DNA from: Flavobacterium sp. CFS9
Lineage (GTDB): Bacteria > Bacteroidota > Bacteroidia > Flavobacteriales > Flavobacteriaceae
DNA: 64,000 nt
Direction: 5' to 3'
Assembly (NCBI RefSeq): GCF_041154745.1
Contig: NZ_AP031573.1
Coordinates: 5,084,001-5,148,000 of the forward strand
Shown: positions 1 to 64,000 of the stretch, piece after piece
Layout: each line of letters opens with the position of its first letter
Position numbering within the stretch: position 1 is the first letter of the stretch
Position numbers and translations under genes: made by a program
The notes under the pieces: generated by a model
What the model saw: the letters and a program-made list of their open reading frames with translations, nothing else
Told to the model about the DNA's origin: nothing
Database searches by the model: none

Positions 1-854
1 TACCATCGTTATGTGAAGTAATCGAAGCCGACGATTTTCAGGAAATCAAAACCTCCTTGGAAATTCGTGTACAGGAGCAGAACACACAAACCTTTGTTTT
101 GCAGGCTTCTCGAACAGAAGTTTTTGGAAAAGATTATTTTATTGTTTTACTGGATTCGATTCAGAATGTAGTTGAGAAAAAAGAAAAAGATGCTTGGGTA
201 AATTTAATGAAAGTCATTTCGCATGAGCTGTTAAATTCGATAACTCCTATTCGTTCTATTTGCCAGAATTTACAGGATTTGGTTGATCAGGACACTATGT
301 CGGCTGAAGATTTGGAAGATGTCAAAAATAGTGTTGAAACCATGTTGAGACGAAGCGATCATCTACAAAAATTTGTTGAGGGCTATCGAAAACTCGCCAT
401 GCTGCCCACACCCAAAAAAGAGAAAACGGATTTACAGGTTTTAATGCACAATTGTCTTCAGATCATGGCTCCGTTATTCAAAGAAAAAAACATTGAAATC
501 GTAAACAAAATTACCAATAAACACTGGATCGCTATCGACCCTCAGCAAATCGAACAGGTTTTCATCAACCTGTTGACCAATTGCATTCATGCCTTAAAAG
601 ACGCCACAGAAAAAACAGTAACAGTATCAGCAGAATTGAAAGAAAACAGAGCCTTCATCAAAATCACGGACACCGGAAACGGAATCGAAAAGGAAATCGA
701 ACACAAAGTTTTTCTTCCTTTTTTCACTACCAGGGCCGAAGGCGCCGGAATTGGCTTAACCTTATCAAAAAATATTATCGAAGCGCATGGCGGCTACATC
801 ACACACCGTAATGAAAATAGTAAAACTGTTTTTGAGATTTGTTTACTTGAATAA
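1..854 (+). CDS. Sensor histidine kinase, 5' end outside window
   Basis: The reading frame is open from the first complete codon (position 3), so the N-terminus lies outside the window and the TTG at 57 is not a real start. The visible part is the transmitter of a two-component kinase. The H-box reads VISHELLNSITPIRSI, with the phospho-accepting His. It is followed by an N-box (NLLTNCIHALKDA), a G1 box (DTGNGIE), an F-box (FLPFFTTRAEGAGIGL) and a final G-rich helix. The short segment before the H-box looks like the end of a PAS sensor, as in NtrB/NtrY-like kinases. It should autophosphorylate and pass phosphate to a response regulator, which is not in the window. The signal is unknown. Confidence 0.88.
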   Translation, partial: PSLCEVIEADDFQEIKTSLEIRVQEQNTQTFVLQASRTEVFGKDYFIVLLDSIQNVVEKKEKDAWVNLMKVISHELLNSITPIRSICQNLQDLVDQDTMSAEDLEDVKNSVETMLRRSDHLQKFVEGYRKLAMLPTPKKEKTDLQVLMHNCLQIMAPLFKEKNIEIVNKITNKHWIAIDPQQIEQVFINLLTNCIHALKDATEKTVTVSAELKENRAFIKITDTGNGIEKEIEHKVFLPFFTTRAEGAGIGLTLSKNIIEAHGGYITHRNENSKTVFEICLLE

Positions 855-944
855 CAATTCAATAATTTAAAAACAGAAAGTCTTTAACGATTACCACCAA
901 TTCTGATACTAACCTGCCATTGAAAGCCAAAGGCAAATGGAATT

Positions 945-1661
945 TTAATGTTTTATTACTAAGTCAATTAATGTTCCAACAAGTATAATGGCCAATGAAA
1001 ATGATATCATCCCTAAAAGATAGGCGAAAAAAGCTTTAACATAAGAAGATGCATTTCCTTTATCATAAAACTGTCCAATAGCCCACGTTGAATATATGAG
1101 TCCCACAATACCGGCAAATTGCATTACGTTTAAATGTGTCAGACCGTAAACAACTCCAAAAATGGCATAAATTAACATCCCTATTCCCATTACGAAACAG
1201 AGAAGAATTAATATTTCAAATATGTTATAATCTCGTTTTTTGAAAAATAATTTTGTCCACAATGCAATAAATATCCCCATCATTATATTGGAATAACCTA
1301 AATTCAGCTGAACCCATTTTGAGATAGTACTTGTTGTAGTTTTCTGACTGTCAAGGAAATTCATATAACCATCCTGAAAATGAAAAAGATGATTACTTAT
1401 AGAATAAATTAAGGAAGTAACAATAATAAAAATGATAGGTTTAACCAATCGGCTTCTATTCGCACTAAGGTAATTTCTGATATTTTGTCCCGGGTTTGTT
1501 ACAAGTTCTTTAATAGTATATAATATTCCACGTTCAAAATGCAAAACATGTTCAATTTCGTGAACGATATAATGTCCGTTAATCCTTTTGAGTACTTTTG
1601 GCTGTCCACAGTCGGGACAAAAATTAGAATTTACTTCGGTCTTACAGTTTAGGCAGTTCAT
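945..1661 (-). CDS. DUF3667 membrane protein with N-terminal zinc ribbon
   Basis: This is a 238-residue protein. It opens with a CxxC...CxxC zinc ribbon (CLNCKTEVNSNFCPDCGQP), then the segment HEIEHVLHFERGILYTIKEL that is typical of DUF3667 proteins in Flavobacteriia. About five hydrophobic segments follow between residues 75 and 235, so it should sit in the inner membrane with the ribbon in the cytoplasm. The function of the family is not known. It converges with the histidine kinase and stands alone, with about 200 bp separating it from metQ on the same strand. Confidence 0.8.
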   Translation of the reverse strand: MNCLNCKTEVNSNFCPDCGQPKVLKRINGHYIVHEIEHVLHFERGILYTIKELVTNPGQNIRNYLSANRSRLVKPIIFIIVTSLIYSISNHLFHFQDGYMNFLDSQKTTTSTISKWVQLNLGYSNIMMGIFIALWTKLFFKKRDYNIFEILILLCFVMGIGMLIYAIFGVVYGLTHLNVMQFAGIVGLIYSTWAIGQFYDKGNASSYVKAFFAYLLGMISFSLAIILVGTLIDLVIKH

Positions 1662-1750
1662 TTTTTTGGTTAAATATTTTGGTCAATTTTTTTATTTGCA
1701 GTCAGTTTAATAAACAACTGATGTCAGTCTTTACTTCTTATGCCGAGCTA

Positions 1751-1791
1751 AAATACAAAAAAAGTGCAATGATTTTTAATCATTACACTTT
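1751..1791 (-). terminator. Terminator downstream of metNIQ
   Basis: An imperfect hairpin (AAGTG.AATGATT paired with AATCATT.CACTT, loop TTT) lies at 1761-1791. On the minus strand it is followed by a run of T (A-rich on the plus strand at 1751-1762). It lies 70 bp past the metQ stop codon. Confidence 0.65.
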
Positions 1792-1860
1792 ATATAATTT
1801 AAAGATTTGAACTGATAAAAAAGATTAACGGCTCAACCTTACCATATTTCTAAAAAACGC

Positions 1861-2673
1861 TTACCAGCCCTTTACTGCTCCGCCTTTAAATTCACGAACG
1901 GCAGCTTGTTCTACTTCAGCAGACTGAAACGCCGCTACAAACTGTTTAATTTTTTCTTCTTTTTTGTTGTCATCACGGCTTACAATTAAGTTTACGTAAG
2001 GAGAATCTTTGTCTTCTACAAAAAGAGCATCACGAGCGGGAACCAACCCTGCCTGCGAAGCAAAAGTATTATTGATAATTGCAATTGCAACATTCTGATC
2101 GTCTAAAGCACGTGGCAATTGCGGCGCTTCTAATTCTAATATTTTAAGATTCTTAGGATTTTCCATGATATCCGTCACTTTAGGCAATAAACCTACATTC
2201 GGACGAAGTTTCAGCAACCCGTTTTTCTCTAAAAGTAATAAAGAACGCCCTCCATTTGTAGGATCATTTGGAATAATGATTGTGCTTTCGTTTTTCAATT
2301 CCGAAAGGTTTTTGATCTTTTTAGAATACGCTGCAATTGGATAAATAAAGGTCTTGGCAATAATCGCCAGTTTGTATCCCCGCTGTTTTGATTGCTCGTC
2401 TAAATAAGGTTTGTGCTGAAAAGCATTAACATCAATATCTCCCTGACTCAGCGCTTCGTTTGGAATCACATAATCGTTAAAAGAAACCAATTCTACCTCA
2501 AGACCGTATTTGTCTTTGGCTACTTTTTGGGCAGCCTGAGCTACCACATATTCAGGACCCGCCGCTACTCCCACTTTAATATGGTGTGGGTCGTTATCTT
2601 TACTTTTTCCACAATTTGCCACTACAATGGATAGTGCCGCAATTCCAACTATCTTTAAAAATTTTATTTTCAT
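1861..2673 (-). CDS. metQ: Methionine ABC transporter substrate-binding lipoprotein MetQ
   Basis: This is a 270-residue NlpA/MetQ-family binding protein that captures methionine in the periplasm for the MetNI importer. The N-terminus has a hydrophobic stretch ending in a lipobox (VVANC), so it should be a lipoprotein. Family hallmarks are KVGVAAGPEY near residue 33, NEALSQGDIDVNAFQHKPYL around residue 75, and a late NLIVSRDD segment. It is the last gene of a metN-metI-metQ run on the minus strand, 55 bp behind metI. That spacer contains a tandem heptamer (TTTTACA-type) repeat. Substrate choice rests on family and on the Met-rich leader upstream of metN. Confidence 0.92.
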   Translation of the reverse strand: MKIKFLKIVGIAALSIVVANCGKSKDNDPHHIKVGVAAGPEYVVAQAAQKVAKDKYGLEVELVSFNDYVIPNEALSQGDIDVNAFQHKPYLDEQSKQRGYKLAIIAKTFIYPIAAYSKKIKNLSELKNESTIIIPNDPTNGGRSLLLLEKNGLLKLRPNVGLLPKVTDIMENPKNLKILELEAPQLPRALDDQNVAIAIINNTFASQAGLVPARDALFVEDKDSPYVNLIVSRDDNKKEEKIKQFVAAFQSAEVEQAAVREFKGGAVKGW

Positions 2674-2690
2674 ATCTATTCGTTTACTTT

Positions 2691-2719
2691 CTACGTTTTA
2701 CATTTTACATTTTACATTT
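2691..2719. repeat. Heptamer array between metI and metQ
   Basis: Read on the minus strand, the spacer holds consecutive ATGTAAA-type units with a 7-nt period (about four copies, the outer ones degenerate). The same heptamer recurs at 8489-8519 and 32876-32900. Confidence 0.6.
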
Positions 2720-2728
2720 CACTAATAA

Positions 2729-3382
2729 TCATCTATGGTCAAATCGTTTAGACAATGCATCACCTGCGAACTGAATCCCGAATACCAGAACAACCAGTAA
2801 AGCCAAAACCGAATTCATCGTTACAGCATCATAGCCAATATAACCGTACTGGTACCCAACCTGTCCTAAACCACCTGCTCCAACTGCTCCACCCATTGCA
2901 GAATACCCCACAAGTGTGATTAAAGTAATCGATGCGGCATTGATTAACGAAGGCAAAGCTTCCGGAAGTAAAACTTTGAATACGATTTGTAAAGGTGTTG
3001 CTCCCAATGCCCTTGCCGCCTCAATTAGTCCAGACGGAAGTCCTAAAAGACTATTTTCTACCAATCTGGCAATAAAAGGAGCTGCTCCAATGCTCAACGG
3101 AACCAGTGCTGCACTTACACCAATGGAAGTACCTACCAGTGCACGTGTAAAAGGAATCATCCATACAATCAGGATAATAAACGGAATCGAACGAAAAACA
3201 TTCACCAAAACCGATAAAAACCGATTCAAAACCGGCTGTTCTAAAATTTGATTTTTTCGGGTCAGAAAAAGCAAAACACCTGTTGGAAGTCCAAGGAGAA
3301 AACCAAAAAAACCGGAGACAAAAGTCATCATTATGGTTTCCCAGGTGCCTTTTAATAATAATTCAATAATGGATTCAGACAT
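2729..3382 (-). CDS. metI: Methionine ABC transporter permease MetI
   Basis: This 217-residue inner-membrane permease has about five transmembrane helices, as expected for MetI. It contains the EAA loop for contact with the ATPase ([22 protein letters not shown], residues about 120-141) and the conserved [13 protein letters not shown] region before it. Its start overlaps the end of metN by 8 bp, which indicates translational coupling. With MetN and MetQ it forms a complete D/L-methionine importer. Confidence 0.93.
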
Positions 3383-4406
3383 AACCTATGATTTCTGTTT
3401 TAATATGTTTTGAAATAAAATAACGGATCGCGGCATCGTAATTTTCACGTTTACCCGACAATTCGATCAGCATAACGCCAAAGTTAACCTCTCCTGCCTG
3501 ATCCATTTGTGCGCTGACAATCTTGAAGTTGGTATCAAACAAACGCGAAACCTCCGAAATAACAGGCTCGTTAACCGATTTACCAGTCATCTCAAGTCGC
3601 AAGAGCGGATTCAGCCCTTCACCATCTTCTTTTTGCAGCCTTTCCTGATACACTTGCGGAACATCAAGATGCAAAGACGAAGCGATAAATTCTTTCGTAA
3701 GTTCATGTTTCGGATCGGCAAAAATTTCTCCGACACTTCCCTGTTCTATTAATTTTCCGTGACTGATTACTGCCACTTCATCACAAATCGATTTTACGAC
3801 TTCCATTTGATGTGTAATCAGTAAAACTGTAATGTTCAGACGACGGTTAATGTCTTTCAATAAATTCAAAATCGATCTGGTCGTTGCGGGATCCAATGCA
3901 CTTGTTGCCTCATCGCATAAAAGTACCTTAGGATTGTTGGCCAATGTTCGTGCAATGGCAACTCTCTGTTTTTGCCCACCGGAAAGACTCGCCGGATAAT
4001 CGCTTGCCTTTTCTTTTAACCCCACCAGTTCCAATAATTCTAAAACACGTGTTTTGATTTCAGCTTTAGAAGCTCCCACAAGTTCCAGCGGAAAAGCTAC
4101 ATTTTCGAAAACTGTACGTGACGAAAGCAGATTAAAGTGCTGAAAAATCATTCCAATTTGTCTTCTCTCTACCGCCAGTTGGGCATTAGACAATTGCATT
4201 AATGCTTTTCCATCAACAATAATTTCGCCCGAAGTGGGTCTTTCCAACAAATTCACACATCGAATTAAGGTACTTTTTCCCGCTCCCGACGTTCCTATTA
4301 CACCAAAAATTTTCCCGGGCGGAACTGTAAGCGAAACATCCGATAAAGCCGAAACTACCCGGTCCTTTTGATGGAAATTCTTAGTGACATTTTTTAATTC
4401 AATCAT
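3375..4406 (-). CDS. metN: Methionine ABC transporter ATP-binding protein MetN
   Basis: This 343-residue ATPase powers the MetNIQ importer. It has Walker A (GTSGAGKST), Q-loop (IFQHFNLL), ABC signature (LSGGQKQR), Walker B ([12 protein letters not shown]) and the H-loop (LLITHQ). A C-terminal NIL/ACT-like domain (residues about 265-343) is, in the family, the methionine-sensing domain that gives trans-inhibition. I chose the ATG at 4406. The longer reading from TTG at 4430 would start inside the U-tract of the leader terminator. It is first in the operon and lies behind an attenuator-like leader. Confidence 0.93.
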
Positions 4407-4421
4407 TCCGTAATTCAGGTT

Positions 4422-4460
4422 TAAAAACAAAAAAGCCTCTCAAAAAATCATGAAAGGCTT
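4422..4460 (-). terminator. Leader terminator of metNIQ, with competing antiterminator
   Basis: On the minus strand a 9-bp stem (AAGCCTTTC with GAGAGGCTT, one G-U pair, 4452-4460 with 4433-4441) is followed by a U-rich tract (TTTTTTGTTTTT). It ends 16 nt before the metN ATG, so it must be read through for expression. Its 5' arm AAGCC (4456-4460) can instead pair with GGCTT at 4489-4493, which lies inside the last codons of the leader peptide ORF. The two pairings exclude each other. Confidence 0.75.
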
Positions 4461-4480
4461 CTTAAATATATACTATTATT

Positions 4481-4576
4481 TTATAGGTAAGCCAGATCAA
4501 TTAACCGCATAACAGGACCGCAGCACATCATCATGTTGCTGTTACGATAGCTTCTATTCTGGTTCTTTTTTCTCAT
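4481..4576 (-). CDS. Met/Cys-rich leader peptide of metNIQ (31 aa)
   Basis: This small ORF begins at the ATG at 4576 and ends in TAA at 4481. Its middle contains NMMMCCGPVM, with three consecutive Met codons, two Cys codons and another Met, in a peptide of 31 residues. It lies between a TAnnTTTG promoter (4585-4592) and the terminator hairpin before metN. The GGCTT antiterminator arm sits in its Ala-Tyr codons next to the stop. A ribosome reaching the stop would cover that arm and favour termination; one stalled on scarce Met or Cys would leave it free. No Shine-Dalgarno sequence is visible, as is usual in this phylum. I infer that it acts by being translated. Confidence 0.72.
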   Translation of the reverse strand: MRKKNQNRSYRNSNMMMCCGPVMRLIDLAYL

Positions 4577-4584
4577 TGATGCGG

Positions 4585-4613
4585 CAAATTTAATGAGTTA
4601 TTTTTAATTTCAA
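4585..4613 (-). promoter_or_regulatory. Promoter of the met leader
   Basis: On the minus strand a TTG (4613-4611) is followed after 18 nt by TAAATTTG (4592-4585), matching the Bacteroidota -33/-7 pattern. The leader ATG starts only 8 nt after the -7 box, so the untranslated part before the leader peptide would be very short. Confidence 0.6.
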
Positions 4614-4620
4614 GCCAAAA

Positions 4621-4993
4621 ACGCATAAAACTTTTATTAACCTATCAAAATAATAGACTAATTATAAGAATCAGGAGCAATTTCCGGCTATCCGCTTATA
4701 TCTTTCCCTGCTTAAAGAAAGCAGGCAAAGGATACCGCTGCTATCCGGGCTAGACTTTAGTTTTCAAAATAACCTCACAAAAACATCATTAAATTAAGAA
4801 AAACTCCCCAAATGATTACTGATTTATGATATGGTAGAAGATAAGTACTGGATCTTGTCAGTTTTTCCAGGTTTTGAAAATCAAAAATCTGCAATCGTCA
4901 ATCTTCAATCTAAAATCCAACAGAAAACTTCAATACCAACAAAAAATGGCGCCTCTCAGCACCATTTCTTACTCTAATTTCAAAACTCAAATT
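4621..4993. other. Non-coding spacer with hairpin and heptamer repeat
   Basis: No gene is visible. At 4700-4732 lies a hairpin (CTTT.CCTGCTT paired with AAGCAGG.AAAG) flanked by two direct copies of GCTATCCG (4687-4694 and 4740-4747), resembling a REP-like unit. At 4892-4919 there is a 7-nt tandem pattern (CAATCGT, CAATCTT, CAATCTA, AAATCCA). Confidence 0.5.
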
Positions 4994-6220
4994 TTATTTT
5001 TTGTCAATCTTATACAATCTGCCACCATCTGTAACCGCATATAAAGCTCCGTCACTTCCCTGAGTAATATCTCTGAATCGTTGATTCTCTGATGCCAAAA
5101 GTCTTTCTTCACCCACAACTTTATTATTATTTATAGCAAGACGTACGATATGCATTCCGCTTAAAGCCCCAATAAAAAGATTGTTTTCCCACTCCGGTAT
5201 ACGATTGCCGGAATAAAATGTCATACCACTTGGCGACACTACCGGATCCCAGTAATAGACCGGCTGTTCCATACCATCCTGCTGCTGAATTCCTGCTCCT
5301 ATCTTTTCTCCGCTATATTCAATTCCATACGTAATAGTAGGCCATCCGTAATTTGAGCCAGCCTTTAATCGATTGATTTCATCTCCTCCTCGTGGTCCAT
5401 GTTCCGAAAGCCAGATCTCACCACTAACCGGATGAAGCGCCAATCCCTGAGGATTTCTGTGTCCGTACGAATACAATTCAGGTAATGCTCCAGTCTGACT
5501 AAAAGTTGGATTTCCGGATGCCGGCTGTCCTTCTTTTGTAATTCGTATTACCTTACCCAGGCCTGATGTAAGTGATTGTGCCATAGGTCTTGTTTCTAAA
5601 ACCGAACGTTCTCCAGTGCTCACCACGAGATTACCCGTCTTATCAAACAAAATACGCCCTCCATAATGAAGTGTGCTCGCATTGGCAGGCTTTGCTCTGT
5701 AAATAATCGCTGCTCCTTCTATTGTCTTTTCATTAACCGCTAATTTTCCCTTAGCCACTGCCGTGTTATTTCCTCCGCTTGTAGCTTCTGAAAATACCCA
5801 ATAAATCATCCTGTTTGAAGCAAACTCAGGATCCAGGCATAAGCCTAACAAACCGCCCTGTCCTCCTGCATTTACAGCAGGGATACCGGTAATAGGATCA
5901 CTTACCACTCCCGCAGTTGTAACAATGCGCATAGTACCTGCTTTTTGTGTCACTAAAAAACGTCCATCCGGAAGGCTTTTAATTCCCCAAGGACTTGTAA
6001 GCGCACTCGTAATAACCTTCGCTTCAAATGCAGTATTGGTCTGTACACCATTAGTACGTGTTTGTCCGGCAAAAGCTGGCTTGTAAGTAGTATTAGCAGG
6101 ATTACCTTCTACAGGATTTGTAATCGTGCCGGGATTAGCCGGAGTTTCTTTGTCATTTGAACAGCTCAAAAAGACAAAGAATACACCCGAAAGAAGCATA
6201 ATGTGTTTTAGATTTTTCAT
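4994..6220 (-). CDS. PQQ-dependent sugar dehydrogenase (Gdh/YliI-like lipoprotein)
   Basis: This is a 408-residue secreted protein of the soluble glucose/aldose dehydrogenase family, which oxidises aldoses with PQQ and passes electrons to the respiratory chain. The signal peptide ends in a lipobox-like FVFLSC, followed by a Pro/Asn-rich linker. Family motifs are SPWGIKSLPDGRFLVTQKAG, GQGGLLGL, LHYGGRI, SYGHRNPQGLA (catalytic His) and EHGPRGGDEIN, spread over a six-bladed propeller. It is a single gene. No PQQ biosynthesis genes are in the window, so cofactor supply is unknown. The true substrate cannot be read from sequence. Confidence 0.88.
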   Translation of the reverse strand: MKNLKHIMLLSGVFFVFLSCSNDKETPANPGTITNPVEGNPANTTYKPAFAGQTRTNGVQTNTAFEAKVITSALTSPWGIKSLPDGRFLVTQKAGTMRIVTTAGVVSDPITGIPAVNAGGQGGLLGLCLDPEFASNRMIYWVFSEATSGGNNTAVAKGKLAVNEKTIEGAAIIYRAKPANASTLHYGGRILFDKTGNLVVSTGERSVLETRPMAQSLTSGLGKVIRITKEGQPASGNPTFSQTGALPELYSYGHRNPQGLALHPVSGEIWLSEHGPRGGDEINRLKAGSNYGWPTITYGIEYSGEKIGAGIQQQDGMEQPVYYWDPVVSPSGMTFYSGNRIPEWENNLFIGALSGMHIVRLAINNNKVVGEERLLASENQRFRDITQGSDGALYAVTDGGRLYKIDKK

Positions 6221-6459
6221 ATACAGTAGATTTAGTTAAAAAATGATATTTGGGTAGTATCATCAAATATCTGTAATTCCAATTGAAAAACTTTATATAA
6301 TTCACCCGAAAAGTTATACAATTTCATCTCATACTATTAAAAATTAGCAGAATGAGCACCCAAATATAACTCACTGTGAAACAAACCATAACAAATTAAA
6401 TTAACAATTTACCTCCTAATTTCCTTATCAATAAAATCATAAAAATATCCTAATAATGG

Positions 6460-6503
6460 TTGATACTACAATTATTCTTTTACATTTGCGATCATCAGAT
6501 GAT
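6460..6503 (+). promoter_or_regulatory. Promoter and palindromic operator of the GntR gene
   Basis: TTG (6460-6462), an 18-nt spacer and TACATTTG (6481-6488) form a good Bacteroidota promoter. Two bases later comes ATCATCAGATGAT (6491-6503), a perfect palindrome around a central A. It covers the expected transcription start. The core TCATCAGATGAT recurs at 7196-7207 before the exporter gene, so it is probably the operator of this regulator. Confidence 0.6.
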
Positions 6504-6515
6504 GTGATACCACGC

Positions 6516-7181
6516 ATGAAAACACTAATCCAAAAAAAATCACTTGCAGAAGAAGTTGCCTCCAAAATACAGGAGCAAATCACTTTGGGTCAATATAAAA
6601 TTAATGAGAAATTACCCGTTGAAGCTGAATTGATGAAAAGTTTTGGTGTGGGTCGTTCGTCTATCCGTGAGGCGATGAAATTACTTGCCAACTCAGGTTT
6701 TTTACGTATCCAGCAAGGTGTAGGAACTTTTGTAGAGCGATTAACCAGTAATCGCGAACCAATGGATCAGCGCATCATGCGCGCCAATGTTCAGGATCTG
6801 GACGAAGTACGACAAATCCTCGAAATGAAAATTGCCGAAAAAGCTGCAATCAACAGAACTGATGAAGATATCGCAGCAATGAAAGAGCATTTACTCAACA
6901 GAATGATCGCTGCCAAAGAAGGAAATCTGGAAGAATGTGTAGAAGCTGACATACAATTTCATATTGCTATTGCAAAAGCATCAAAAAATGAAATTCTGGC
7001 TGATCTTTATAAATCTGCTTCCGTACATCTAAAAAAAGGATTCCTGCATCTTTATGGTGATACCAAAATATTTCAGGAAACATCAGCCGTTCACCAACAA
7101 CTTTTAGAAAATATTATTGCACAGGATCCTAAAATGGCCTGGAATACTGTCGCAAAAATTATAGGACATATCAATTACTAA
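6516..7181 (+). CDS. GntR/FadR-type transcriptional regulator
   Basis: This is a 221-residue regulator. The N-terminal winged helix (KKSLAEEVASKIQEQI, then LPVEAELMKSFGVGRSSIREAMKLLANSGFLRIQQGVGTFV) is followed by an all-helical FCD effector domain from about residue 75. I chose the ATG at 6516; the upstream ATG at 6456 would place the promoter and operator inside the coding region. The gene precedes an Fsr-like exporter by 43 bp, and both carry the same operator motif. It probably represses itself and the exporter until a small ligand binds. The ligand is unknown. Confidence 0.88.
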   Translation: MKTLIQKKSLAEEVASKIQEQITLGQYKINEKLPVEAELMKSFGVGRSSIREAMKLLANSGFLRIQQGVGTFVERLTSNREPMDQRIMRANVQDLDEVRQILEMKIAEKAAINRTDEDIAAMKEHLLNRMIAAKEGNLEECVEADIQFHIAIAKASKNEILADLYKSASVHLKKGFLHLYGDTKIFQETSAVHQQLLENIIAQDPKMAWNTVAKIIGHINY

Positions 7182-7195
7182 TTTTTTACTCATAT

Positions 7196-7213
7196 TCATC
7201 AGATGATCTGATC
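7196..7213 (+). promoter_or_regulatory. Second copy of the GntR operator, upstream of the exporter
   Basis: TCATCAGATGATCTGATC repeats the 12-bp core found at 6492-6503; in both copies the core is followed by a TGAT four-mer one base on. It lies 12 nt before the start codon of the MFS gene. Confidence 0.55.
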
Positions 7214-7224
7214 TATTATTACTT

Positions 7225-8460
7225 ATGAAAACAGAAACAACTTTTACCAATACCCTCACGGAGTCTAAGCAATTAGCTCAGCAAACCGTTTTCTCCATTT
7301 TGTTCACGATCAGTTTTACACATTTCATTAATGATATGTTACAAGCTGTTATTCCGGCCGTTTACCCCATTTTAAAAACTAAATTCAGCCTAAGCTTTAC
7401 TGAAGTCGGACTTATCACCCTGACCTATCAGCTGACTGCTTCAATTCTACAGCCTTTCATTGGTTTTTATACTGATAAAAAACCGCGTCCATATTCACTG
7501 GCCATAGGTATGGGTTTTACTCTCGTAGGGTTGGCAGCCGTAGCTGTGGCTTCAAGTTTTCTTAATATTTTACTGGCTGTAAGTTTAATTGGCATTGGTT
7601 CATCTATATTTCATCCCGAATCCTCAAGGGTTGCCCATCTGGCTTCAGGAGGAAAAAGAGGTCTTGCCCAATCTATTTTTCAACTGGGAGGAAATGCCGG
7701 AAGCGCTATCGGACCATTATTAGCAGCGATAATTGTTGTTCCTTACGGACAGTTCAATATTATCTGGTTCTGCTTAGCTGCCATTGTTGGCATTGTAATA
7801 CTTTCAGGTATTGCCAAATGGTATCAGGAACATTTGAATCTAAAAGCAAAAAACAAATCAGCTGTTTCTGAAGAAAACCACCACTCTCTTTCTAAGCGAA
7901 AAGTAATAGTTTCACTGGGAATTTTACTGGTTCTGATCTTTTCAAAATACTTCTACATGGCCAGCATGACCAGTTATTATACTTTTTACTTAATTGATAA
8001 GTTCCATTTATCGGTTCAGGAATCACAGATTTATCTTTTTGCTTTTCTTGGCGCGGTGGCTGCCGGAACATTGTTTGGCGGCGCATTGGGCGATCGTTTT
8101 GGACGAAAGTATATCATCTGGATTTCTATTTTAGGTGTTGCTCCGTTTACATTACTATTGCCTTACGTTTCGCTTTTCTGGACCGGAATTTTATCGGTAA
8201 TTATTGGATTAATCATCTCATCTGCCTTCTCAGCAATTTTGGTTTACGCCACAGAACTGGTTCCCGGAAAAGTAGGTTTAATTGCCGGTCTTTTCTTTGG
8301 TTTGGCTTTTGGTATGGGAGGATTAGGTTCTGCTGTACTGGGAAAACTAGCCGACACTACCAGCATCGAATATGTCTTTAAAATTTGCGCTTTCTTACCT
8401 TTAATTGGTGTTCTGACCAGTTTCCTGCCAAACATCGAAGGAAGAAAAGGAAAACAATAG
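7225..8460 (+). CDS. MFS transporter, fosmidomycin-resistance (Fsr) type
   Basis: This 411-residue protein has 12 predicted membrane helices. The opening FTISFTHFINDMLQAVIPAVYPILK, the loop FIGFYTDKKPRPY and the second-half GALGDRFGRKYIIW are typical of the Fsr branch of MFS exporters, which use proton exchange to expel small molecules such as fosmidomycin. A central cytoplasmic loop lies near residues 200-225. It follows a GntR regulator that shares its operator motif, so it is probably inducible. The natural substrate is unknown. Confidence 0.87.
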   Translation: MKTETTFTNTLTESKQLAQQTVFSILFTISFTHFINDMLQAVIPAVYPILKTKFSLSFTEVGLITLTYQLTASILQPFIGFYTDKKPRPYSLAIGMGFTLVGLAAVAVASSFLNILLAVSLIGIGSSIFHPESSRVAHLASGGKRGLAQSIFQLGGNAGSAIGPLLAAIIVVPYGQFNIIWFCLAAIVGIVILSGIAKWYQEHLNLKAKNKSAVSEENHHSLSKRKVIVSLGILLVLIFSKYFYMASMTSYYTFYLIDKFHLSVQESQIYLFAFLGAVAAGTLFGGALGDRFGRKYIIWISILGVAPFTLLLPYVSLFWTGILSVIIGLIISSAFSAILVYATELVPGKVGLIAGLFFGLAFGMGGLGSAVLGKLADTTSIEYVFKICAFLPLIGVLTSFLPNIEGRKGKQ

Positions 8461-8488
8461 TCTACCAGTAAAAAGCTGATAAACTGTG

Positions 8489-8519
8489 AAATGTGAGATA
8501 TGAGATATGAGATGTGAAA
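8489..8519. repeat. Degenerate heptamer array
   Basis: Units of the form ATGTGAG/ATATGAG/ATGTGAA repeat with a 7-nt period. This is the plus-strand counterpart of the ATGTAAA heptamers at 2691-2719 and 32876-32900. Confidence 0.5.
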
Positions 8520-8545
8520 CGGCGTACCTGACAGTTAGCTTATTT

Positions 8546-8611
8546 GCCACAGCTTGGAATGATTCGATGGATTTTTAGTAATCCTCAAAATCTTCTAAGC
8601 TGTGGTTTTTA
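8546..8611 (+). terminator. Probable terminator of the MFS gene
   Basis: CCACAGCTT (8547-8555) and AAGCTGTGG (8597-8605) form a 9-bp stem with a long loop, followed by TTTTT. It lies about 90 bp after the stop codon. Confidence 0.45.
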
Positions 8612-8679
8612 CTTTTCTGAATATTTCAATCTTTAATCCTTAAAAAAAGATTAAAATTGGAGTTTCTTCAGCAAATACA

Positions 8680-8709
8680 TTGATTTACTAATATTAATTT
8701 TTACATTTG
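8680..8709 (+). promoter_or_regulatory. Promoter of the ankyrin-protein gene
   Basis: TTG (8680-8682), a 19-nt spacer and TACATTTG (8702-8709) match the Bacteroidota promoter. The 5' untranslated region would be about 90 nt. Confidence 0.55.
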
Positions 8710-8806
8710 CGTTATTTTTAACTATTCTAAATAGATTGAAGTTCTCAAGCTATTTTAGTAGTATACCAAAACTAACTCATTTTAAAAAAATAGTAAATCT
8801 TACAAT

Positions 8807-10300
8807 ATGAAAAAGAATTTCTTTCTCTCTTTTGCATTAGCCGCTTCTTTTTTTGTTAGTGCTCAGCAAAAAAACATATTATTAGAACAATCTTTTTGGA
8901 AAACAGCACCGGATGTAAATGCGGTTAAAGCTGAAATTGCAAAAGGAAATAGTCCAACAGTACCCAATGCTAACGCTTTTGATGCTGTTGTTGTGGCGAT
9001 CAACAATGATGCTCCTATTGCTTCTATAAAATTCTTATTGGATCAGCCCGGCAATGCCATTACTAAATTAACTCACGACAATCGTATTTATCTGCATTGG
9101 GCCGCTTACAGAGGAAATCTTGAACTGGTAAATCACCTTATTGCTAAAGGCTCTGACATTAATCTGGAAGACAGCCACGGTACTACTCCAATCGCGTTCG
9201 CAGCTGTAAACGGTCAAACCAATACCGCTTTGTACGATGCTTTTTTCAAAGCAGGAATTGATCCTAAGAAAAAATATTCAGATGGTGCAAATCTATTATT
9301 AATGGCTGTTGCATCTGATAAAGACCTTGTTTTAACGGATTATTTAGTATCAAAAGGATTGTCTTTAAAAGATGTTGATGCTAACGGAAGTACTGCTTTT
9401 GATTATGCAGCAAGAACAGGAAATATTGCTCTTTTGAAAAAACTTTTAGACCGAAAAGTGAAACCTACTGACAACGCTATATTAATTGCTGCTCAGGGAT
9501 CACGCAGAGAATCAAATACAATAGAAGCTTACAAATATTTAGTGGAAGAAGTAAAACTAAAAGCTACTGCGACTAGTAAGTCCGGAGAAAATGTGCTTCA
9601 TTTATTGGCAAACAAACCAAACCAAGGGGAGATAATTGCTTACTTTTTAGCTAAAGGTGTTGATGCGAACAAAATCGACAAAGATGGAAATACACCACTA
9701 ATGATCGCTGCCGGAGCAAGAGAAACTGCTGCGTTAGAAAAATTATTACCAGCAACAAAAAACATCAATCTTCAGAATACTAAAGGAGAATCGGCATTGA
9801 CTTTCGCTGTAAGATCAGGAGCACCGGAAGCGGTTGCCACTTTATTGAGCAAAGGTGCTGATGTAAATGTAAAAGACAAAGACGGAAACAATCTAGGTGT
9901 TTATTTAGTACAATCTTACCGTCCGATGGGGCGTGAAACCAATGCTGCACAAGATCCATTCGAAGCAAAAATAAAATTACTGCAAGAGAAAGGATTAAAC
10001 TTAGCTGCTGCTCAAAAAGACGGAAGTTCACTTTACCATTCTGCTATTGCTAAAAATGACCTGACTCTGGTAAAAAAATTAGCGCCTTTAAACATTGACG
10101 TTAATGCTAAAAATAAGGATGGTTTAACAGCTTTACACAAAGCGGCTATGGTTGCCAAAGACGACTCTATCTTAAAATATCTTTTATCCATTGGTGCTAA
10201 AAAAGACATTACCACCGAATTTGACGAAAGTGCTTATGCTTTAGCAAAAGAAAACGAATCGTTAACCAAAAACAATGTTTCTATTGACTTTTTAAAGTAA
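8807..10300 (+). CDS. Secreted ankyrin-repeat protein
   Basis: This is a 497-residue protein with an N-terminal signal peptide (cleavage near SAQQ). From residue 90 onward it is built of about ten ankyrin repeats of about 33 residues (for example YLHWAAYRGNLELVNHLIAKGSDINLEDSHGTTPIAFAA and TALHKAAMVAKDDSILKYLLSIGA). Ankyrin repeats bind other proteins, so it may be a periplasmic scaffold. It is the first gene of a run with a DUF2271 protein, a PepSY reductase and ApbE, which suggests a role in the same extracytoplasmic redox or iron system. No catalytic motif is visible. Confidence 0.85.
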   Translation: MKKNFFLSFALAASFFVSAQQKNILLEQSFWKTAPDVNAVKAEIAKGNSPTVPNANAFDAVVVAINNDAPIASIKFLLDQPGNAITKLTHDNRIYLHWAAYRGNLELVNHLIAKGSDINLEDSHGTTPIAFAAVNGQTNTALYDAFFKAGIDPKKKYSDGANLLLMAVASDKDLVLTDYLVSKGLSLKDVDANGSTAFDYAARTGNIALLKKLLDRKVKPTDNAILIAAQGSRRESNTIEAYKYLVEEVKLKATATSKSGENVLHLLANKPNQGEIIAYFLAKGVDANKIDKDGNTPLMIAAGARETAALEKLLPATKNINLQNTKGESALTFAVRSGAPEAVATLLSKGADVNVKDKDGNNLGVYLVQSYRPMGRETNAAQDPFEAKIKLLQEKGLNLAAAQKDGSSLYHSAIAKNDLTLVKKLAPLNIDVNAKNKDGLTALHKAAMVAKDDSILKYLLSIGAKKDITTEFDESAYALAKENESLTKNNVSIDFLK

Positions 10301-10328
10301 TAGTTGGAAATTTCAAATTCCAAGTTTC

Positions 10329-10368
10329 AAAAATCTAAAAATCCAAAGATCTAAAGATCTAACAATCT
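10329..10368. repeat. Octamer array before the DUF2271 gene
   Basis: Five consecutive 8-nt units (AAAAATCT, AAAAATCC, AAAGATCT, AAAGATCT, AACAATCT) end 10 nt before the start codon at 10378. Confidence 0.75.
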
Positions 10369-10377
10369 AAAAATAAA

Positions 10378-10857
10378 ATGAAATCAATATTTAAAATAGC
10401 CCTTACAGCAGCATTAATCTGCTTAATCTCTTTTCAGTCTACAGCACAAAGCAAATACAAATGTATGCTTCAAATGGCCAATTATATGGGAGAAGGCGCT
10501 TACATTGTTGTTTCACTTATCAATCCAAAAGGAGAATACGAAAAAACACTTTATGTAATGGGTGACGATAAAAAATGGTATACTTCATTGAAAGAGTGGA
10601 ATAAATTTCAAACTTCAAAACCTGCTGATATCAGTGCAAAAACAGGAGCTTCTGTTACAGGTGGAGATCGAAGCATTACCACTATCGAAATAGACGATTC
10701 TAAAATAAACAAAGGATATAAACTAAGATTTGAATCAGCAGTAGAAGATCAGAAATATTATGTGAACGACTTAGAAATTCCACTTACTACTGCAGGGTTG
10801 GCTGATAAAACAGAAGGAAAAGGTTATATCAGATATGTGAGATTAAACAAAATTTAA
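10378..10857 (+). CDS. DUF2271 protein, candidate flavinylated carrier
   Basis: This is a 159-residue secreted protein with signal peptide (cleavage near STAQ, residue 24). The segment LYVMGDDKKWYTSLKEWNKF is characteristic of DUF2271. Residues 89-92 read TGAS, preceded by Asp84. This resembles the [ST]GA[ST] motif to which ApbE attaches FMN covalently, with Ser92 as the likely acceptor. An apbE gene lies 2.4 kb downstream and a PepSY-type membrane reductase lies between them. I infer a periplasmic flavin carrier that takes electrons from the PepSY protein. The motif match is loose at the Asp spacing. Confidence 0.8.
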   Translation: MKSIFKIALTAALICLISFQSTAQSKYKCMLQMANYMGEGAYIVVSLINPKGEYEKTLYVMGDDKKWYTSLKEWNKFQTSKPADISAKTGASVTGGDRSITTIEIDDSKINKGYKLRFESAVEDQKYYVNDLEIPLTTAGLADKTEGKGYIRYVRLNKI

Positions 10858-10908
10858 TTGTAGTAGTCGCACGATTTACCAGCAATTAATTTCTTTTAAA
10901 AAAGAATA

Positions 10909-10958
10909 GCCACAGATTCTACAGGTTTCAAGAAAATCAGATCCTTTTAATCTGTGGC
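10909..10958 (+). repeat. Inverted repeat between DUF2271 and PepSY genes
   Basis: GCCACAGATT (10909-10918) pairs with AATCTGTGGC (10949-10958) across a 30-nt loop, followed by A-rich sequence. It may be a weak terminator or an attenuation structure. A TACATTTG -7 box (10970-10977) lies just after it. Confidence 0.45.
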
Positions 10959-10969
10959 AAAAAAACGCT

Positions 10970-10977
10970 TACATTTG
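10970..10977 (+). promoter_or_regulatory. -7 box upstream of the PepSY gene
   Basis: TACATTTG matches TAnnTTTG, 22 nt before the ATG at 11000. No clear TTG is found at the -33 position, so the promoter may be weak or activated. Confidence 0.4.
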
Positions 10978-10999
10978 ATTACACTATAGATTACACTCA

Positions 11000-13192
11000 A
11001 TGACTCTTTCTTTTTGGCGTTACGCGCACCTGGCTCTTGCTTTATTCTCATCTTTATTTTTAATCCTCGCTTCGGCAACAGGTACCATACTGGCTGTTGA
11101 TGCGATGCAGGAAAAAACACTTCCGTACCGGGCTGAGAATTTTGATAAGATAACGCTTGAAGAAGCCCTTATCGTACTCAAAAAGAACTATTCTGAAATC
11201 ACTACCATAAGTGTCGATCACAATCAATTTGTAACGCTACAGGCTATCGATGAAGAGGGCAATGATGTTAACACTTATATTGATCCTAAAACCGGAAAAA
11301 AATTAGGAACACCCCTGAAAAAAAGTGAATTTATTCAATGGGTTGCCGGATTCCATCGTTCTTTGTTTCTTCATGAAACGGGACGATTTTTTGTTGGTGT
11401 AATTTCCTTTATACTTGTTTTAATTGCCATTTCGGGTTTTGCATTGGTTTTAAACAGGCAAAGAGGCATTCGTAATTTTTTCTCAAAAGTAGTCAAAGAA
11501 TATTTTGCACAATACTACCATGTTGTTTTGGGAAGACTTGCACTAATTCCGATTTTAATTATTGCACTTACGGGAACGTATTTATCTCTGGAAAAATTCA
11601 ATTTCTTCATGGATAAAAAAGATCAGGAAAAAGTCAAAATGGTCAAAGCTGCTATTTCCAAAGAAGAAAAAGAAACTTCGGTATTCAAACACATTCTTCT
11701 GTCGGAAGTCAAACAAATCGAATTTCCTTTTACAGATGATCCGGAAGAGTATTACATCATCGAATTAAAAGACCGTGAAATTGAAGTCAATCAGGTAACC
11801 GGTGCTATTGTTGGAAAAAAGCTTTCTCCGATGACTGCTCAGTTTTCAGAATTAAGCCTTGATCTTCACACCGGAAGAGCTAACGCAATCTGGGCTTTTG
11901 TACTTGCGATTGCCAGCATTAATATTCTCTTTTTTATCTATTCGGGTTTTGCAATTACTTTAAAAAGAAGATCCAGCCGAATCAAAAATAAATTCAAAGC
12001 CAATGAAAGTGAATTTATATTACTGGTCGGTTCAGAAAATGGAAGTTCTTTACGATTTGCCAATGCCGTTCTCAAACAATTAATCGATCAGGGTAAAAAA
12101 GCATTCGTTACCGAATTGAATAGCTACACCGCTTTTCCAAAAGCAGAACATCTGATTATCTTCTCCTCTACACACGGACTAGGAGATGCTCCTTCTAACG
12201 GAAATAAATTTATATCCCTTTTAAAGAAACACCTGCAACAGCAAAAAATTACTTATTCTGTAGTAGGATTCGGTTCGAAAGCCTATCCTGATTTTTGCGG
12301 TTTTGCTTTCGAAATTGACAAACAGTTAGAAAATCAAAATTGGGCGGAACGTTTATTGGAAGTTCAGACGGTAAACGATAAATCGGCAGTTGAATTTGTC
12401 AGCTGGATCAGATTGTGGAGTGCCAAGATGGGAATTCCATTGTCGACAACCCCTTCACTTTACAATCACGTTCCGAAAGGATTGCAAAAATTAATGGTTC
12501 TGGACAAAACGCTTGTTTCCGAAACCGAGCAGACTTTCCTGATTACCTTGCGCGCCAACATGAGGGCTAAATTTACTTCCGGAGATTTACTGGCTATTTA
12601 TCCGGCTAACGACAGCAGGGAACGACTCTACTCGATAGGAAGCCATTCCGGAAACATACAATTAGTTGTAAAATTACATCCTCACGGATTAGGCTCCGGA
12701 TTTTTAAACACTCTGGCTACCGGAAACACAATCAAAGCCAGGATCATCAACAATAAAGCCTTTCATTTCCCGAAGAAAGTCCCACAGGTTGCCTTTATTT
12801 CAAACGGAACGGGTATCGCTCCTTTCCTTGGAATGATTGAGCAAAACAAAGCCAAAACAGAGGCACACTTGTATTCAGGATTCCGTATGGAAACAGAAAC
12901 GGTTTCAGGTTATAAAAAGTTTGCCAATGAAATGATTCAGAAGCAAAAATTATATAGTTTTCACCTGGCTCTGTCCCGCGAAAATGAACATTTTTATGTA
13001 ATGGATCTCATCAAACGTGATGCTGATTTCTTTATCAATTTATTGCAAAAAGGCGGAGTTATTATGATTTGCGGTTCACTTGCCATGCAGCAGGATGTAG
13101 AAGCAATTCTCGACCAATTGTGTCTGGAAAGAAATGTGAAAAATCTTTCTGAATATAAGAAAAACGGTCAGCTTTTAAGCGATTGTTACTAA
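11000..13192 (+). CDS. PepSY membrane protein fused to flavodoxin/FNR-type reductase
   Basis: This is a 730-residue fusion. Residues 1-330 are a PepSY_TM region with about four membrane helices and conserved His in FHRSLFLHETGRF and YYHVVLGRL, likely haem ligands. Residues about 337-460 form a flavodoxin-like domain (ILLVGSENGSS, FSSTHGLGDAPSNG). The rest is an FAD/NADPH reductase like that of sulfite and P450 reductases (RLYSIGSHSG, ISNGTGIAPFLGMIE, MICGSLAMQQDV). It should carry electrons from cytoplasmic NADPH across the inner membrane. With DUF2271, ApbE and the downstream TonB receptor/DUF4374 pair it resembles the XusC part of the Bacteroides xenosiderophore system, so ferric-siderophore reduction is the likely role. 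Confidence 0.87.
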   Translation: MTLSFWRYAHLALALFSSLFLILASATGTILAVDAMQEKTLPYRAENFDKITLEEALIVLKKNYSEITTISVDHNQFVTLQAIDEEGNDVNTYIDPKTGKKLGTPLKKSEFIQWVAGFHRSLFLHETGRFFVGVISFILVLIAISGFALVLNRQRGIRNFFSKVVKEYFAQYYHVVLGRLALIPILIIALTGTYLSLEKFNFFMDKKDQEKVKMVKAAISKEEKETSVFKHILLSEVKQIEFPFTDDPEEYYIIELKDREIEVNQVTGAIVGKKLSPMTAQFSELSLDLHTGRANAIWAFVLAIASINILFFIYSGFAITLKRRSSRIKNKFKANESEFILLVGSENGSSLRFANAVLKQLIDQGKKAFVTELNSYTAFPKAEHLIIFSSTHGLGDAPSNGNKFISLLKKHLQQQKITYSVVGFGSKAYPDFCGFAFEIDKQLENQNWAERLLEVQTVNDKSAVEFVSWIRLWSAKMGIPLSTTPSLYNHVPKGLQKLMVLDKTLVSETEQTFLITLRANMRAKFTSGDLLAIYPANDSRERLYSIGSHSGNIQLVVKLHPHGLGSGFLNTLATGNTIKARIINNKAFHFPKKVPQVAFISNGTGIAPFLGMIEQNKAKTEAHLYSGFRMETETVSGYKKFANEMIQKQKLYSFHLALSRENEHFYVMDLIKRDADFFINLLQKGGVIMICGSLAMQQDVEAILDQLCLERNVKNLSEYKKNGQLLSDCY

Positions 13193-13238
13193 TGAATTAT
13201 TGCAGCTGATTTTCGTTTAAAATGTAAAATAAATTTCC

Positions 13239-14252
13239 ATGCTGATCAAAAAATCAATTCTTACTTCTTCCTTGTTTTTACTGCTGATACTATGCGGTCT
13301 GACCAGTAATGCACAGGTTTTACGAAAAAGAACCACACTGCTCATGGGAGGACGTTTTGACATTTCGATCGTTGCAAAAGATTCACTTACCGCAGAACAA
13401 AGTATTAACGAAGTAATTGCTGAAATCACACGAATAGAAAATCTCATCTCCGACTGGAAATCTGATTCGCAGGTTTCTGAGGTCAATCAGAATGCGGGAA
13501 TCCGTCCAGTAAAGGTAGATCGTGAAGTTTTTGAACTCACCCAAAGAGCATTACAATTTTCTGAGGCTACCAAAGGCGGTTTCGACATTAGTTTTGCCGC
13601 AATGGACCGAATCTGGAAATTTGACGGATCGATGACGGAAATGCCTTCTGCCGAGGCCATCAAAAAATCTGTAGAAAAAGTAGGTTACAAAAATATTATC
13701 CTCGACAGCATTCAATCGACCATATTCCTGAAACTAAAAGGAATGAAAATTGGATTTGGCGCTTTGGGAGAGGGTTATGCAACTGATAAATGCCGAAATA
13801 TGATGCTTGCAAAAGGCATCAAAGCCGGAATCGTAAACGGCTCAGGCGATATGACGGCATGGGGAAGACAGCCTAACGGAAAAGACTGGAACATTGGCAT
13901 GACGAATCCTTTTCATCCTGATACTTTGTTCGCTGTTGTTCCATTAAACGATGGAGCTGTAACTACCTCCGGAAGCTATGAAAAGTTTGTAGTTTTTAAT
14001 GGCAAGCGTTATTCGCATATTATCAATCCCGCAACCGGATATCCTGCTACGGGTTTGTGTAGTGTTTCTGTTTTTGGTCCTAACGCGGAAACTGCAAATG
14101 GGTTAAGTACTTCTCTTATGGTTTTAGGACAAAAAGCAGGACTTCTTCTTTTAAAAAAATATCCCGACTATAGCTGTGTCATGATCACCGATAATGGAAA
14201 ATTAGTCAAATCCAAAAATTTCAAAATCAAAAAATTCAAGGCTAAACTTTAA
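13239..14252 (+). CDS. apbE: FAD:protein FMN transferase (ApbE)
   Basis: This 337-residue periplasmic enzyme moves FMN from FAD onto a Ser or Thr of a target protein. A signal peptide precedes residue 26. Family motifs are GGFDISFAAMDRIWKF, KIGFGALGEGYATDK, NGSGDMTAWG, TTSGSYEKF and HIINPATGYPA. It lies 46 bp after the PepSY reductase. The probable substrate is the DUF2271 protein encoded upstream, which has a TGAS motif. Confidence 0.93.
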   Translation: MLIKKSILTSSLFLLLILCGLTSNAQVLRKRTTLLMGGRFDISIVAKDSLTAEQSINEVIAEITRIENLISDWKSDSQVSEVNQNAGIRPVKVDREVFELTQRALQFSEATKGGFDISFAAMDRIWKFDGSMTEMPSAEAIKKSVEKVGYKNIILDSIQSTIFLKLKGMKIGFGALGEGYATDKCRNMMLAKGIKAGIVNGSGDMTAWGRQPNGKDWNIGMTNPFHPDTLFAVVPLNDGAVTTSGSYEKFVVFNGKRYSHIINPATGYPATGLCSVSVFGPNAETANGLSTSLMVLGQKAGLLLLKKYPDYSCVMITDNGKLVKSKNFKIKKFKAKL

Positions 14253-14422
14253 ACTGTCGAAGATACTTTGTTATGAGTGTTTTTTTCACGAAGATTGCTT
14301 CGCCAGTTCGCTATCGCTCGGGTTAGCAGATAATGCAGACTTTTATCCCTTCAAAGCGTTAATAATGAATCATTTTTAACTATTTCGAATTCCTTTCTTT
14401 GCTCTATAACTTAAAAAAAATC

Positions 14423-14483
14423 AGCCACGAATTCACGAATTCTTTCTAATTTGTATGCTTAAAAAATTTGTGAATTCGTGGCT
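14423..14483. terminator. Shared inverted repeat between apbE and the monooxygenase gene
   Basis: AGCCACGAATTCAC (14423-14436) and GTGAATTCGTGGCT (14470-14483) form a perfect 14-bp stem with a 33-nt loop, flanked by A- and T-rich runs. It sits between convergent genes and could end transcription in both directions. The rest of 14253-14422 shows no gene. Confidence 0.6.
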
Positions 14484-14522
14484 ATTTATTACACGACACT
14501 TAATAAAAATAAAATCAAAAAA

Positions 14523-15653
14523 TTACCTGTAAAATTTCAGAAAAGAAAAATCAGGACTCTGCATTGCTGCTTCATTAACGGCAGTTTCAAACTGCGCTTG
14601 AGTTGCATAAACAAACATTTTTTGTTCGTAATCGCTGATTGCTTCCTCTATCGTTTCAAATTTTCCATTGGTAAGATTATTCGATAAAATTAAGGCGTCT
14701 AATAATCCTATATTGGCTCCCTGCCCCGCAAATGGAGGCATAATATGTGCTGCGTCTCCAAGGAGTGTGATGGGCAACGGACGCTCTTTTTTCCACTGAT
14801 CATCTAAACTGATCTTTCTTGTCGGCCATAAAACAAAAGAAGAAGTAGCTTCAAACAGTTCTTTATAACATTTGTCCCATTCAGAAAACCGATTGAAGAG
14901 GTACTTTCGAATACCATCCGTACTCTCAAAAACTTCATCATTCCTGATAAACTCATCCGGACTTTTGAAAATGACATTATAACTCAATACTTTACCATTC
15001 TTCGGATTTGCGACTAATAAACCTTCTTTTCCGGAAGTCATAAGTATAGCGCCGTTACACAGTTTATTGAACTTCGCACAGGATGTTTCCGGGCAAAGCA
15101 CCTCGCCTTGTATCATCAATGTTCCGGTATATTCGATTGTAGCAGGTGTGATAAATTTTCTGGCTTTTGACATTCCTCCATTAGCTCCAATAACAAAATC
15201 AGCAGTTGCGATTACGCCGTTTTCAAACTCTAAGATCCATTTTTCATTGTCTGTTTTAAGATTGGTAAACTTACTGTTCCAGACCACAGTATCGCTTTTC
15301 AAACTATTAAGCAATAACAATCTTAAATCGTTCCTGTTAATTTCGGGATTATCGTAGCGTTCTTCTTCGATTGTTGTTTTAGAAAACAATATATTGCCTT
15401 GGGAATCCGCTACCGTTCTTCCCATTGGCAGTGCTTTATCAAAATAATCCTCTAATAAACCAGCTTGTTTTAAAGCCTCCTGTCCCAAACCTTTGTGAAG
15501 ATCAAGTGTTCCGCCGGAAATTCTGGTTTGGGCATTTAAATCTCTTTCATAAACGGTAACATCAACTCCGTTTTGCTGTAATAATTTTGCCATAGTTAGA
15601 CCAACCGGTCCTGCACCAATAATGGCTACTTTTTTATCTTTTAATAACATCAC
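14523..15653 (-). CDS. Tet(X)-like FAD-dependent monooxygenase
   Basis: This 376-residue flavoprotein monooxygenase has the dinucleotide-binding motif GAGPVGLTMAKLLQQNG, an R/D region (DNPEINRNDLRLLL) and the second FAD motif GDAAHIMPPFAGQGAN. Several blocks match what I recall of Tet(X), the tetracycline-inactivating enzyme: SGGTLDLHKG, GANGGMSKARKF, RPLPIT.LGDAAH and the DALILSNNL..GKFETIEEA segment. The length also fits Tet(X). It may hydroxylate tetracyclines or a related natural compound. An AraC regulator lies 46 bp upstream on the same strand, probably in one transcript. The start could also be at 15650. Confidence 0.85.
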   Translation of the reverse strand: MMLLKDKKVAIIGAGPVGLTMAKLLQQNGVDVTVYERDLNAQTRISGGTLDLHKGLGQEALKQAGLLEDYFDKALPMGRTVADSQGNILFSKTTIEEERYDNPEINRNDLRLLLLNSLKSDTVVWNSKFTNLKTDNEKWILEFENGVIATADFVIGANGGMSKARKFITPATIEYTGTLMIQGEVLCPETSCAKFNKLCNGAILMTSGKEGLLVANPKNGKVLSYNVIFKSPDEFIRNDEVFESTDGIRKYLFNRFSEWDKCYKELFEATSSFVLWPTRKISLDDQWKKERPLPITLLGDAAHIMPPFAGQGANIGLLDALILSNNLTNGKFETIEEAISDYEQKMFVYATQAQFETAVNEAAMQSPDFSFLKFYR

Positions 15654-15699
15654 TTTATCTTCTTAATTATGAATGACAAAATTCTGCTATCCGACTATT

Positions 15700-16533
15700 T
15701 TAGGATTGTATAAATGCGACAAAATCATGATTTATCAGCTGTTGTTTTGCTTTTCGCGCAAATGCACCCGGTGTGGTACCACTGTAACGTTTAAATTCTC
15801 TGCTCAGGTGCGACTGATCGGTATAACCCAATTCCTGTGCTAAACTTGCGATACTTAGATTAGGTTCTAGCCATAATCGGTTACGAGCCTGTTCGAAGCG
15901 CATGACAGCCGAAACATCTTTAACCGTATAACCTGACGATTGCTTAAAATTTCTTTCTAAAGTACGTATTGTAGCATGAGAAGCGGCAGCTACTTCCCTA
16001 ACCGATATACGTCCTCCGGCTGCTGTCATAGCAATTCCTGCTTTAAATATCAAACTATTGCTGTCAGACTTTGCTTCTGCTGCAAAAAAATAGTCTTCGA
16101 CTTTGGCAATAGCCTCTTCAATTTTGTGGGAAGCGATCAGATTGTTCAAAACAGACTGAAGTTTAGCAATAGGATGCTCAAAAATCTGTACTCCCTCCTT
16201 ACCCTTTTGGGAGGACCATCCAAGCAGGTCAAAAACCATCCACGGATAGCACCTGACAGCAATAATTTCAAGGGAATTAACAGAATTGAAAACTGCAGGC
16301 TGATGGAGTAACCCTATCATAAATGGTGATGTCAGTGGTTTCAAAACTCCATTAGAAGAAATATTCAGCTCATTTCCAAAATAAAAAATGATTTCAGCAT
16401 AACCATCCGGTATCACTTCAAAGTTCGATTGTACTTTCCCATACTCAATCTTATCATACCAAAAGCACTTTATACTTTTTTGTAATTCTTCGGCCGGAAC
16501 AAATTCCTGATGATTGGTTTGAAAAGAAAGCAT
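15700..16533 (-). CDS. AraC-family transcriptional regulator
   Basis: This is a 277-residue regulator. The N-terminal part (PAEELQKSIKCFWYDKIE, VIPDGYAEIIFYFG) is the cupin-like region found before AraC domains in Bacteroidota. The C-terminal double helix-turn-helix reads ISVREVAAASHATIRTLERNFKQSSGYTVKDV and LSIASLAQELGYTDQSHLSREFKRYSGTTPGAF. It probably controls itself and the Tet(X)-like gene 46 bp downstream. This pair faces against the iron-module genes on both sides. Confidence 0.9.
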   Translation of the reverse strand: MLSFQTNHQEFVPAEELQKSIKCFWYDKIEYGKVQSNFEVIPDGYAEIIFYFGNELNISSNGVLKPLTSPFMIGLLHQPAVFNSVNSLEIIAVRCYPWMVFDLLGWSSQKGKEGVQIFEHPIAKLQSVLNNLIASHKIEEAIAKVEDYFFAAEAKSDSNSLIFKAGIAMTAAGGRISVREVAAASHATIRTLERNFKQSSGYTVKDVSAVMRFEQARNRLWLEPNLSIASLAQELGYTDQSHLSREFKRYSGTTPGAFARKAKQQLINHDFVAFIQS

Positions 16534-16797
16534 AATTGGAAGAAATTAGAGACAAACGATTATGAAACAAATAAAAGTCATTTCAAAAAACTGACCTTAT
16601 TTTGACAATAATCCATTTCAAAATTAAGAAATTAATATGTAATATTGCAGCACGACACAAACAGCTGTTTATCAAGAACAAACACAGAATTACAAATCTC
16701 TTATTCCACTATTCTCCTCTTAAATCTTGGAAATTTAAAACGTATTATAGTACAAATCACATTAGATTCTTAGACTCCAAAATCTAATTTTACTCCA

Positions 16798-16836
16798 ACA
16801 TTAGAACTTCTAATGTAATTCTAATGATCTTCTAAT
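16798..16836. promoter_or_regulatory. Palindrome plus 11-bp-spaced TTCTAAT repeats
   Basis: ACATTAGAACTTCTAATGT (16798-16816) is a perfect 9-1-9 palindrome. TTCTAAT recurs at 16808, 16819 and 16830, that is, at exact 11-bp steps on one face of the helix. It ends about 30 bp before the -7 box of the TonB-receptor gene, where an activator or iron-responsive repressor would bind. Which protein binds is unknown. Confidence 0.6.
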
Positions 16837-16868
16837 TCCTTTATTTAGATTAAATATAAACAATGATT

Positions 16869-16876
16869 TAGCTTTG
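16869..16876 (+). promoter_or_regulatory. -7 box of the TonB-receptor gene
   Basis: TAGCTTTG matches TAnnTTTG and lies 27 nt before the ATG. No TTG is present at the -33 position, consistent with activator dependence. Confidence 0.5.
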
Positions 16877-16903
16877 CATTTCTATTTAAGAAGTACATAA
16901 ATC

Positions 16904-19309
16904 ATGAAGTTTTTATTGTTATTGTTGGCATTCGTTCATTTTTCAGGTTGGTCCCAAAACGGGAATATTAAAGGAAAAGTTACTTTTGAAAATTCTGAAT
17001 CTGCATTTGGTGCCACAGTTACAATTGCCGGAACTCAAAAGTTTGCTTTAGTTGGCAACAACGGTCAATTTGAAATCAAGAATGTTGCTTACGGTTCATA
17101 CACTCTCGAAATTACATCACTTGAGGCTAAAACTAAAACCGTAAACGTAACCTTAAATAGTCCATCAACCCAGGTAAACATCTCGCTAGAAAAATCAAAT
17201 GATCCAAAAGCCTTAAAAGAGGTTGTCGTAAAGAAAAACTCTGTAAAAAAAGAAATCATCAGTAAAGGTTTCTCTGTAAATGTTATAGAAACTAAAGACG
17301 CTGCCACACGAAACCTGCAAACCAATGAATTGCTTGATCGTTCCGCAGGCGTACGAATCCGACAAAACGGAGGTTTAGGTTCAAGCGTAAATTACAATCT
17401 GAATGGAATGTCCGGAAATGCTATCCGAATTTTTATTGACGGAATTCCGCTTTCTACTTATGGTTCTTCCTTTAGTCTTAACAGCATACCACCTGCCTTA
17501 ATCGAGCGCATCGAAGTTTACAAAGGGGTTACCCCGGCAGAACTGGCGGATGATGCCTTAGGCGGAGCTATAAATGTAATTTTGAAAAAAGGTGCTAAAA
17601 ACACGCTGAATGCTTCTGTTTCTTATGGATCTTTCAATACCATTCAGTCCAACTTTAATACAACCTATCGGGACAAATCCGGATTTACCGTAAAAGGATC
17701 GGGCTTTTATAATTACTCAGATAATGATTATGAAGTATGGGGAAGATTCGTTTACAATATCGCACCGGATGGACGTTACGAACTTACACGCGCCAAACGT
17801 TTCGAAAACCGATACAGATCCTATGGAGGAAGATTTGAAGCCGGTTTTACCAATGTAAAATGGGCTGACAATTTTTTAATCGGTATAAATGTCTCTGAAG
17901 ATCACAATCAGATTCAACACGGTCAATTCATGACAAGACCTTATAAGGGACGTTTTTCCGAAGCTGATGCTTCTGTAATAAGTCTGAATTACTCTAAAAA
18001 AGATTTTCTCTTTAAAAAACTTGATTTTTCAACCAATACTGTCTTTAGCAATAAACATGAAGTCGTAAACGATACGGTTAAATGGAATTACAATTGGAAC
18101 GGTGAAAAAGCAATAGGTCTATATGGTGAACCTGTTTTATCCTATACTGGCGCACAGCAAGGTGGTCCAACCATTAATAACATCTCAGAAAATATATTAA
18201 GTTCCAGAAGCGTATTTACCTATAATCTAAATGAATCTAACAGGTTTATATTCAGTAATTTATATTACAAACTGGATAGAAATGAAGATGATTTAATCAA
18301 ACCGGAATTTCAAAAAGATTTTGAAGCAACATTTGATTTGCAAAAAACAGTCACTTCATTAGCCTATGAAATGCAGGCTTTTGAATCACGATTGAGAACC
18401 AATATTTTTGGTAAGTTTTACGAACAAAAAGTAAACCACAGAAAACCGGAATTGGTTACACAAAACGGGCAAACTACCGTTGTAGAAAAAATTACCAAAA
18501 GTGCAACTCCATTATTTGGATACGGACTGGCTACTTCTTACTTTATTACTCCTGAACTAATGATCACGGCATCTGCAGAGAAAGCCATTAGATTAGCAAC
18601 TTCAGATGAAATGTTCGGAAGACCTAGTGAAAATGTACTGGCTAACCCCAATCTAAAACCAGAACAAAGTAACAATTTCAATGTAGGCGTACAATTTGGC
18701 CCCTACGAAATAAGTACACATAAGATTTCAATTGCTGCATCAGGTTTTTCCAGAAATGCCAAAGACCGAATTGTTCGTACTTCTGGTAACAGAGTAAATG
18801 ATGCCATACAAACCCTACCGTTTGAAAACCTGGGGCGTACACAATCTATTGGTTATGAAGCTTCTTTTAATTATAGTTTCAAAGACCGCTTGTTCCTATC
18901 AATGAACATGTCAAAATTTAACTCTTTGTTCAAGATGCAATTTGACGCTAACGGAGGACAGTTATCCAACTATAATAAGCAAATTCCAAATGAGCCTTTC
19001 TTCACCGTAAATGGTAATGTACAGTACAACTTTAAAGAACTGATACAGAAAGATTCACAACTAAGTTTGTATTATAATTTTGGTTACGTAGATCCTTTTG
19101 CTACACTTTGGATTGATGTCGTAAACTCAAAAACACCAGCACAATTTGTGCAGGATTTAGGTTTGAGTTATGCATTTCCTAAAAAACAATTTGTACTAAG
19201 CTTCGATGCTAAAAACATTTTCGATAAACAAGTCTTCGATAATTATGCTGTTCAAAAACCGGGACGCGCTTTTTATCTAAAACTGAATTATACCCTCAAT
19301 AAATTTTAA
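16904..19309 (+). CDS. TonB-dependent receptor, probable ferric-siderophore type (XusA-like)
   Basis: This is an 801-residue outer-membrane receptor. It has a signal peptide, an N-terminal carboxypeptidase-like fold (GNIKGKVTFENSESAFGATVTI), a plug with RSAGVRIRQNGGLGSSVNYNLNG and IEVYKGVTPAELADDALGGAINV, and a beta barrel ending in an aromatic-rich strand. The length and plug resemble siderophore receptors rather than the roughly 1000-residue SusC type. It is followed 21 bp later by a DUF4374 lipoprotein, the arrangement of XusA/XusB in Bacteroides. Transport requires TonB/ExbBD, which are not in the window. Confidence 0.88.
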   Translation: MKFLLLLLAFVHFSGWSQNGNIKGKVTFENSESAFGATVTIAGTQKFALVGNNGQFEIKNVAYGSYTLEITSLEAKTKTVNVTLNSPSTQVNISLEKSNDPKALKEVVVKKNSVKKEIISKGFSVNVIETKDAATRNLQTNELLDRSAGVRIRQNGGLGSSVNYNLNGMSGNAIRIFIDGIPLSTYGSSFSLNSIPPALIERIEVYKGVTPAELADDALGGAINVILKKGAKNTLNASVSYGSFNTIQSNFNTTYRDKSGFTVKGSGFYNYSDNDYEVWGRFVYNIAPDGRYELTRAKRFENRYRSYGGRFEAGFTNVKWADNFLIGINVSEDHNQIQHGQFMTRPYKGRFSEADASVISLNYSKKDFLFKKLDFSTNTVFSNKHEVVNDTVKWNYNWNGEKAIGLYGEPVLSYTGAQQGGPTINNISENILSSRSVFTYNLNESNRFIFSNLYYKLDRNEDDLIKPEFQKDFEATFDLQKTVTSLAYEMQAFESRLRTNIFGKFYEQKVNHRKPELVTQNGQTTVVEKITKSATPLFGYGLATSYFITPELMITASAEKAIRLATSDEMFGRPSENVLANPNLKPEQSNNFNVGVQFGPYEISTHKISIAASGFSRNAKDRIVRTSGNRVNDAIQTLPFENLGRTQSIGYEASFNYSFKDRLFLSMNMSKFNSLFKMQFDANGGQLSNYNKQIPNEPFFTVNGNVQYNFKELIQKDSQLSLYYNFGYVDPFATLWIDVVNSKTPAQFVQDLGLSYAFPKKQFVLSFDAKNIFDKQVFDNYAVQKPGRAFYLKLNYTLNKF

Positions 19310-19330
19310 TATCTAATTTTTTTTAAAACA

Positions 19331-20668
19331 ATGAATATGAAAAAAAATACGTTTAAACTATTTACATGTGGTTTACTTCTAGGTGCATTGTCATTGACAA
19401 CAAGCTGCAGCAGCAATGACGAAAAAAGTGCTGATCCGGTAAATCCGGAAACACCAGATCGTTGGATTACAGTTTCGGGAGCACTAATGCAAGATGCTCC
19501 TGGCGATGGAAACGGTGGAACTATGGTTTATGCTGTAACCAAAAAAAATGCTAAAGATCCAAACTATTCGATTAATGTTTACGCAGACGGAATGCCGGTA
19601 CAATCGAACAGAACAGCTCGTTTGCAATCTTCTGTAGACGGAAAAACTCTTTTCAACATTACCTACACAGGAGCAAACGGAGGAGAATTTATGACCTATA
19701 CCGTGAATGGAGCTAAAAACTTCACACAATCAGGTACGACCGTAAACATTTCTCAATATGCCGGAACATCTCCAAGATGGAATAAACTTTTTGACGGAGA
19801 CAAAACCGGAGTTGCTGTAAATGTAACTAATCCTGTAGTTAAAACAAATCCGGACAAAAGTTACCTGTATACAAGAGGTACAGCTACCGTTCTTGCTCTG
19901 GACCTTAAAGGTATTCGTATTTCAGGATTCAAGCAATATGAACTTCCGTTAACCCCTCAGGAAGAAGCTCAGGGACACCATATTTTCCGTTTAGATGCTC
20001 CTACGATCAACAAAGCAGGAAACAAAGTAATTATCGGAACATGGTTACGTAAAACGAATCCTACTACAGGACAAATTGAAACTGCTTACGACCGTCCGGG
20101 CGCTAAATCTGTTGTAGTAGATTATCCGTCATTAGAAAATCCACAAATCATTACTTCTAAAGTTGGTTTTGGAGATACCAGCGGTTTCCGCAGCTTCAAC
20201 AGCTTCTTAGGAACTGACGGTAACATCTATCAGGCTACTCAAAGAGATACTAACAAAGGATCTTATATCCTAAGAATCAACCAAAACAATCAATACGATG
20301 ACTCATTTGTGATCAGTCTTGATGCTGCATTAGGTATAAAAGGATCTTATATCGATGCCTGGAGATATGCAGGAAACGGAATTGCTTATGTACTATATAC
20401 GCACACAGCTACCGGTGATCAGGGATTTGTTGCAAGAGTAGATTTAAATGCTAAAACAGCTAAAAAAGTAGAAGGCATTACTTATGACGCTGCTATAGAT
20501 TTTGGGCAATACCAAGGTTTTGTAGTGGATGGAAATGAGCTTTACTTAGCGGTTACACCGGTTGGAAAAGACGGAAATATTTACGTGATCGATATCCCAA
20601 CAGGAGCTGTTACTAAAGGAGCTAAACTGGTAAACAAACCTGGAAACCATTATATTGGAGTATTCTAA
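19331..20668 (+). CDS. DUF4374 lipoprotein (XusB-like siderophore-binding protein)
   Basis: This is a 445-residue lipoprotein (lipobox SLTTSC) of the DUF4374 family, a predicted beta propeller (ISQYAGTSPRWNKLFDGDKTG, FRLDAPTINKAGNKVIIGTW, YIDAWRYAGNGIAYVLY). In Bacteroides the DUF4374 protein XusB is surface-exposed and binds ferric enterobactin for delivery to the TonB receptor XusA. The 21-bp spacing behind the receptor gene supports the same role here. The ligand of this copy is not known. The ATG at 19337 is a possible alternative start. Confidence 0.87.
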   Translation: MNMKKNTFKLFTCGLLLGALSLTTSCSSNDEKSADPVNPETPDRWITVSGALMQDAPGDGNGGTMVYAVTKKNAKDPNYSINVYADGMPVQSNRTARLQSSVDGKTLFNITYTGANGGEFMTYTVNGAKNFTQSGTTVNISQYAGTSPRWNKLFDGDKTGVAVNVTNPVVKTNPDKSYLYTRGTATVLALDLKGIRISGFKQYELPLTPQEEAQGHHIFRLDAPTINKAGNKVIIGTWLRKTNPTTGQIETAYDRPGAKSVVVDYPSLENPQIITSKVGFGDTSGFRSFNSFLGTDGNIYQATQRDTNKGSYILRINQNNQYDDSFVISLDAALGIKGSYIDAWRYAGNGIAYVLYTHTATGDQGFVARVDLNAKTAKKVEGITYDAAIDFGQYQGFVVDGNELYLAVTPVGKDGNIYVIDIPTGAVTKGAKLVNKPGNHYIGVF

Positions 20669-20738
20669 AAAAAAACTGCACCAGCAGTAAAAGCACTCAT
20701 AACAATTGTTATTACTTGAGTTTTTTTTTTAATTAAAG

Positions 20739-20775
20739 CATTCCGTTTCAGATTTCTGGAACGGAATGTTTGTTT
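20739..20775 (+). terminator. Terminator after the receptor/DUF4374 genes
   Basis: CATTCCGTT (20739-20747) and AACGGAATG (20760-20768) form a strong stem followed by a T-rich run. A weaker hairpin with a ten-T tail precedes it at 20695-20730. Confidence 0.7.
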
Positions 20776-20795
20776 TTGTTTAAAAATGATTTCTT

Positions 20796-22163
20796 TTAAT
20801 CACCCCCACATCCCCCACATGAAGAACCGCAAGAACTTCCACAAGAAGAAGTTCCGCATGATCCTGAACTGGTAAAATTATTTGAAGAAACCGAATTAGT
20901 ATTGTAATTAATCAATGGCATAAATGAATTTGCTAATAATATATTTCCATAAAGAAAATAATCCCACTCCCAATTCTTTTCAGATGCTGTTACTATCCTT
21001 GCCTTATCTTCAAAAACAGAAGGTATAATAGTTGTAAACATTAAATTTAATACTTGATTGATATAATACAATGAAATTATAACCAAAGGAACAATCGCAA
21101 AGAGTAAAAATGTAATTGGTTTACCTCTCCAAACTCCGGTTATAAATCTGCTAAAACCAATGCTCAACAAGAATCCTAAAACACTCATTACAACGATCAC
21201 TACATTTGCAAATTTTTTCGAATCAAAAATTCTGTTTCTTATTCTGTAAGTTGCCTTCTGAAGCTGCTCAAAAATAGGCTTTTGCAAGGCAATCTTGCAT
21301 AACTCCTGATAAGACATTGGCTCAAAATCTTTCATAATTTCGATAATACAATTCTCATATCGATTTTCAACAAAACTTTCATCAATTAATTCCAATCTAT
21401 CATTTGTTAAAATCTTAATTTTATGAGTTACAATCAAATTATTCACCACTCCATTAACTACAGCATCCAGTTTGTTTTCTCTAAAAAACACCATCTCAAG
21501 TGCCGTAAGATTCTGCAAAATGGAGTTGGACTTAATTGTATCATATAGCGAAAGAAAACTTTTTCGGACATAAAATTTCAAGAATAAAATTACAACTACA
21601 AAAAGCAAAAGATAGACTATAAGAAAATTAGGATTCTTAATTTTTGCTAAAAGCGAAAAGATAACCAAACATACCGGAAATGATAGAGCAATGGTATAAA
21701 TTAAAAAGTTTTTTCTAAGTTTTGAAATTTCATAGCTGCTTCTCTCTAAGTGCAAAGAATCTAATTCATTATGATAATGCCAAATTTCAGCTAACTGCGG
21801 ACCAAAATTAACTTCATAAAGCTCCTTAGTCCTTTCTTTTGCTATTTTAAACTTATCAAATTCTGATCTATTATGAGTTGAAGGAATATGTTCTATTCTT
21901 TTTCCTAATAAATCGCAGAAATCAGAATAAGAATTAGTAAAAATTAAGTGCTGATGCCAGACAATATCAACAATCTCTGAAGGCGAAACCATTTCATTAT
22001 TGGTTGCAGCCAGAAATAGAAACTTTTTATATTCAATTATAGCACTTTGAGTAAAATAAATCGTCCAATGATTCTCTAGTGCTAATCTCGTTGAAAACCC
22101 ATATTGATCATTTGGTTGATCAAAACTAAATGCTAAAACCTTTTCCCAAAGTGTTTTATTCAT
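20796..22163 (-). CDS. TIGR04222-like membrane protein with Cys/Gly-rich tail
   Basis: This is a 455-residue protein. The N-terminal 150 residues resemble the glycine-rich-domain-protein fold, with IVDIVWHQHLIFTNSYSDFC and repeated Trp-His motifs. Two membrane helices lie near residues 150-200 and two more near 315-375. The C-terminus is a low-complexity tail (TSSCGSSCGSSCGGCGGD). This layout fits the TIGR04222 family, whose function is unknown. It stands alone and converges with the DUF4374 gene. Confidence 0.7.
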   Translation of the reverse strand: MNKTLWEKVLAFSFDQPNDQYGFSTRLALENHWTIYFTQSAIIEYKKFLFLAATNNEMVSPSEIVDIVWHQHLIFTNSYSDFCDLLGKRIEHIPSTHNRSEFDKFKIAKERTKELYEVNFGPQLAEIWHYHNELDSLHLERSSYEISKLRKNFLIYTIALSFPVCLVIFSLLAKIKNPNFLIVYLLLFVVVILFLKFYVRKSFLSLYDTIKSNSILQNLTALEMVFFRENKLDAVVNGVVNNLIVTHKIKILTNDRLELIDESFVENRYENCIIEIMKDFEPMSYQELCKIALQKPIFEQLQKATYRIRNRIFDSKKFANVVIVVMSVLGFLLSIGFSRFITGVWRGKPITFLLFAIVPLVIISLYYINQVLNLMFTTIIPSVFEDKARIVTASEKNWEWDYFLYGNILLANSFMPLINYNTNSVSSNNFTSSGSCGTSSCGSSCGSSCGGCGGD

Positions 22164-22557
22164 AAAATCACTTATATTTTAGTTATATTTTGTCAAATTA
22201 AATGCAATATTTAACACGACAAATCTTTAGCTAAAATAACATTATTTCTTTCACAAAAAGCAAGCTTAAAAATTAAATCCAAAAAGTTATATAAGTCCAG
22301 TTAAAAAAAACTTACATTGACTCACCTAACTTCAATATTAAAGAATGAAATGAAATAAATTTGCTAAATTGGTACGATTCATGGCAAAAAACGATCATCC
22401 TCAACAATGAAATTTATACAATGTTTTTTTTATTTTGAACTAAATCATCATTTATAAATATTTTTCAATAGATTTGTGTAATCGATTACAATTACCTTTC
22501 TTATTAATGTTGATTTAAATTTTAACATCAATAAAAAGATCAATAAAAAAACTATAT
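22164..22557. other. Divergent intergenic region upstream of GH28
   Basis: No gene is seen. It separates two divergent genes and contains the promoter/operator pair at 22469-22490. The remainder is AT-rich without a clear repeat. Confidence 0.55.
22469..22490 (+). promoter_or_regulatory. -7 box followed by LacI-type operator
   Basis: TAGATTTG (22469-22476) matches TAnnTTTG and is directly followed by TGTAATCGATTACA (22477-22490), a perfect 14-bp palindrome with a central CG. The same palindrome occurs at 60092-60105 next to the LacI gene of the pectin locus. A repressor bound here would cover the transcription start. Confidence 0.7.
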
Positions 22558-24243
22558 ATGAAAACCAAATCTGTCAATCATTTGTTTTTTACAGCGGTAT
22601 TTTTACTTGTGACCTGTTCCAATCTTACTGCGCAAAATTCAGATACTTATGATACATATAGAGGTATCGAATTTAAAATACCCAAAGTCAATGAACCTAT
22701 AATCCCAAATAATACCGTAAATCTAAAAGATTTTGGGGCTGTAAATGGCGGATATGTTTTAAATACTAAAGCTTTCGCTGATGCCATAGAAGCTGTATCA
22801 AAAAAAGGAGGTGGAAAAGTGATTATTCCACCCGGAATCTGGCTAACTGGCCCAATTATACTAAGAAGTAATCTTGAACTTCATGCCGAAACAGGAGCCT
22901 TAATTAAATTTTCTACCGATAAAAATTTATATCCAATTATTGAAACCAGTTTTGAAGGGCTTAACACCTGGCGATGCATCTCTCCTATTTACGGTAAGAA
23001 TCTGGTAAATGTTGCCTTTACAGGAAATGGTGTGTGGGATGGTTCCGGAGAAGCCTGGAGACAAGTTAAAAAAAACAAACTGACGGAAGAACAATGGAAG
23101 AAATTTATAGCTTCCGGCGGTGTTTTAAATGAAAAGAAAGACAGCTGGTATCCTTCTGAACAATATTTAAAAGGCTCCAAAGGTGCTGATCAGAATGTTC
23201 GTCACGATCTAAAAACAAAAGAAGAATTTGAAGCCATTCACGACTTTCTGCGTCCGGTTTTAGTGAGTATACAAAACAGTAAAAGAGTATTGTTTGATGG
23301 CCCCGTGTTTCAAAACTCACCTGCCTGGAACCTTCATCCGTTTATGGTAGAGGATTTAATCGTTAGAAATATAACCGTTCGTAATCCGTGGTTTTCTCAA
23401 AACGGCGACGGTCTTGATGTCGAATCCTGCAAAAATGTAATTATCGAAAATTCCAGTTTTGATGTGGGTGATGATGCCATCTGTATCAAATCGGGAAAAG
23501 ACAAAGACGGTCGTGATCGTGGGGTTGCCTGCGAAAATATTATCGTTAAAAACAACATCGTTTATCACGGACATGGTGGTGTCACAGTGGGAAGCGAAAT
23601 GTCGGGCGGAGTGAAAAATCTGCATGTCTCCAATTGTACTTTCATGGGAACTGATGTTGGCTTGCGTTTTAAAAGTACCCGCGGGCGTGGAGGAATAGTA
23701 GAAAACATTTATATTTCGGATATTTTTATGACCGATATTCCATCACAAGCCATCTCTTTTGATTTATATTATGGAGGAAAATCCATAGCCGAAACTTTGG
23801 CAGAAGGCGGAAACACCGTAACTACAAAAGCTGTTCCTGTAAGTGAAGAAACACCACAGTTTAAAAACATATCGATTAAAAACATCACCATTAAGGGCGC
23901 ACAGCAAGCAGTATTTCTGCAAGGTTTACCCGAAATGAATCTGGAAAACATTGAAATTTCTAATTTAATTGCCAAAGCAGAAAAAGGTTTCTCGATTATT
24001 GATGCCAATGGAATCAAAATCAACCATGCCAAATTAGACATCGAAAACCCTACCGTATTTGAAATCTACAATACTAAAAATATGTCTTTAAAAAATACGG
24101 AATTTAATTCGACTTCTGCGAAAGCAATTACTATAAACGGAGAAGCCAGCCAAAATATTGAACTGAATTCATCCTCAAAAATAGATTTTTCGAAACAAAC
24201 AACCTTAGGAGTAAATGTTTCTAAAGATGCTGTAAAGTTTTGA
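22558..24243 (+). CDS. GH28 polygalacturonase-family glycoside hydrolase
   Basis: This is a 561-residue secreted beta-helix enzyme that hydrolyses galacturonic-acid linkages in pectin. After a signal peptide (LTAQN) it has the entry motif LKDFGAVNGG. The GH28 catalytic set is present: NGDGLDVES, GDDAICIKSG with the paired Asp, the His in GHGGVTVGSE, and the substrate-binding R-x-K in RFKSTRGRGG. It lies 23 kb from the main pectin locus, between unrelated genes, but its promoter carries the same 14-bp palindrome. It is therefore probably induced together with that locus. Exo or endo action cannot be decided. Confidence 0.92.
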   Translation: MKTKSVNHLFFTAVFLLVTCSNLTAQNSDTYDTYRGIEFKIPKVNEPIIPNNTVNLKDFGAVNGGYVLNTKAFADAIEAVSKKGGGKVIIPPGIWLTGPIILRSNLELHAETGALIKFSTDKNLYPIIETSFEGLNTWRCISPIYGKNLVNVAFTGNGVWDGSGEAWRQVKKNKLTEEQWKKFIASGGVLNEKKDSWYPSEQYLKGSKGADQNVRHDLKTKEEFEAIHDFLRPVLVSIQNSKRVLFDGPVFQNSPAWNLHPFMVEDLIVRNITVRNPWFSQNGDGLDVESCKNVIIENSSFDVGDDAICIKSGKDKDGRDRGVACENIIVKNNIVYHGHGGVTVGSEMSGGVKNLHVSNCTFMGTDVGLRFKSTRGRGGIVENIYISDIFMTDIPSQAISFDLYYGGKSIAETLAEGGNTVTTKAVPVSEETPQFKNISIKNITIKGAQQAVFLQGLPEMNLENIEISNLIAKAEKGFSIIDANGIKINHAKLDIENPTVFEIYNTKNMSLKNTEFNSTSAKAITINGEASQNIELNSSSKIDFSKQTTLGVNVSKDAVKF

Positions 24244-24297
24244 GATTAAAATTTCAATGCAACTAAAAAAAGTTAGAAAGTTCACCAAACTGAAAAT

Positions 24298-24330
24298 AAA
24301 AAGCGCCTCCATAATCTGAGGCGCTTTTCG
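24298..24330. terminator. Bidirectional terminator, GH28 / efflux operon
   Basis: AAGCGCCTC (24301-24309) and GAGGCGCTT (24318-24326) form a perfect 9-bp stem flanked by A on the left and T on the right. It serves the convergent genes on both sides. Confidence 0.85.
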
Positions 24331-24363
24331 TTTCAAAATTTAAAATAATAGAAGCCGCGAAGA

Positions 24364-25770
24364 CTATTTCCATCCGCCACCTAAGGCACGATACAAATCG
24401 ACAACAGCTTGTAATTTTTGCAAATTATCAGTGATCCCGCTTAATTGCGCTGCCAATAAATTTTGCTCTGAAGTTAATACATCAGTATAATTGGTGGCCG
24501 AGCTGTACTCTAAAAGCTGTTGTGTAAAATCTACTGCTTTTTCAAGAGCCTCAATTTGCTTTTGTCTGGATTCTTCTTTTTCAACGGCCATTTCATACGC
24601 ATACAAAGCATTTGAGACCTCCTGCCCTGCTACCAAAAGGCTTTGTTGGAAATCATTCAGTGCCTGAACTTGTTTGGATTGTGCTGTTGTTAATCTTGCT
24701 TTATTCAGTCCCTGATTGAAAATAGGCTGTGTCAAACCTCCTATTAAAGAATAAAAAACAGAATTGGTAAAGAAATCGGTTAGTTGCAGACTCGAAAATC
24801 CACCACTTGCAGTAAGCGTCAAACTTGGATAAAAATAAGTTTTAGCCATATTGGTACTTTCAAACGCAGTGCGGAAATTAAACTCGGCCTGACGAACATC
24901 CGGACGGTTTTCCAGCAATTGTGCCGGCATACCTACCGCAAGATTTTCCGGAACGGTCTGATTCCCCAATGTCCCTCTTTCAATAGCGCCCGGAGCCTGT
25001 CCCAACAAAATAGTAAGAGCATTCTCCGTTTCACGAATACTTCGTTTTAAATCCGGAATCAATACCTCGGCTGCATGCTGATTGGCTTCACTCTGCACCA
25101 CTGCTGCTCCGGTCACTATGGCTCCTTCTTTTAAAGCTTTAATCGTTTCCACATTTTTAATACGGCTTTCTAAAGTCGCTTGGGTAATTTCCAATTGCTT
25201 ATCATACGCTAACAACAAAAAATAGTTATTTGCAATATCAGCGATCAATTGTGTCTGAATGGCTTGTTTTGCAGCATCTGTAGCCAGATAGGCTGCTAAA
25301 GCCGCTCTTTTTGAACTGCTTAATTTTCCCCAAATATCAAGTTCCCAGGAAGTACTCAGACCTAATTTAGAGGTTGTAGTCTCCATATTGATATTGATAC
25401 CCGGCGGTAAATTCAGACTGGCTCTTGATTGTTTGTTAAATGTGGCACCGGCATCAAGATTCAGTGTTGGATAATAAGCCAGTTTGGCCTGACGCAAAAC
25501 AGCTCTGGACTGCACTATATTTTCGATCGCATTCTTTAAATTGAGATTCTGATCTAATCCTTTTTGAATTAAAGCATTCAGTTTTTCGTCTTTAAAAACA
25601 GTCTGCCACGGCATACTTGCCATCGTAGTCGAATCGGCAGTATTTTGATCGCGATACAGCTTATCGGTCGAAATGGTCGACGGACGTTCGTATTTCTTAG
25701 TAATCGAACACGCACTCAACAGTGTCGCTGCCACTACCACAAGAATATATTTATTTGAACTATGAGTCAT
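24364..25770 (-). CDS. RND efflux outer-membrane channel lipoprotein
   Basis: This is a 468-residue TolC/OprM-type outer-membrane factor. The signal peptide ends in a lipobox (TLLSAC). The two long coiled-coil repeats of the family are visible: INMETTTSKLGLSTSWELDIWGKLSS with the following helix, and the LLENRPDVRQAEFNFRTAFESTNMAKTYFYPSLTL segment. It is the third gene of an adaptor-pump-channel operon, 18 bp behind the pump. It forms the outer-membrane exit duct of the efflux complex. Confidence 0.92.
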   Translation of the reverse strand: MTHSSNKYILVVVAATLLSACSITKKYERPSTISTDKLYRDQNTADSTTMASMPWQTVFKDEKLNALIQKGLDQNLNLKNAIENIVQSRAVLRQAKLAYYPTLNLDAGATFNKQSRASLNLPPGININMETTTSKLGLSTSWELDIWGKLSSSKRAALAAYLATDAAKQAIQTQLIADIANNYFLLLAYDKQLEITQATLESRIKNVETIKALKEGAIVTGAAVVQSEANQHAAEVLIPDLKRSIRETENALTILLGQAPGAIERGTLGNQTVPENLAVGMPAQLLENRPDVRQAEFNFRTAFESTNMAKTYFYPSLTLTASGGFSSLQLTDFFTNSVFYSLIGGLTQPIFNQGLNKARLTTAQSKQVQALNDFQQSLLVAGQEVSNALYAYEMAVEKEESRQKQIEALEKAVDFTQQLLEYSSATNYTDVLTSEQNLLAAQLSGITDNLQKLQAVVDLYRALGGGWK

Positions 25771-25788
25771 TTTTTTTAAATTAAATTA

Positions 25789-28700
25789 TTACTCGTTGTG
25801 AGTTTCTATCAATTGCACTTCCTCTTCATCATCACCTTCATCGTCATAATTTTCTTTTGGCGGGCCACTCACACGTTCTTGCAGTGTCTGGAAAATGATG
25901 AACAATATCGGAATCACAAATACTCCTAAAATGGTACCGATCAACATTCCTCCTACAGCACCCGTTCCAATCGATTTATTTCCAACGGCACCTGCACCCG
26001 AAGCAAACATTAAAGGAACAAGTCCCAAAATAAAAGCAAAGGAGGTCATTAAAATCGGACGGAAACGTGCCACAGCTCCTTCAATAGCCGACTGTAGAAT
26101 TGGCAATCCTTTTCGGCGTCTTTCGAGCGCAAATTCGACAATCAAAATACCGTTCTTGGCCAATAATCCAATTAACATGATTAAGGAAATCTGCAGGTAA
26201 ATGTTACTGTTCAACTTAAAAATAATCGAGAACAAATAGGCTCCCGCCAATCCAAACGGAATTGAAAACAGTACGGCAAACGGCAGGATATAACTCTCGT
26301 ATTGTGCGCTTAATAAAAAGTAAACAAATACCAGACACAGTATAAAAATAAAGATCGTCTCACTTCCAGATGCTAATTCTTCACGTGTTAAGCCCGAAAA
26401 TTCATAACCATAACCTGCAGGAAGACTTTCTGCTGCTACTTCCTGAATCGCTTTAATAGCATCTCCGGAACTATAACCCGGTTTTGGTGCTCCGGTGATC
26501 GAAATAGACGTAAACAAGTTAAATCTTGAAATAGATTCCGGTCCGAAAACACGAGTCATTTTTACAAACTCGGTAATGGGTGCCATGGTTCCGGCACTGT
26601 TGCGGACAAATATCTTGTTCAAGCCTTCGGTATTCGTTCTAAACTCGGGAGAGGCCTGAATCATCACACGATACTGCTTACCGAATTTATTAAAGTTGGA
26701 AGCGTACAATCCTCCATAATAACCCTGCATAGTTGACAGAATGGTATTGATTGAAACTCCCGCATCTTTTGCTTTTGCCAGATTGATATCCATCATATAT
26801 TGAGGGAAACCCGGATTAAAAGGCGTCGTCGCATATTGTATCTCCGGACGTGCCGAAAGTTTGGCCAGAAATTCATTGTTTACTTTAAAGAATTCTGCCG
26901 TACTATGACCTCCTTTGTCCTGCAACTGAAATTCAAATCCACCACTTTGTCCAAATCCCTGAATCGTTGGCGGAGAAATAAAGAAAATGCTGGCTTCGCG
27001 AATACCACTGGTTTTAGCAAACAGCTGGCCAATTACATCATCAACACTCAGCTCACGATCTTCCCAGCTTTTCAATCTTACAATTACCATACTGTAGGCA
27101 CTACCCGCACCTGCTGTAAAATTCTGCCCCACGATACGAAGGGTATTTTCGACCCCCGGAATGGTGTGCGCTATACTATCGACCTTTTTCGCCACAACGT
27201 CAGAACGTTCCATAGAAGCCGAAGGCGGTAAACTGATATTGGCAAAAACTACACCCTGATCTTCCGCAGGAACGAAAGCTGACGGAGTGGTTTTCATCAT
27301 ATAAAACAGAGCTCCTGCAGCAAGAAGTATAGACGTCAGTGCAATCCATTTTTTGATAGAAAGGAACTGAACAGAACGTTTGTATTTTTCGGTTACATTG
27401 TCAAACGCAACGTTGAATGAGGTATAAAATCGCTGCATAAAACTTTGATGTTTATGATCGTCTGCATGTGGTTTTAAAAGTAAAGCACACAACGCCGGGC
27501 TCAAAGTAAGCGCATTAACAGCCGAAAGAATAATCGCAACCGCCAGTGTAATACCAAATTGCTTATAGAAAACCCCGGTCGAACCTGTGATAAAGGTAAC
27601 CGGAATAAATACCGCTGCCATTACCAGTGTGATCGAAATAATCGCTCCAGAAATTTCATTCATGGCATGAATAGTAGCTTTCTTAGCCGATTTATACCCG
27701 TTATCGAGTTTGGCATGTACCGCCTCGACGACTACAATCGCATCATCGACCACAATACCAATCGCCAAAACCATCGCAAATAGCGTCAGCAGGTTAATGG
27801 TAAAGCCGAATAAATTCAGAAAGAAAAACGTTCCCACAATTGCAACAGGAACTGCAATCGCCGGAATTAAAGTCGAGCGGAAATCCTGAAGAAAAATAAA
27901 TACTACAATGAAAACCAGAATAAAAGCTTCTACCAAAGTGTGAATTACCTTCTCGATTGAAGCATCCAGATTTTCATTGACATTGATTAATACGGTATAC
28001 TTTATACCTTTTGGAAACGTTTTTACGGCTTCGTCAATCAATTTTTTAGAATTATTAATTACATCACGTGCATTAGAACCGGGAGTCTGACTAATCGCAA
28101 TACCTACAGACGGGCGTCCGTTGGTGGTACTGGTCGAAGAATAACTTAAAGAACCCAATTCTACTTTCGCCACATCTTTCAATCGCAATAATTGTCCGTT
28201 TCCGGCTGATTTAATAACAATCTCTTCAAATTCTTTTGCGCTTGTTAAACGTCCCTTGTATTTGATTACATATTGAAAAGCCTGATCTCCGTTTTCACCA
28301 AATTTTCCCGGTGCTGCTTCAATATTTTGTTCTGCCAGAGCCGCCGAAACATCACTCGGAATCAATTTGTACTGCTGCATAACATCCGGTTTCAGCCAGA
28401 TACGCATAGAATAATCTCTTGAACCGAAAACGGTAACATCTCCTACCCCAACTACACGCTGAATTTGCGGTACTAAGTTGATCTTCGCATAATTTTGAAG
28501 AAACGTCTGATCGTAGGCTTTATCATCACTGTACAAAGAGAAAATCAATAAGTTACTACTCTGACTTTTGGTTACGGTTACCCCCGCCTGAGTTACCTCA
28601 ACCGGCAATAAACTGGTCGCTCTGGAAACTCTGTTTTGCACGTTTACCGCAGCTAAATCAGGATCGGTTCCAACCTTAAAGAAAATTTTTATAGAGGCAT

Positions 28701-28959
28701 TACCGTCGTTAGTCGCCGTAGAGGTCATATAGGTCATGTTCTCTACACCGTTAATCTGCTCTTCAAGCGGAATTACGATACTTTTTAGGACCACATCTGC
28801 ATTCGCTCCGGTGTAACTTGCGGCTACATTTACGGTTGGTGGTGCGATGTCCGGATATTGCGCAATAGGAAGCGCTGCCAGTCCCAGTATCCCCAGGATT
28901 ACGATAATAACCGATATTACCGTAGATAGTACCGGTCGTTGTATGAATATTTTAAACAT
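25789..28959 (-). CDS. RND multidrug efflux pump, AcrB/MexB type
   Basis: This 1056-residue inner-membrane transporter belongs to the hydrophobe/amphiphile (HAE1) branch. It has 12 helices in two repeats with large periplasmic loops. The proton-relay residues are present: paired Asp in [12 protein letters not shown] and Lys in [14 protein letters not shown]. The N-terminus [19 protein letters not shown] and the [12 protein letters not shown] segment are typical. It lies 6 bp behind its adaptor gene. Substrates are unknown but are likely amphiphilic drugs, dyes or detergents. The divergent LytS/LytTR genes may control it. Confidence 0.95.
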
Positions 28960-28965
28960 TTATTT

Positions 28966-30129
28966 TTATTTTAAGTCCGCGTAAACCGTTTCTTCACTTT
29001 GATTCTGAGCTTTAATTTCTGTTCCGTCTTTAAGTGCTGCCACTCCTTCCAAAACAATTTGGTCTCCGCTCTGCAAACCGCTTTTTACAACATAATAATT
29101 TCCTGCGGTGTTTTCTAAAACCGTAATATTGGCACTTTTCGTTTTCCCGTCCTTTCCAACTACTACTGCAAATAATTTATCCTGAAGTTCAAAAGTGGCA
29201 CTTTGAGGAACAATAATCGCTTTATCCACTTCATTTGGAATTCTCACGGTAGTACTGTTTCCGCTTCTGATAATACTTTTTGTATTAGGAAAACGTGCTC
29301 TGAAGGTAACCGAACCCGTTTCAGTATTGATTAATCCGTTTACCGTTTCAATACGTCCTTTTTCTCCGTAAGCTGTACCATCTGAAAGAAGTAGCGAAAC
29401 AGCTGGCATCTTTTTAATTTTCTCTGCCAGTGAAATTCCCGAATCTGTATTTTGAGTAAAGTTCAGGAGCTTTTTTTCATTCACTGCGAAATAAGCGTAT
29501 ACGTTTCCAATACTTGAAACTGTCGTTAAAGGATCTGCGGTATTGGAACTCACTAAACTTCCCAAACGAAACGGAATAGATCCCACAACACCGTCAACAG
29601 GACTGGTTACGGTGGTATATCCTAAGTTAGTCTTTGCATTTACCAGACTGGCATTAGCCTGTGCCAATGTTGCCAAAGCTGATTCATAAGTATACTGTGC
29701 CGATTCTAAATCGTATTTACTGATGATTCCTTTTTCAACCAATGGTTTTACTTTATTAACCGCCAGTTTAGCGGCGCTTACATTTGCCTGAGCGCTTTTG
29801 ATACTTGCAGCGGCTGTGCGAACTTCCTGTTCATACTCCGGAGCACTAATTTTAAATAATGGCTGTCCGGCTCTAACCACGGCTCCTTCATCAACAAAAA
29901 TCTTATCAATGTATCCTTCTACCCGTGGACGAATTTCAATATTTTGCTGCCCCTGAATACTGGCAGGATAATCTGTATATAAAGTAGCCGATTTAGGTTC
30001 TAAAGTCAGCGTTTTATATTCTTTAATTGGTGGTGCACCTCCGGCCTGAGCCGCTTTATCATTTTTGTTTCCACACGAAGTGATGACAATAGATGCTGCT
30101 AGAATACTTAAAAAAGATTGCTTCTTCAT
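28966..30129 (-). CDS. RND efflux periplasmic adaptor (AcrA-like)
   Basis: This 387-residue membrane-fusion protein links the pump to the outer-membrane channel. It has a lipobox (IVITSC), a lipoyl/barrel-sandwich region (IRPRVEGYIDKIFVDEGAVVRAGQPLFKI), a helical hairpin (residues about 100-170) and the beta-barrel segment LGYTTVTSPVDGVVG. It is the first gene of the three-gene efflux operon and is divergent from the sensor kinase gene at 30398. Confidence 0.94.
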   Translation of the reverse strand: MKKQSFLSILAASIVITSCGNKNDKAAQAGGAPPIKEYKTLTLEPKSATLYTDYPASIQGQQNIEIRPRVEGYIDKIFVDEGAVVRAGQPLFKISAPEYEQEVRTAAASIKSAQANVSAAKLAVNKVKPLVEKGIISKYDLESAQYTYESALATLAQANASLVNAKTNLGYTTVTSPVDGVVGSIPFRLGSLVSSNTADPLTTVSSIGNVYAYFAVNEKKLLNFTQNTDSGISLAEKIKKMPAVSLLLSDGTAYGEKGRIETVNGLINTETGSVTFRARFPNTKSIIRSGNSTTVRIPNEVDKAIIVPQSATFELQDKLFAVVVGKDGKTKSANITVLENTAGNYYVVKSGLQSGDQIVLEGVAALKDGTEIKAQNQSEETVYADLK

Positions 30130-30397
30130 TTTTATGGATTGTGTGATTATCTATTTATTAAGGAACAAAAGAACTGAAATAGAACACACAAAATTTTTAC
30201 AATAGACGAAAAGCCCCCTGCAATCGATAAAGATTAGATGAGAACCGATGGAAGATGTTCCCTGATAAATAAGTATTTTTGTAACAGCCTCGTCGACTCT
30301 AAAATGGTTTTTACGGGTTGTAAATCTATTTTGGGCGATTGGTTTTATATACTGTTCAAATAAAATGTAATATTGTCCTTAAAAATCACAACTTACA
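30130..30397. other. Divergent promoter region, efflux operon / LytS
   Basis: This 268-bp region holds the promoters of both transcription units. I could not find a convincing full -33/-7 pair or a clear LytTR binding repeat by eye. Confidence 0.4.
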
Positions 30398-31447
30398 ATG
30401 ACACCCAATTTTTTTAAACCGTTTATGTCTACCGGATTACACATCCTGGCCTGGGTATTATTAGGATATATGCAGCTGTTTTATATTCCGCTTACCTGGA
30501 ATATAGCACTTCCCCATATATTCTGGATTTGGCAAACCATTGTTTTGCTTTTTATGCTTGCGATTTTTTACTATAATGCCAGGGTAATTGTTCCAAAAAC
30601 CATCATTAAAGACAAAATTGGTCCTTTCCTGTTATGGATTCTATTGATCATTTTCATCATGCAGCTGGTATCCTATTTTTACAACATCAACACCGATTTG
30701 CATAACAAACTGGCTGCCCTTATCCGATTCAAACGATACCGAAACACCTATTTCGATAACTATATTTTTAGTCTCACCTTACTGGTTCTGGCCATCAGTA
30801 CCAGTTATGCCATGCTGCTGCATTGGCAAAGAGCCGCTCAGCACAAACAAAAACTGGAGCAGGACAAAACGATGACCGAGCTGGCCATGCTGAAAGCACA
30901 AATCAATCCGCATTTCTTCTTTAACTCGCTTAACAGTATTTACTCGCTTACATACACTAATATTGAAGATTCCCGCAATGCGCTACATACTTTAAGCCGC
31001 ATGATGCGATACCTTCTTTACAGTACCGAAGGCGAAAGAACCACCTTATTGAAAGAAGTAGATTTTATGAAGGACTTTATTGCTTTAATGAAGCTTCGAG
31101 CCAACAGTAAACTGACTATTACAGGCGATATTCCGGAAAAAATACAGGACTATCCGATTGTACCGATGCTTTTACTGCCCTTAGTCGAAAATGCCTTTAA
31201 ACACGGGGTACACGCTACAGACAAAAGCGAGATTCATTTTACGCTGAAACAAAACGGAACTCTTCTTGAATTTGAGGTAGAAAATACTTTTTTCGAAAAA
31301 ACAGCTCCGACAGAACAGGGCGGAATTGGTTTAACCAATACCAAACGCCGATTACACCTCATCTACCCCGACAAACATAGTTTAACAGCCGGTATTGACG
31401 AAAACGGAAAATATAAAGTAAACCTGCAAATAACTTTAGAACAATGA
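30398..31447 (+). CDS. LytS-type sensor histidine kinase
   Basis: This 349-residue membrane kinase has four predicted helices in residues 10-145, then a coiled linker and a His_kinase domain of the LytS class. The phospho-accepting His lies in LKAQINPHFFFNSLNSIY, and the ATP-binding part has PLVENAFKHGVHA and GGIGLTNTKRRL. Its stop overlaps the start of the LytTR regulator by 4 bp (ATGA), so the two are translationally coupled. It is divergent from the RND operon, which it may control. The stimulus is unknown. Confidence 0.92.
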   Translation: MTPNFFKPFMSTGLHILAWVLLGYMQLFYIPLTWNIALPHIFWIWQTIVLLFMLAIFYYNARVIVPKTIIKDKIGPFLLWILLIIFIMQLVSYFYNINTDLHNKLAALIRFKRYRNTYFDNYIFSLTLLVLAISTSYAMLLHWQRAAQHKQKLEQDKTMTELAMLKAQINPHFFFNSLNSIYSLTYTNIEDSRNALHTLSRMMRYLLYSTEGERTTLLKEVDFMKDFIALMKLRANSKLTITGDIPEKIQDYPIVPMLLLPLVENAFKHGVHATDKSEIHFTLKQNGTLLEFEVENTFFEKTAPTEQGGIGLTNTKRRLHLIYPDKHSLTAGIDENGKYKVNLQITLEQ

Positions 31448-32178
31448 TGGTATTAAAATGTATCGCAGTAGATGACGAACCGCTGGCTTTAAAACTGGTC
31501 GAAACCTTTATAGAACAAACTCCTTTTTTACAGTTGGTTCAAAGCTGCGATAATGCTATCGAAGCCATGAGTCTGATACGGGAACAACAACCCGACATTA
31601 TTTTTCTGGACATCAACATGCCGAATTTAAGCGGTATGGAACTTGCCCGTCTTTTACAGGAACAACAGGGAACTTTACCGAAAATAATTTTCACCACAGC
31701 CTACAATCATTATGCTATCGAAGGCTATCGTGTCAATGCTGTTGATTACCTTTTAAAACCTTTTAGTTATGAAGAATTTTTAAGAGCTGCCAATAAGGTT
31801 TTACAATTAACAGAAGAAGCTTCCGGTCAATTTCAGTCCATTACAGCAGATGATGATGATTTTATTTTTCTGAAAGTCGAATACCAGTGGGTCCGAATTT
31901 CATTAAAAGACATATTGTATATCGAAAGTCTCAAAGATTATGTCAAAGTACATCTTGAAAATTCGACAAAAGGATTAATGTCTTTGATTTCTTTGAAAGC
32001 TTTGGAGGAAAAATTACCGTCTTTAAAATTTATGCGAATCAACCGTTCTTTTATTGTCGCATTAGACAAAATAAACTCCATCAGTAAAAATTCAATATTC
32101 ATTAATAAAACCGAAATAACGGTTGGTGAACAATACAAAGAAACCTTTAAAACCATTGTAGACAAATGGTTGAAATAA
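31444..32178 (+). CDS. LytTR-family response regulator
   Basis: This is a 244-residue regulator with an N-terminal receiver domain (acidic VDDEP near residue 8, phospho-accepting Asp in IIFLDINMPNLSG, Lys in YLLKPFSYEEF). The C-terminal LytTR DNA-binding domain has VRISLKDILYIESLKDYVKVHL and FMRINRSFIVALDKI. It pairs with the LytS-type kinase encoded just upstream. It probably acts on the divergent efflux operon or on itself. Confidence 0.93.
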   Translation: MMVLKCIAVDDEPLALKLVETFIEQTPFLQLVQSCDNAIEAMSLIREQQPDIIFLDINMPNLSGMELARLLQEQQGTLPKIIFTTAYNHYAIEGYRVNAVDYLLKPFSYEEFLRAANKVLQLTEEASGQFQSITADDDDFIFLKVEYQWVRISLKDILYIESLKDYVKVHLENSTKGLMSLISLKALEEKLPSLKFMRINRSFIVALDKINSISKNSIFINKTEITVGEQYKETFKTIVDKWLK

Positions 32179-32196
32179 AATTTAAAATATAATATC

Positions 32197-32490
32197 ATGC
32201 AAAAAAGATCAAACAAATATTACCTGACTTTAAGCTTAAAAGAATACGCAAACGGCGAAACAGAACCCGCAAAAGAACTTGGAATAGAATTCGACAATCA
32301 TGATGAAATATTTGATATCATCGAAAAAATAAAGGCTAAAAATCTATTTGAAAATCCAAATGAAGCCACCCAATTTGCACTTGGTCTCAAATTATTCAGC
32401 GAAATCAAACTGAAACACCGCAACAACCCTCTTTTTGAAGAATTAAATGAAGTCTTTCCGGTTTTCATGAAAAAACTAAAAAGTTTATAA
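32197..32490 (+). CDS. DUF3861 protein
   Basis: This is a small 97-residue soluble protein. The segment FALGLKLFSEIKLKHRNNPLFEEL, with the following VFPVFMKKLK, is the signature of DUF3861, a family of unknown function. It starts 18 bp after the LytTR gene and may be cotranscribed with it. Confidence 0.78.
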   Translation: MQKRSNKYYLTLSLKEYANGETEPAKELGIEFDNHDEIFDIIEKIKAKNLFENPNEATQFALGLKLFSEIKLKHRNNPLFEELNEVFPVFMKKLKSL

Positions 32491-32552
32491 TTATAAGCTG
32501 CTCTCTACGTAATTTATTTTAACACATAGAAACATAGACTCTGTATCTATAA

Positions 32553-32586
32553 AAAAGGCTGAAACGTTATTGTTTCAGCCTTTTTT
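32553..32586. terminator. Bidirectional terminator
   Basis: AAAAGGCTGAAAC (32553-32565) and GTTTCAGCCTTTT (32572-32584) form a near-perfect stem with a 6-nt loop, A-rich before and T-rich after. It lies between the convergent DUF3861 and DUF2024 genes. Confidence 0.85.
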
Positions 32587-32606
32587 ATACAAAACAAAAG
32601 AATCAG

Positions 32607-32870
32607 TTAATTACAGTTCTCCATTTCGATAATCGAAAATCCCTGTTTAAGAATCTGACTTTGCACAGTCTCTGGAGCCTTGTCAATATGACAAAATTTG
32701 CATTCTTTTGAGGTCAGCGGTTGCCCTTCCTGTGCTACTGTTTTAAGATACCTTTTGCCATATTCAAAAATCTGGTTTTCATCGACAGTACGTTCGTCAA
32801 CCAGAATATCAAAATGCATAACTGTTCCGTCTTTTCGGGTTACATAGGTATCCCACACTGCTATCTTCAT
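32607..32870 (-). CDS. DUF2024 protein
   Basis: This is an 87-residue soluble protein of the DUF2024 family (MKIAVWDTYVTRKDGTVMHFDILVD). It contains a Cys pair in KECKFCHIDKA, which could bind metal or undergo redox chemistry. It lies 37 bp behind a small thioredoxin-like gene and is probably cotranscribed. The spacer carries ATGTAAA heptamers. The function is not known. Confidence 0.8.
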   Translation of the reverse strand: MKIAVWDTYVTRKDGTVMHFDILVDERTVDENQIFEYGKRYLKTVAQEGQPLTSKECKFCHIDKAPETVQSQILKQGFSIIEMENCN

Positions 32871-32875
32871 ACGAT

Positions 32876-32900
32876 TTACATTTTACATTTTACATCTCAC
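32876..32900. repeat. Heptamer array between the thioredoxin-like and DUF2024 genes
   Basis: On the minus strand the spacer reads as consecutive heptamers (ATGTAAA repeated, preceded by GTGAG), the same unit as at 2691-2719. Confidence 0.6.
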
Positions 32901-32907
32901 AGTGAAT

Positions 32908-33141
32908 CTACCCAATTACATCTGCTATAGAAGCGCCAAAATTAATATGAAGCACATTTCCGTTTGGCGTTACCAAAGCCGGAACCGATTGCAATCCTGC
33001 TTTTTGAGCCTCTGCAATTCTAGATTTATCGACACCCAGATCGACAACTTCAACCTCAGTAGAATTAATTAAACTTAAAATATCCTGTTCTGCACTAATA
33101 CAAACCGGACAGCCGGCATGATAAAAAATTGATTTACTCAT
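32908..33141 (-). CDS. Small thioredoxin-fold protein
   Basis: This is a 77-residue glutaredoxin-like protein with a redox motif CPVC (residues 10-13, in FYHAGCPVCISAEQDIL) and the cis-Pro loop SVPALVTPNG. It has no signal peptide and should act in the cytoplasm as a thiol reductant or carrier. It precedes DUF2024 on the same strand and is divergent from yggS. The shared upstream region carries CTGG/CCAG-type repeats. Confidence 0.85.
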   Translation of the reverse strand: MSKSIFYHAGCPVCISAEQDILSLINSTEVEVVDLGVDKSRIAEAQKAGLQSVPALVTPNGNVLHINFGASIADVIG

Positions 33142-33207
33142 TTTAATTTGTTTTAAATTTGACTTTGTTGTCCGTACAAAATTACTGCGATTCAGGATCT
33201 GCTAAAT

Positions 33208-33292
33208 AATCCAGTTTTTTCATTTATAGTCCTAATCTGGTCCAGTTTACCTCCAATCTGGACTATTACTTATACTAAAAACTGGATCTTTT
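33208..33292. promoter_or_regulatory. Cluster of CTGG/CCAG operator-like repeats
   Basis: Four related sites lie in the 182-bp divergent region: AATCCAGTTTTT (33208), AATCTGGTCCAGTTT (33234), AATCTGGACTATTA (33255) and AAAACTGGATCTTTT (33277). The first and last are inverted copies of each other. This suggests multi-site binding by one regulator acting on both flanking genes. Confidence 0.5.
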
Positions 33293-33323
33293 AAGTACAG
33301 CTGCTTACCGTTAATTTTGTCGC

Positions 33324-34055
33324 ATGAAAGAGGATATAATTTTCAATTTAAAACAGGTTCATCAACGCATGGAGAATGCCTGTAAAAGTTCCGGCAGAAA
33401 TGTATCAGATGTGAAACTATTACTGGCGACTAAAACCGTTTCTGCAGCCGACATTCAAATAGCAATCGATGCCGGAGAGACGCTTATTGGCGAAAATAAA
33501 ATGCAGGAACTCCGTGATAAAAATTCGGCACTTAAAGATTTAAAAATCGAACGCCATTTTATTGGTCATCTCCAAACCAATAAAGTCAAAGACGTTCTTA
33601 AGTACGTAACCTGCATTCAATCTCTCGACAGAATCAGCTTAGCCAACGAATTAGACAAGCAATTACAAAAAGAAGGACGAACACTCGAGGTTTTTATACA
33701 AGTAAACACTTCATTTGAAGAAAGTAAATTCGGATTGCCTCCGACAGAAGTCATTTCATTCATTCAAAAAGTAAAACGCTACGAAACTCTTAAGATTAAA
33801 GGGCTAATGACTATTGGATTGTTAGATGTTGAAAAAGAAAAAATGCGTCCGTCTTTACGACTGCTTCGAAAAATTAGAGATGAAATTTACGCAGCTAAGA
33901 TTGAAGGGATCAATAATTTACAACTTTCGATGGGAATGTCACAGGACTTAGAACTGGCCATTGCCGAAGGTTCGAATCTGATCCGAATTGGAACTTCAAT
34001 TTTTGGAAACCGCTTTTTAGGAAAAGAAATCTGGAACGAAAATATTGCAGAATAA
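33324..34055 (+). CDS. YggS-family PLP homeostasis protein
   Basis: This 243-residue protein has the alanine-racemase N-domain fold that binds pyridoxal 5'-phosphate and keeps its cellular level in balance. The PLP-lysine segment is LLLATKTVSA (residue about 36). Other family blocks are IGENKMQEL, ERHFIGHLQTNKVK, VFIQVNTSFEESKFG, IKGLMTIG and the final LSMGMSQDLELAIAEGSNLIRIGTSIFG. No racemase activity is expected. It is divergent from the small thioredoxin gene. Confidence 0.94.
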   Translation: MKEDIIFNLKQVHQRMENACKSSGRNVSDVKLLLATKTVSAADIQIAIDAGETLIGENKMQELRDKNSALKDLKIERHFIGHLQTNKVKDVLKYVTCIQSLDRISLANELDKQLQKEGRTLEVFIQVNTSFEESKFGLPPTEVISFIQKVKRYETLKIKGLMTIGLLDVEKEKMRPSLRLLRKIRDEIYAAKIEGINNLQLSMGMSQDLELAIAEGSNLIRIGTSIFGNRFLGKEIWNENIAE

Positions 34056-34059
34056 AGTC

Positions 34060-34067
34060 TAATTTTG
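34060..34067 (+). promoter_or_regulatory. -7 box of the AAA ATPase gene
   Basis: TAATTTTG matches TAnnTTTG and overlaps the region just after the yggS stop. It is 18 nt before the ATG at 34086 and argues against an earlier TTG start at 34065. Confidence 0.4.
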
Positions 34068-34085
34068 CACCAAATAAAATCACAA

Positions 34086-34820
34086 ATGAATCTGCACGAA
34101 CTTGTTGTAAACGATACTGAAAAGATAGCACTGGAAGATTTGCTTTTTAGCACAGAGAATAAAACGGTATTAATTCAGACGATAAAAGAACATAAATATA
34201 TCGAAGAATTAAAAAAATACAATCTCAAAGTAGATAACAAAATACTACTGCACGGGCATTCCGGCTGTGGCAAAACCACTACTGCAAAAGCCATTGCAAG
34301 TGCTTTAAACAAAAACATTGTGATTGTGAATCTCAGCACTTTAATCGATGCTAAAATTGGAGAAACCTCTAAAAATGTAAAAGTACTGTTTGATAAAGCG
34401 ATTCGTGAAAAAGCGGTTTTATTTCTCGATGAATTTGATCAGATTGGTAAAAGCCGCGACAGTCAGGACAAAGATGTTGCCGAAATGAAACGTCTGGTGA
34501 ATACGATCATTCAGCTAATCGATTACCTTCCGGCAGACAGTCTGCTTATTTGTGCGACCAATTATTACGACAGTATTGATACAGCTTTGCTGAGAAGATT
34601 TCAAATCAAATTAAAATTTGAAATGCCCGATGATACACAACTGAATGCCTATTATGATAAACTGCTTGCCCATTTTCCGATTCATCTTCAGGAAATTAAA
34701 CGTAAGTATGCTATTTCGTATGCTGAAGCCAAAGACTACATTCATACCACAATGAAAAAGCAAATTATTGCCGAACTGGAATTTCAGGAACAACAGCAAC
34801 TAACGGAGATCATAGCATAA
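34086..34820 (+). CDS. AAA-family ATPase
   Basis: This 244-residue single-domain AAA protein has Walker A (GHSGCGKTT), Walker B (AVLFLDEFDQI), sensor-1 (LLICATNYYD) and an arginine-finger pair (LLRRF). The core resembles the FtsH/Cdc48 class but lacks a protease or other extra domain. Residues 1-60 form a short helical leader. It follows yggS closely on the same strand with its own -7 box. The role is unknown; remodelling of a protein partner is the default guess. The ATG at 34086 was chosen over an upstream TTG. Confidence 0.82.
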   Translation: MNLHELVVNDTEKIALEDLLFSTENKTVLIQTIKEHKYIEELKKYNLKVDNKILLHGHSGCGKTTTAKAIASALNKNIVIVNLSTLIDAKIGETSKNVKVLFDKAIREKAVLFLDEFDQIGKSRDSQDKDVAEMKRLVNTIIQLIDYLPADSLLICATNYYDSIDTALLRRFQIKLKFEMPDDTQLNAYYDKLLAHFPIHLQEIKRKYAISYAEAKDYIHTTMKKQIIAELEFQEQQQLTEIIA

Positions 34821-34821
34821 A

Positions 34822-34847
34822 AAAATGCCTCATCACTGAGGCATTTT
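34822..34847. terminator. Bidirectional terminator
   Basis: AAAATGCCTC (34822-34831) and GAGGCATTTT (34838-34847) form a perfect 10-bp stem between convergent genes. Confidence 0.85.
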
Positions 34848-34872
34848 CTATGACATTGAATTTCTTAAAAAA

Positions 34873-35487
34873 TTAAGCTTTCGCTTTTCTTTTTACCGTA
34901 CAGCCGATTTCTTTGGTTTGTGTAACGGCAGGTTTTTTATTGCTTTTTAAGGCTGCGATCACGTCTTCAGCATACTTTGTTTTTTCCGTTTTAGTTCCTT
35001 CCGGATCACTGTCGATTGCTCCCACATATTCTACGACATTACCTTTGTCAGTTTTAGAAACGATAAAAAGATGCGGTGTACGTTTCGCCCCATATTGATC
35101 GGTAACCTTTTGTCCGGCATCAAATAAATAAGGAAACGGATATTTTTTATCTTTTGCTAATTCCTGCATTTTCTCAAAAGAGTCTGCTTTAGAAGCTTCA
35201 AGATCATTTGGATTAATGGCAATTACCGGGTAACCCTGGGCTTTGAACTTTTTATCCAATTCAATTATTCTTTGCTCGTACGCTACCGCATAAGGGCACG
35301 TATTACAGGTAAAAACAACAATGTATCCTTTTGCTTTTGGAAAACTGGCAAAAGAAACTTCTTTTCCGTCTACATTTTTCAATTTAAAATCCGGAGCCGT
35401 TTCGCCGGCTTTAAGAGTTGTACTCTGAGCCTGAGAAAGCAGCAGATTAAACAAAAACAAAGTCACAGTGGTAATAAACTTATTCAT
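34873..35487 (-). CDS. Secreted redoxin-family protein
   Basis: This is a 204-residue AhpC/TSA-like thioredoxin-fold protein with a signal peptide (cleavage near LSQAQS). It has the entry motif GETAPDFKLKNVDGKEV, a CNTC active site in VVFTCNTCPYAVAYEQR, and the cis-Pro region RTPHLFIV. A Cys near the basic C-terminus (IGCTVKRK) could be a further redox residue. It lies 3 bp after a TlpA-like gene on the same strand, so both are probably one operon acting in extracytoplasmic thiol chemistry. Confidence 0.88.
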   Translation of the reverse strand: MNKFITTVTLFLFNLLLSQAQSTTLKAGETAPDFKLKNVDGKEVSFASFPKAKGYIVVFTCNTCPYAVAYEQRIIELDKKFKAQGYPVIAINPNDLEASKADSFEKMQELAKDKKYPFPYLFDAGQKVTDQYGAKRTPHLFIVSKTDKGNVVEYVGAIDSDPEGTKTEKTKYAEDVIAALKSNKKPAVTQTKEIGCTVKRKAKA

Positions 35488-35490
35488 AAT

Positions 35491-35964
35491 TTACAGTTTT
35501 TTATATTCGGTTAATAATTGTTCGTAGTTGAATTCAGATTCAACAAATTTTCTTTTATCTCCTTTAATAAATAAGGTTGCCGGAATGCTTCCCGACCAGT
35601 CTTTATCAATGCGGTCTATATATTCCTGTGGATTGCTTTCGTTCAACAGAAAGACTTCATTTTTCAGGTTTTTTCTTTTCACAAACGGAACTACGGCTGC
35701 CTTTAATTTAGATTTAAAATCGACACTGACCAATAAAACCGCTAATTTATCTGATTTATAGTCTGCCTTTAACTTTTCAAAATGAGGCAATTCTTTAATG
35801 CAGGGGGCACACCAGGTAGCCCAAAAATTAACAACATAAGTACTGTCTTTGCCGTTCTTAATTCTTTCGTTTAGCTGATCGATGTTTAACAGCTTTACAT
35901 TCTGACTATAACCGCTTACGGAGAAAGCAAATACAATAAAAACTCTTAATACATTGATTTTCAT
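35491..35964 (-). CDS. TlpA-like thioredoxin
   Basis: This is a 157-residue exported thioredoxin-fold protein with an N-terminal signal sequence and the active site WCAPC in VVNFWATWCAPCIKELPHFEK. The following GSIPATLFI gives the cis-Pro. TlpA/ResA-type proteins reduce periplasmic disulfides. It precedes the redoxin gene by 3 bp. Confidence 0.9.
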   Translation of the reverse strand: MKINVLRVFIVFAFSVSGYSQNVKLLNIDQLNERIKNGKDSTYVVNFWATWCAPCIKELPHFEKLKADYKSDKLAVLLVSVDFKSKLKAAVVPFVKRKNLKNEVFLLNESNPQEYIDRIDKDWSGSIPATLFIKGDKRKFVESEFNYEQLLTEYKKL

Positions 35965-36054
35965 ATCTGTTCGTGCTATTTTTCTTTTTTGCCTTACAAA
36001 TATAAACGAATGACAATTTGCTTGTTGTTAATAAAAGTTTAATGCGAAATAAAT

Positions 36055-36453
36055 TTAGTTTGTGACCACGATGTTCGTATCATTAACAAACAAAAGCGTT
36101 TCCATATTACTCATATTGGTCATGGATAAAATGCCATTTTTGTTCTCATTTATAGCATTTATTCTAAAACAATATTCATCGCCATCCTTATCCATCAACG
36201 TTACAAATTCGAGCGTATCATCTGAATTGTTCTGACAGCTGTTTGAAATAGTGTATCGGTACATCACTTTAAAAGTGTTTTTGTCGTAATTGAAAACTTT
36301 TCCGTCTGTAGTAAAAACCCACCTTGTATTTCGATTAGCATTAGCGTACCAGGTTCCTACAATTTTTTTAGAAGAAGGATCTGTACTTTGACTGTACCCA
36401 GTTGTTACAGCCATTTGAAACAACAACACAAAAAATAACAATAGCTTTTTCAT
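36055..36453 (-). CDS. Secreted lipocalin-like protein
   Basis: This is a 132-residue protein with a clear signal peptide (cleavage after GYSQS). The mature part begins with KKIVGTWYAN and continues as short beta strands, resembling the lipocalin-like domains of many Bacteroidota secreted proteins. No ligand or partner can be named. It lies 90 bp upstream of the TlpA-like gene on the same strand. Confidence 0.6.
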   Translation of the reverse strand: MKKLLLFFVLLFQMAVTTGYSQSTDPSSKKIVGTWYANANRNTRWVFTTDGKVFNYDKNTFKVMYRYTISNSCQNNSDDTLEFVTLMDKDGDEYCFRINAINENKNGILSMTNMSNMETLLFVNDTNIVVTN

Positions 36454-36506
36454 CGTTTATATCGTTTAATTGTTTTAACCCGTTTCATATAATTAATAAA
36501 AAAATC

Positions 36507-36602
36507 TTTTAACACATAGTCCCGATGCATCGGGATACGCTTTAAATAAGTGAAACGCCTTTTTTTAAAGTGTTAAATCTATGTTTCTATGCGTTTAAAA
36601 AA
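36507..36602. repeat. MITE-like non-coding repeat with central palindrome
   Basis: The element starts TTTTAACACATAG and ends CTATGCGTTTAAAA, an imperfect inverted repeat. It holds the perfect 16-bp palindrome TCCCGATGCATCGGGA at 36520-36535. Its end (TCTATGTTTCTATGCGTT) is nearly the reverse complement of AACACATAGAAACATAGA at 32521-32538. No coding potential is seen. Confidence 0.5.
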
Positions 36603-36655
36603 TATTACATCCGACGTATATTGTTTTATTCTAAAGTTAGATCAAACTTACTATT

Positions 36656-36973
36656 CTACCCTCTTGAGAAAATCTCCAATTGCTTGAAAACCGGAACTAG
36701 TGATGCTCCTTTTTCCGAAAGATTATATTCGATATGCAAAGGTTTTAAACGAACTACTTTTTTGTCCAGGATTCCGAAATCTTCCAGTTCGCGAAGTGCC
36801 GTTGCAACAGATTGTTTGTTAGCACCTTTAAGTTCTCTTAAAAGTCCGTTGAAACGTAAAGGACCATTAACCGCCAGCAAAAAAATCTGTGGTTTCCACT
36901 TGCCTGAGAGCAATTTTAGAAGCCCTTCTGCAGGACATTCATTCTCCCTTTCTGAGGTATTTGCTGTAGTCAT
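36656..36973 (-). CDS. HxlR-family transcriptional regulator
   Basis: This 105-residue winged-helix regulator has the HxlR pattern: ECPAEGLLKLLSGKWKPQIFLLA with an N-terminal Cys, then LRFNGLLRELKGANKQSVATALRELEDFGIL and a wing ending YNLSEKGASLVPVF. Many HxlR proteins sense aldehydes or redox state through that Cys. It is divergent from the DsbA-family gene at 37069, with about 95 bp between them, so it may control that gene. Confidence 0.92.
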   Translation of the reverse strand: MTTANTSERENECPAEGLLKLLSGKWKPQIFLLAVNGPLRFNGLLRELKGANKQSVATALRELEDFGILDKKVVRLKPLHIEYNLSEKGASLVPVFKQLEIFSRG

Positions 36974-37068
36974 ATTTTTTAGACTAATTGACTTGTGATT
37001 AAAGATGGACGAACTTTACAGTAAAATTATAAAATTTAAACCGAAGCGTAAATCTAAAACAGTTATTT

Positions 37069-38055
37069 ATGAAAAGACTGTCGCTATTGTTAATTCTGAT
37101 CTGCAGTACCAACTGTCAATCGCAAATAAATTCAAAAATGAGTACAGACAAAACAAATCCATTATTATGTGATCCTGAAACGGGAACCTGCGAAATGCCA
37201 ATTCACGAAAATGCCAATGAAACTTCCTTCATTCCAACAGCAGATAAACCGATAAAAATTATTTACTACACCGATCCTATCTGTTCTTCGTGCTGGGGAA
37301 TTGAACCTCAGTTAAGAAAACTGAAACTTGAATACGGTAATTATATCGATATTGATTACAGAATGGGCGGTTTACTTCCGGACTGGTCCTACAATAGCGG
37401 GGGGATCAGTAAACCTTCAGATGTTGCTCATCATTGGGAAGAAGCAAGTTTGTATTATGAAATGCCTATTGATGGAAATGTATGGCTCGAAGATCCGCTC
37501 GATTCTTCCTATCCGTCTTGTATTGCAATGAAAGCAGCGCAAATTCAAAGTAAAGATAAAGCGATAAAGTTCATGCGGATTCTGAGAGAGAAATTGTATC
37601 TCGAAAAGAAGAATATTGCGAAATGGGAAAACATTTATGAAGCGGCCAAACTTACAGGTCTGGACACCAAAAAACTAAAATTAGATTATGAAGGTGATGC
37701 AAAAATCCTTTTTCAGGAAGATCTGAACTATGCCAGAAATCTTGGTGTAAGAGGCTTCCCTACTTTGTTTTTTTCTGATGGAAATCAAAATCAATTAACC
37801 GTTTATGGTTCTAAACCCTATGCCTCTTATGAAAATGCAATATTAGCCCTGTTTCCCGACGCTAAAAAGAAAAAAACAGCAAATGAGCATCCTTTAGCTC
37901 TATTTGAAATTTATCCAACTCTTGCTCCAAAGGAATATGCTGTAATTCTGGATATTTCTCATGGCGAAGCCGATAAAATTCTGAAGCAATCCTTCGAAAA
38001 AGGAGAACTAAATAAAAAATCAGTAAAAAACGGTGTTCTGTATTATAAAAAATAG
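37069..38055 (+). CDS. DsbA/SpxH-like thioredoxin-fold protein
   Basis: This 328-residue protein has a DsbA-like fold with active site CSSC in YYTDPICSSCWGIEPQL, a long helical insert, and the cis-Pro loop GVRGFPTLFF. The segment CDPETGTCEMP before the domain and the overall length resemble SpxH/YjbH-type proteins. The first 20 residues look like a secretion signal. A shorter cytoplasmic form could start at the ATG at 37138. It is divergent from the HxlR regulator. The role is either an oxidoreductase or a protease adaptor. Confidence 0.78.
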   Translation: MKRLSLLLILICSTNCQSQINSKMSTDKTNPLLCDPETGTCEMPIHENANETSFIPTADKPIKIIYYTDPICSSCWGIEPQLRKLKLEYGNYIDIDYRMGGLLPDWSYNSGGISKPSDVAHHWEEASLYYEMPIDGNVWLEDPLDSSYPSCIAMKAAQIQSKDKAIKFMRILREKLYLEKKNIAKWENIYEAAKLTGLDTKKLKLDYEGDAKILFQEDLNYARNLGVRGFPTLFFSDGNQNQLTVYGSKPYASYENAILALFPDAKKKKTANEHPLALFEIYPTLAPKEYAVILDISHGEADKILKQSFEKGELNKKSVKNGVLYYKK

Positions 38056-38101
38056 TCTCTTTAAAAACCACTTTTTCAAATCATCCATAAAATTGCCAAT
38101 A

Positions 38102-38133
38102 GCCACTAAGCAGTAAAACTTAGCGGTTTTTTC
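38102..38133 (+). terminator. Terminator of the DsbA/SpxH-like gene
   Basis: GCCACTAAG (38102-38110) and CTTAGCGGT (38119-38127) form a stem with one mismatch, followed by TTTTT. Confidence 0.6.
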
Positions 38134-38400
38134 GATAAATGACTATTTGTACTAAAATTGTGTAACAAAAGAGGAAAACTATGTAATATCAATACCCTTA
38201 AAAAGAGTAATTTTAAATCAACAATTTTGTTTTGTAAAAAAGGATATTGAAAGTTTACACCATACAAACAGTACAATTTAAAACATTTGATTATTAGCTT
38301 TTACAACAACTTGTATCAAACTGACAATACTGTGAAAAGGGTCCTATAAATGGACCGCAAACCATTTCTCAGAATTATAAAATTTTGCTAAATAAACAGT

Positions 38401-38535
38401 ATGGCAACAATTTGGCAGGATTTTCGCTTGTTTTTAGAGCGTATGCTCAACGAAGTGTTTTGCATTGTTAAGTCAGAAAATAAAAATAGAATAATAAAAA
38501 CAACCCTGATTGTTAAGAACCATCAGAATGAATAA
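38401..38535 (+). CDS. Possible small ORF (44 aa), doubtful
   Basis: ATG to TAA encodes a 44-residue peptide beginning MATIWQDFRLFLERML, with a basic C-terminal half. A near-match to the -7 box (AAATTTTG) lies about 20 nt upstream, and the ORF ends 35 bp before the next gene. It has no recognised family and may be chance. Confidence 0.25.
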   Translation: MATIWQDFRLFLERMLNEVFCIVKSENKNRIIKTTLIVKNHQNE

Positions 38536-38569
38536 TAGATAAGTTTAATTAAATAAAACAAGTATAATC

Positions 38570-38839
38570 ATGGAAAAATTGAATTTTATAGATCCTCTAT
38601 TACACGGAATTACTCCAAAACCAGCCTCTAAGTTTTCTGTAAAAAATTTGATTTTTGCAGGTGTAGGAACTCTTGTAGCAGGTGCTATTTTGAAAAAAGC
38701 GGGACAAGATAAAACCGCTGCCGTTGTTGGAAGCCTGGCTATTCCTCTATTGGCTACAGCTTGCTACAAACAAGTTTCAAAAACCAATAAAGCTAAAAGA
38801 GATCTTAACGTAAGCAGCGGTATCGAATACAATCATTAG
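38570..38839 (+). CDS. Small membrane protein of unknown function
   Basis: This is an 89-residue protein. After a 25-residue polar start it has two hydrophobic stretches (NLIFAGVGTLVAGAILKKAG and AAVVGSLAIPLLATACYKQV) separated by a short charged turn, then a polar tail. This suggests a helical hairpin in the inner membrane. I do not recognise a family. It stands alone behind a long non-coding region and is followed by a strong terminator. Confidence 0.65.
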   Translation: MEKLNFIDPLLHGITPKPASKFSVKNLIFAGVGTLVAGAILKKAGQDKTAAVVGSLAIPLLATACYKQVSKTNKAKRDLNVSSGIEYNH

Positions 38840-38884
38840 ATTTCTTCTTTTTCACATCTGTTTAGAAATCTCTCAAAAATAGTT

Positions 38885-38919
38885 TAGCCCTGAATGCATG
38901 AATTCAGGGCTATTTTTTT
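38885..38919. terminator. Terminator between convergent small genes
   Basis: TAGCCCTGAAT (38885-38895) and ATTCAGGGCTA (38902-38912) form a perfect 11-bp stem followed by a T run on the plus strand. Confidence 0.85.
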
Positions 38920-38931
38920 ATCTGATAAAAA

Positions 38932-39306
38932 CTACTGAATATTGATATTTCCTTCCACCCAGTTTAATGCTTTATTGAAGGATTCTTTTTTAAAGCCAAG
39001 AAAATCACCGGGAATTACAGTACCAAACCCATTCGTAAAAGAAATAATCTCTTCCGAATCTGTAATTATGGCGGCTCTGTTCCATTTTCCAAGATGTTTT
39101 AAACCCAGCAGGGCATCTTGCAGCCATACCCCCGAAGTCGAAGCCTCGTTGTCTGTATCCAACACCAATAAAAAGTTGATCTCGTTAGTTTGTTTTACTA
39201 AATGTTCCACTGCTGGGATCACGACACTTAGAAAATCTTCATTGGTTACCAATGCCAATGCCCGAAAAGCGACAATATTGTCCGTTGTATCAATTTGATG
39301 TATCAT
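38932..39306 (-). CDS. SpoIIAA-like (STAS/SEC14) protein
   Basis: This is a 124-residue soluble protein of the SpoIIAA-like family. It has alternating strands and helices with NIVAFRALALVTNEDF at the start and LKHLGKWNRAAIITDSEEI in the middle. Related proteins are proposed to bind small hydrophobic ligands or act as stress proteins; none is proven for this branch. It stands alone. Confidence 0.82.
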   Translation of the reverse strand: MIHQIDTTDNIVAFRALALVTNEDFLSVVIPAVEHLVKQTNEINFLLVLDTDNEASTSGVWLQDALLGLKHLGKWNRAAIITDSEEIISFTNGFGTVIPGDFLGFKKESFNKALNWVEGNINIQ

Positions 39307-39894
39307 ATCCTTTATATTTTAAATTGTTATTAATCCTGATCTCCTTATCTTTTTTAGCTGTCCATTAGAGGAACTTTCCGACACTAATCTTAACACATTT
39401 TAAATTATATCACTTCTAATTGTTTTAAATTTCATAAAACTAAGAACCTCTAAGTTACAAATTTACAAACACTTACAGATCATTAAGTAATTCCTATTTT
39501 TAAAAACCTTTGAAAATAGTACTCTAATTAGAATCCTTAAAGCTTTACCCATTTTACCATTAAATTTCATTAAGTTTATATCAGTGTTTAATTCTAAACT
39601 CACAGAGAAAAAAATGAGAAAAATATCTAAAAAATCAACCCATTAACTCATATCACATCAAGAGAAAATGCAAATTCCTTCTATCCTAAAAAACAATTAT
39701 TCTCCGATAAACTGACAGTTAACAAAAGAACATTTGACAACTACTGACATCAAACCAAAAAAAGCAATCAACAACCTAATAACCAGTATTTTAAAACTCA
39801 ACATATAAAGTAAAAAATAAATTATAAATCAAATCCGAATCCATTCATTCGGCAATCAATTCGGAAACTTAAAATACCTAAAAAACAAACAACA
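39307..39894. other. 588-bp AT-rich spacer with an inverted repeat near its end
   Basis: No gene is visible on either strand. Near the downstream end lie CCGAAT (39835-39840) and ATTCGG (39847-39852), plus a further ATTCGG (39859-39864). They form an inverted repeat with an extra copy 12 bp on, upstream of yhcH, and may be an operator. Confidence 0.45.
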
Positions 39895-40344
39895 ATGATT
39901 ATAGATTCCTTACAAAACGCAGCCAGATACTACAGCCTGCATCCTAATTTTAAAAAAGCATTTGATTACGTAAACCAAAATGACATCAGTACTCTTGAAG
40001 AAGGAGCCTTTGAAATTGGCGAGGGCTTAAAAGTGATTGTAATAGTTGGCGAAGGCACCACTAAAGAAGAAAGTATAAAGGGGTTCGAATGCCACGATAA
40101 AAATATAGACATCCAGATTCCGATCAAAGGACCGGAGACTTTTGCCTGGAAACCCAGAGAAAAATGTATTAGCCCAAATGGAGAATACAGCGACGAACGC
40201 GATGTTCGTTTCTTTTATGACAAACCCGATATGTTTTTTGAATTACAGGAAAAACAGTTTACAATCCTGTTTCCCGAAGATGTCCACTCGGCAATGATAA
40301 GCGAAAAGCCACTTAAAAAAATTGTTATTAAAGTAAAAGTTTAA
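39895..40344 (+). CDS. YhcH/YjgK/YiaL-family protein
   Basis: This is a 149-residue protein with the double-stranded beta-helix (cupin-like) fold of the YhcH/EbgC family. Typical blocks are GLKVIVIVGEGTTKEES.KGFECHDKNIDIQIPIKG and the late FTILFPEDVHSAMI with metal-ligand-like His. Members are found in sugar-acid and sialic-acid operons and may act as sugar isomerase or anomerase. It is followed 42 bp later by an SDR oxidoreductase, so a role in uronate or sugar-acid metabolism is likely. Confidence 0.85.
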   Translation: MIIDSLQNAARYYSLHPNFKKAFDYVNQNDISTLEEGAFEIGEGLKVIVIVGEGTTKEESIKGFECHDKNIDIQIPIKGPETFAWKPREKCISPNGEYSDERDVRFFYDKPDMFFELQEKQFTILFPEDVHSAMISEKPLKKIVIKVKV

Positions 40345-40386
40345 AACAGGAACACCATTCAAAATACGATCAATCACAAAATTTAC

Positions 40387-41199
40387 ATGGATTCAATATT
40401 CAATCTTAAAGGAAAAATTGCATTAATTACCGGTGGTGCCGGAGTACTGGGAAGTAACTTCGCTAAGGTTCTGGCCCAACAGGGTGTTATTACCGGAATC
40501 GTTTCCCAGTCGATCGAAAAAGCCAATGCAGTTGTTGCTGCTATAGAAAGCAATGGCGGAAAAGCTTTTGCCATTCAGGCCAATGTTTTAAACAAAGAAG
40601 AACTGGAAAAGGCCAAAGATTTTATTGTGGAAAATTACAGTCGTCTCGATATTCTGATCAATGCTGCAGGAGGAAACATGCCCGGAGCTACCATCAGCTC
40701 CGATCAGGCTATTTACGACCTTCAAACCGAAGATTTACAAAAAGTAATCGATCTGAATATTATCGGAACAATGTTGCCTTCACAAGTATTCTCGGAACTT
40801 TTTGCTCGACAAAAACAGGGAAATATCATTAACATTTCATCAGCAGCCGCACAACGTCCTTTAACAAGAGTGGTAGGATATGCCGCTTCTAAAGCAGCCA
40901 TCGATAATTTCACACAATGGATGGCAGTAGAACTGGCTACTAAATATGGCGAAGGAATACGCGTCAATGCCATTTCACCCGGATTTTTCATAGGAGAACA
41001 AAACCGTGCACTCCTACTGACTCCGGAAGGTAAACTAACACCAAGGGGAGAAAAAATCATCGAGCGTACTCCAATGGGAAGATTTGGTACTCCGGAAGAT
41101 GTCAACGGAGCTCTTTTATATTTATGCAGTGACCTGTCTAAATTTGTTACGGGAACGATTCTAAAAGTAGACGGAGGATTTGCAGCAGCAAGTATTTAA
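40387..41199 (+). CDS. SDR oxidoreductase, possible hexuronate (mannonate-type) dehydrogenase
   Basis: This 270-residue short-chain dehydrogenase has the NAD(P) motif TGGAGVLGSNFAKVL, the NAAGG motif, catalytic Ser in NISSAAAQRP, and YAASKAA with the Tyr/Lys pair. The PGFFIGEQNRALLLTPEG segment is typical of SDRs acting as D-mannonate oxidoreductases. That fits its place after a YhcH gene in a genome equipped for uronate use. The exact substrate is inferred, not shown. Confidence 0.8.
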   Translation: MDSIFNLKGKIALITGGAGVLGSNFAKVLAQQGVITGIVSQSIEKANAVVAAIESNGGKAFAIQANVLNKEELEKAKDFIVENYSRLDILINAAGGNMPGATISSDQAIYDLQTEDLQKVIDLNIIGTMLPSQVFSELFARQKQGNIINISSAAAQRPLTRVVGYAASKAAIDNFTQWMAVELATKYGEGIRVNAISPGFFIGEQNRALLLTPEGKLTPRGEKIIERTPMGRFGTPEDVNGALLYLCSDLSKFVTGTILKVDGGFAAASI

Positions 41200-41319
41200 A
41201 AACAGAACTTTATCCTTCTTATAACATTACCAATTCATTAACAAAAAAAGGAAAAAAACTATATGATTTCTGTTTAGGATTTTCTTACTTTGTGTGAACA
41301 CTTAAAACCTATTCTAACT

Positions 41320-41880
41320 ATGAAAAAAATTAATTTATTGGTAATTATCTTATTAACAGCTTTTTCAGTTAATGCTCAGGAAGTTAAATTTGCTCCTTTG
41401 GATGCGAGTCCAGTTGATATTGCGTACTCTCCAAACAAAGCGGTAAAATTCAAAAAGACCGATAATCCGGCTCCGGCAGTTAAGATTATTTATTCAAGAC
41501 CTTCTGCTAAGGGACGTGCTATTTTTGGCGAATTGATTAAGTTTGGTGAAGTTTGGCGTGTAGGTGCTAATGAAAATACTGAAATCAAATTTTACAAACC
41601 GGTTACTATTGGCGGAGTAAATATTCCTGCCGGAACTTACAGTTTGTTTGCTATTCCTGAAAAAGACAAATGGACCATCATTATCAATAAAGAAATCGAT
41701 TTATGGGGGGCTTATGCGTATGACGAAAGTAAAGATATTGCAAGAGTAAGTGTTCCGGTTAAACCAGTATCCAATACAATTGAAGCTTTATCGATCGCTT
41801 TTACTACTCAGGGTAACGTAACGAATTTAGTAATTGGCTGGGACAAAACAACTGTTGAAGTGCCAATCATAATAAAATAG
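41320..41880 (+). CDS. DUF2911 secreted protein
   Basis: This 186-residue protein has a signal peptide (cleavage near VNAQE) and the DUF2911 signature YSRPSAKGRAIFGELIKFGEVWRVGANENTEI, followed by VNIPAGTYSLFAIPEKDKWTIIIN. The fold is predicted to be beta-rich and the function is unknown. The ATG at 41320 directly precedes the signal sequence, so it is preferred over the one at 41290, which overlaps a likely -7 region (TTACTTTG, 41284-41291). Confidence 0.88.
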   Translation: MKKINLLVIILLTAFSVNAQEVKFAPLDASPVDIAYSPNKAVKFKKTDNPAPAVKIIYSRPSAKGRAIFGELIKFGEVWRVGANENTEIKFYKPVTIGGVNIPAGTYSLFAIPEKDKWTIIINKEIDLWGAYAYDESKDIARVSVPVKPVSNTIEALSIAFTTQGNVTNLVIGWDKTTVEVPIIIK

Positions 41881-42093
41881 AAGTCTGCACAATTAGCGAC
41901 AGCAATAGAGAGATACCGAATGGTGTCTCTTTTTTGTATCATCCGGCCTCATCGCAAAAAATGTAAAAAAAGGAAAAGTCATTCTGATTTAATCCTTACT
42001 AATTTATTTTTCATCCGGTTATACTTTATACGATGAAGTTTTGTATTTTTATGAATATCAAAGAATTTAATTTTTAACTTAATCAAAAAATAG

Positions 42094-42426
42094 ATGGGAA
42101 AATTTGTAATTACTAAGAGAGCCAATGGTGAATTTCAATTTAATTTAAAAGCTGGTAATGGGCAAACTATTCTAACAAGTGAAGGTTATACGACCAAAGC
42201 GGCCTGCTTAAACGGAATTGAGTCTGTTAAAACAAATTCGCAGGACGATGGTAGATTTGACAGACTGGAATCCAAAAGCGGAAAACCATATTTCAACTTA
42301 AAAGCCAGTAACGGTCAGATTATTGGAGCAAGCGAAATGTATGAAAGTACCAGCGCCAGAGATAACGGAATAGCATCGGTAAAAACAAACGCACCTGAAG
42401 CTTCTACTGACGATCAAACTACATAA
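42094..42426 (+). CDS. DUF1508 (YegP-like) protein
   Basis: This 110-residue protein consists of two tandem DUF1508 units of about 48 residues: FVITKRANGEFQFNLKAGNGQTILTSEGY..KAACLNGIESVKTN and RFDRLESKSGKPYFNLKASNGQIIGASEMY..ARDNGIASVKTN. Each forms a small beta-beta-alpha module. The family is linked to stress but has no proven role. A strong terminator follows. Confidence 0.92.
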   Translation: MGKFVITKRANGEFQFNLKAGNGQTILTSEGYTTKAACLNGIESVKTNSQDDGRFDRLESKSGKPYFNLKASNGQIIGASEMYESTSARDNGIASVKTNAPEASTDDQTT

Positions 42427-42445
42427 TTGCAATAAAAATAATACG

Positions 42446-42474
42446 AAATGGGGCTTAGCAGCCCCATTTTTTTT
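42446..42474. terminator. Terminator of the DUF1508 gene
   Basis: AAATGGGGCT (42446-42455) and AGCCCCATTT (42460-42469) form a perfect 10-bp stem with a 4-nt loop and an eight-T tail. Confidence 0.88.
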
Positions 42475-42490
42475 GATCTAATTCCTTAAA

Positions 42491-42877
42491 CTAAATCTCT
42501 CCGAATTTTTCTTTATAACGACGTAACTCTTCTTCGGTTTTGTTTAACAATTTCTCTAAAAGCACAATTTTATCTTCATACAAAGCCTTTAAAGCTGCAC
42601 TATTGTCTGAATTAATCTGAATACTTCCATTATTGTTTCCTCTCACTTTATTAAAGCTATTGAAGTATCTCTGACTGTCAAAACTGATTACGTCTTCTAC
42701 ACTAACCTCCAAAATTCTGGCTATTTCAACCAATTTCTCATAAGATAGAATAGTTTTTCCTTTCTCAATTTTACTATATCCTGCCTGTGTAACACCTAAC
42801 TGATCTGCCATATATTCCTGCGTGTAATTTTTTAGTTCTCTTATGCTTTTTATTTTACTTTTTATCGAAGAGGTCAT
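42491..42877 (-). CDS. XRE-family helix-turn-helix regulator
   Basis: This is a 128-residue DNA-binding protein. The HTH_3 domain (IKSIRELKNYTQEYMADQLGVTQAGYSKIEKGKTILSYEKLVEIARIL) is followed by a polar linker and a C-terminal coiled coil (ALYEDKIVLLEKLLNKTEEELRRYKEKFG), likely for dimerisation. The frame stays open upstream to an ATG at 43006, but the extra 43 residues look unlike the family, so the ATG at 42877 is chosen. The target is unknown. Confidence 0.8.
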   Translation of the reverse strand: MTSSIKSKIKSIRELKNYTQEYMADQLGVTQAGYSKIEKGKTILSYEKLVEIARILEVSVEDVISFDSQRYFNSFNKVRGNNNGSIQINSDNSAALKALYEDKIVLLEKLLNKTEEELRRYKEKFGEI

Positions 42878-43101
42878 AATTTTATCTTGGGGTATTTTGT
42901 ATCGCTTAAAATCAATTGTAATTAAACATTTGGTGCTACTGCCATACTTTTTTAATGCACTGTCATACTGTTTCATCGGTAGGTCTTTAAAACAGTAGAT
43001 TTTCATTTTTTTCTGGTGGTAATTATAAAGCCATAAAGTATGGCAACGACAATCACCAACAGCTCATTTTGAGATATTCCATCTAATAACATTATTAAAT
43101 T

Positions 43102-43515
43102 TTATAGATTTGTTTTCGTTTTCTTCAAAAGTCTGTTAAAATTCAGGTTTAAAAACGCATCGATCTGTTTCCCGATTTCGTGACGGTCTAAAACTTTGAT
43201 TTTTACTTTAATTTCTTTTTTATATACGTCTTTAACAATGACATAATAGTCAAATTCAAAAGTATTATAGAATCTTAAAATGATAAGAATAGCATATACT
43301 ATAATCGTGGGGCCGATATAATACAAGTCATTTAAATTGGAAAAAAACATACAATAATAAGCCAAAGCGGTAGTCAGAGTAAAAACTCCGTTTTCAAGAA
43401 GATAACTCTTCTTTTTTTTGAGTAAACCAAATTCTGCAATTTCATTAAAACAGTATTGCCATCGTTTTGAACCATACTGAAACTGAACCTGATCCTGAGT
43501 AAGGGTAATGAACAT
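43102..43515 (-). CDS. Small membrane protein of unknown function
   Basis: This is a 137-residue protein. The first 40 residues read as beta strands (ITLTQDQVQFQYGSKRWQYCFNEIAEFGLLKKKKSYL). Two membrane helices follow (GVFTLTTALAYYCMFF and YYIGPTIIVYAILIILRFY), then a basic cytoplasmic tail. The layout resembles a PH-like domain joined to a membrane hairpin, but no family is recognised with certainty. Confidence 0.6.
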   Translation of the reverse strand: MFITLTQDQVQFQYGSKRWQYCFNEIAEFGLLKKKKSYLLENGVFTLTTALAYYCMFFSNLNDLYYIGPTIIVYAILIILRFYNTFEFDYYVIVKDVYKKEIKVKIKVLDRHEIGKQIDAFLNLNFNRLLKKTKTNL

Positions 43516-43810
43516 AGTAATTAAAGATTATTAATAAAAGACAAGAAATAATTATAGTGAATATCAAATTCAGCGATAATTAAAAATGGATTATACTCTT
43601 AAAAAAGTAACCAATTGCGGTCTCTTTTTTTGAATAAAACTCTCTTTCGCAATATTACGCATTCTATGTATTTTCTTTCTTACAAACCTCCTTATAGAAT
43701 ATAACTAACTGTTGTAATTAATTCTGGAATGTCAATTTTTACTTATATTCAATGGTGCAGGCAGTTGATTTTACCTCTATTAAATTTCATTATCCTTCTT
43801 AATATTAAAA
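43516..43810. other. Spacer without visible gene
   Basis: This is the AT-rich stretch between the small membrane protein and the terminator of the PfkB gene. I see no gene, repeat or clear promoter in it. Confidence 0.4.
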
Positions 43811-43847
43811 ACAAAAAAGCCCCTAATCAAAATTTGTTTCAGGGCTT
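43811..43847 (-). terminator. Terminator of the PfkB kinase gene
   Basis: On the minus strand AAGCCCT pairs with AGGGGCTT (ends at 43847 and 43817) and is followed by TTTTTTG. The loop is 16 nt and one pair is imperfect. Confidence 0.6.
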
Positions 43848-43864
43848 ACCATTTATCTTTAGAT

Positions 43865-44767
43865 TTAAATTGTCCCAATCAGGAGACTTTCAATTTTTGA
43901 AAACGGAATCTCAGGATTGGCACCGGGTGACGCAGCAACCAAGGCGCCTACAGCACATGCAAAATCAATTGCGTCCTGCGGCTTTTTTCCCGTAAGCAGT
44001 GAGGTAATTAAAGCGGCTAAAAAAGAATCTCCTGCCCCTACTGTATCCACAACTTTTACCCTATAACCGTAATTCTCATACAATTGATTTTCCCAAAGCA
44101 ATACTGCGCCATGTTGTCCTCTGGTTACGCAAATAGCATTGGTACTGGTTTTCTCTGCAATAAAATAAATATTTTCTTCCAGTGTGGTAAAAGGTGAATG
44201 CAGTGCTGCGGAAACTTCTAATAATTCTTCATCATTAAACTTTATAAAACTGGCAGCATGCATCAACTGTTCTAAAATCTTATAGGAATAATGAGGCTTT
44301 CTTAAATTGACATCAAAAACTTTATAAACATTGGTCTGTAATAATTCTTCAAGAGATTTCCTGGATATCTCATCCCGACAAACTAAACTTCCAAAAATCA
44401 AAACATCGGCATTCGCTGTCAAACTTTTGGCAAAATCACTTAAAACAATCTTATCCCAGGCCGCCGGATAATGAATGACATAACTCGCCGATCCTTTATC
44501 GTTAAGAGTTACATTAACCAAACCTGTCGGAAAATCTTCTGATTTGATTATCGCTTCAACTTCGAGTCCAAGACTTTTTATATGATTGATAATCGCAGTA
44601 CCGCCTTCATCATTTCCCACACAGCTAATCATCGCAGCATTGCAGCCTAACGATTGCATTCGCAGGGCAACGTTTAATGGTGCGCCTCCAATCTTTTTTT
44701 CTGAAGCAAAAACATCCCAAAGTACTTCTCCGTAGGCAATTGCCTTTAGACTTTTTCCATTACTCAT
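43865..44767 (-). CDS. PfkB-family carbohydrate kinase (fructokinase-like)
   Basis: This 300-residue sugar kinase has the N-terminal GGAPLNVALRMQSLG motif and the C-terminal anion-hole/catalytic motif DTVGAGDSFLAALITSLL with Asp as base. The opening AIAYGEVLWDVF fits fructokinases, though 2-keto-3-deoxygluconate kinases have the same layout. A KDG kinase would connect to the uronate genes at the window end. It stands alone and has its own terminator. Confidence 0.85.
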   Translation of the reverse strand: MSNGKSLKAIAYGEVLWDVFASEKKIGGAPLNVALRMQSLGCNAAMISCVGNDEGGTAIINHIKSLGLEVEAIIKSEDFPTGLVNVTLNDKGSASYVIHYPAAWDKIVLSDFAKSLTANADVLIFGSLVCRDEISRKSLEELLQTNVYKVFDVNLRKPHYSYKILEQLMHAASFIKFNDEELLEVSAALHSPFTTLEENIYFIAEKTSTNAICVTRGQHGAVLLWENQLYENYGYRVKVVDTVGAGDSFLAALITSLLTGKKPQDAIDFACAVGALVAASPGANPEIPFSKIESLLIGTI

Positions 44768-45350
44768 TCTAAAAACAATTTTATATTAGCAAGTCTGTTT
44801 AAAACACGGTAATGTTGATTTTCTCTCTAAACAGAAGATGGTCTGACTCTTTTTACCGATGTGTCTAAAATACAACTATAAAATTAAACTGCGATCGGGG
44901 CAATACTAAAAGCTCTTGGGGAATTTAAAAAATAATAAAGTATGCATTCGAAAACTACTGCTCTGAAAGAGCCTTAGCCGTAGCATAGTGCGAAGCACTA
45001 TGAATAATAGAAATGATGGTTTACGCCCTGAAAGGGCAAAAGCCTGAGCTCAAAAAAACTATTTTTTACTAGAATGTCTAATTCTAAACCCTCTGCTTTT
45101 GCCCTTTCAGGGCGTGATATTAACCAATAATTTAATTCATAGTGCGTTGCACTATCCTTTTGCTTTTTGGCTTTCAGCCTTATTTATGGTTTTACAGCAT
45201 TTGCCCCTATAAACAAATGTTCTATTATTTTTTTGTAATAACTAAGAGATTTTAAAGTTGACACTGTTGTTAAAAACTTTATCAGTCTGCCTTTTTTTTG
45301 TTAATCCTGAACAACTTTATAATAAAAAATCTCTCTAAAATTTTCCCATA
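44768..45350. other. Spacer holding a six-hairpin REP-like element
   Basis: There is no gene in this stretch. The palindromic element occupies 44960-45179 and is described separately. The flanks are plain AT-rich DNA. Confidence 0.55.
44960..45179. repeat. Six-hairpin palindromic repeat element (REP/BIME-like)
   Basis: The left half carries three hairpins with GAA loops: GCTCT-GAA-AGAGC (44960-44972), CATAGTGC-GAA-GCACTATG (44984-45002) and GCCCT-GAA-AGGGC (45025-45037). The right half carries them in reverse order and orientation: GCCCT-TTC-AGGGC (45101-45113), ATAGTGC-GTT-GCACTAT (45139-45155) and GGCT-TTC-AGCC (45169-45179). The whole therefore forms one large inverted repeat, as in REP pairs mobilised by IS200-like (RAYT) transposases. 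No transposase is present. Confidence 0.75.
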
Positions 45351-45383
45351 AAAAAACCTCGCTTAAAGTTCATTAAGCGAGGT
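45351..45383 (-). terminator. Terminator of the histone-like gene
   Basis: ACCTCGCTTAA (45356-45366) and TTAAGCGAGGT (45373-45383) form a perfect 11-bp stem; on the minus strand a T run follows. Confidence 0.88.
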
Positions 45384-45405
45384 CTTTTTCTTTCGAAAAA
45401 AAATA

Positions 45406-45582
45406 TTATTTTTTAGATTCTTCGATAGAAACTTTTCTAAACTCTTTTAAAAGTTTTTCAATTTCTAAAGTAGATTTACGCGCTCTTGGTCCAGCAGCTT
45501 TAACACCTTTTTCAGTTAATGATTCAGCCTCTGCTTTAAATGTTTCAATTTCGGCGTTGATTTTTACTAATAGATCGTTCAT
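45406..45582 (-). CDS. Histone H1-like (Hc1-type) DNA-binding protein
   Basis: This is a 58-residue Lys-rich helical protein (MNDLLVKINAEIETFKAEAESLTEKGVKAAG, then ARKSTLEIEKLLKEFRKVS). It matches the short histone-H1/Hc1-like proteins common in Flavobacteriia and presumably binds DNA. The ATG at 45582 is preferred over the extended frame to 45609, which adds nine hydrophobic residues. A strong terminator follows closely. Confidence 0.83.
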   Translation of the reverse strand: MNDLLVKINAEIETFKAEAESLTEKGVKAAGPRARKSTLEIEKLLKEFRKVSIEESKK

Positions 45583-45609
45583 GCTTATAATTATTAAATT
45601 AAGTCGCAA

Positions 45610-46027
45610 AAATAGAAGTTTGATTGGGAGTTACAACACATTTGCTGTTAAATTTATCCTCATTTTTAAGCCTCTGACTTAACGATAAATTTACTTTTTC
45701 ACTTTTTTGCATTTCATTTTTCACAACAAACTAATTTTCAATAATTTATTTTCTACCCCTGATAATTCCTGCCCTGTAAGGCATCCGGAAGTATTTTCAA
45801 TAAAATTTCATTTTGTAACTTCAAAACACGTCAAAAAGTTCCCTTTTTACTCCTTTTAGCAATTGTAATTCTGCTTTTTTTGACAAAAATCAGTCAAATA
45901 TGCGCCAGATTTGGCTTAAAAGTCTTCAAAAATGAAAGTATTTGTGATACGAGACTCAAACTATGAAGAGGTGTTTATTTCCTTATTTCAGCTTTCACTT
46001 TTTCTAAAAAAATCTCTTACCCATCAA
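45610..46027. other. Spacer without supported gene
   Basis: This 418-bp AT-rich gap lies between the histone-like gene and the YcxB-like gene. A 47-codon plus-strand ORF (45932-46075) runs into the 3' end of the next gene on the other strand and is not accepted. No repeat stands out. Confidence 0.45.
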
Positions 46028-46561
46028 TCAGATTCTTTCTACATGGGTAACATTGCAATCAATAAATTCAATTAATTTTTCTATTTTTTTGCTGCAATTC
46101 TCTTTGTTTGAAATTGAGATAATGTAACCATTCTTATCTTTAATATATAACAGAAAACAGTCCTTAGTGAGGATTGCCTTCTCTATCTGGCACCATCTAT
46201 GAGTAAATCCGCCCAAAGGGGAATGGACTTCTATAAATGAATTCGTAAAACTAAATTTGTACTGACGTGAAAAACGATCAAATTTTAACAATTTTCTGAC
46301 CAATCGAAAAGTTACTTTGCAAATTGTATTTACTATTGGATAATGAAAAAGTAAAAAAAGGATCACTAAAAACAAGTCTTTTATAATCCATTGAAAAAAA
46401 TCATTATTCCCATTCCAATCTGAATAAACAAAGATCACTAAAGTGACTGCTAAAAAAAACATTACTCTTTTTTTGTACAAATCTTTGAAATACATCTTAT
46501 GCAAATTACGTATCTCTGCCATATTCAAATCAAACTCCAATGAAAAAGTAGAGGTGCCCAT
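46028..46561 (-). CDS. YcxB-like membrane protein
   Basis: This is a 177-residue protein. Two membrane helices (residues about 33-45 and 58-80) are followed by a C-terminal domain with FSFTNSFIEVHSPLGGFTHRWCQIEKAILTKDCFLLYI, typical of YcxB-like proteins. The family role is unknown. It is a single gene in front of the pectin locus. Confidence 0.72.
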   Translation of the reverse strand: MGTSTFSLEFDLNMAEIRNLHKMYFKDLYKKRVMFFLAVTLVIFVYSDWNGNNDFFQWIIKDLFLVILFLLFHYPIVNTICKVTFRLVRKLLKFDRFSRQYKFSFTNSFIEVHSPLGGFTHRWCQIEKAILTKDCFLLYIKDKNGYIISISNKENCSKKIEKLIEFIDCNVTHVERI

Positions 46562-46766
46562 ATGCTGTTTCCAGTGTTTCTTATTAATAAATAATACACT
46601 TTTATCCTTCCTCTTCTCTTCTTAAAAAATAATGAAGAAGTAATAAAGTATGCAGCAAATTTAATTGTAACATTTTTTTTCAAGCACCTCAATAAGCCAT
46701 AAAACTATCGTAATAAGACAAATATGAAATTAATTTGTCTATGAGTATCTTTTTGGCCTAAGTCTT

Positions 46767-47513
46767 TTATTTAATTCCTTTTTTTAATACCGCCAAAGCA
46801 GGATCAGTTGCGGCTTTAATTTGATTGATTACAATTTTGGCAATTTCTGTGGCTCCTTTTAATGATAAATGGGTATCATCGTTTTTATCTTTATCATAAT
46901 AAGCATTGTCACCCGCTTTAAAATGCAAATGCAGCTGTTTTGATTTTTCAGGGCCGTAGGTTTGTTCCAATATTTCTGTAAAATATTCGAGGTCAATAAA
47001 AGGAACTTTAAACTCTTGCGCCACCATTCTGGTTATTAAAGGATAATCACCGTGTGTGGGTATTAAAACTCCTTTTTCGTTAAAATTACGTCTCGCGACC
47101 GAGCTTAACAATACAGGGGTTGCGCCTTTTTCTCTACTCTCTTTTACAAACTTAATCAGGTTGTATCGGTAACCTGTATGGGGATTTGTGTAACGGGTCG
47201 AATCTTCGATTTTTTCGTCGTTATGACCAAACTCAATGAAAACGTAATCTCCTTTTTTGAGTTTTTTATAAATCGAATCCCATCGTTTTTCATTGATAAA
47301 ACTTTTAGTGCTTCGTCCGTTTACCGCTTTATTTTCGACCACAATATTTTCGGTAAAAAAAGGCTGTAAAACCTGCGCCCATCCATGTTCCGGATTACGT
47401 TCGGGATCTTTTTTATTGGCCATAGTCGAGTCGCCAATCGTATAAAGTGTTGTTTTCTGAGCAAAGCATGCCACTGAAAAAAAAACAATTAGTAACAGAT
47501 AATATTTAGTCAT
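46767..47513 (-). CDS. Rhamnogalacturonan acetylesterase (CE12, SGNH fold)
   Basis: This 248-residue secreted esterase removes acetyl groups from rhamnogalacturonan I so that other enzymes can act. It has a signal peptide (CFAQK), the block-I Ser in YTIGDSTMANK, Gly and Asn in blocks II and III (NGRSTKSF, FIEFGHNDEK), and the Asp/His pair in DDTHLSLKGA. It is the last gene of the pectin locus on the minus strand, 71 bp behind a GH28 gene. Confidence 0.92.
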   Translation of the reverse strand: MTKYYLLLIVFFSVACFAQKTTLYTIGDSTMANKKDPERNPEHGWAQVLQPFFTENIVVENKAVNGRSTKSFINEKRWDSIYKKLKKGDYVFIEFGHNDEKIEDSTRYTNPHTGYRYNLIKFVKESREKGATPVLLSSVARRNFNEKGVLIPTHGDYPLITRMVAQEFKVPFIDLEYFTEILEQTYGPEKSKQLHLHFKAGDNAYYDKDKNDDTHLSLKGATEIAKIVINQIKAATDPALAVLKKGIK

Positions 47514-47540
47514 TTGATTTACATTTTACTAAAAAAAAAT

Positions 47541-47572
47541 CTTAGTCCCTTAGAACCTTAGCCTCTCAGCAC
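47541..47572. repeat. Octamer array, left of GH28
   Basis: Four 8-nt units on the plus strand (CTTAGTCC, CTTAGAAC, CTTAGCCT, CTCAGCAC) read on the minus strand as NNNCTRAG. They are the inverted counterpart of the array at 48951-48982. Confidence 0.75.
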
Positions 47573-47584
47573 CTCCAAAAAAAA

Positions 47585-48937
47585 CTATTTCGAGACCGCC
47601 GTTGGCACCGTTGCTTTTTCTCCAATAACGACTTCATTAAGCAATACATCTTTGGCATTCTCACTTGAAATCGCATTTTTAGCCCACTTGATATTAATGT
47701 TATTGAAGGAGATGTTACGTACTTTTTTGTCCGGAAACCCCTGAATTACAATTCCGGATGCCGTGGCCTTATTGCAGGTAATATTCGAGAATGAAATATT
47801 TGAAATCTCAGATTGAAAACCGCTTCCTTCTCCATGATAATTGGCTGTGATGTACAAGCAATCCTCGACCTCATCGAGTTTTACATTTCGAACAAAAACA
47901 TTTTTGATAAAACCGCCTCGGTCAGCATTGGTTTTCAAATAAATACCTCGTTTTAAATAGCCTGCTGTTTCACAGTTTTCGATGAATACATTCTGAACTC
48001 CCGCCGACATTTCGCTCCCAATCACTACTCCATGAAGTCCTTTAAACTTGCAATTTCTAATAACAATATTCTCGCTTGGAGTAGCCGAATTAGCTCTTCC
48101 TTCATGATCTCGTCCCGCTTTTATGGCTACATTATCATCGCCATTATCAAAGGTTACATTTTCAATTAAAACATCTTTTGCATACTCGGGATCAATTCCA
48201 TCGTTATTATGATTCAATGATTTGTAATGCACACCACGCACCGTAATACTTTGTGATTTCAATAAATGCAAACACCAAAAAGGAGAATTTTCAATATGAA
48301 TATTTTCAACCAAAATATTTTTACAATTTAAAAACTGAATCATTTGTGGACGCAAAAAGTATCCCTCTCCGAATTTCCTGTCCTTCAAAGACGTACTATT
48401 ATGGTTCATTTCACGGCTTCTGTTTTTTCCGACGCCTTCCTTTGCTTTAAAACTCTTCCAGATTTTACCTCCGTCACCATCAATGGTTCCTTCTCCTGTT
48501 ATGGCTATATTTGAGCATTCATTAGCATAAATCAACGGGCTGTAATTGTATAACATCGTTCCTTCCCAACTCGTTAAAACCATTGGTAAATAATCTGTGG
48601 GAGTATCGCTGAATTTAATTTTTGCTCCTTTTTCTAAAATAAGATTCACATTGCTCACAAAATGAATTGGGCCATTGATTTTATAAATTCCTTTTGGAAC
48701 AATGATTGTCCCTCCCTTATTCTTTTTACACAAAGCCATTGCTTTGTCAAAGAAAGGTTTGTTATTGGTAATGGAATCCCCCTTTGCTCCCAGTTTTACC
48801 ATATTAATTTGATAGGAAGGAAATACGGGAAGCTGAATTCTATTGACAATTGAATCGACCTTTGCTGATGGAAATTCAACATTCTGAGCAAAAGAAGCCC
48901 ACGAAAGGAATAGTAAAATGAAGTGCTTTAAAGTCAT
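47585..48937 (-). CDS. GH28 pectinase of the pectin locus
   Basis: This is a 450-residue secreted beta-helix hydrolase with MVKLGAKGDSITNNKPF at the entry and the GH28 motifs NNDGIDPEY, GDDNVAIKAGRD and GLHGVVIGSEMS (His). In the usual R-x-K position it reads IYLKTNADRGG, so Arg is replaced by Tyr. This may alter substrate choice towards rhamnogalacturonan or exo action. It sits between the PL10-CE8 fusion and the CE12 esterase. Octamer arrays lie on both flanks. Confidence 0.9.
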   Translation of the reverse strand: MTLKHFILLFLSWASFAQNVEFPSAKVDSIVNRIQLPVFPSYQINMVKLGAKGDSITNNKPFFDKAMALCKKNKGGTIIVPKGIYKINGPIHFVSNVNLILEKGAKIKFSDTPTDYLPMVLTSWEGTMLYNYSPLIYANECSNIAITGEGTIDGDGGKIWKSFKAKEGVGKNRSREMNHNSTSLKDRKFGEGYFLRPQMIQFLNCKNILVENIHIENSPFWCLHLLKSQSITVRGVHYKSLNHNNDGIDPEYAKDVLIENVTFDNGDDNVAIKAGRDHEGRANSATPSENIVIRNCKFKGLHGVVIGSEMSAGVQNVFIENCETAGYLKRGIYLKTNADRGGFIKNVFVRNVKLDEVEDCLYITANYHGEGSGFQSEISNISFSNITCNKATASGIVIQGFPDKKVRNISFNNINIKWAKNAISSENAKDVLLNEVVIGEKATVPTAVSK

Positions 48938-48950
48938 GTTTTTTTTAAAG

Positions 48951-48982
48951 GTACTGAGGTTCTGAGGGGCTAAGATGCTAAG
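48951..48982. repeat. Octamer array, right of GH28
   Basis: Four consecutive 8-nt units (GTACTGAG, GTTCTGAG, GGGCTAAG, ATGCTAAG) fill the spacer between the PL10-CE8 gene and the GH28 gene. Confidence 0.75.
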
Positions 48983-49004
48983 GTTTTTGTTTGATCTTTT
49001 ACTC

Positions 49005-51029
49005 TTACTTGATGGCTGTATTCCCAGCGTACCAATTCTGGATTGAGTCTTTCAGAATATTTTCTGTGCTGTAGTTTTCGGCTTCTATTTTAGTAAGCTG
49101 ATGCGACCAAGACACTCTTTTTGATGGCTGAGCGCCCTCCCCTTTATTATTATACTCTGCATAAAAAGCCGTTTTTTCAGCTTCGGGTTTTGACCAGTTT
49201 TCCCAACCTTCGGGCCTGATATGTTTTCCCATGTCACAGTTCATATAAACGGTTTTGGCATAGATACGCCAGGGTCTGCCCAGATAAACTGCTGTTGCTG
49301 CCGGCTCAGCTGTGAGTTTGCAATTTTTAAAAACAAATCCGAAAGCGGTTCCTTCAGGTGTTGAAGCAGCAGTAATATAGGAGTTTTTGATACTGTGAAT
49401 CTCGCAATTCTCAAACAGAGCCGTTGCGCTTCCGAAAATAAAATCGGTTGTGCCTTCGATATAACTGTCTTTAATGTAGTGTTTGGCTTCTTTTCCGGAC
49501 AAATAGAGCGTATCCTGATTTCCGAGGATTAAGCAGTTTGAAATCTGAACTCTGTTTGCTACAACAGACAGTGCAATGGCCTGACCGTTATCACCTGAAG
49601 CATTTTTGATCGTTAAATTGGATGCTGAAAAATCATCGCCTTCCACCAAAACGGTATACGTAAAAAAAGTACTGTTTCTCCCTGTATTAATTTTTGAGAA
49701 ATTATCATCAAAAGCGATAATGGTATTTTCTTTGCTTTCACCCATTAGAGTCACCTGACTATTCCATTCCGGGATTCGGATTTTCTCCTTGTAAATTCCA
49801 TTTTTTACAAAGATGGTTACTCTCTCATAAGGAAAAGAAGGGCAGACATTGATAGCGTCCTGAATTTTTGTAAAATCACCCGAACCGTCTAAAGCAACAG
49901 TAATCCGATTACTTTTTTGGGGATCTGTAGATTCTTTAGACGTTACTTTTACTCCATTTTTTACAGTCCATGCCGCGTATTTTTTTAGTACTTCTTTAGG
50001 CGAATCTGAATACCACGAATAGCCGTTTCGTCTCTCGGCACCAATCTCGTCAATCGATTTTTTTCGGATTCCGTCTCGATCACAAAAGAAGGGTTCATTG
50101 GTAGAAAGATCCATAAATCTTGCCCAAATTGGAGCAGCATTTTGTGTTACGATCATTTTTTTATCGATCACTTTTCCGGCATCGTTCAAAACGCGCTTTT
50201 CTTCCAGATTGGTGATTTTTGTTTTTTCGAACCAAAGCTTTGCGCTTTGTACCGCTGTAATAATTTCAGCGGAAGGTTTTTCGATTGACATTAAAAGCAA
50301 TACAATTTTTGCGGATTCAGAGCCGCTTAACGATGCCAGTTCGAATGCTCTTGCGTTTGCAGGTGCTAAAGTAACCTCATCATGCTGGGCGCACCAGCCG
50401 GTTAAAGTACCATTCTGCCTGTATTGCGTTTTTAAAATACAATCTATTCCTTTTCGGAAAGATTCTTTCGCTTTTTCAACAATTGCTTTAGACGGTTTTA
50501 TACTAAAATAATCGGTTTCTTCACTTACTTGCTTTATAATGTTCAGGATATTCACCATCGAATCATCGTTGTATGTGATGTGTGTGTAATAGCCTTTTTT
50601 TAAAGGATAAAACTGAGGCCATCCTCCATTTTTATATTGAGCTTCCAACAAATAATTCAGTCCCTTTAAAAAAGATTCTTTGTATCGATCGTCTTTTACC
50701 TGCGCGTACATTTTGGACATGAAAAGCATCTCCTGACACGTTGCTCCATTGTCTGTCGTCGTTTCTGCAGTTATTTTTTTAAGCTTCAGTAAATCCTTTT
50801 TCTGCTCCGGCGTTAATTCATTCTGCATTTGAATGTTCTTAGGCCAGCCGCCAATTTCTCTTTGGTAGAGCAGTACATTTTCTGCTATTTTTTTTGCTTC
50901 ATCGGTGCCAAACCAGGCTGCATCATTTTTTCGAATGATATCCGGCCAATTTTTATAGGTGTTCTGGGCCTGAATACCAAAACTCAGAGCCAAACCAAAA
51001 AGCAACAGAATATTTTTTAACTTAATCAT
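49005..51029 (-). CDS. Bifunctional PL10 pectate lyase - CE8 pectin methylesterase
   Basis: This is a 674-residue secreted fusion. Residues 25-350 are a PL10 pectate lyase (GGWPKNIQMQ, GGWPQFYPLKKGYYTHITYNDDSM, and the catalytic Arg in APANARAFELASLSG). Residues about 370-660 are a CE8 methylesterase (VALDGSGDFTKIQDAI, the Asp pair in GNQDTLY and GTTDFIFGSA, and YLGRPWR). The esterase removes methyl groups from homogalacturonan, producing the substrate that the lyase cleaves by beta-elimination. It lies 73 bp behind GH105 and 67 bp before GH28. Confidence 0.93.
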   Translation of the reverse strand: MIKLKNILLLFGLALSFGIQAQNTYKNWPDIIRKNDAAWFGTDEAKKIAENVLLYQREIGGWPKNIQMQNELTPEQKKDLLKLKKITAETTTDNGATCQEMLFMSKMYAQVKDDRYKESFLKGLNYLLEAQYKNGGWPQFYPLKKGYYTHITYNDDSMVNILNIIKQVSEETDYFSIKPSKAIVEKAKESFRKGIDCILKTQYRQNGTLTGWCAQHDEVTLAPANARAFELASLSGSESAKIVLLLMSIEKPSAEIITAVQSAKLWFEKTKITNLEEKRVLNDAGKVIDKKMIVTQNAAPIWARFMDLSTNEPFFCDRDGIRKKSIDEIGAERRNGYSWYSDSPKEVLKKYAAWTVKNGVKVTSKESTDPQKSNRITVALDGSGDFTKIQDAINVCPSFPYERVTIFVKNGIYKEKIRIPEWNSQVTLMGESKENTIIAFDDNFSKINTGRNSTFFTYTVLVEGDDFSASNLTIKNASGDNGQAIALSVVANRVQISNCLILGNQDTLYLSGKEAKHYIKDSYIEGTTDFIFGSATALFENCEIHSIKNSYITAASTPEGTAFGFVFKNCKLTAEPAATAVYLGRPWRIYAKTVYMNCDMGKHIRPEGWENWSKPEAEKTAFYAEYNNKGEGAQPSKRVSWSHQLTKIEAENYSTENILKDSIQNWYAGNTAIK

Positions 51030-51102
51030 TTTAAAATTTTATTTTATTATTCTAATCCAATTAAACCAGCAGGTTTTAAAAACCTCTCGGGTTACTTCTT
51101 TA

Positions 51103-52323
51103 TTATCTGTTTAATTCAACAGCGGCTAGAATAAATGGTCCGGTTGCTTTAGGATCGTTGTCTTTTTTCTTTTCGTTTACATAATAGGTATACGATCCAT
51201 CACGATAGGGATTTCCTCCCAAACCTGCTACCTGACAGGCCTGCGTCAATGTGATTCCGCCATCAGCATCTACCCTGATCAATTGTTTGGTTAAACCGTC
51301 AAAAGCTTTATTGGCCAAAGTTTTATACTTTGAAGGAAGGTAACCTTTATTGGCTCCTTTTGCAAAAGCATAAGCAAACATTGACGATCCCGAAGCTTCC
51401 AAATAATTTCCTTCTGAGCCGCCTTTGTCTGTAACCTGATACCACAAACCGGATTTGTCCTGATATTTAGCTAAAGCAACCGAAACCGTATTCAGGTATT
51501 TTATCAATTCTTTTTGTTTCGGATGGTTTTTAGGGAAATAATCCAACGCATCAACCAATGCCATGACATACCAGCCTAAAGCTCTTGACCAAAAGTTCGG
51601 AGAGGTTCCGTTCTCCTTATTTGCCCAGAGCATCTGTTTGCTCTCATCCCAACCGTGATACAACAAACCTGTTTTTGGGTCTGTTGCATGCAATTGAATT
51701 AACTCAAACTGTTTCGCGACATCATCAAGACTTTTTCCTCCTTCAAAGGTAACGGTATATTGTGCATAAAATGGTTCTCCCATGTACAAACCGTCCAGCC
51801 ACATTTGATTCGGATAAATTTGTTTGTGCCAAAATCCACCGCTCGCTGTCCTTGGCTGTTCCGTCAGCTGCTTGCGTAGTAACTCAAGTGCTTTTAAGTA
51901 TTTTTCTTCTTTCGTAGCAGCATAGATATCAAACAACAAACGTCCCGGTACAATTAAGTCAATATTGTATTTATCCAGTTCATAGGTTTTAATCGTTCCG
52001 TCATTTTGAACCAAAACATCTACATAGCTTTTTACATAGTCCGTATATCTCGTATCCGGATTTTTTTTGTTCAGTTCTTCAATCGCATGTAAAACCAATC
52101 CATGAACATAATCCCATTTGGGTGTTTTTGAATCATCGATCCTATAACTTTCGGGATGACGTTTCATTAAAGTCAAAGCCATTTTATCAGACCATTTTAA
52201 ATCTTTTCCGATAACAATTTCTTTTTTTGAAGGTTCCTGAGAAGTGACTTTACAGCTTGCAAAGACCATCAGACAGACCAATGTCATCGCTGCAAAATAA
52301 CCTTTTGTATTCTTATTTTTCAT
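51103..52323 (-). CDS. GH105 unsaturated (rhamno)galacturonyl hydrolase
   Basis: This 406-residue enzyme has a lipobox (LMVFASC) and the alpha/alpha-barrel signature of GH105: HGLVLHAIEEL, DIYAATKEEKYLKAL, MWLDGLYMGEPFYAQY, FWSRALGWYVMALVDAL, YLEASGSSMFAYAFAKG. It removes the unsaturated uronate left at chain ends by pectate or rhamnogalacturonan lyases, feeding the PL10 product forward. It lies between DUF4861 and the PL10-CE8 gene. Confidence 0.93.
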   Translation of the reverse strand: MKNKNTKGYFAAMTLVCLMVFASCKVTSQEPSKKEIVIGKDLKWSDKMALTLMKRHPESYRIDDSKTPKWDYVHGLVLHAIEELNKKNPDTRYTDYVKSYVDVLVQNDGTIKTYELDKYNIDLIVPGRLLFDIYAATKEEKYLKALELLRKQLTEQPRTASGGFWHKQIYPNQMWLDGLYMGEPFYAQYTVTFEGGKSLDDVAKQFELIQLHATDPKTGLLYHGWDESKQMLWANKENGTSPNFWSRALGWYVMALVDALDYFPKNHPKQKELIKYLNTVSVALAKYQDKSGLWYQVTDKGGSEGNYLEASGSSMFAYAFAKGANKGYLPSKYKTLANKAFDGLTKQLIRVDADGGITLTQACQVAGLGGNPYRDGSYTYYVNEKKKDNDPKATGPFILAAVELNR

Positions 52324-52545
52324 TGCTACTTTATTTTAAATTCTACAATTTTACAGCAAATCACAATACGTTTAATTGCTTTCCTGCAGATTTATGTATT
52401 TTGTAATTATTTAATCTGTTTTTTTTACCACAGATTAAAAGAATTAGATTTGATTGTGATTGTAAATACTCTCTCACGCAGATCCTGCAAATCAAGCAGA
52501 TTTTTTAATCTCTTTAACCTCTTAATCCACGATTCATCTCACAAC

Positions 52546-53511
52546 TTACATTTTACCCTTTTTGTTCAGTACTTCTAGTCTTTGATCCAAATATTTCACA
52601 AACTCTTCTTTCGATTTAATTCCGTTTGGCTCTTGTTCCCAGGCACCTAAAAAGTAAAAAGAAGTGGGTTTTGTGGTAGGCTTAAACACCAAAAGATAAT
52701 CTAAATCTGTATCAGGAGTATTTTCGATGCCGTTGATTTGATAAAAAATGGCCATTCCTAATTGGTCCGGAACTAATGACTGCTGACCGTAAGTGGCTAA
52801 ATACGCCCATTTTTTATTCTTGCTTTCTTTTTTAAGAAGTTCCGTATTTTTTTGCTTTACAATTCCGGTACAGATTCCTTTGATTTCTTTGGATGCCTGA
52901 ATGGTATGCTGTGTGTACAATTCATTTGGTTTAATGGTTAAAACTGAAGTAAAATCAATTTTATCCGAAGCCGTTTTCCATCCGTAATACTGCACTTTCA
53001 CCCCCGATTCGTTGGTTTTATTAACTACTGTTGCAATGGTTGAATCTACTTCATAGAAATGCAGTTTTTCATTGTTTAGGTAACGATCAATCGATCCAAT
53101 TCCGATTCCTTTACCAGCTTTGAGAATATCGGCACCCCAATCGCTCATTTCATGATAGGAATCAAAATTATCCTGACCTACTTTTGGTAAAACAATTTCC
53201 GGTGTTTTTTTGCCGAAAATGTCAATCGCATTTCGCCAGTCTAAATACAAACGATATCCAATTCGATTGCTTTCCCAGCCCGGTCCTTCGTAACGAATGT
53301 CAAAAGAATGATCGGTATGCTCCGGTGCCAGTTTGAGTCTGTCCACATTTTTAAATACAGTACCTCCAATATATTTACGCGCTTCCCATTTTCCATCTGT
53401 TTTAGCAGAAATTTCGGCATATGTTTTTGCGGTTTTTATATCATATTTCTGTGCCTTAACCGCTGTAATACCAACTAAAAGTAAGATTGCTAATGTGATT
53501 TTTGTTTTCAT
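52546..53511 (-). CDS. DUF4861 protein of the pectin locus
   Basis: This is a 321-residue secreted protein (signal peptide ending VKAQK) of the DUF4861 family. It has PEHTDHSFDIRYEGPGWESNRIGYRLYLDWRNAIDIFGK and YHEMSDWGADILKAGKGIGIG. These proteins recur in pectin and ulvan loci and may be carbohydrate-active enzymes or binding proteins. No mechanism is established to my knowledge. It follows SusD after a 186-bp gap and may begin a separate transcript. Confidence 0.85.
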   Translation of the reverse strand: MKTKITLAILLLVGITAVKAQKYDIKTAKTYAEISAKTDGKWEARKYIGGTVFKNVDRLKLAPEHTDHSFDIRYEGPGWESNRIGYRLYLDWRNAIDIFGKKTPEIVLPKVGQDNFDSYHEMSDWGADILKAGKGIGIGSIDRYLNNEKLHFYEVDSTIATVVNKTNESGVKVQYYGWKTASDKIDFTSVLTIKPNELYTQHTIQASKEIKGICTGIVKQKNTELLKKESKNKKWAYLATYGQQSLVPDQLGMAIFYQINGIENTPDTDLDYLLVFKPTTKPTSFYFLGAWEQEPNGIKSKEEFVKYLDQRLEVLNKKGKM

Positions 53512-53697
53512 TTTTTACTGTAATTGTTTAAATATTCTGTCTAAAAATTGTTTGGTACAATGGGTGCTTTATTAAATTACACCAGATGACTCCCATTTAG
53601 TTAAGAAAGGAGCCCGATTCAGGATCGAACCCCTTTTTAACTTCCTCAAAAAAACGTAACCTCAAAATTTTTAAAACCACTAATCATAAAAACCTTT

Positions 53698-55389
53698 TTA
53701 ATAAGCCGGGTTTTGAGGGTAATTTTTACTTCTGTTCAAATCTAGTGCTGACTGCGGTATTGGTCTTAAAATTTTAAGATTACCATTTTGTCCATTAAAT
53801 ACACTGGCATTTGTAATTTTAGGATTGTATAAAACTGCTCTTTGTACCAATGTACCGGTACGTTTCAAATCGAACCAACGGTGGTATTCTCCTAATAGTT
53901 CTCTTCCTCTTTCGTCTAATATGGTATTGATATCAATAGTCGTCATTACCGGAATTGCTCCTACAACTCCTCCTCCTGCTCTTCTTCTTACTTCATTCAA
54001 ACGTGTTAGAGCTGTCGCTGGCTGACCGGCTTTAAAGTAAGCTTCAGCAGCAACCAGATAGGTTTCTCCAAGTCTTGCAACAATAAAATCACGTGTACTG
54101 CTTCTGTTTGTTGCCGGAGTGATCGGTGTTGTGTTATAGTTTGCGCTGGTTGCCCCGCTGTAGGGTGCATTTGGATCGTCGAATTTACGAACGGGAATCA
54201 GGTTGTAATCACCTCCTGAAGCGGCAGCCGAAGAATAAGTCCCCCAATTGTGGTATCTGAAAGTTGCCGCATTGGCTTTTCTTGAAGCATTGGCGGTATT
54301 CCAGGCGGCTCTGTCGGCCAATGTAAACCAGCGTGGCTCGTAAAAATCTGTAATTTTCAAAGCCGTTTTATCGGTTACGGTATAAAAATCGTAGTATCGG
54401 CTGTAAATTTCGGTCATGAATGTGTTTTCCCAACGTTTATCTCCTTGCTCATATAAAGATAATGCATAAGCTGTAGGACAAAGTGTGTAACTTCTGTTTG
54501 GATATGGATTCCCCGCTGCTGCCGCACCTAAGTACGAGCTAAACCAATAGTTTTGTGAACTTCCCAAAGCAGTTACTCCTGTAGCATTGGAAGCTACTGA
54601 AAACTGAACCGAAAAAATGGTTTCGGCATTCATTTCGTTCCCTGGTTTTACCACATCTGCAAAAGATACATTAAGTCCTTGTCCGGCAATTACCTGATCT
54701 GCTAAAGAAGCTGCAGTAGTAAAATCTGCCGGCGTTCCAAAAGTTTCGTAACCTTTAGTCAAATATACTTTTGCTAATAAATCCTGAACGGCTCTTTTAT
54801 TCACTCTTCCTGTGTAAGCCCCTGTACCCACTGCCGGAAGTGCTTCATTAAGGTCTTTTAAAATTTGTGTGTATACTTCTTCTGCTGAATTTCTGTCGAA
54901 AGAGGTAACAGCAGTATTAATATTCTCTAATACAATTGGAACGCCTCCATAAGTCTGAACCAAAAGAAAATAAGCATTTGCTCTTAAAAATTTCAGTTCT
55001 CCTACTCTTGTATCTACTGTACTTGCTTTTTCGGTAAGGGTTGAATAATACAATCCTTTATTGGCTTGCTGAATCGCCATATAACAAGTTCTGTACAATA
55101 AATCTACACCGGCTGACGAGGAAGAAAGGGTCAAATATTTAGCCAGTCCTTCCGGTTCCTGATTTCTTCCTTCAGAATACATATCGGTACCTGCTTCAAA
55201 CAGCCACGGATCACCTCCGTATATGTCTTTTAAAGTGGCGTAATTGGTGTTGACCAATGACTCAAACCCGGGAGCAGTAAGAAAATATTGTTCTGCCGAA
55301 CCAAAGGCACGGTTGTCTTCTTCGATAAAATTGGAGCACGAATTGAATGTCGTCGCCAGTATTGCTATAACTACTACTATTTTTTTCAT
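53698..55389 (-). CDS. SusD/RagB-family glycan-binding lipoprotein
   Basis: This 563-residue lipoprotein (lipobox TTFNSC) captures oligosaccharide on the cell surface for the SusC transporter. It has the tetratricopeptide-rich N-terminal part (RVGELKFLRANAYFLLVQTYGGVPIV) and the C-terminal SusD segment (IVARLGETYLVAAEAYFKAGQPATALTRLNEVRRRAG, ILDERGRELLGEYHRWFDLKRTG). It lies 10 bp behind susC. Pectic oligosaccharide is the likely ligand from context. Confidence 0.94.
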   Translation of the reverse strand: MKKIVVVIAILATTFNSCSNFIEEDNRAFGSAEQYFLTAPGFESLVNTNYATLKDIYGGDPWLFEAGTDMYSEGRNQEPEGLAKYLTLSSSSAGVDLLYRTCYMAIQQANKGLYYSTLTEKASTVDTRVGELKFLRANAYFLLVQTYGGVPIVLENINTAVTSFDRNSAEEVYTQILKDLNEALPAVGTGAYTGRVNKRAVQDLLAKVYLTKGYETFGTPADFTTAASLADQVIAGQGLNVSFADVVKPGNEMNAETIFSVQFSVASNATGVTALGSSQNYWFSSYLGAAAAGNPYPNRSYTLCPTAYALSLYEQGDKRWENTFMTEIYSRYYDFYTVTDKTALKITDFYEPRWFTLADRAAWNTANASRKANAATFRYHNWGTYSSAAASGGDYNLIPVRKFDDPNAPYSGATSANYNTTPITPATNRSSTRDFIVARLGETYLVAAEAYFKAGQPATALTRLNEVRRRAGGGVVGAIPVMTTIDINTILDERGRELLGEYHRWFDLKRTGTLVQRAVLYNPKITNASVFNGQNGNLKILRPIPQSALDLNRSKNYPQNPAY

Positions 55390-55399
55390 TTTTCTTAAT

Positions 55400-58300
55400 T
55401 TAAAATTTTAAACTTAATCCCATCTGAACGGTTCTTGTTGCCACACGATTCACTGCTAATGCCGCAGTTGCCCATTCAGGGTCATATCCTTCGTAATTGG
55501 TAAATACAAAAGGATTCAACACATTCACATAAAGTCTTAAACTTTTAATTTTCAATTTGCTTACTAAATCGGAATCAAAACTATACCCAAAAGCAATGTT
55601 TTGAATTTTTAAAAATGAAGCGTCTTTGTAGAATGCTACGTTATTGGTATCATAATAAACACCTGCTCCACGTGGTAACGGATTTGTATTGGAATACTGA
55701 GCTGCTATACCTGCACCATTAGCCGGAATATACCAGTCTCCAAGATCTAATTTTTGACGTCCTCTGTCGGTAACATCTGCAAAGTTGTCGTGGAATCCGC
55801 TAAAGACAGTCATTCCCTGATTGGTAATTAACGACATCGACAAATCAAATTGTTTTACTTTTAAAGTAGTAGAAAAACTTCCTGACCATTTAGGATCGTA
55901 GTTTCCTAAAATAGCTCTGTCGTTATTGGCGTCAATTTTACCATCGTTGTTCAAATCTTTTACTTTTGCTTCTCCCGGTTTCTGACCATAAGAAAGGGCT
56001 TGAGCTGCTTCACTTTCCTGCCATACTCCATCGAAAACATAATTGTAATAAGAGTGCACATTTTCTCCGATAAATAAATTGTTCCCCACATCACTTACCT
56101 GATCCTGACCATAAATAGACTCCAGTTTGTTTACGTTTTTAGTAAAAGTGAAACTGGTCTCCCAGGTAACATTTTTAGTTTGAATGTTTTTCGTAACCAA
56201 CGCCACCTCAATACCTTTGTTTCTAATCGAACCTACGTTAGAAGTAATGGTTGGTACTCCAATTTCTAACGGAAGGGCTTGTTGAAACAATAAATCTTTA
56301 GACAAACGATTGTAAACGTCTACACTACCTGAGATTCTATTGTGAAAAAATCCAAAATCCAAACCTAAATTCACCTCTTTTGTTTTCTCCCACGTTAGAT
56401 TGGTATTTCCTAAACTTGAAGTAGTAAAGCCATTGGCAATGGTACCGTTAAAATCATAGTAAGCAGGATTTTTTAAAACAGTTAAACTTGAATACGGGCT
56501 AACGTTATCATTTCCGGTATAACCGATACTTCCTCTTAATTTAAAATTGGAAACAAAATCTAATTTCTTCATGAATCCTTCTTCATGAACATTCCATCCT
56601 AAAGCTACAGAAGGGAAAGCAGTCCATTTATTATTCTCGGCCAAAACAGATGATCCGTCATAACGTACCGAAGCGGTTAACAAGTAACGTCCCTGATAGG
56701 CATAATTGAAACGGGCTGCATACGATTCTAAAGTATTTTTAGAGTACGGTGTGAACACTCCTGAAGGAATTAAGGCAATAGAACCGCTTGATGGTGTCAA
56801 GGAGTAAGTAGACTGAACTCCTGAACCTAAATTGTAAAAACTGGTTTCAAAAGGATTTTCTCTTGAAGCTGAAAAATACGTTTCGGTCGTATTAGAATAG
56901 AAACTCTGAAGTCCTAAAAAGCTAAAAACATGGTCTTTATTCAACGTGTAGCTGATATTAAATTGATTGTCCCACGTATAATTAAAATTGTTCACATTAG
57001 TTACGTCACCGGATGGCAAGCTTTTATTTTTAAGACCAAAATCGGTTTGAGCACCAAATGATCTTCCTTCTCTAGCGTCCATTTTTCCTGCTGAAAAAGT
57101 AGATCTGAACGATAACCAGCTATTGATTTTATATTCTCCGAAGATATTACCAAGGGTAGTGAATCTTTCTATTTCATCTGTCGAATTTGCAATTTCTAGA
57201 AGCGGATTGTAAGACCCTGTTTTGTTAATCGCTAAATTTCCGTTAGGATATCTCAATGTTCCCGGCTGTTGCGCATAAGTTCCGACAATTTCATTACCCG
57301 CCGCGTCTATAGCCCAAGGTGAAGTATATGGATTTTGTCTGAAAGCTTCCTGCATGGCAGTTGGGCTTCCCAATTGTTCTGAAGTCTTAGAAATAGTAAG
57401 ATTAACACCAAATGAAATTTTGTCGTTTATTTTATGATTCAAACCTGCTTTAAAATTGTATTTATCAATTCCTTCATTGTCAATTACTCCCGTTTCTTTC
57501 TGAGCTCCCAAACCAATGTTGTAGGACAGTCCGTTATCAGCTCGGCCGGAAACATTTAAGTAATTGTTTTGCATCATTCCGCCTTTAAGAACCGCATCCT
57601 GCCAGTTGTAGCTTTGATTGTTAGCCACTCGCTGAAACAATACCGGGTTGGTACCGGCCTGTCCTACAGCAGCATTCAATTCTGTTGCATCAATATCATT
57701 ATAGGTTGGATTGGTTGCTGAAATAGTCGTTGCCAAAAATGCCGATTGGTGATAGTACCACCATTTTTCCGGGCTCATTAATTTTGGTAATCTTACAGCC
57801 TCTTTGTTGCCATAAGAGCTGTCAAAAGTAACCGTAACACCAGACTTAGCACTTGTTCCGCTTTTGGTCGTCACAATAATAACCCCGCTTCCTCCTCTGG
57901 AACCATAAATGGCAGCAGAAGAAGCATCTTTTAATACGTCCATTCTAGCGATGTCCTGCGGATTCAGGAAGTCAATATTATCTGTTGGTACACCATCCAC
58001 CACAAAAAGCGGTTTAGAACCATCTTTATTGATCGAGTTTGTTCCTCTGATCACAACGTTAAAACCGTCACCAATACGACCGCTGTTTGAAGTTACCTGA
58101 ACTCCGGCAATACCTCCCTGAATAGCCTCCATCGGATTGGTAACGTTTCTTTCGGTAATTTTAGCTGCCGACAAAGTATTGACTGCTCCGGTAAGGTCTG
58201 TTTTCTTTGCGGTACCATACCCTACTACCACAACTTCATTTAGTGAATTGGATTGTTCAGCCAGGCTCACATTCACTTTCGATTTTCCGGCTATGCTCAC

Positions 58301-58576
58301 TTCTTGTGTCTGAAAGCCTAAATAGCTTACAATTAAAACAGCTTTATTATTAGTTACATTCAATTTAAAACTTCCTTCAAAATCTGTAGAGGTTCCGTTT
58401 TTAGTTCCCTTTTCCTGAATGTTTACACCAGGCAATGATAATCCCGCAGCATCTGTAATTTTCCCCTCCACTACAGTCGATTGCGCATAAATTGCGCTGC
58501 TCAACAAAAAATTCAGGAAAAATAAAAATACAAGACTGTATTTTATTTTTTTCTTTAATAGTTGTTTGGTATTCAT
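55400..58576 (-). CDS. SusC/RagA-family TonB-linked transporter
   Basis: This 1058-residue outer-membrane transporter has a signal peptide (AIYAQS), a carboxypeptidase-like N-terminal domain (VVEGKITDAAGLSLPGVNI), a TonB-box region, and a plug with GTAKKTDLTGAV and VLKDASSAAIYGSRGGSGVIIVTTK. A 22-strand barrel follows. With the SusD protein it imports pectic oligosaccharides using TonB energy. It follows a GH28 gene by 46 bp and precedes susD by 10 bp, so the three form one operon. Confidence 0.95.
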   Translation of the reverse strand: MNTKQLLKKKIKYSLVFLFFLNFLLSSAIYAQSTVVEGKITDAAGLSLPGVNIQEKGTKNGTSTDFEGSFKLNVTNNKAVLIVSYLGFQTQEVSIAGKSKVNVSLAEQSNSLNEVVVVGYGTAKKTDLTGAVNTLSAAKITERNVTNPMEAIQGGIAGVQVTSNSGRIGDGFNVVIRGTNSINKDGSKPLFVVDGVPTDNIDFLNPQDIARMDVLKDASSAAIYGSRGGSGVIIVTTKSGTSAKSGVTVTFDSSYGNKEAVRLPKLMSPEKWWYYHQSAFLATTISATNPTYNDIDATELNAAVGQAGTNPVLFQRVANNQSYNWQDAVLKGGMMQNNYLNVSGRADNGLSYNIGLGAQKETGVIDNEGIDKYNFKAGLNHKINDKISFGVNLTISKTSEQLGSPTAMQEAFRQNPYTSPWAIDAAGNEIVGTYAQQPGTLRYPNGNLAINKTGSYNPLLEIANSTDEIERFTTLGNIFGEYKINSWLSFRSTFSAGKMDAREGRSFGAQTDFGLKNKSLPSGDVTNVNNFNYTWDNQFNISYTLNKDHVFSFLGLQSFYSNTTETYFSASRENPFETSFYNLGSGVQSTYSLTPSSGSIALIPSGVFTPYSKNTLESYAARFNYAYQGRYLLTASVRYDGSSVLAENNKWTAFPSVALGWNVHEEGFMKKLDFVSNFKLRGSIGYTGNDNVSPYSSLTVLKNPAYYDFNGTIANGFTTSSLGNTNLTWEKTKEVNLGLDFGFFHNRISGSVDVYNRLSKDLLFQQALPLEIGVPTITSNVGSIRNKGIEVALVTKNIQTKNVTWETSFTFTKNVNKLESIYGQDQVSDVGNNLFIGENVHSYYNYVFDGVWQESEAAQALSYGQKPGEAKVKDLNNDGKIDANNDRAILGNYDPKWSGSFSTTLKVKQFDLSMSLITNQGMTVFSGFHDNFADVTDRGRQKLDLGDWYIPANGAGIAAQYSNTNPLPRGAGVYYDTNNVAFYKDASFLKIQNIAFGYSFDSDLVSKLKIKSLRLYVNVLNPFVFTNYEGYDPEWATAALAVNRVATRTVQMGLSLKF

Positions 58577-58622
58577 AGTTTTTAAAAATGGTTTGGTTAA
58601 TTGATAGTTTTTAATTCGTAAG

Positions 58623-60050
58623 TTATTCTACTTTTTTTTCATTGATATAGGTATTGATAAATTGTATGTTCTTCACATTTTTAAGCAAATGCACTGAATC
58701 TACTTTTTGAATGACAACATTTTTTAGGGTAATATTCTCTACAGGCGATTGCTCATAACCTTCTGCCCACACGCCATATTTTCCTCCATTTTTGACATTT
58801 ATATTCTCCAGGCTGATATTTTTGATAGTCGGAATAAAATTGCCGGTTTGCGAACCGTAAACATTGTAAAACATGTTTAATTTTAAAACACATTCTTTTA
58901 CGGTACCCACATCAAGGTTTCGAACAAATACATTTTCGATGACTCCGCCTCGTTTTGAATTGGTTTTGATTCGGATGGCGCGATCCAGATTTGGACTGTC
59001 CATCACGCAGTCTTCTACAAAAACACTGTTAACGCCGGCCGATATTTCACTTCCTATAACAACTCCGCCATGACCGTCGATCATTTTACAGTTCTGAACG
59101 ATAATATTTTTGCTCGGAATGGCTACTCGTCTTCCATCTCCATCACGGCCAGCTTTAATCGCGATACAATCGTCCCCGGTATTGAAGGTACAATTCTTAA
59201 TAAGTACATTTTGTGAATATTCAGGATCACAACCGTCATTATTAGGACCATGACTGTTTACCGTAACTCCGTCAATGATAATATTGTTTGATTTTAAAGG
59301 ATGTAAAATCCAAAAGGGAGCATTTATAATGGTTACCCCTTTTACCAGAACGGTACTACACTCAAAAAACTCAATAAAATTAGGTCGCAGGTAACGTCCC
59401 TCTCCAAAAATTCTTTCTTTTACCGGAACACTTTTTTCCGCCATATCGATCAAAACTTCACGATTTTGGGGATCATTTTGTGAAGGAATTTCTTTTTTCC
59501 AGCCGTAATCTTTACCACCGGACCAAATCCACCAGTTGGTAGCATCTGCTTGTCCGTTTAAAATTCCTTTTCCGGTAATGGCAACGTTCGTTTTGTTTTT
59601 GGCGTAAATAAGTGGTGAATAATTCATCAGCTCTGTTCCTTCAAAAGAGGTATGAACTATAGGATATTCTTTTGGATCAATACTAAAAAGAATTTCAGCA
59701 CGATCATCCAAATGCAGGTTTACATTACTTTCTAAATGTATGGCACCTGTTACATATTTTCCCTCAGGAACCAATACTTTTCCTCCGCCATTTTGAGCAC
59801 ATGCTTTTATTGCTTTTTCAAAAGCCAGCGTGTTGGATGTTTTTCCATCAGCAACTGCTCCAAAATCTTTAATGTTATAGGTCTTATCAATAAAATGAGT
59901 TTCAGAAATGCTTTTTACTATTATGTCTTTGTTTTTCCAGGGATCAGATTCAGAAACCGCTAAAAACTGTTTTCCGCAAGACAGCATCGTAAAAGCTGTT
60001 GCAGCTGCCATTAAAACTGTTTTAAACATTCGAACTTTCCCTGTAATCAT
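58623..60050 (-). CDS. GH28 polygalacturonase, first gene of the sus operon
   Basis: This 475-residue lipoprotein-type enzyme (TMLSC) has a beta-helix and the full GH28 set: NNDGCDPEYS, NTGDDCIAIKAGRD, GHGGVVIGSEIS (His) and RAIRIKTNSKRGG with the R-x-K pair intact. It hydrolyses galacturonosyl links in pectin. It is the first gene of the GH28-susC-susD operon. Its promoter region carries the 14-bp palindrome at 60092-60105, next to the divergent LacI gene. Confidence 0.92.
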   Translation of the reverse strand: MITGKVRMFKTVLMAAATAFTMLSCGKQFLAVSESDPWKNKDIIVKSISETHFIDKTYNIKDFGAVADGKTSNTLAFEKAIKACAQNGGGKVLVPEGKYVTGAIHLESNVNLHLDDRAEILFSIDPKEYPIVHTSFEGTELMNYSPLIYAKNKTNVAITGKGILNGQADATNWWIWSGGKDYGWKKEIPSQNDPQNREVLIDMAEKSVPVKERIFGEGRYLRPNFIEFFECSTVLVKGVTIINAPFWILHPLKSNNIIIDGVTVNSHGPNNDGCDPEYSQNVLIKNCTFNTGDDCIAIKAGRDGDGRRVAIPSKNIIVQNCKMIDGHGGVVIGSEISAGVNSVFVEDCVMDSPNLDRAIRIKTNSKRGGVIENVFVRNLDVGTVKECVLKLNMFYNVYGSQTGNFIPTIKNISLENINVKNGGKYGVWAEGYEQSPVENITLKNVVIQKVDSVHLLKNVKNIQFINTYINEKKVE

Positions 60051-60091
60051 GTTATTCTATTTTAGGATTGATTTAGAAAACAATGCAATTA

Positions 60092-60113
60092 TGTAATCGA
60101 TTACACGAAAGTA
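60092..60113 (-). promoter_or_regulatory. -7 box plus LacI-type operator of the pectin operon
   Basis: On the minus strand TACTTTCG (60113-60106, one mismatch to TAnnTTTG) is followed at once by TGTAATCGATTACA (60105-60092). This is the same architecture and the identical palindrome as at 22469-22490. A TTG lies 20 nt upstream (60136-60134). Confidence 0.7.
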
Positions 60114-60255
60114 GAAAAATAGTTTTAATGCACCAAATTTATTTGAAAATTAATTATATATTTAATTTTTATTACGGAATATAATTACACTTAATGTAAA
60201 AATTTAGATAATTTATTATCATTGTATAATCGAAATCGTTTTAATTATAAATTAT

Positions 60256-60269
60256 GGTAATCGATAACA
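60256..60269. promoter_or_regulatory. Degenerate LacI operator upstream of the LacI gene
   Basis: GGTAATCGATAACA agrees with TGTAATCGATTACA at 12 of 14 positions. It lies 28 bp before the -7 box TATTTTTG (60297-60304) of the regulator gene, suggesting autoregulation. Confidence 0.5.
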
Positions 60270-60296
60270 ATATGTGTAGTGTTATAAAAAAATATG

Positions 60297-60304
60297 TATT
60301 TTTG
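60297..60304 (+). promoter_or_regulatory. -7 box of the LacI gene
   Basis: TATTTTTG matches TAnnTTTG and lies 29 nt before the ATG at 60334. No TTG is found at the -33 position. Confidence 0.45.
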
Positions 60305-60333
60305 TCAGAGATTAATATGTAAAACCATTTTTA

Positions 60334-61362
60334 ATGAGCGAAAAAATAACCATTTACGATATTGCCGAAAAATTAAATATCACCGCTGCTACCGTTTCGC
60401 GGGCATTAAACAATAATCCGAAAATAAAAGAAAGCACGCGTGAGTTGGTTATTAAAACTGCGGCTTCAATGAACTATAAGCAAAACAAGCTGGCACTCGC
60501 ATTAAAAAGCGGCCGAAGTAATAATATTGGCGTTGTAGTTCCGCGTATCGACAGCAACTTTTTCGCTTCGGTTATCAGAGGAATAGAAGAAGAACTTCAT
60601 CCGCATGGTTATCAGGTCATTATTTGCCAGACGCACGAAAATCCGAAAAGAGAAAACGAAAACTTATATACTTTAATAGATGCTCAGGTTGACGGTATCA
60701 TCATGTCGGTTACCGATGTCACAGGAGAAAATGACGGTGCTTTTCAATATGTTTTACAAAAAAATGTTCCGCTTATCTTTTTCGACAGAAGCAAACATAT
60801 TGACGGAGTGAGTTCTGTAACCATAAATGACTTTAGAGGCGGTTACCAAACCACCAAACATTTAATTGATGAAGGCTGTAGAAATATTGCCCACTTATCA
60901 GGAGATCAGTCGCTTGAAATCTTTAAAAACAGGTTTTTGGGATACAAACAGGCTTTATTAGATCATGGAATTGCATTTGACGAAAAGTATGTTATTCCTG
61001 TAAAAAGTACCGTTGATTACGGAAAGCAGGCCGTAGAGACTTTACTTCAACTGGAAACACCTCCTGATGCTATATTTTCATCAAGTGATTTTGCAGCTTT
61101 GGGCGCTATCCAGGAACTGAAAGAAAGAAATATCAGTATTCCTAAAGATTTTTGTGTGGCTGGTTTCAGTAATGAGCCTTTCACGAAATTTATGGAATTA
61201 TCGATTACTTCTGTAGACCAGTCACCGTTGGAAATGGGAAAAATGTCTGCTCGTGTTTTTCTGGAACAGGTCGATAAAACGGAGACAATTAAGATAGAAA
61301 AAAAGGTAGTTCTTGCTCCGGAATTACACATTCGTAAATCATCGTCAAGAAGTAGCTTTTAA
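60334..61362 (+). CDS. LacI-family regulator of the pectin locus
   Basis: This is a 342-residue regulator. The N-terminal LacI helix-turn-helix and hinge (ITIYDIAEKLNITAATVSRALNNNPKIKESTR, KLALALKSGRSNNIGVVVPRI) is followed by a periplasmic-binding-like effector domain (IIMSVTDVTGEN, LIDEGCRNIAHLSGDQS, PDAIFSSSDFAALGAI). It is divergent from the GH28-susCD operon. CG-centred palindromes that fit LacI binding lie in the shared intergenic region and upstream of the distant GH28 gene. A uronate or its catabolite is the likely inducer. Confidence 0.92.
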   Translation: MSEKITIYDIAEKLNITAATVSRALNNNPKIKESTRELVIKTAASMNYKQNKLALALKSGRSNNIGVVVPRIDSNFFASVIRGIEEELHPHGYQVIICQTHENPKRENENLYTLIDAQVDGIIMSVTDVTGENDGAFQYVLQKNVPLIFFDRSKHIDGVSSVTINDFRGGYQTTKHLIDEGCRNIAHLSGDQSLEIFKNRFLGYKQALLDHGIAFDEKYVIPVKSTVDYGKQAVETLLQLETPPDAIFSSSDFAALGAIQELKERNISIPKDFCVAGFSNEPFTKFMELSITSVDQSPLEMGKMSARVFLEQVDKTETIKIEKKVVLAPELHIRKSSSRSSF

Positions 61363-61510
61363 TTTTTCACCATTAAGATATTAAGGCAAATTAAGTTTTT
61401 TGTCTTTCTTCAACTAAGGACTAAGTAAATTAAGCTCCGTGATTAATAGGTTAAATAGGACTACTAAACTACTCCTTAATAAAACTTACTAGCTTAATGG
61501 TCCAAACAAA

Positions 61511-61534
61511 AAAACTCACTGTTAAGTGAGTTTT
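61511..61534. terminator. Terminator between the LacI and uxaA genes
   Basis: AAAACTCACT (61511-61520) and AGTGAGTTTT (61525-61534) form a perfect stem with a 4-nt loop between convergent genes. The spacer before it (61370-61395) has repeated ATTAAG units at about 8-nt spacing. Confidence 0.8.
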
Positions 61535-61556
61535 CTGTTTACAATCCTTTATTTTC

Positions 61557-63179
61557 TTAAAGAGAAACTCCTCTTTTCCAGGGAATAAAATCGTTCTGAT
61601 TTAAGATCGCAGCTTTGGTTTTAATGGTACCACTGGCAACATCGATAATAAATTCCAACATTTCGTCTGCCATTTCGTCAATGGATTTTTCTCCTGTGAT
61701 AATGCCGCCCGTATCAATATCAATAATATCGGACATTTTTTTCGCCAGATCAGTGTTAGAAGAAATTTTCACTACAGGAGCAATCGGATTTCCTGTCGGA
61801 GTACCTAAACCTGTGGTAAACAACACCATATTAGCACCTGAACCCACCATTGCCGTTGTACATTCCACATCATTACCTGGCGTACAAAGCAAAGTCAATC
61901 CCGGTTTCGAAATGTATTCGCCATAATCAAAAACACCTGTAATGGGTGATGTTCCACCTTTTTTAGCTGCTCCTGCCGATTTCATAGCATCGGTAATTAA
62001 TCCGTCTTTGATATTACCCGGAGATGGATTCATATCGAAACCTGAACCTGCATCTACTACGGTTTTTTCATACCATTTCATTAGTTCCAAAAAGCGTTCT
62101 CCACTTTCCTCTTCTACACAACGATTGAATAATTCCTGCTCTACACCACACAATTCCGGAAATTCAGAAAGTATTGTAGTTCCTCCTAAAGCGGCCAGTA
62201 AATCTGAAGTTACTCCAAGAGTCGGGTTAGCCGAAATTCCGGAAAACCCATCAGATCCACCACACTCTAAACCTATTTTTAGTTTGGATAAAGGTGCCGG
62301 AGTTCTCTGTACTTCGTTTGCTTTTTTAATGGCTTCAAAGGTATCTTTTACCACACTGCTCAGCATGGCTTCGATTGTCCCGATTTGCTGTTGATCGTAA
62401 ATTAAAACCGGTTTTTTACTGTTCGGATTTATCGCATCTAAAGCATCTTTAAAAATTTGAATCTGCAGGTTCTGACAGCCCAAACTCAAAACGGTTGCTC
62501 CTGCCACGTTGGGATTGTTTACATATCCTGCCAATAATTTGGCCAGACTATGCGAATCCTGACGAATACCTCCGCAACCACCCTGATGGGTAATGAATTT
62601 CACTTCGATATTATTGAATAAATTAGCCTCGTTTGAAGCGGCTTCATTTCCCGCTCCCCCGGTTTCTGATTTAACTAAAGAACGAAGTAACAATTGATAA
62701 TCGTTCTCTTTGGGCTTCATTAATTCTTTTTCGAAAATATCTTTCAGAATTTCGATATTTCTGTTTTCACAAAATACCAACGGAAAAAAGAGCCATACAT
62801 TCTCAGTCCCCACTTGTCCGTCTTCTCTGTGATAACCCATGAAAGTTCTGTCTTTCCACTTCTCAATATTAGGAGCTGTCCAGCCAATCGTTTCTGTTTT
62901 TCCGGTTACTTTATCACTTTCGTGCTTCACATTTGCTGTAGAAAGCAAACCTCCTTTTTCAATTCTGGCACTCGCCTTTCCTACTAAAACTCCATACATA
63001 ATAATCCTGTCTCCTTCATTAAAAGGAACCATCGCTATTTTATGTTTCATCTTCACATCACTCTCAACCCTAACAGCCGAACCCTCGAAATCAATCACCT
63101 CACCGGCTGAAAGATTCACCAAAGCCACTGCTACATTATCGGTAGGATGAACTTTTATTAATTTTTTTTGTGTTGCCAT
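61557..63179 (-). CDS. uxaA: Altronate dehydratase UxaA
   Basis: This 540-residue cytoplasmic enzyme dehydrates D-altronate to 2-keto-3-deoxygluconate. The N-terminal SAF domain (residues about 1-95; LIKVHPTDNVAVALVNL) is joined to the catalytic UxaA domain (WLFFPLVFCENRN, THQGGCGGIRQDSHSLAKLLAGY, IGLECGGSDGFSGISANP, LLCTPGNDVECTTAMVG), with conserved Cys and Gly for the iron centre. Some bacteria split these domains; here they form one chain of the usual size. It starts 2 bp after uxaB, so the two are one operon for galacturonate catabolism. Confidence 0.95.
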   Translation of the reverse strand: MATQKKLIKVHPTDNVAVALVNLSAGEVIDFEGSAVRVESDVKMKHKIAMVPFNEGDRIIMYGVLVGKASARIEKGGLLSTANVKHESDKVTGKTETIGWTAPNIEKWKDRTFMGYHREDGQVGTENVWLFFPLVFCENRNIEILKDIFEKELMKPKENDYQLLLRSLVKSETGGAGNEAASNEANLFNNIEVKFITHQGGCGGIRQDSHSLAKLLAGYVNNPNVAGATVLSLGCQNLQIQIFKDALDAINPNSKKPVLIYDQQQIGTIEAMLSSVVKDTFEAIKKANEVQRTPAPLSKLKIGLECGGSDGFSGISANPTLGVTSDLLAALGGTTILSEFPELCGVEQELFNRCVEEESGERFLELMKWYEKTVVDAGSGFDMNPSPGNIKDGLITDAMKSAGAAKKGGTSPITGVFDYGEYISKPGLTLLCTPGNDVECTTAMVGSGANMVLFTTGLGTPTGNPIAPVVKISSNTDLAKKMSDIIDIDTGGIITGEKSIDEMADEMLEFIIDVASGTIKTKAAILNQNDFIPWKRGVSL

Positions 63180-63181
63180 AA

Positions 63182-64000
63182 CTAAACTTTCTGAGTTACA
63201 CTATTTATTTGCTTTTGAAAATTGGCAAAACCATTTTCAATTCCGTTGGCATCAATCTCTTCCAATGCGGCTGTTATTGCTTTTGTTAATCCCGGCACCA
63301 GTGTTAAATCTTCGTCCCAAAAGCTTTTATGCTGCAAAGTCAATCGCGCTATTTTTTCATAATCATCCGATTTCCAAAGACTGTCAAAAAAAGAAACAAT
63401 ATCCTCGCTATCATTAACCGGTAAAACCTCTCCGTTCCAGCTTCCTTTGTAGAAACGAATCAAAGCAGCAAAAGCAAACGTTAAATGAACCGGAAGTTTT
63501 TGATGAATAGCAACATATCCTGTTAAACTTGGCAACACACGTACTTTGAACTTTGAAATAGAATTTAATGCAATTGAGGACAGCAAATGTTTGATAAACG
63601 GATTTCTAAAACGGTCTAAGATTTCTTCAGAGAAACTAGTCAATTCGGCTTTATCCATGTTCAACGTTTCATTGATCTCTTCAAAAACAGCTTTGTTTAC
63701 AAAATCTCCGGTAAAAGCATTATCAACCGTTTCTTTTACAGTCTCATTGCCATAAAGCATTGAAAAAGGAACCATTGCAGTATGTGCTCCATTCAGAATT
63801 CTCACTTTACGCGTACGATACGGCTGCATGTCGGCTACGATTTTTACATCCAGCGCTGTTTTTTCAAACGGAAGTTTTGCTTTCAGTTGATCATCTCCTT
63901 CAATTACCCACAAAAAGAAACTTTCGGCACTTACAATCAAGTCATCTTTATAATCCAATTGACTGTTGTACTGTTCAATTTGATCTTTCGGATATCCGGG
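63182..64000 (-). CDS. uxaB: Tagaturonate reductase UxaB, N-terminus outside window
   Basis: The frame is open to the last base of the window (PGYPKDQIEQYNSQ before the apparent start at 63958), so the gene continues beyond it. The visible 273 residues match the C-terminal part of tagaturonate reductase (ESFFLWVIEG, RTRKVRILNGAHTAMVPF, RFRNPFIKHLLSSIALNSISKFKVRVLP). The enzyme reduces D-tagaturonate to D-altronate with NADH, the step before UxaA. The first gene(s) of the operon, probably including uxaC, should lie further upstream. Confidence 0.93.
   Translation of the reverse strand, partial: PGYPKDQIEQYNSQLDYKDDLIVSAESFFLWVIEGDDQLKAKLPFEKTALDVKIVADMQPYRTRKVRILNGAHTAMVPFSMLYGNETVKETVDNAFTGDFVNKAVFEEINETLNMDKAELTSFSEEILDRFRNPFIKHLLSSIALNSISKFKVRVLPSLTGYVAIHQKLPVHLTFAFAALIRFYKGSWNGEVLPVNDSEDIVSFFDSLWKSDDYEKIARLTLQHKSFWDEDLTLVPGLTKAITAALEEIDANGIENGFANFQKQINSVTQKV

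Follow-up and report, generated by a model that had tools for sequence, protein, structure and literature searches.

The metNIQ operon of Flavobacterium sp. CFS9, which encodes a methionine importer, is very likely governed by a ribosome-mediated transcription attenuator that reads Met and Cys codons in a short leader peptide, a conclusion drawn from sequence comparison. At the sequence level, the leader, its codons, their spacing, the terminator, the alternative pairings and the conservation of all of these were observed directly.

A leader ORF with a Met/Cys run precedes metNIQ

The window analysed here is the whole stretch of 64,000 nucleotides (contig NZ_AP031573.1, positions 5,084,001 to 5,148,000), and the features under discussion are collected in Table 1. 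A first-pass annotation of this DNA had described a 31-codon ORF with a Met-Met-Met-Cys-Cys run and a fourth Met codon, followed by a terminator and by metNIQ, and both direct reading and NCBIfam searches place all of these where it had put them. Its promoter held up in part. The -7 box TAAATTTG, of the flavobacterial TAnnTTTG type, is separated from the leader ATG by 8 nt in 23 of 23 aligned metN leaders, as had been proposed, whereas the TTG at N18 that had been read as the upstream element recurs in 3 of the 23 homologues; a TTG at N23 is found in 9, and neither is kept throughout.

Table 1. Features of the metNIQ leader region (positions in the window)
Feature	Position	Strand	Details and basis
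-7 promoter box TAAATTTG	4585..4592	-	invariant in 23/23 metN leaders
Candidate -33 element TTG	4611..4618	-	4613-4611 (N18) or 4618-4616 (N23)
Leader ORF MRKKNQNRSYRNSNMMMCCGPVMRLIDLAYL	4481..4576	-	31 codons, ATG 4576, end 4481; direct reading
Regulatory codons Met-Met-Met-Cys-Cys	4520..4534	-	direct reading; TGC/TGT drift in relatives
Fourth Met codon	4508..4510	-	first base 15 nt before antiterminator arm
Protector segment CCAG	4559..4562	-	partner CTGG 4495-4492; pairing kept in relatives
Antiterminator arm CTGGCTT	4489..4495	-	within last leader codons; GGCTT 4493-4489
Intrinsic terminator hairpin	4430..4463	-	13 pairs, T-rich tail after; folding and consensus scan
metN, first structural gene	3375..4406	-	TIGR02314, 543.8 bits, cut-off 499.7
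metI	2729..3382	-	NF008049, 377.9 bits, cut-off 212
metQ	1861..2673	-	NF008285, 421.7 bits, cut-off 374
Palindrome-like GTCTATTATTTTGATAGG, putative operator on the metN leader promoter	4641..4658	-	fixed spacing

The leader peptide holds four Met and two Cys among its 30 residues (binomial P 6e-5 for six such residues). Five Met/Cys within five residues are unique to it among the 531 ORFs of the window that start with ATG and encode 12-50 amino acids; the next best, a single ORF with CCCC, reaches four. At gathering thresholds Rfam matches Flavo-1 alone in the window, and thus neither a SAM riboswitch nor a T-box across it, in keeping with the earlier inference that metNIQ is switched by something other than a SAM riboswitch. 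The Flavo-1 RNA (RF01705, 65.2 bits) lies at 4677-4755 on the minus strand, just upstream of the leader promoter.

Terminator, antiterminator and putative protector pairings

The stretch that holds the terminator has a folding energy of -16.7 kcal/mol (z -4.93), and the leader of the window as a whole is modestly better folded than its shuffles (z -1.58). The 5′ arm of the terminator, AAGCC (4460-4456), is common to an antiterminator pairing with GGCTT (4493-4489), an alternative that had been proposed in the first-pass annotation and that can be read directly in the letters. A putative protector, CCAG:CTGG, is a third pairing, absent from that annotation.

Conservation of the pairings was evaluated in an alignment (A1) of 23 distinct metN leaders, comprising 21 loci of the genus together with L025 and L026; L023 and L024 were left out as repeats of two included leaders. 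The terminator pairs are present in 89.9% of the cells of A1, the antiterminator pairs GGCTT:AAGCC in 98.3% (60.0-78.3% after a slide by one column) and the protector pairs in 97.8% (44.6 and 50.0% after such a slide), while the inner A/U helix of the antiterminator loop is 92.0% paired. RNAalifold, run on A1, predicted the protector and the terminator unprompted. Double compensatory changes in the three pairings and the inner helix are nearly absent from A1 because the metN family is too conserved, and these percentages therefore show conservation, not covariation. Covariation within the family was dropped as proof for this lack of variation, and a swap test between families, described below, was used instead.

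When the arm is free and the 3′ arm of the terminator is absent, the antiterminator forms with a probability of at least 0.93 in all 23 leaders. Without a ribosome and without the terminator 3′ arm, the mean probability of the protector over the 23 leaders is 0.72; for the window's own RNA, with no ribosome and before the 3′ arm, the antiterminator has 0.97 versus 0.02 for the protector. Taken alone, the antiterminator of the window is not significant against dinucleotide shuffles (p 0.169; median over the 23 leaders 0.066).

Conservation of the leader in Flavobacterium

A search for MetN in 121 Flavobacterium genomes gave 24 matches, counting that of the window itself, with E values of 1e-110 or lower. 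On reading, 21 of the 24 loci proved to have a leader with a Met/Cys run, an intrinsic terminator and, near the leader end, the arm CTGGCTT or a one-base variant of it (a threshold of four Met/Cys within six residues catches 17). The leader is absent at the other three Flavobacterium loci (G252, G256 and G349), where MetN has diverged and is just 65-74% identical; the window MetN is 92-94% identical to that of named Flavobacterium species. The run in the 21 loci reads MMMCC, MMCC, IMCC, MMCR, MMYC, MMCY, NICC or NNCC, and two of the 23 aligned leaders (L130 and L133) have lost the Met run and kept CC and one later Met. The pair of Cys codons is TGC-TGT in 14 leaders, TGT-TGT in five and TGC-TGC in one, with one Cys codon replaced in the remaining three. 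Of what the first-pass annotation had expected from relatives, a kept run with synonymous drift was thus found, whereas compensatory changes in the stems were almost absent. Outside the run the sequence is weakly conserved and carries early stops in some relatives.

The arm reads CTGGCTT in 20 of the 23 leaders; L131 has CTGGCTG, and L134 and L140 both have TTGGCTT. Each of the 23 has a Met or Cys codon 14-20 nt upstream of the arm, if the Met at 16 nt is taken for L131 and the Met at 15 nt for L138. In 18 leaders the last Met/Cys codon begins exactly 15 nt upstream of the arm, and in L026 it begins 14 nt upstream. L131 and L138 have an extra Met or Cys codon closer to the arm or inside it; L134 and L140 have no Met at this distance, and their Cys is at 20 nt. 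The stop codon falls 12 or 6 nt after the arm start in 19 leaders. In the other four (L026, L131, L134 and L140) the frame ends early and the stop codon precedes the arm by 4 or 8 nt, yet the nucleotide arm and the spacing are kept. If a ribosome occupies about 15 nt on each side, one positioned at the stop codon would be expected to cover the arm wholly or mostly in all 23 leaders. The spacing in 23/23 agrees with the earlier suggestion that the arm, lying in the last leader codons, could be covered by a ribosome at the stop and left free by one stalled at Met/Cys.

A strict antiterminator-terminator pattern, which misses the window's own variant, matches 14 of the 121 Flavobacterium genomes, once in each and always beside metN. 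The pattern ATGTGYTGYATGATG has no exact match in the window's own genome.

Proposed mechanism

Transcription would start a few bases before the leader ATG, and ribosomes would trail RNA polymerase through the leader. When Met-tRNA and Cys-tRNA are plentiful, the ribosome would proceed to the stop codon and cover CTGGCTT, the terminator would fold and metN would not be transcribed. When charged Met-tRNA or Cys-tRNA is short, the ribosome would stall on the MMMCC run or on the fourth Met codon, 15 nt before CTGGCTT, and would also block the protector pairing CCAG:CTGG; GGCTT would then take the emerging AAGCC, no terminator would form and the importer would be made. Translation of the leader, stalling, the read-through response and the relative weight of Met and Cys are what we infer from the conserved layout. 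In 21 of the 23 leaders a Met codon is found 14-16 nt upstream of the arm, which points to Met as the dominant signal, and charged Met-tRNA would accordingly be the main input.

Leaders before metY and the swap test

The exact 15-mer ATGATGATGTGYTGY occurs at two places in the 5.37 Mb genome (0 for the reversed control), both of them leaders before methionine genes, metN and metY. The second place lies within the leader MKTIANSMMMCCEMMQMCIPNCYYQK, which stands with a terminator before metY (O-acetylhomoserine sulfhydrylase) and whose last-codon ACCAAAAG pairs with CTTTTGGT of the terminator. A small ORF lies between this terminator and metY (L021, ~2650-2838 on the plus strand). The same gene cluster contains a SAM-I riboswitch before metX (L021:6469-6577, plus strand), so that both systems are found on neighbouring methionine genes of one genome; before metN or metY of this genome, Rfam reports no SAM-I riboswitch.

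MetY was searched for in 61 Flavobacterium genomes, of which 37 matched, and 30 loci were read; L175 was not counted, as its gene could not be located. At least one upstream short ORF with four or more Met/Cys was present in 28 of the 29 metY loci (L180 had none). A tandem pair of leaders, each with its own terminator, was found in 13 of the 29 (L155, L159, L161, L163, L165-L169, L172-L174 and L178). Many upstream metY leaders contain CGCAGAG, complementary to CTCTGC of their terminator; depending on the genome it is translated as SAE, PQR or PQS, so that conservation is at the level of nucleotides, not of residues. With sequences other than those before metN, the metY leaders thus appear to follow the same attenuation logic. 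A SAM-II match in L159 (621-727, minus strand, 47.6 bits, gathering score 44) lies on the strand opposite to metY, and similar matches occur in L237 and L238.

In the swap test, which covered 19 non-redundant leaders, including L218, L221 and L230 with doubtful terminators, leaders paired with their own terminators at -9.94 kcal/mol versus -6.84 kcal/mol (sd 0.53) for permuted combinations, and 0 of 20000 permutations were as low. The swap comparison left out 6 of 107 leaders for which no terminator was found, and the ranks of single leaders in it were modest, with class medians of 0.03 to 0.19.

Met/Cys leaders beyond the genus

We consider it moderately probable that Met/Cys attenuators are a main sulfur amino acid switch across Bacteroidota, acting singly or in tandem on metNIQ, metY and perhaps cysE-cysK, and that in several families a metY leader and a SAM-I riboswitch in series make up a two-input device, sensing charged tRNA and SAM through the same transcript. 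An exact search for ATGATGATGTGYTGY in 249 Flavobacteriaceae genomes gave matches in 26 and 26 new loci (L103-L128). Two of these, L109 and L111, are additional leaders of metY, and in 23 others no succession of leader, terminator and sulfur gene was apparent; the 15-mer was given up as a family tracer, being too strict for the family and too short for specificity over many genomes. The remaining locus (L128), from another Flavobacteriaceae genus, has an MMMCC leader and a terminator of -17.2 kcal/mol upstream of 1638-2480 (plus strand); the tail of the leader is complementary to the terminator arm, with a pairing energy of -17.8 kcal/mol. Its downstream genes match CysE and CysK best in NCBIfam, in both cases below the cut-off, and the CysK-like gene is cut by the locus end. 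L128 is thus a candidate for a Met/Cys leader before cysE-like and cysK-like genes.

MetY is encoded in 93 of 118 Bacteroidota genomes. Seven of the 28 new metY upstream regions in a first batch have a leader, two of them in the window's genus; within about 1 kb of metY, no leader was seen in the ten regions of family f15 or in four genomes of three other Flavobacteriaceae genera. A second batch comprised 40 more metY regions, seven of them from the genus, and with a threshold of four Met/Cys within six residues a Met/Cys-run short ORF was found upstream in 24; the controls gave 0/40 on the opposite strand, 1/40 for reversed letters and a mean of 0.2 for block shuffles. The proportions of the two residues differ among these leaders, that of L241 being almost Met alone (MTLLTNTMMMVMMMSMMMLPPPRCQKSKS) and that of L218 mostly Cys.

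Rfam was run on 37 of the 40 regions (all except L248, L249 and L251). A SAM-I aptamer lies on the metY strand in 27 of them, in 17 together with a leader and in 10 without one at the 4-in-6 threshold. By coordinates, the order leader, leader terminator, S box, metY holds in 11 of the 17 (L226, L232, L234, L236, L244, L246, L250 and L253-L256). At L230 and L231 the leader immediately precedes the S box, and no leader terminator there is convincing. In four loci (L217, L218, L221 and L223) the leader ATG follows the aptamer by 7-9 nt and the leader terminator is missing or doubtful; here SAM perhaps controls translation of the leader. The leader ORFs of these four loci end in Cys/Met codons. 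At L209, too, a metY leader and terminator are followed by a SAM-I riboswitch in series.

Upstream of metN, the 20 Bacteroidota loci of the first MetN search include 15 with a leader and four without, one contig being too short. The four in which no leader was found at metN are from Pedobacter (2), Dyadobacter (1) and Apibacter (1). All 11 metN loci of Chryseobacterium have a different, unrelated-looking leader, MMMYCCMP-like or MMKDxCMP-like, which either immediately precedes metN or lies 0.6-1.2 kb further upstream, in most cases in front of the operon's first gene. Terminators were read in nine of the 11 (L074 and L086 were left out), and in eight of the nine GTGG at the leader end faces CCAC of the terminator arm; L088 differs. 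Among 60 metN regions not titled Bacteroidota, one of which is titled only 'bacterium' and some of which are shorter than 700 nt, two match at the 4-in-6 threshold.

Relation to known systems

Regulation of methionine genes in bacteria is usually described in terms of SAM riboswitches, T-boxes and MetJ. The trp, his, thr, ilv and phe attenuators of Proteobacteria have a leader ORF with codons for the amino acid, an intrinsic terminator ahead of the first gene, and antiterminator and protector pairings that overlap the leader end. The metNIQ leader differs from these in its Met and Cys codons, in the controlled function (an importer here, a sulfhydrylase elsewhere), in an ATG that follows the -7 box by only 8 nt, and in the phylum. 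The SAM-I riboswitch (S box, RF00162), which this genome has before metX, is likewise an RNA control of methionine genes.

Closer parallels have been published. Before metNIQ of Streptomyces lividans, PMC8079986 describes a leader peptide named 'metL', MSTTSDRTPATEATTTPGARCMCRRMCAF, whose codons include Cys and Met; like ours it precedes the importer genes, and it is transcribed leaderless. The authors stress methionine and threonine codons and report no typical Rho-independent terminator, leaving termination unclear, whereas Flavobacterium has a conserved terminator, antiterminator and putative protector. In F. psychrophilum, according to PMC9723704, there are strong clues for leader-peptide attenuation before amino-acid biosynthesis operons, that is, the same proposed mechanism in the same genus; its main text has 0 occurrences of 'methionine', and the elements are listed in the supplements. 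The S. lividans and F. psychrophilum reports make this kind of regulator already known, and the metNIQ leader would be an unusually complete case of it. Cys leaders of mycobacterial cys operons, as presented in PMC1262725, share with ours the runs of Cys codons near the leader stop codon; that paper states that conserved terminator hairpins are absent, proposes Rho, and reports that methionine operons of actinobacteria have no conserved RNA structure upstream. PMC2965389 covers leader systems of Proteobacteria and Actinobacteria, to which it adds Firmicutes; leader-like short ORFs in Bacteroides are mentioned in PMC7366714, and PMC4833913 bears on leader ORFs generally.

The first-pass annotation knew of no described example in the phylum. 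In view of PMC9723704 this was too broad, flavobacterial leader-peptide attenuation having been reported; for a Met/Cys attenuator in Bacteroidota it agrees with our literature search, which found none among the papers listed (the attenuation survey of Lopatovskaya, 2010, may contain one). A complete and conserved Met/Cys attenuator in Bacteroidota would extend the sensing of charged tRNA by leader peptides to sulfur amino acids and would imply that coupling of transcription and translation in this phylum is sufficient for attenuation. Arranged in series with SAM-I aptamers, such leaders would let one gene answer methionine charging and SAM separately.

Alternative explanations and a putative upstream operator

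The leader could act through its peptide. TnaC stalls the ribosome for tryptophan, and a nascent chain in the exit tunnel might similarly sense a ligand such as SAM or free methionine. The RNA logic would be unchanged, and a short peptide whose Met/Cys region is fixed and whose stop codon is close to the pairing arm would be compatible with it. We regard such arrest as highly improbable: arrest peptides typically need fixed residues, whereas the residues around the run vary widely, the run itself changes in length and order (MMMCC, MMCC, MAMCC and NNCC, or MMMVMMMSMMM before metY in L241), and what is kept is Met/Cys content and spacing. The same weak conservation outside the run, and the early stops in some relatives, count against a functional small protein, such as a metal binder, for which the hairpin would simply be the terminator. 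Metal-binding small proteins rich in Met and Cys are known; five leaders searched gave no NCBIfam match, however, and the linkage to methionine genes and the complementarity of the leader end to the terminator arm in the swap test argue in the same direction, so that we give this reading very little weight. That the ORF lies by chance over an ordinary terminator has next to no probability: short ORFs are common, as the 531 in the window illustrate, but such a run occurs in one of them, and conservation of the leader in 21 of 24 metN loci already refutes this explanation.

Regulation of metNIQ could instead reside upstream of the promoter, in a transcription factor that binds the palindrome GTCTATTATTTTGATAGG, with the leader and terminator setting a constant read-through. 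By a strict pattern, the palindrome stands 47-48 nt from TAAATTTG in 20 of the 23 Flavobacterium metN promoters, the other three having near matches, and this fixed distance is in favour of a factor. As the sole regulator, however, it would leave unexplained the Met/Cys codons, the conserved alternative pairings, their spacing and the reappearance of this design upstream of metY, and we judge it highly improbable. Alongside attenuation by the Met/Cys leader, the palindrome (4658-4641) is probably the operator of an additional transcription factor, which would add a second layer of control. A stringent version of the palindrome pattern has one exact place in the window's own genome, the metN promoter, and with this single match no regulon could be drawn. 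By eye, similar repeats are seen before metN of Chryseobacterium and Pedobacter.
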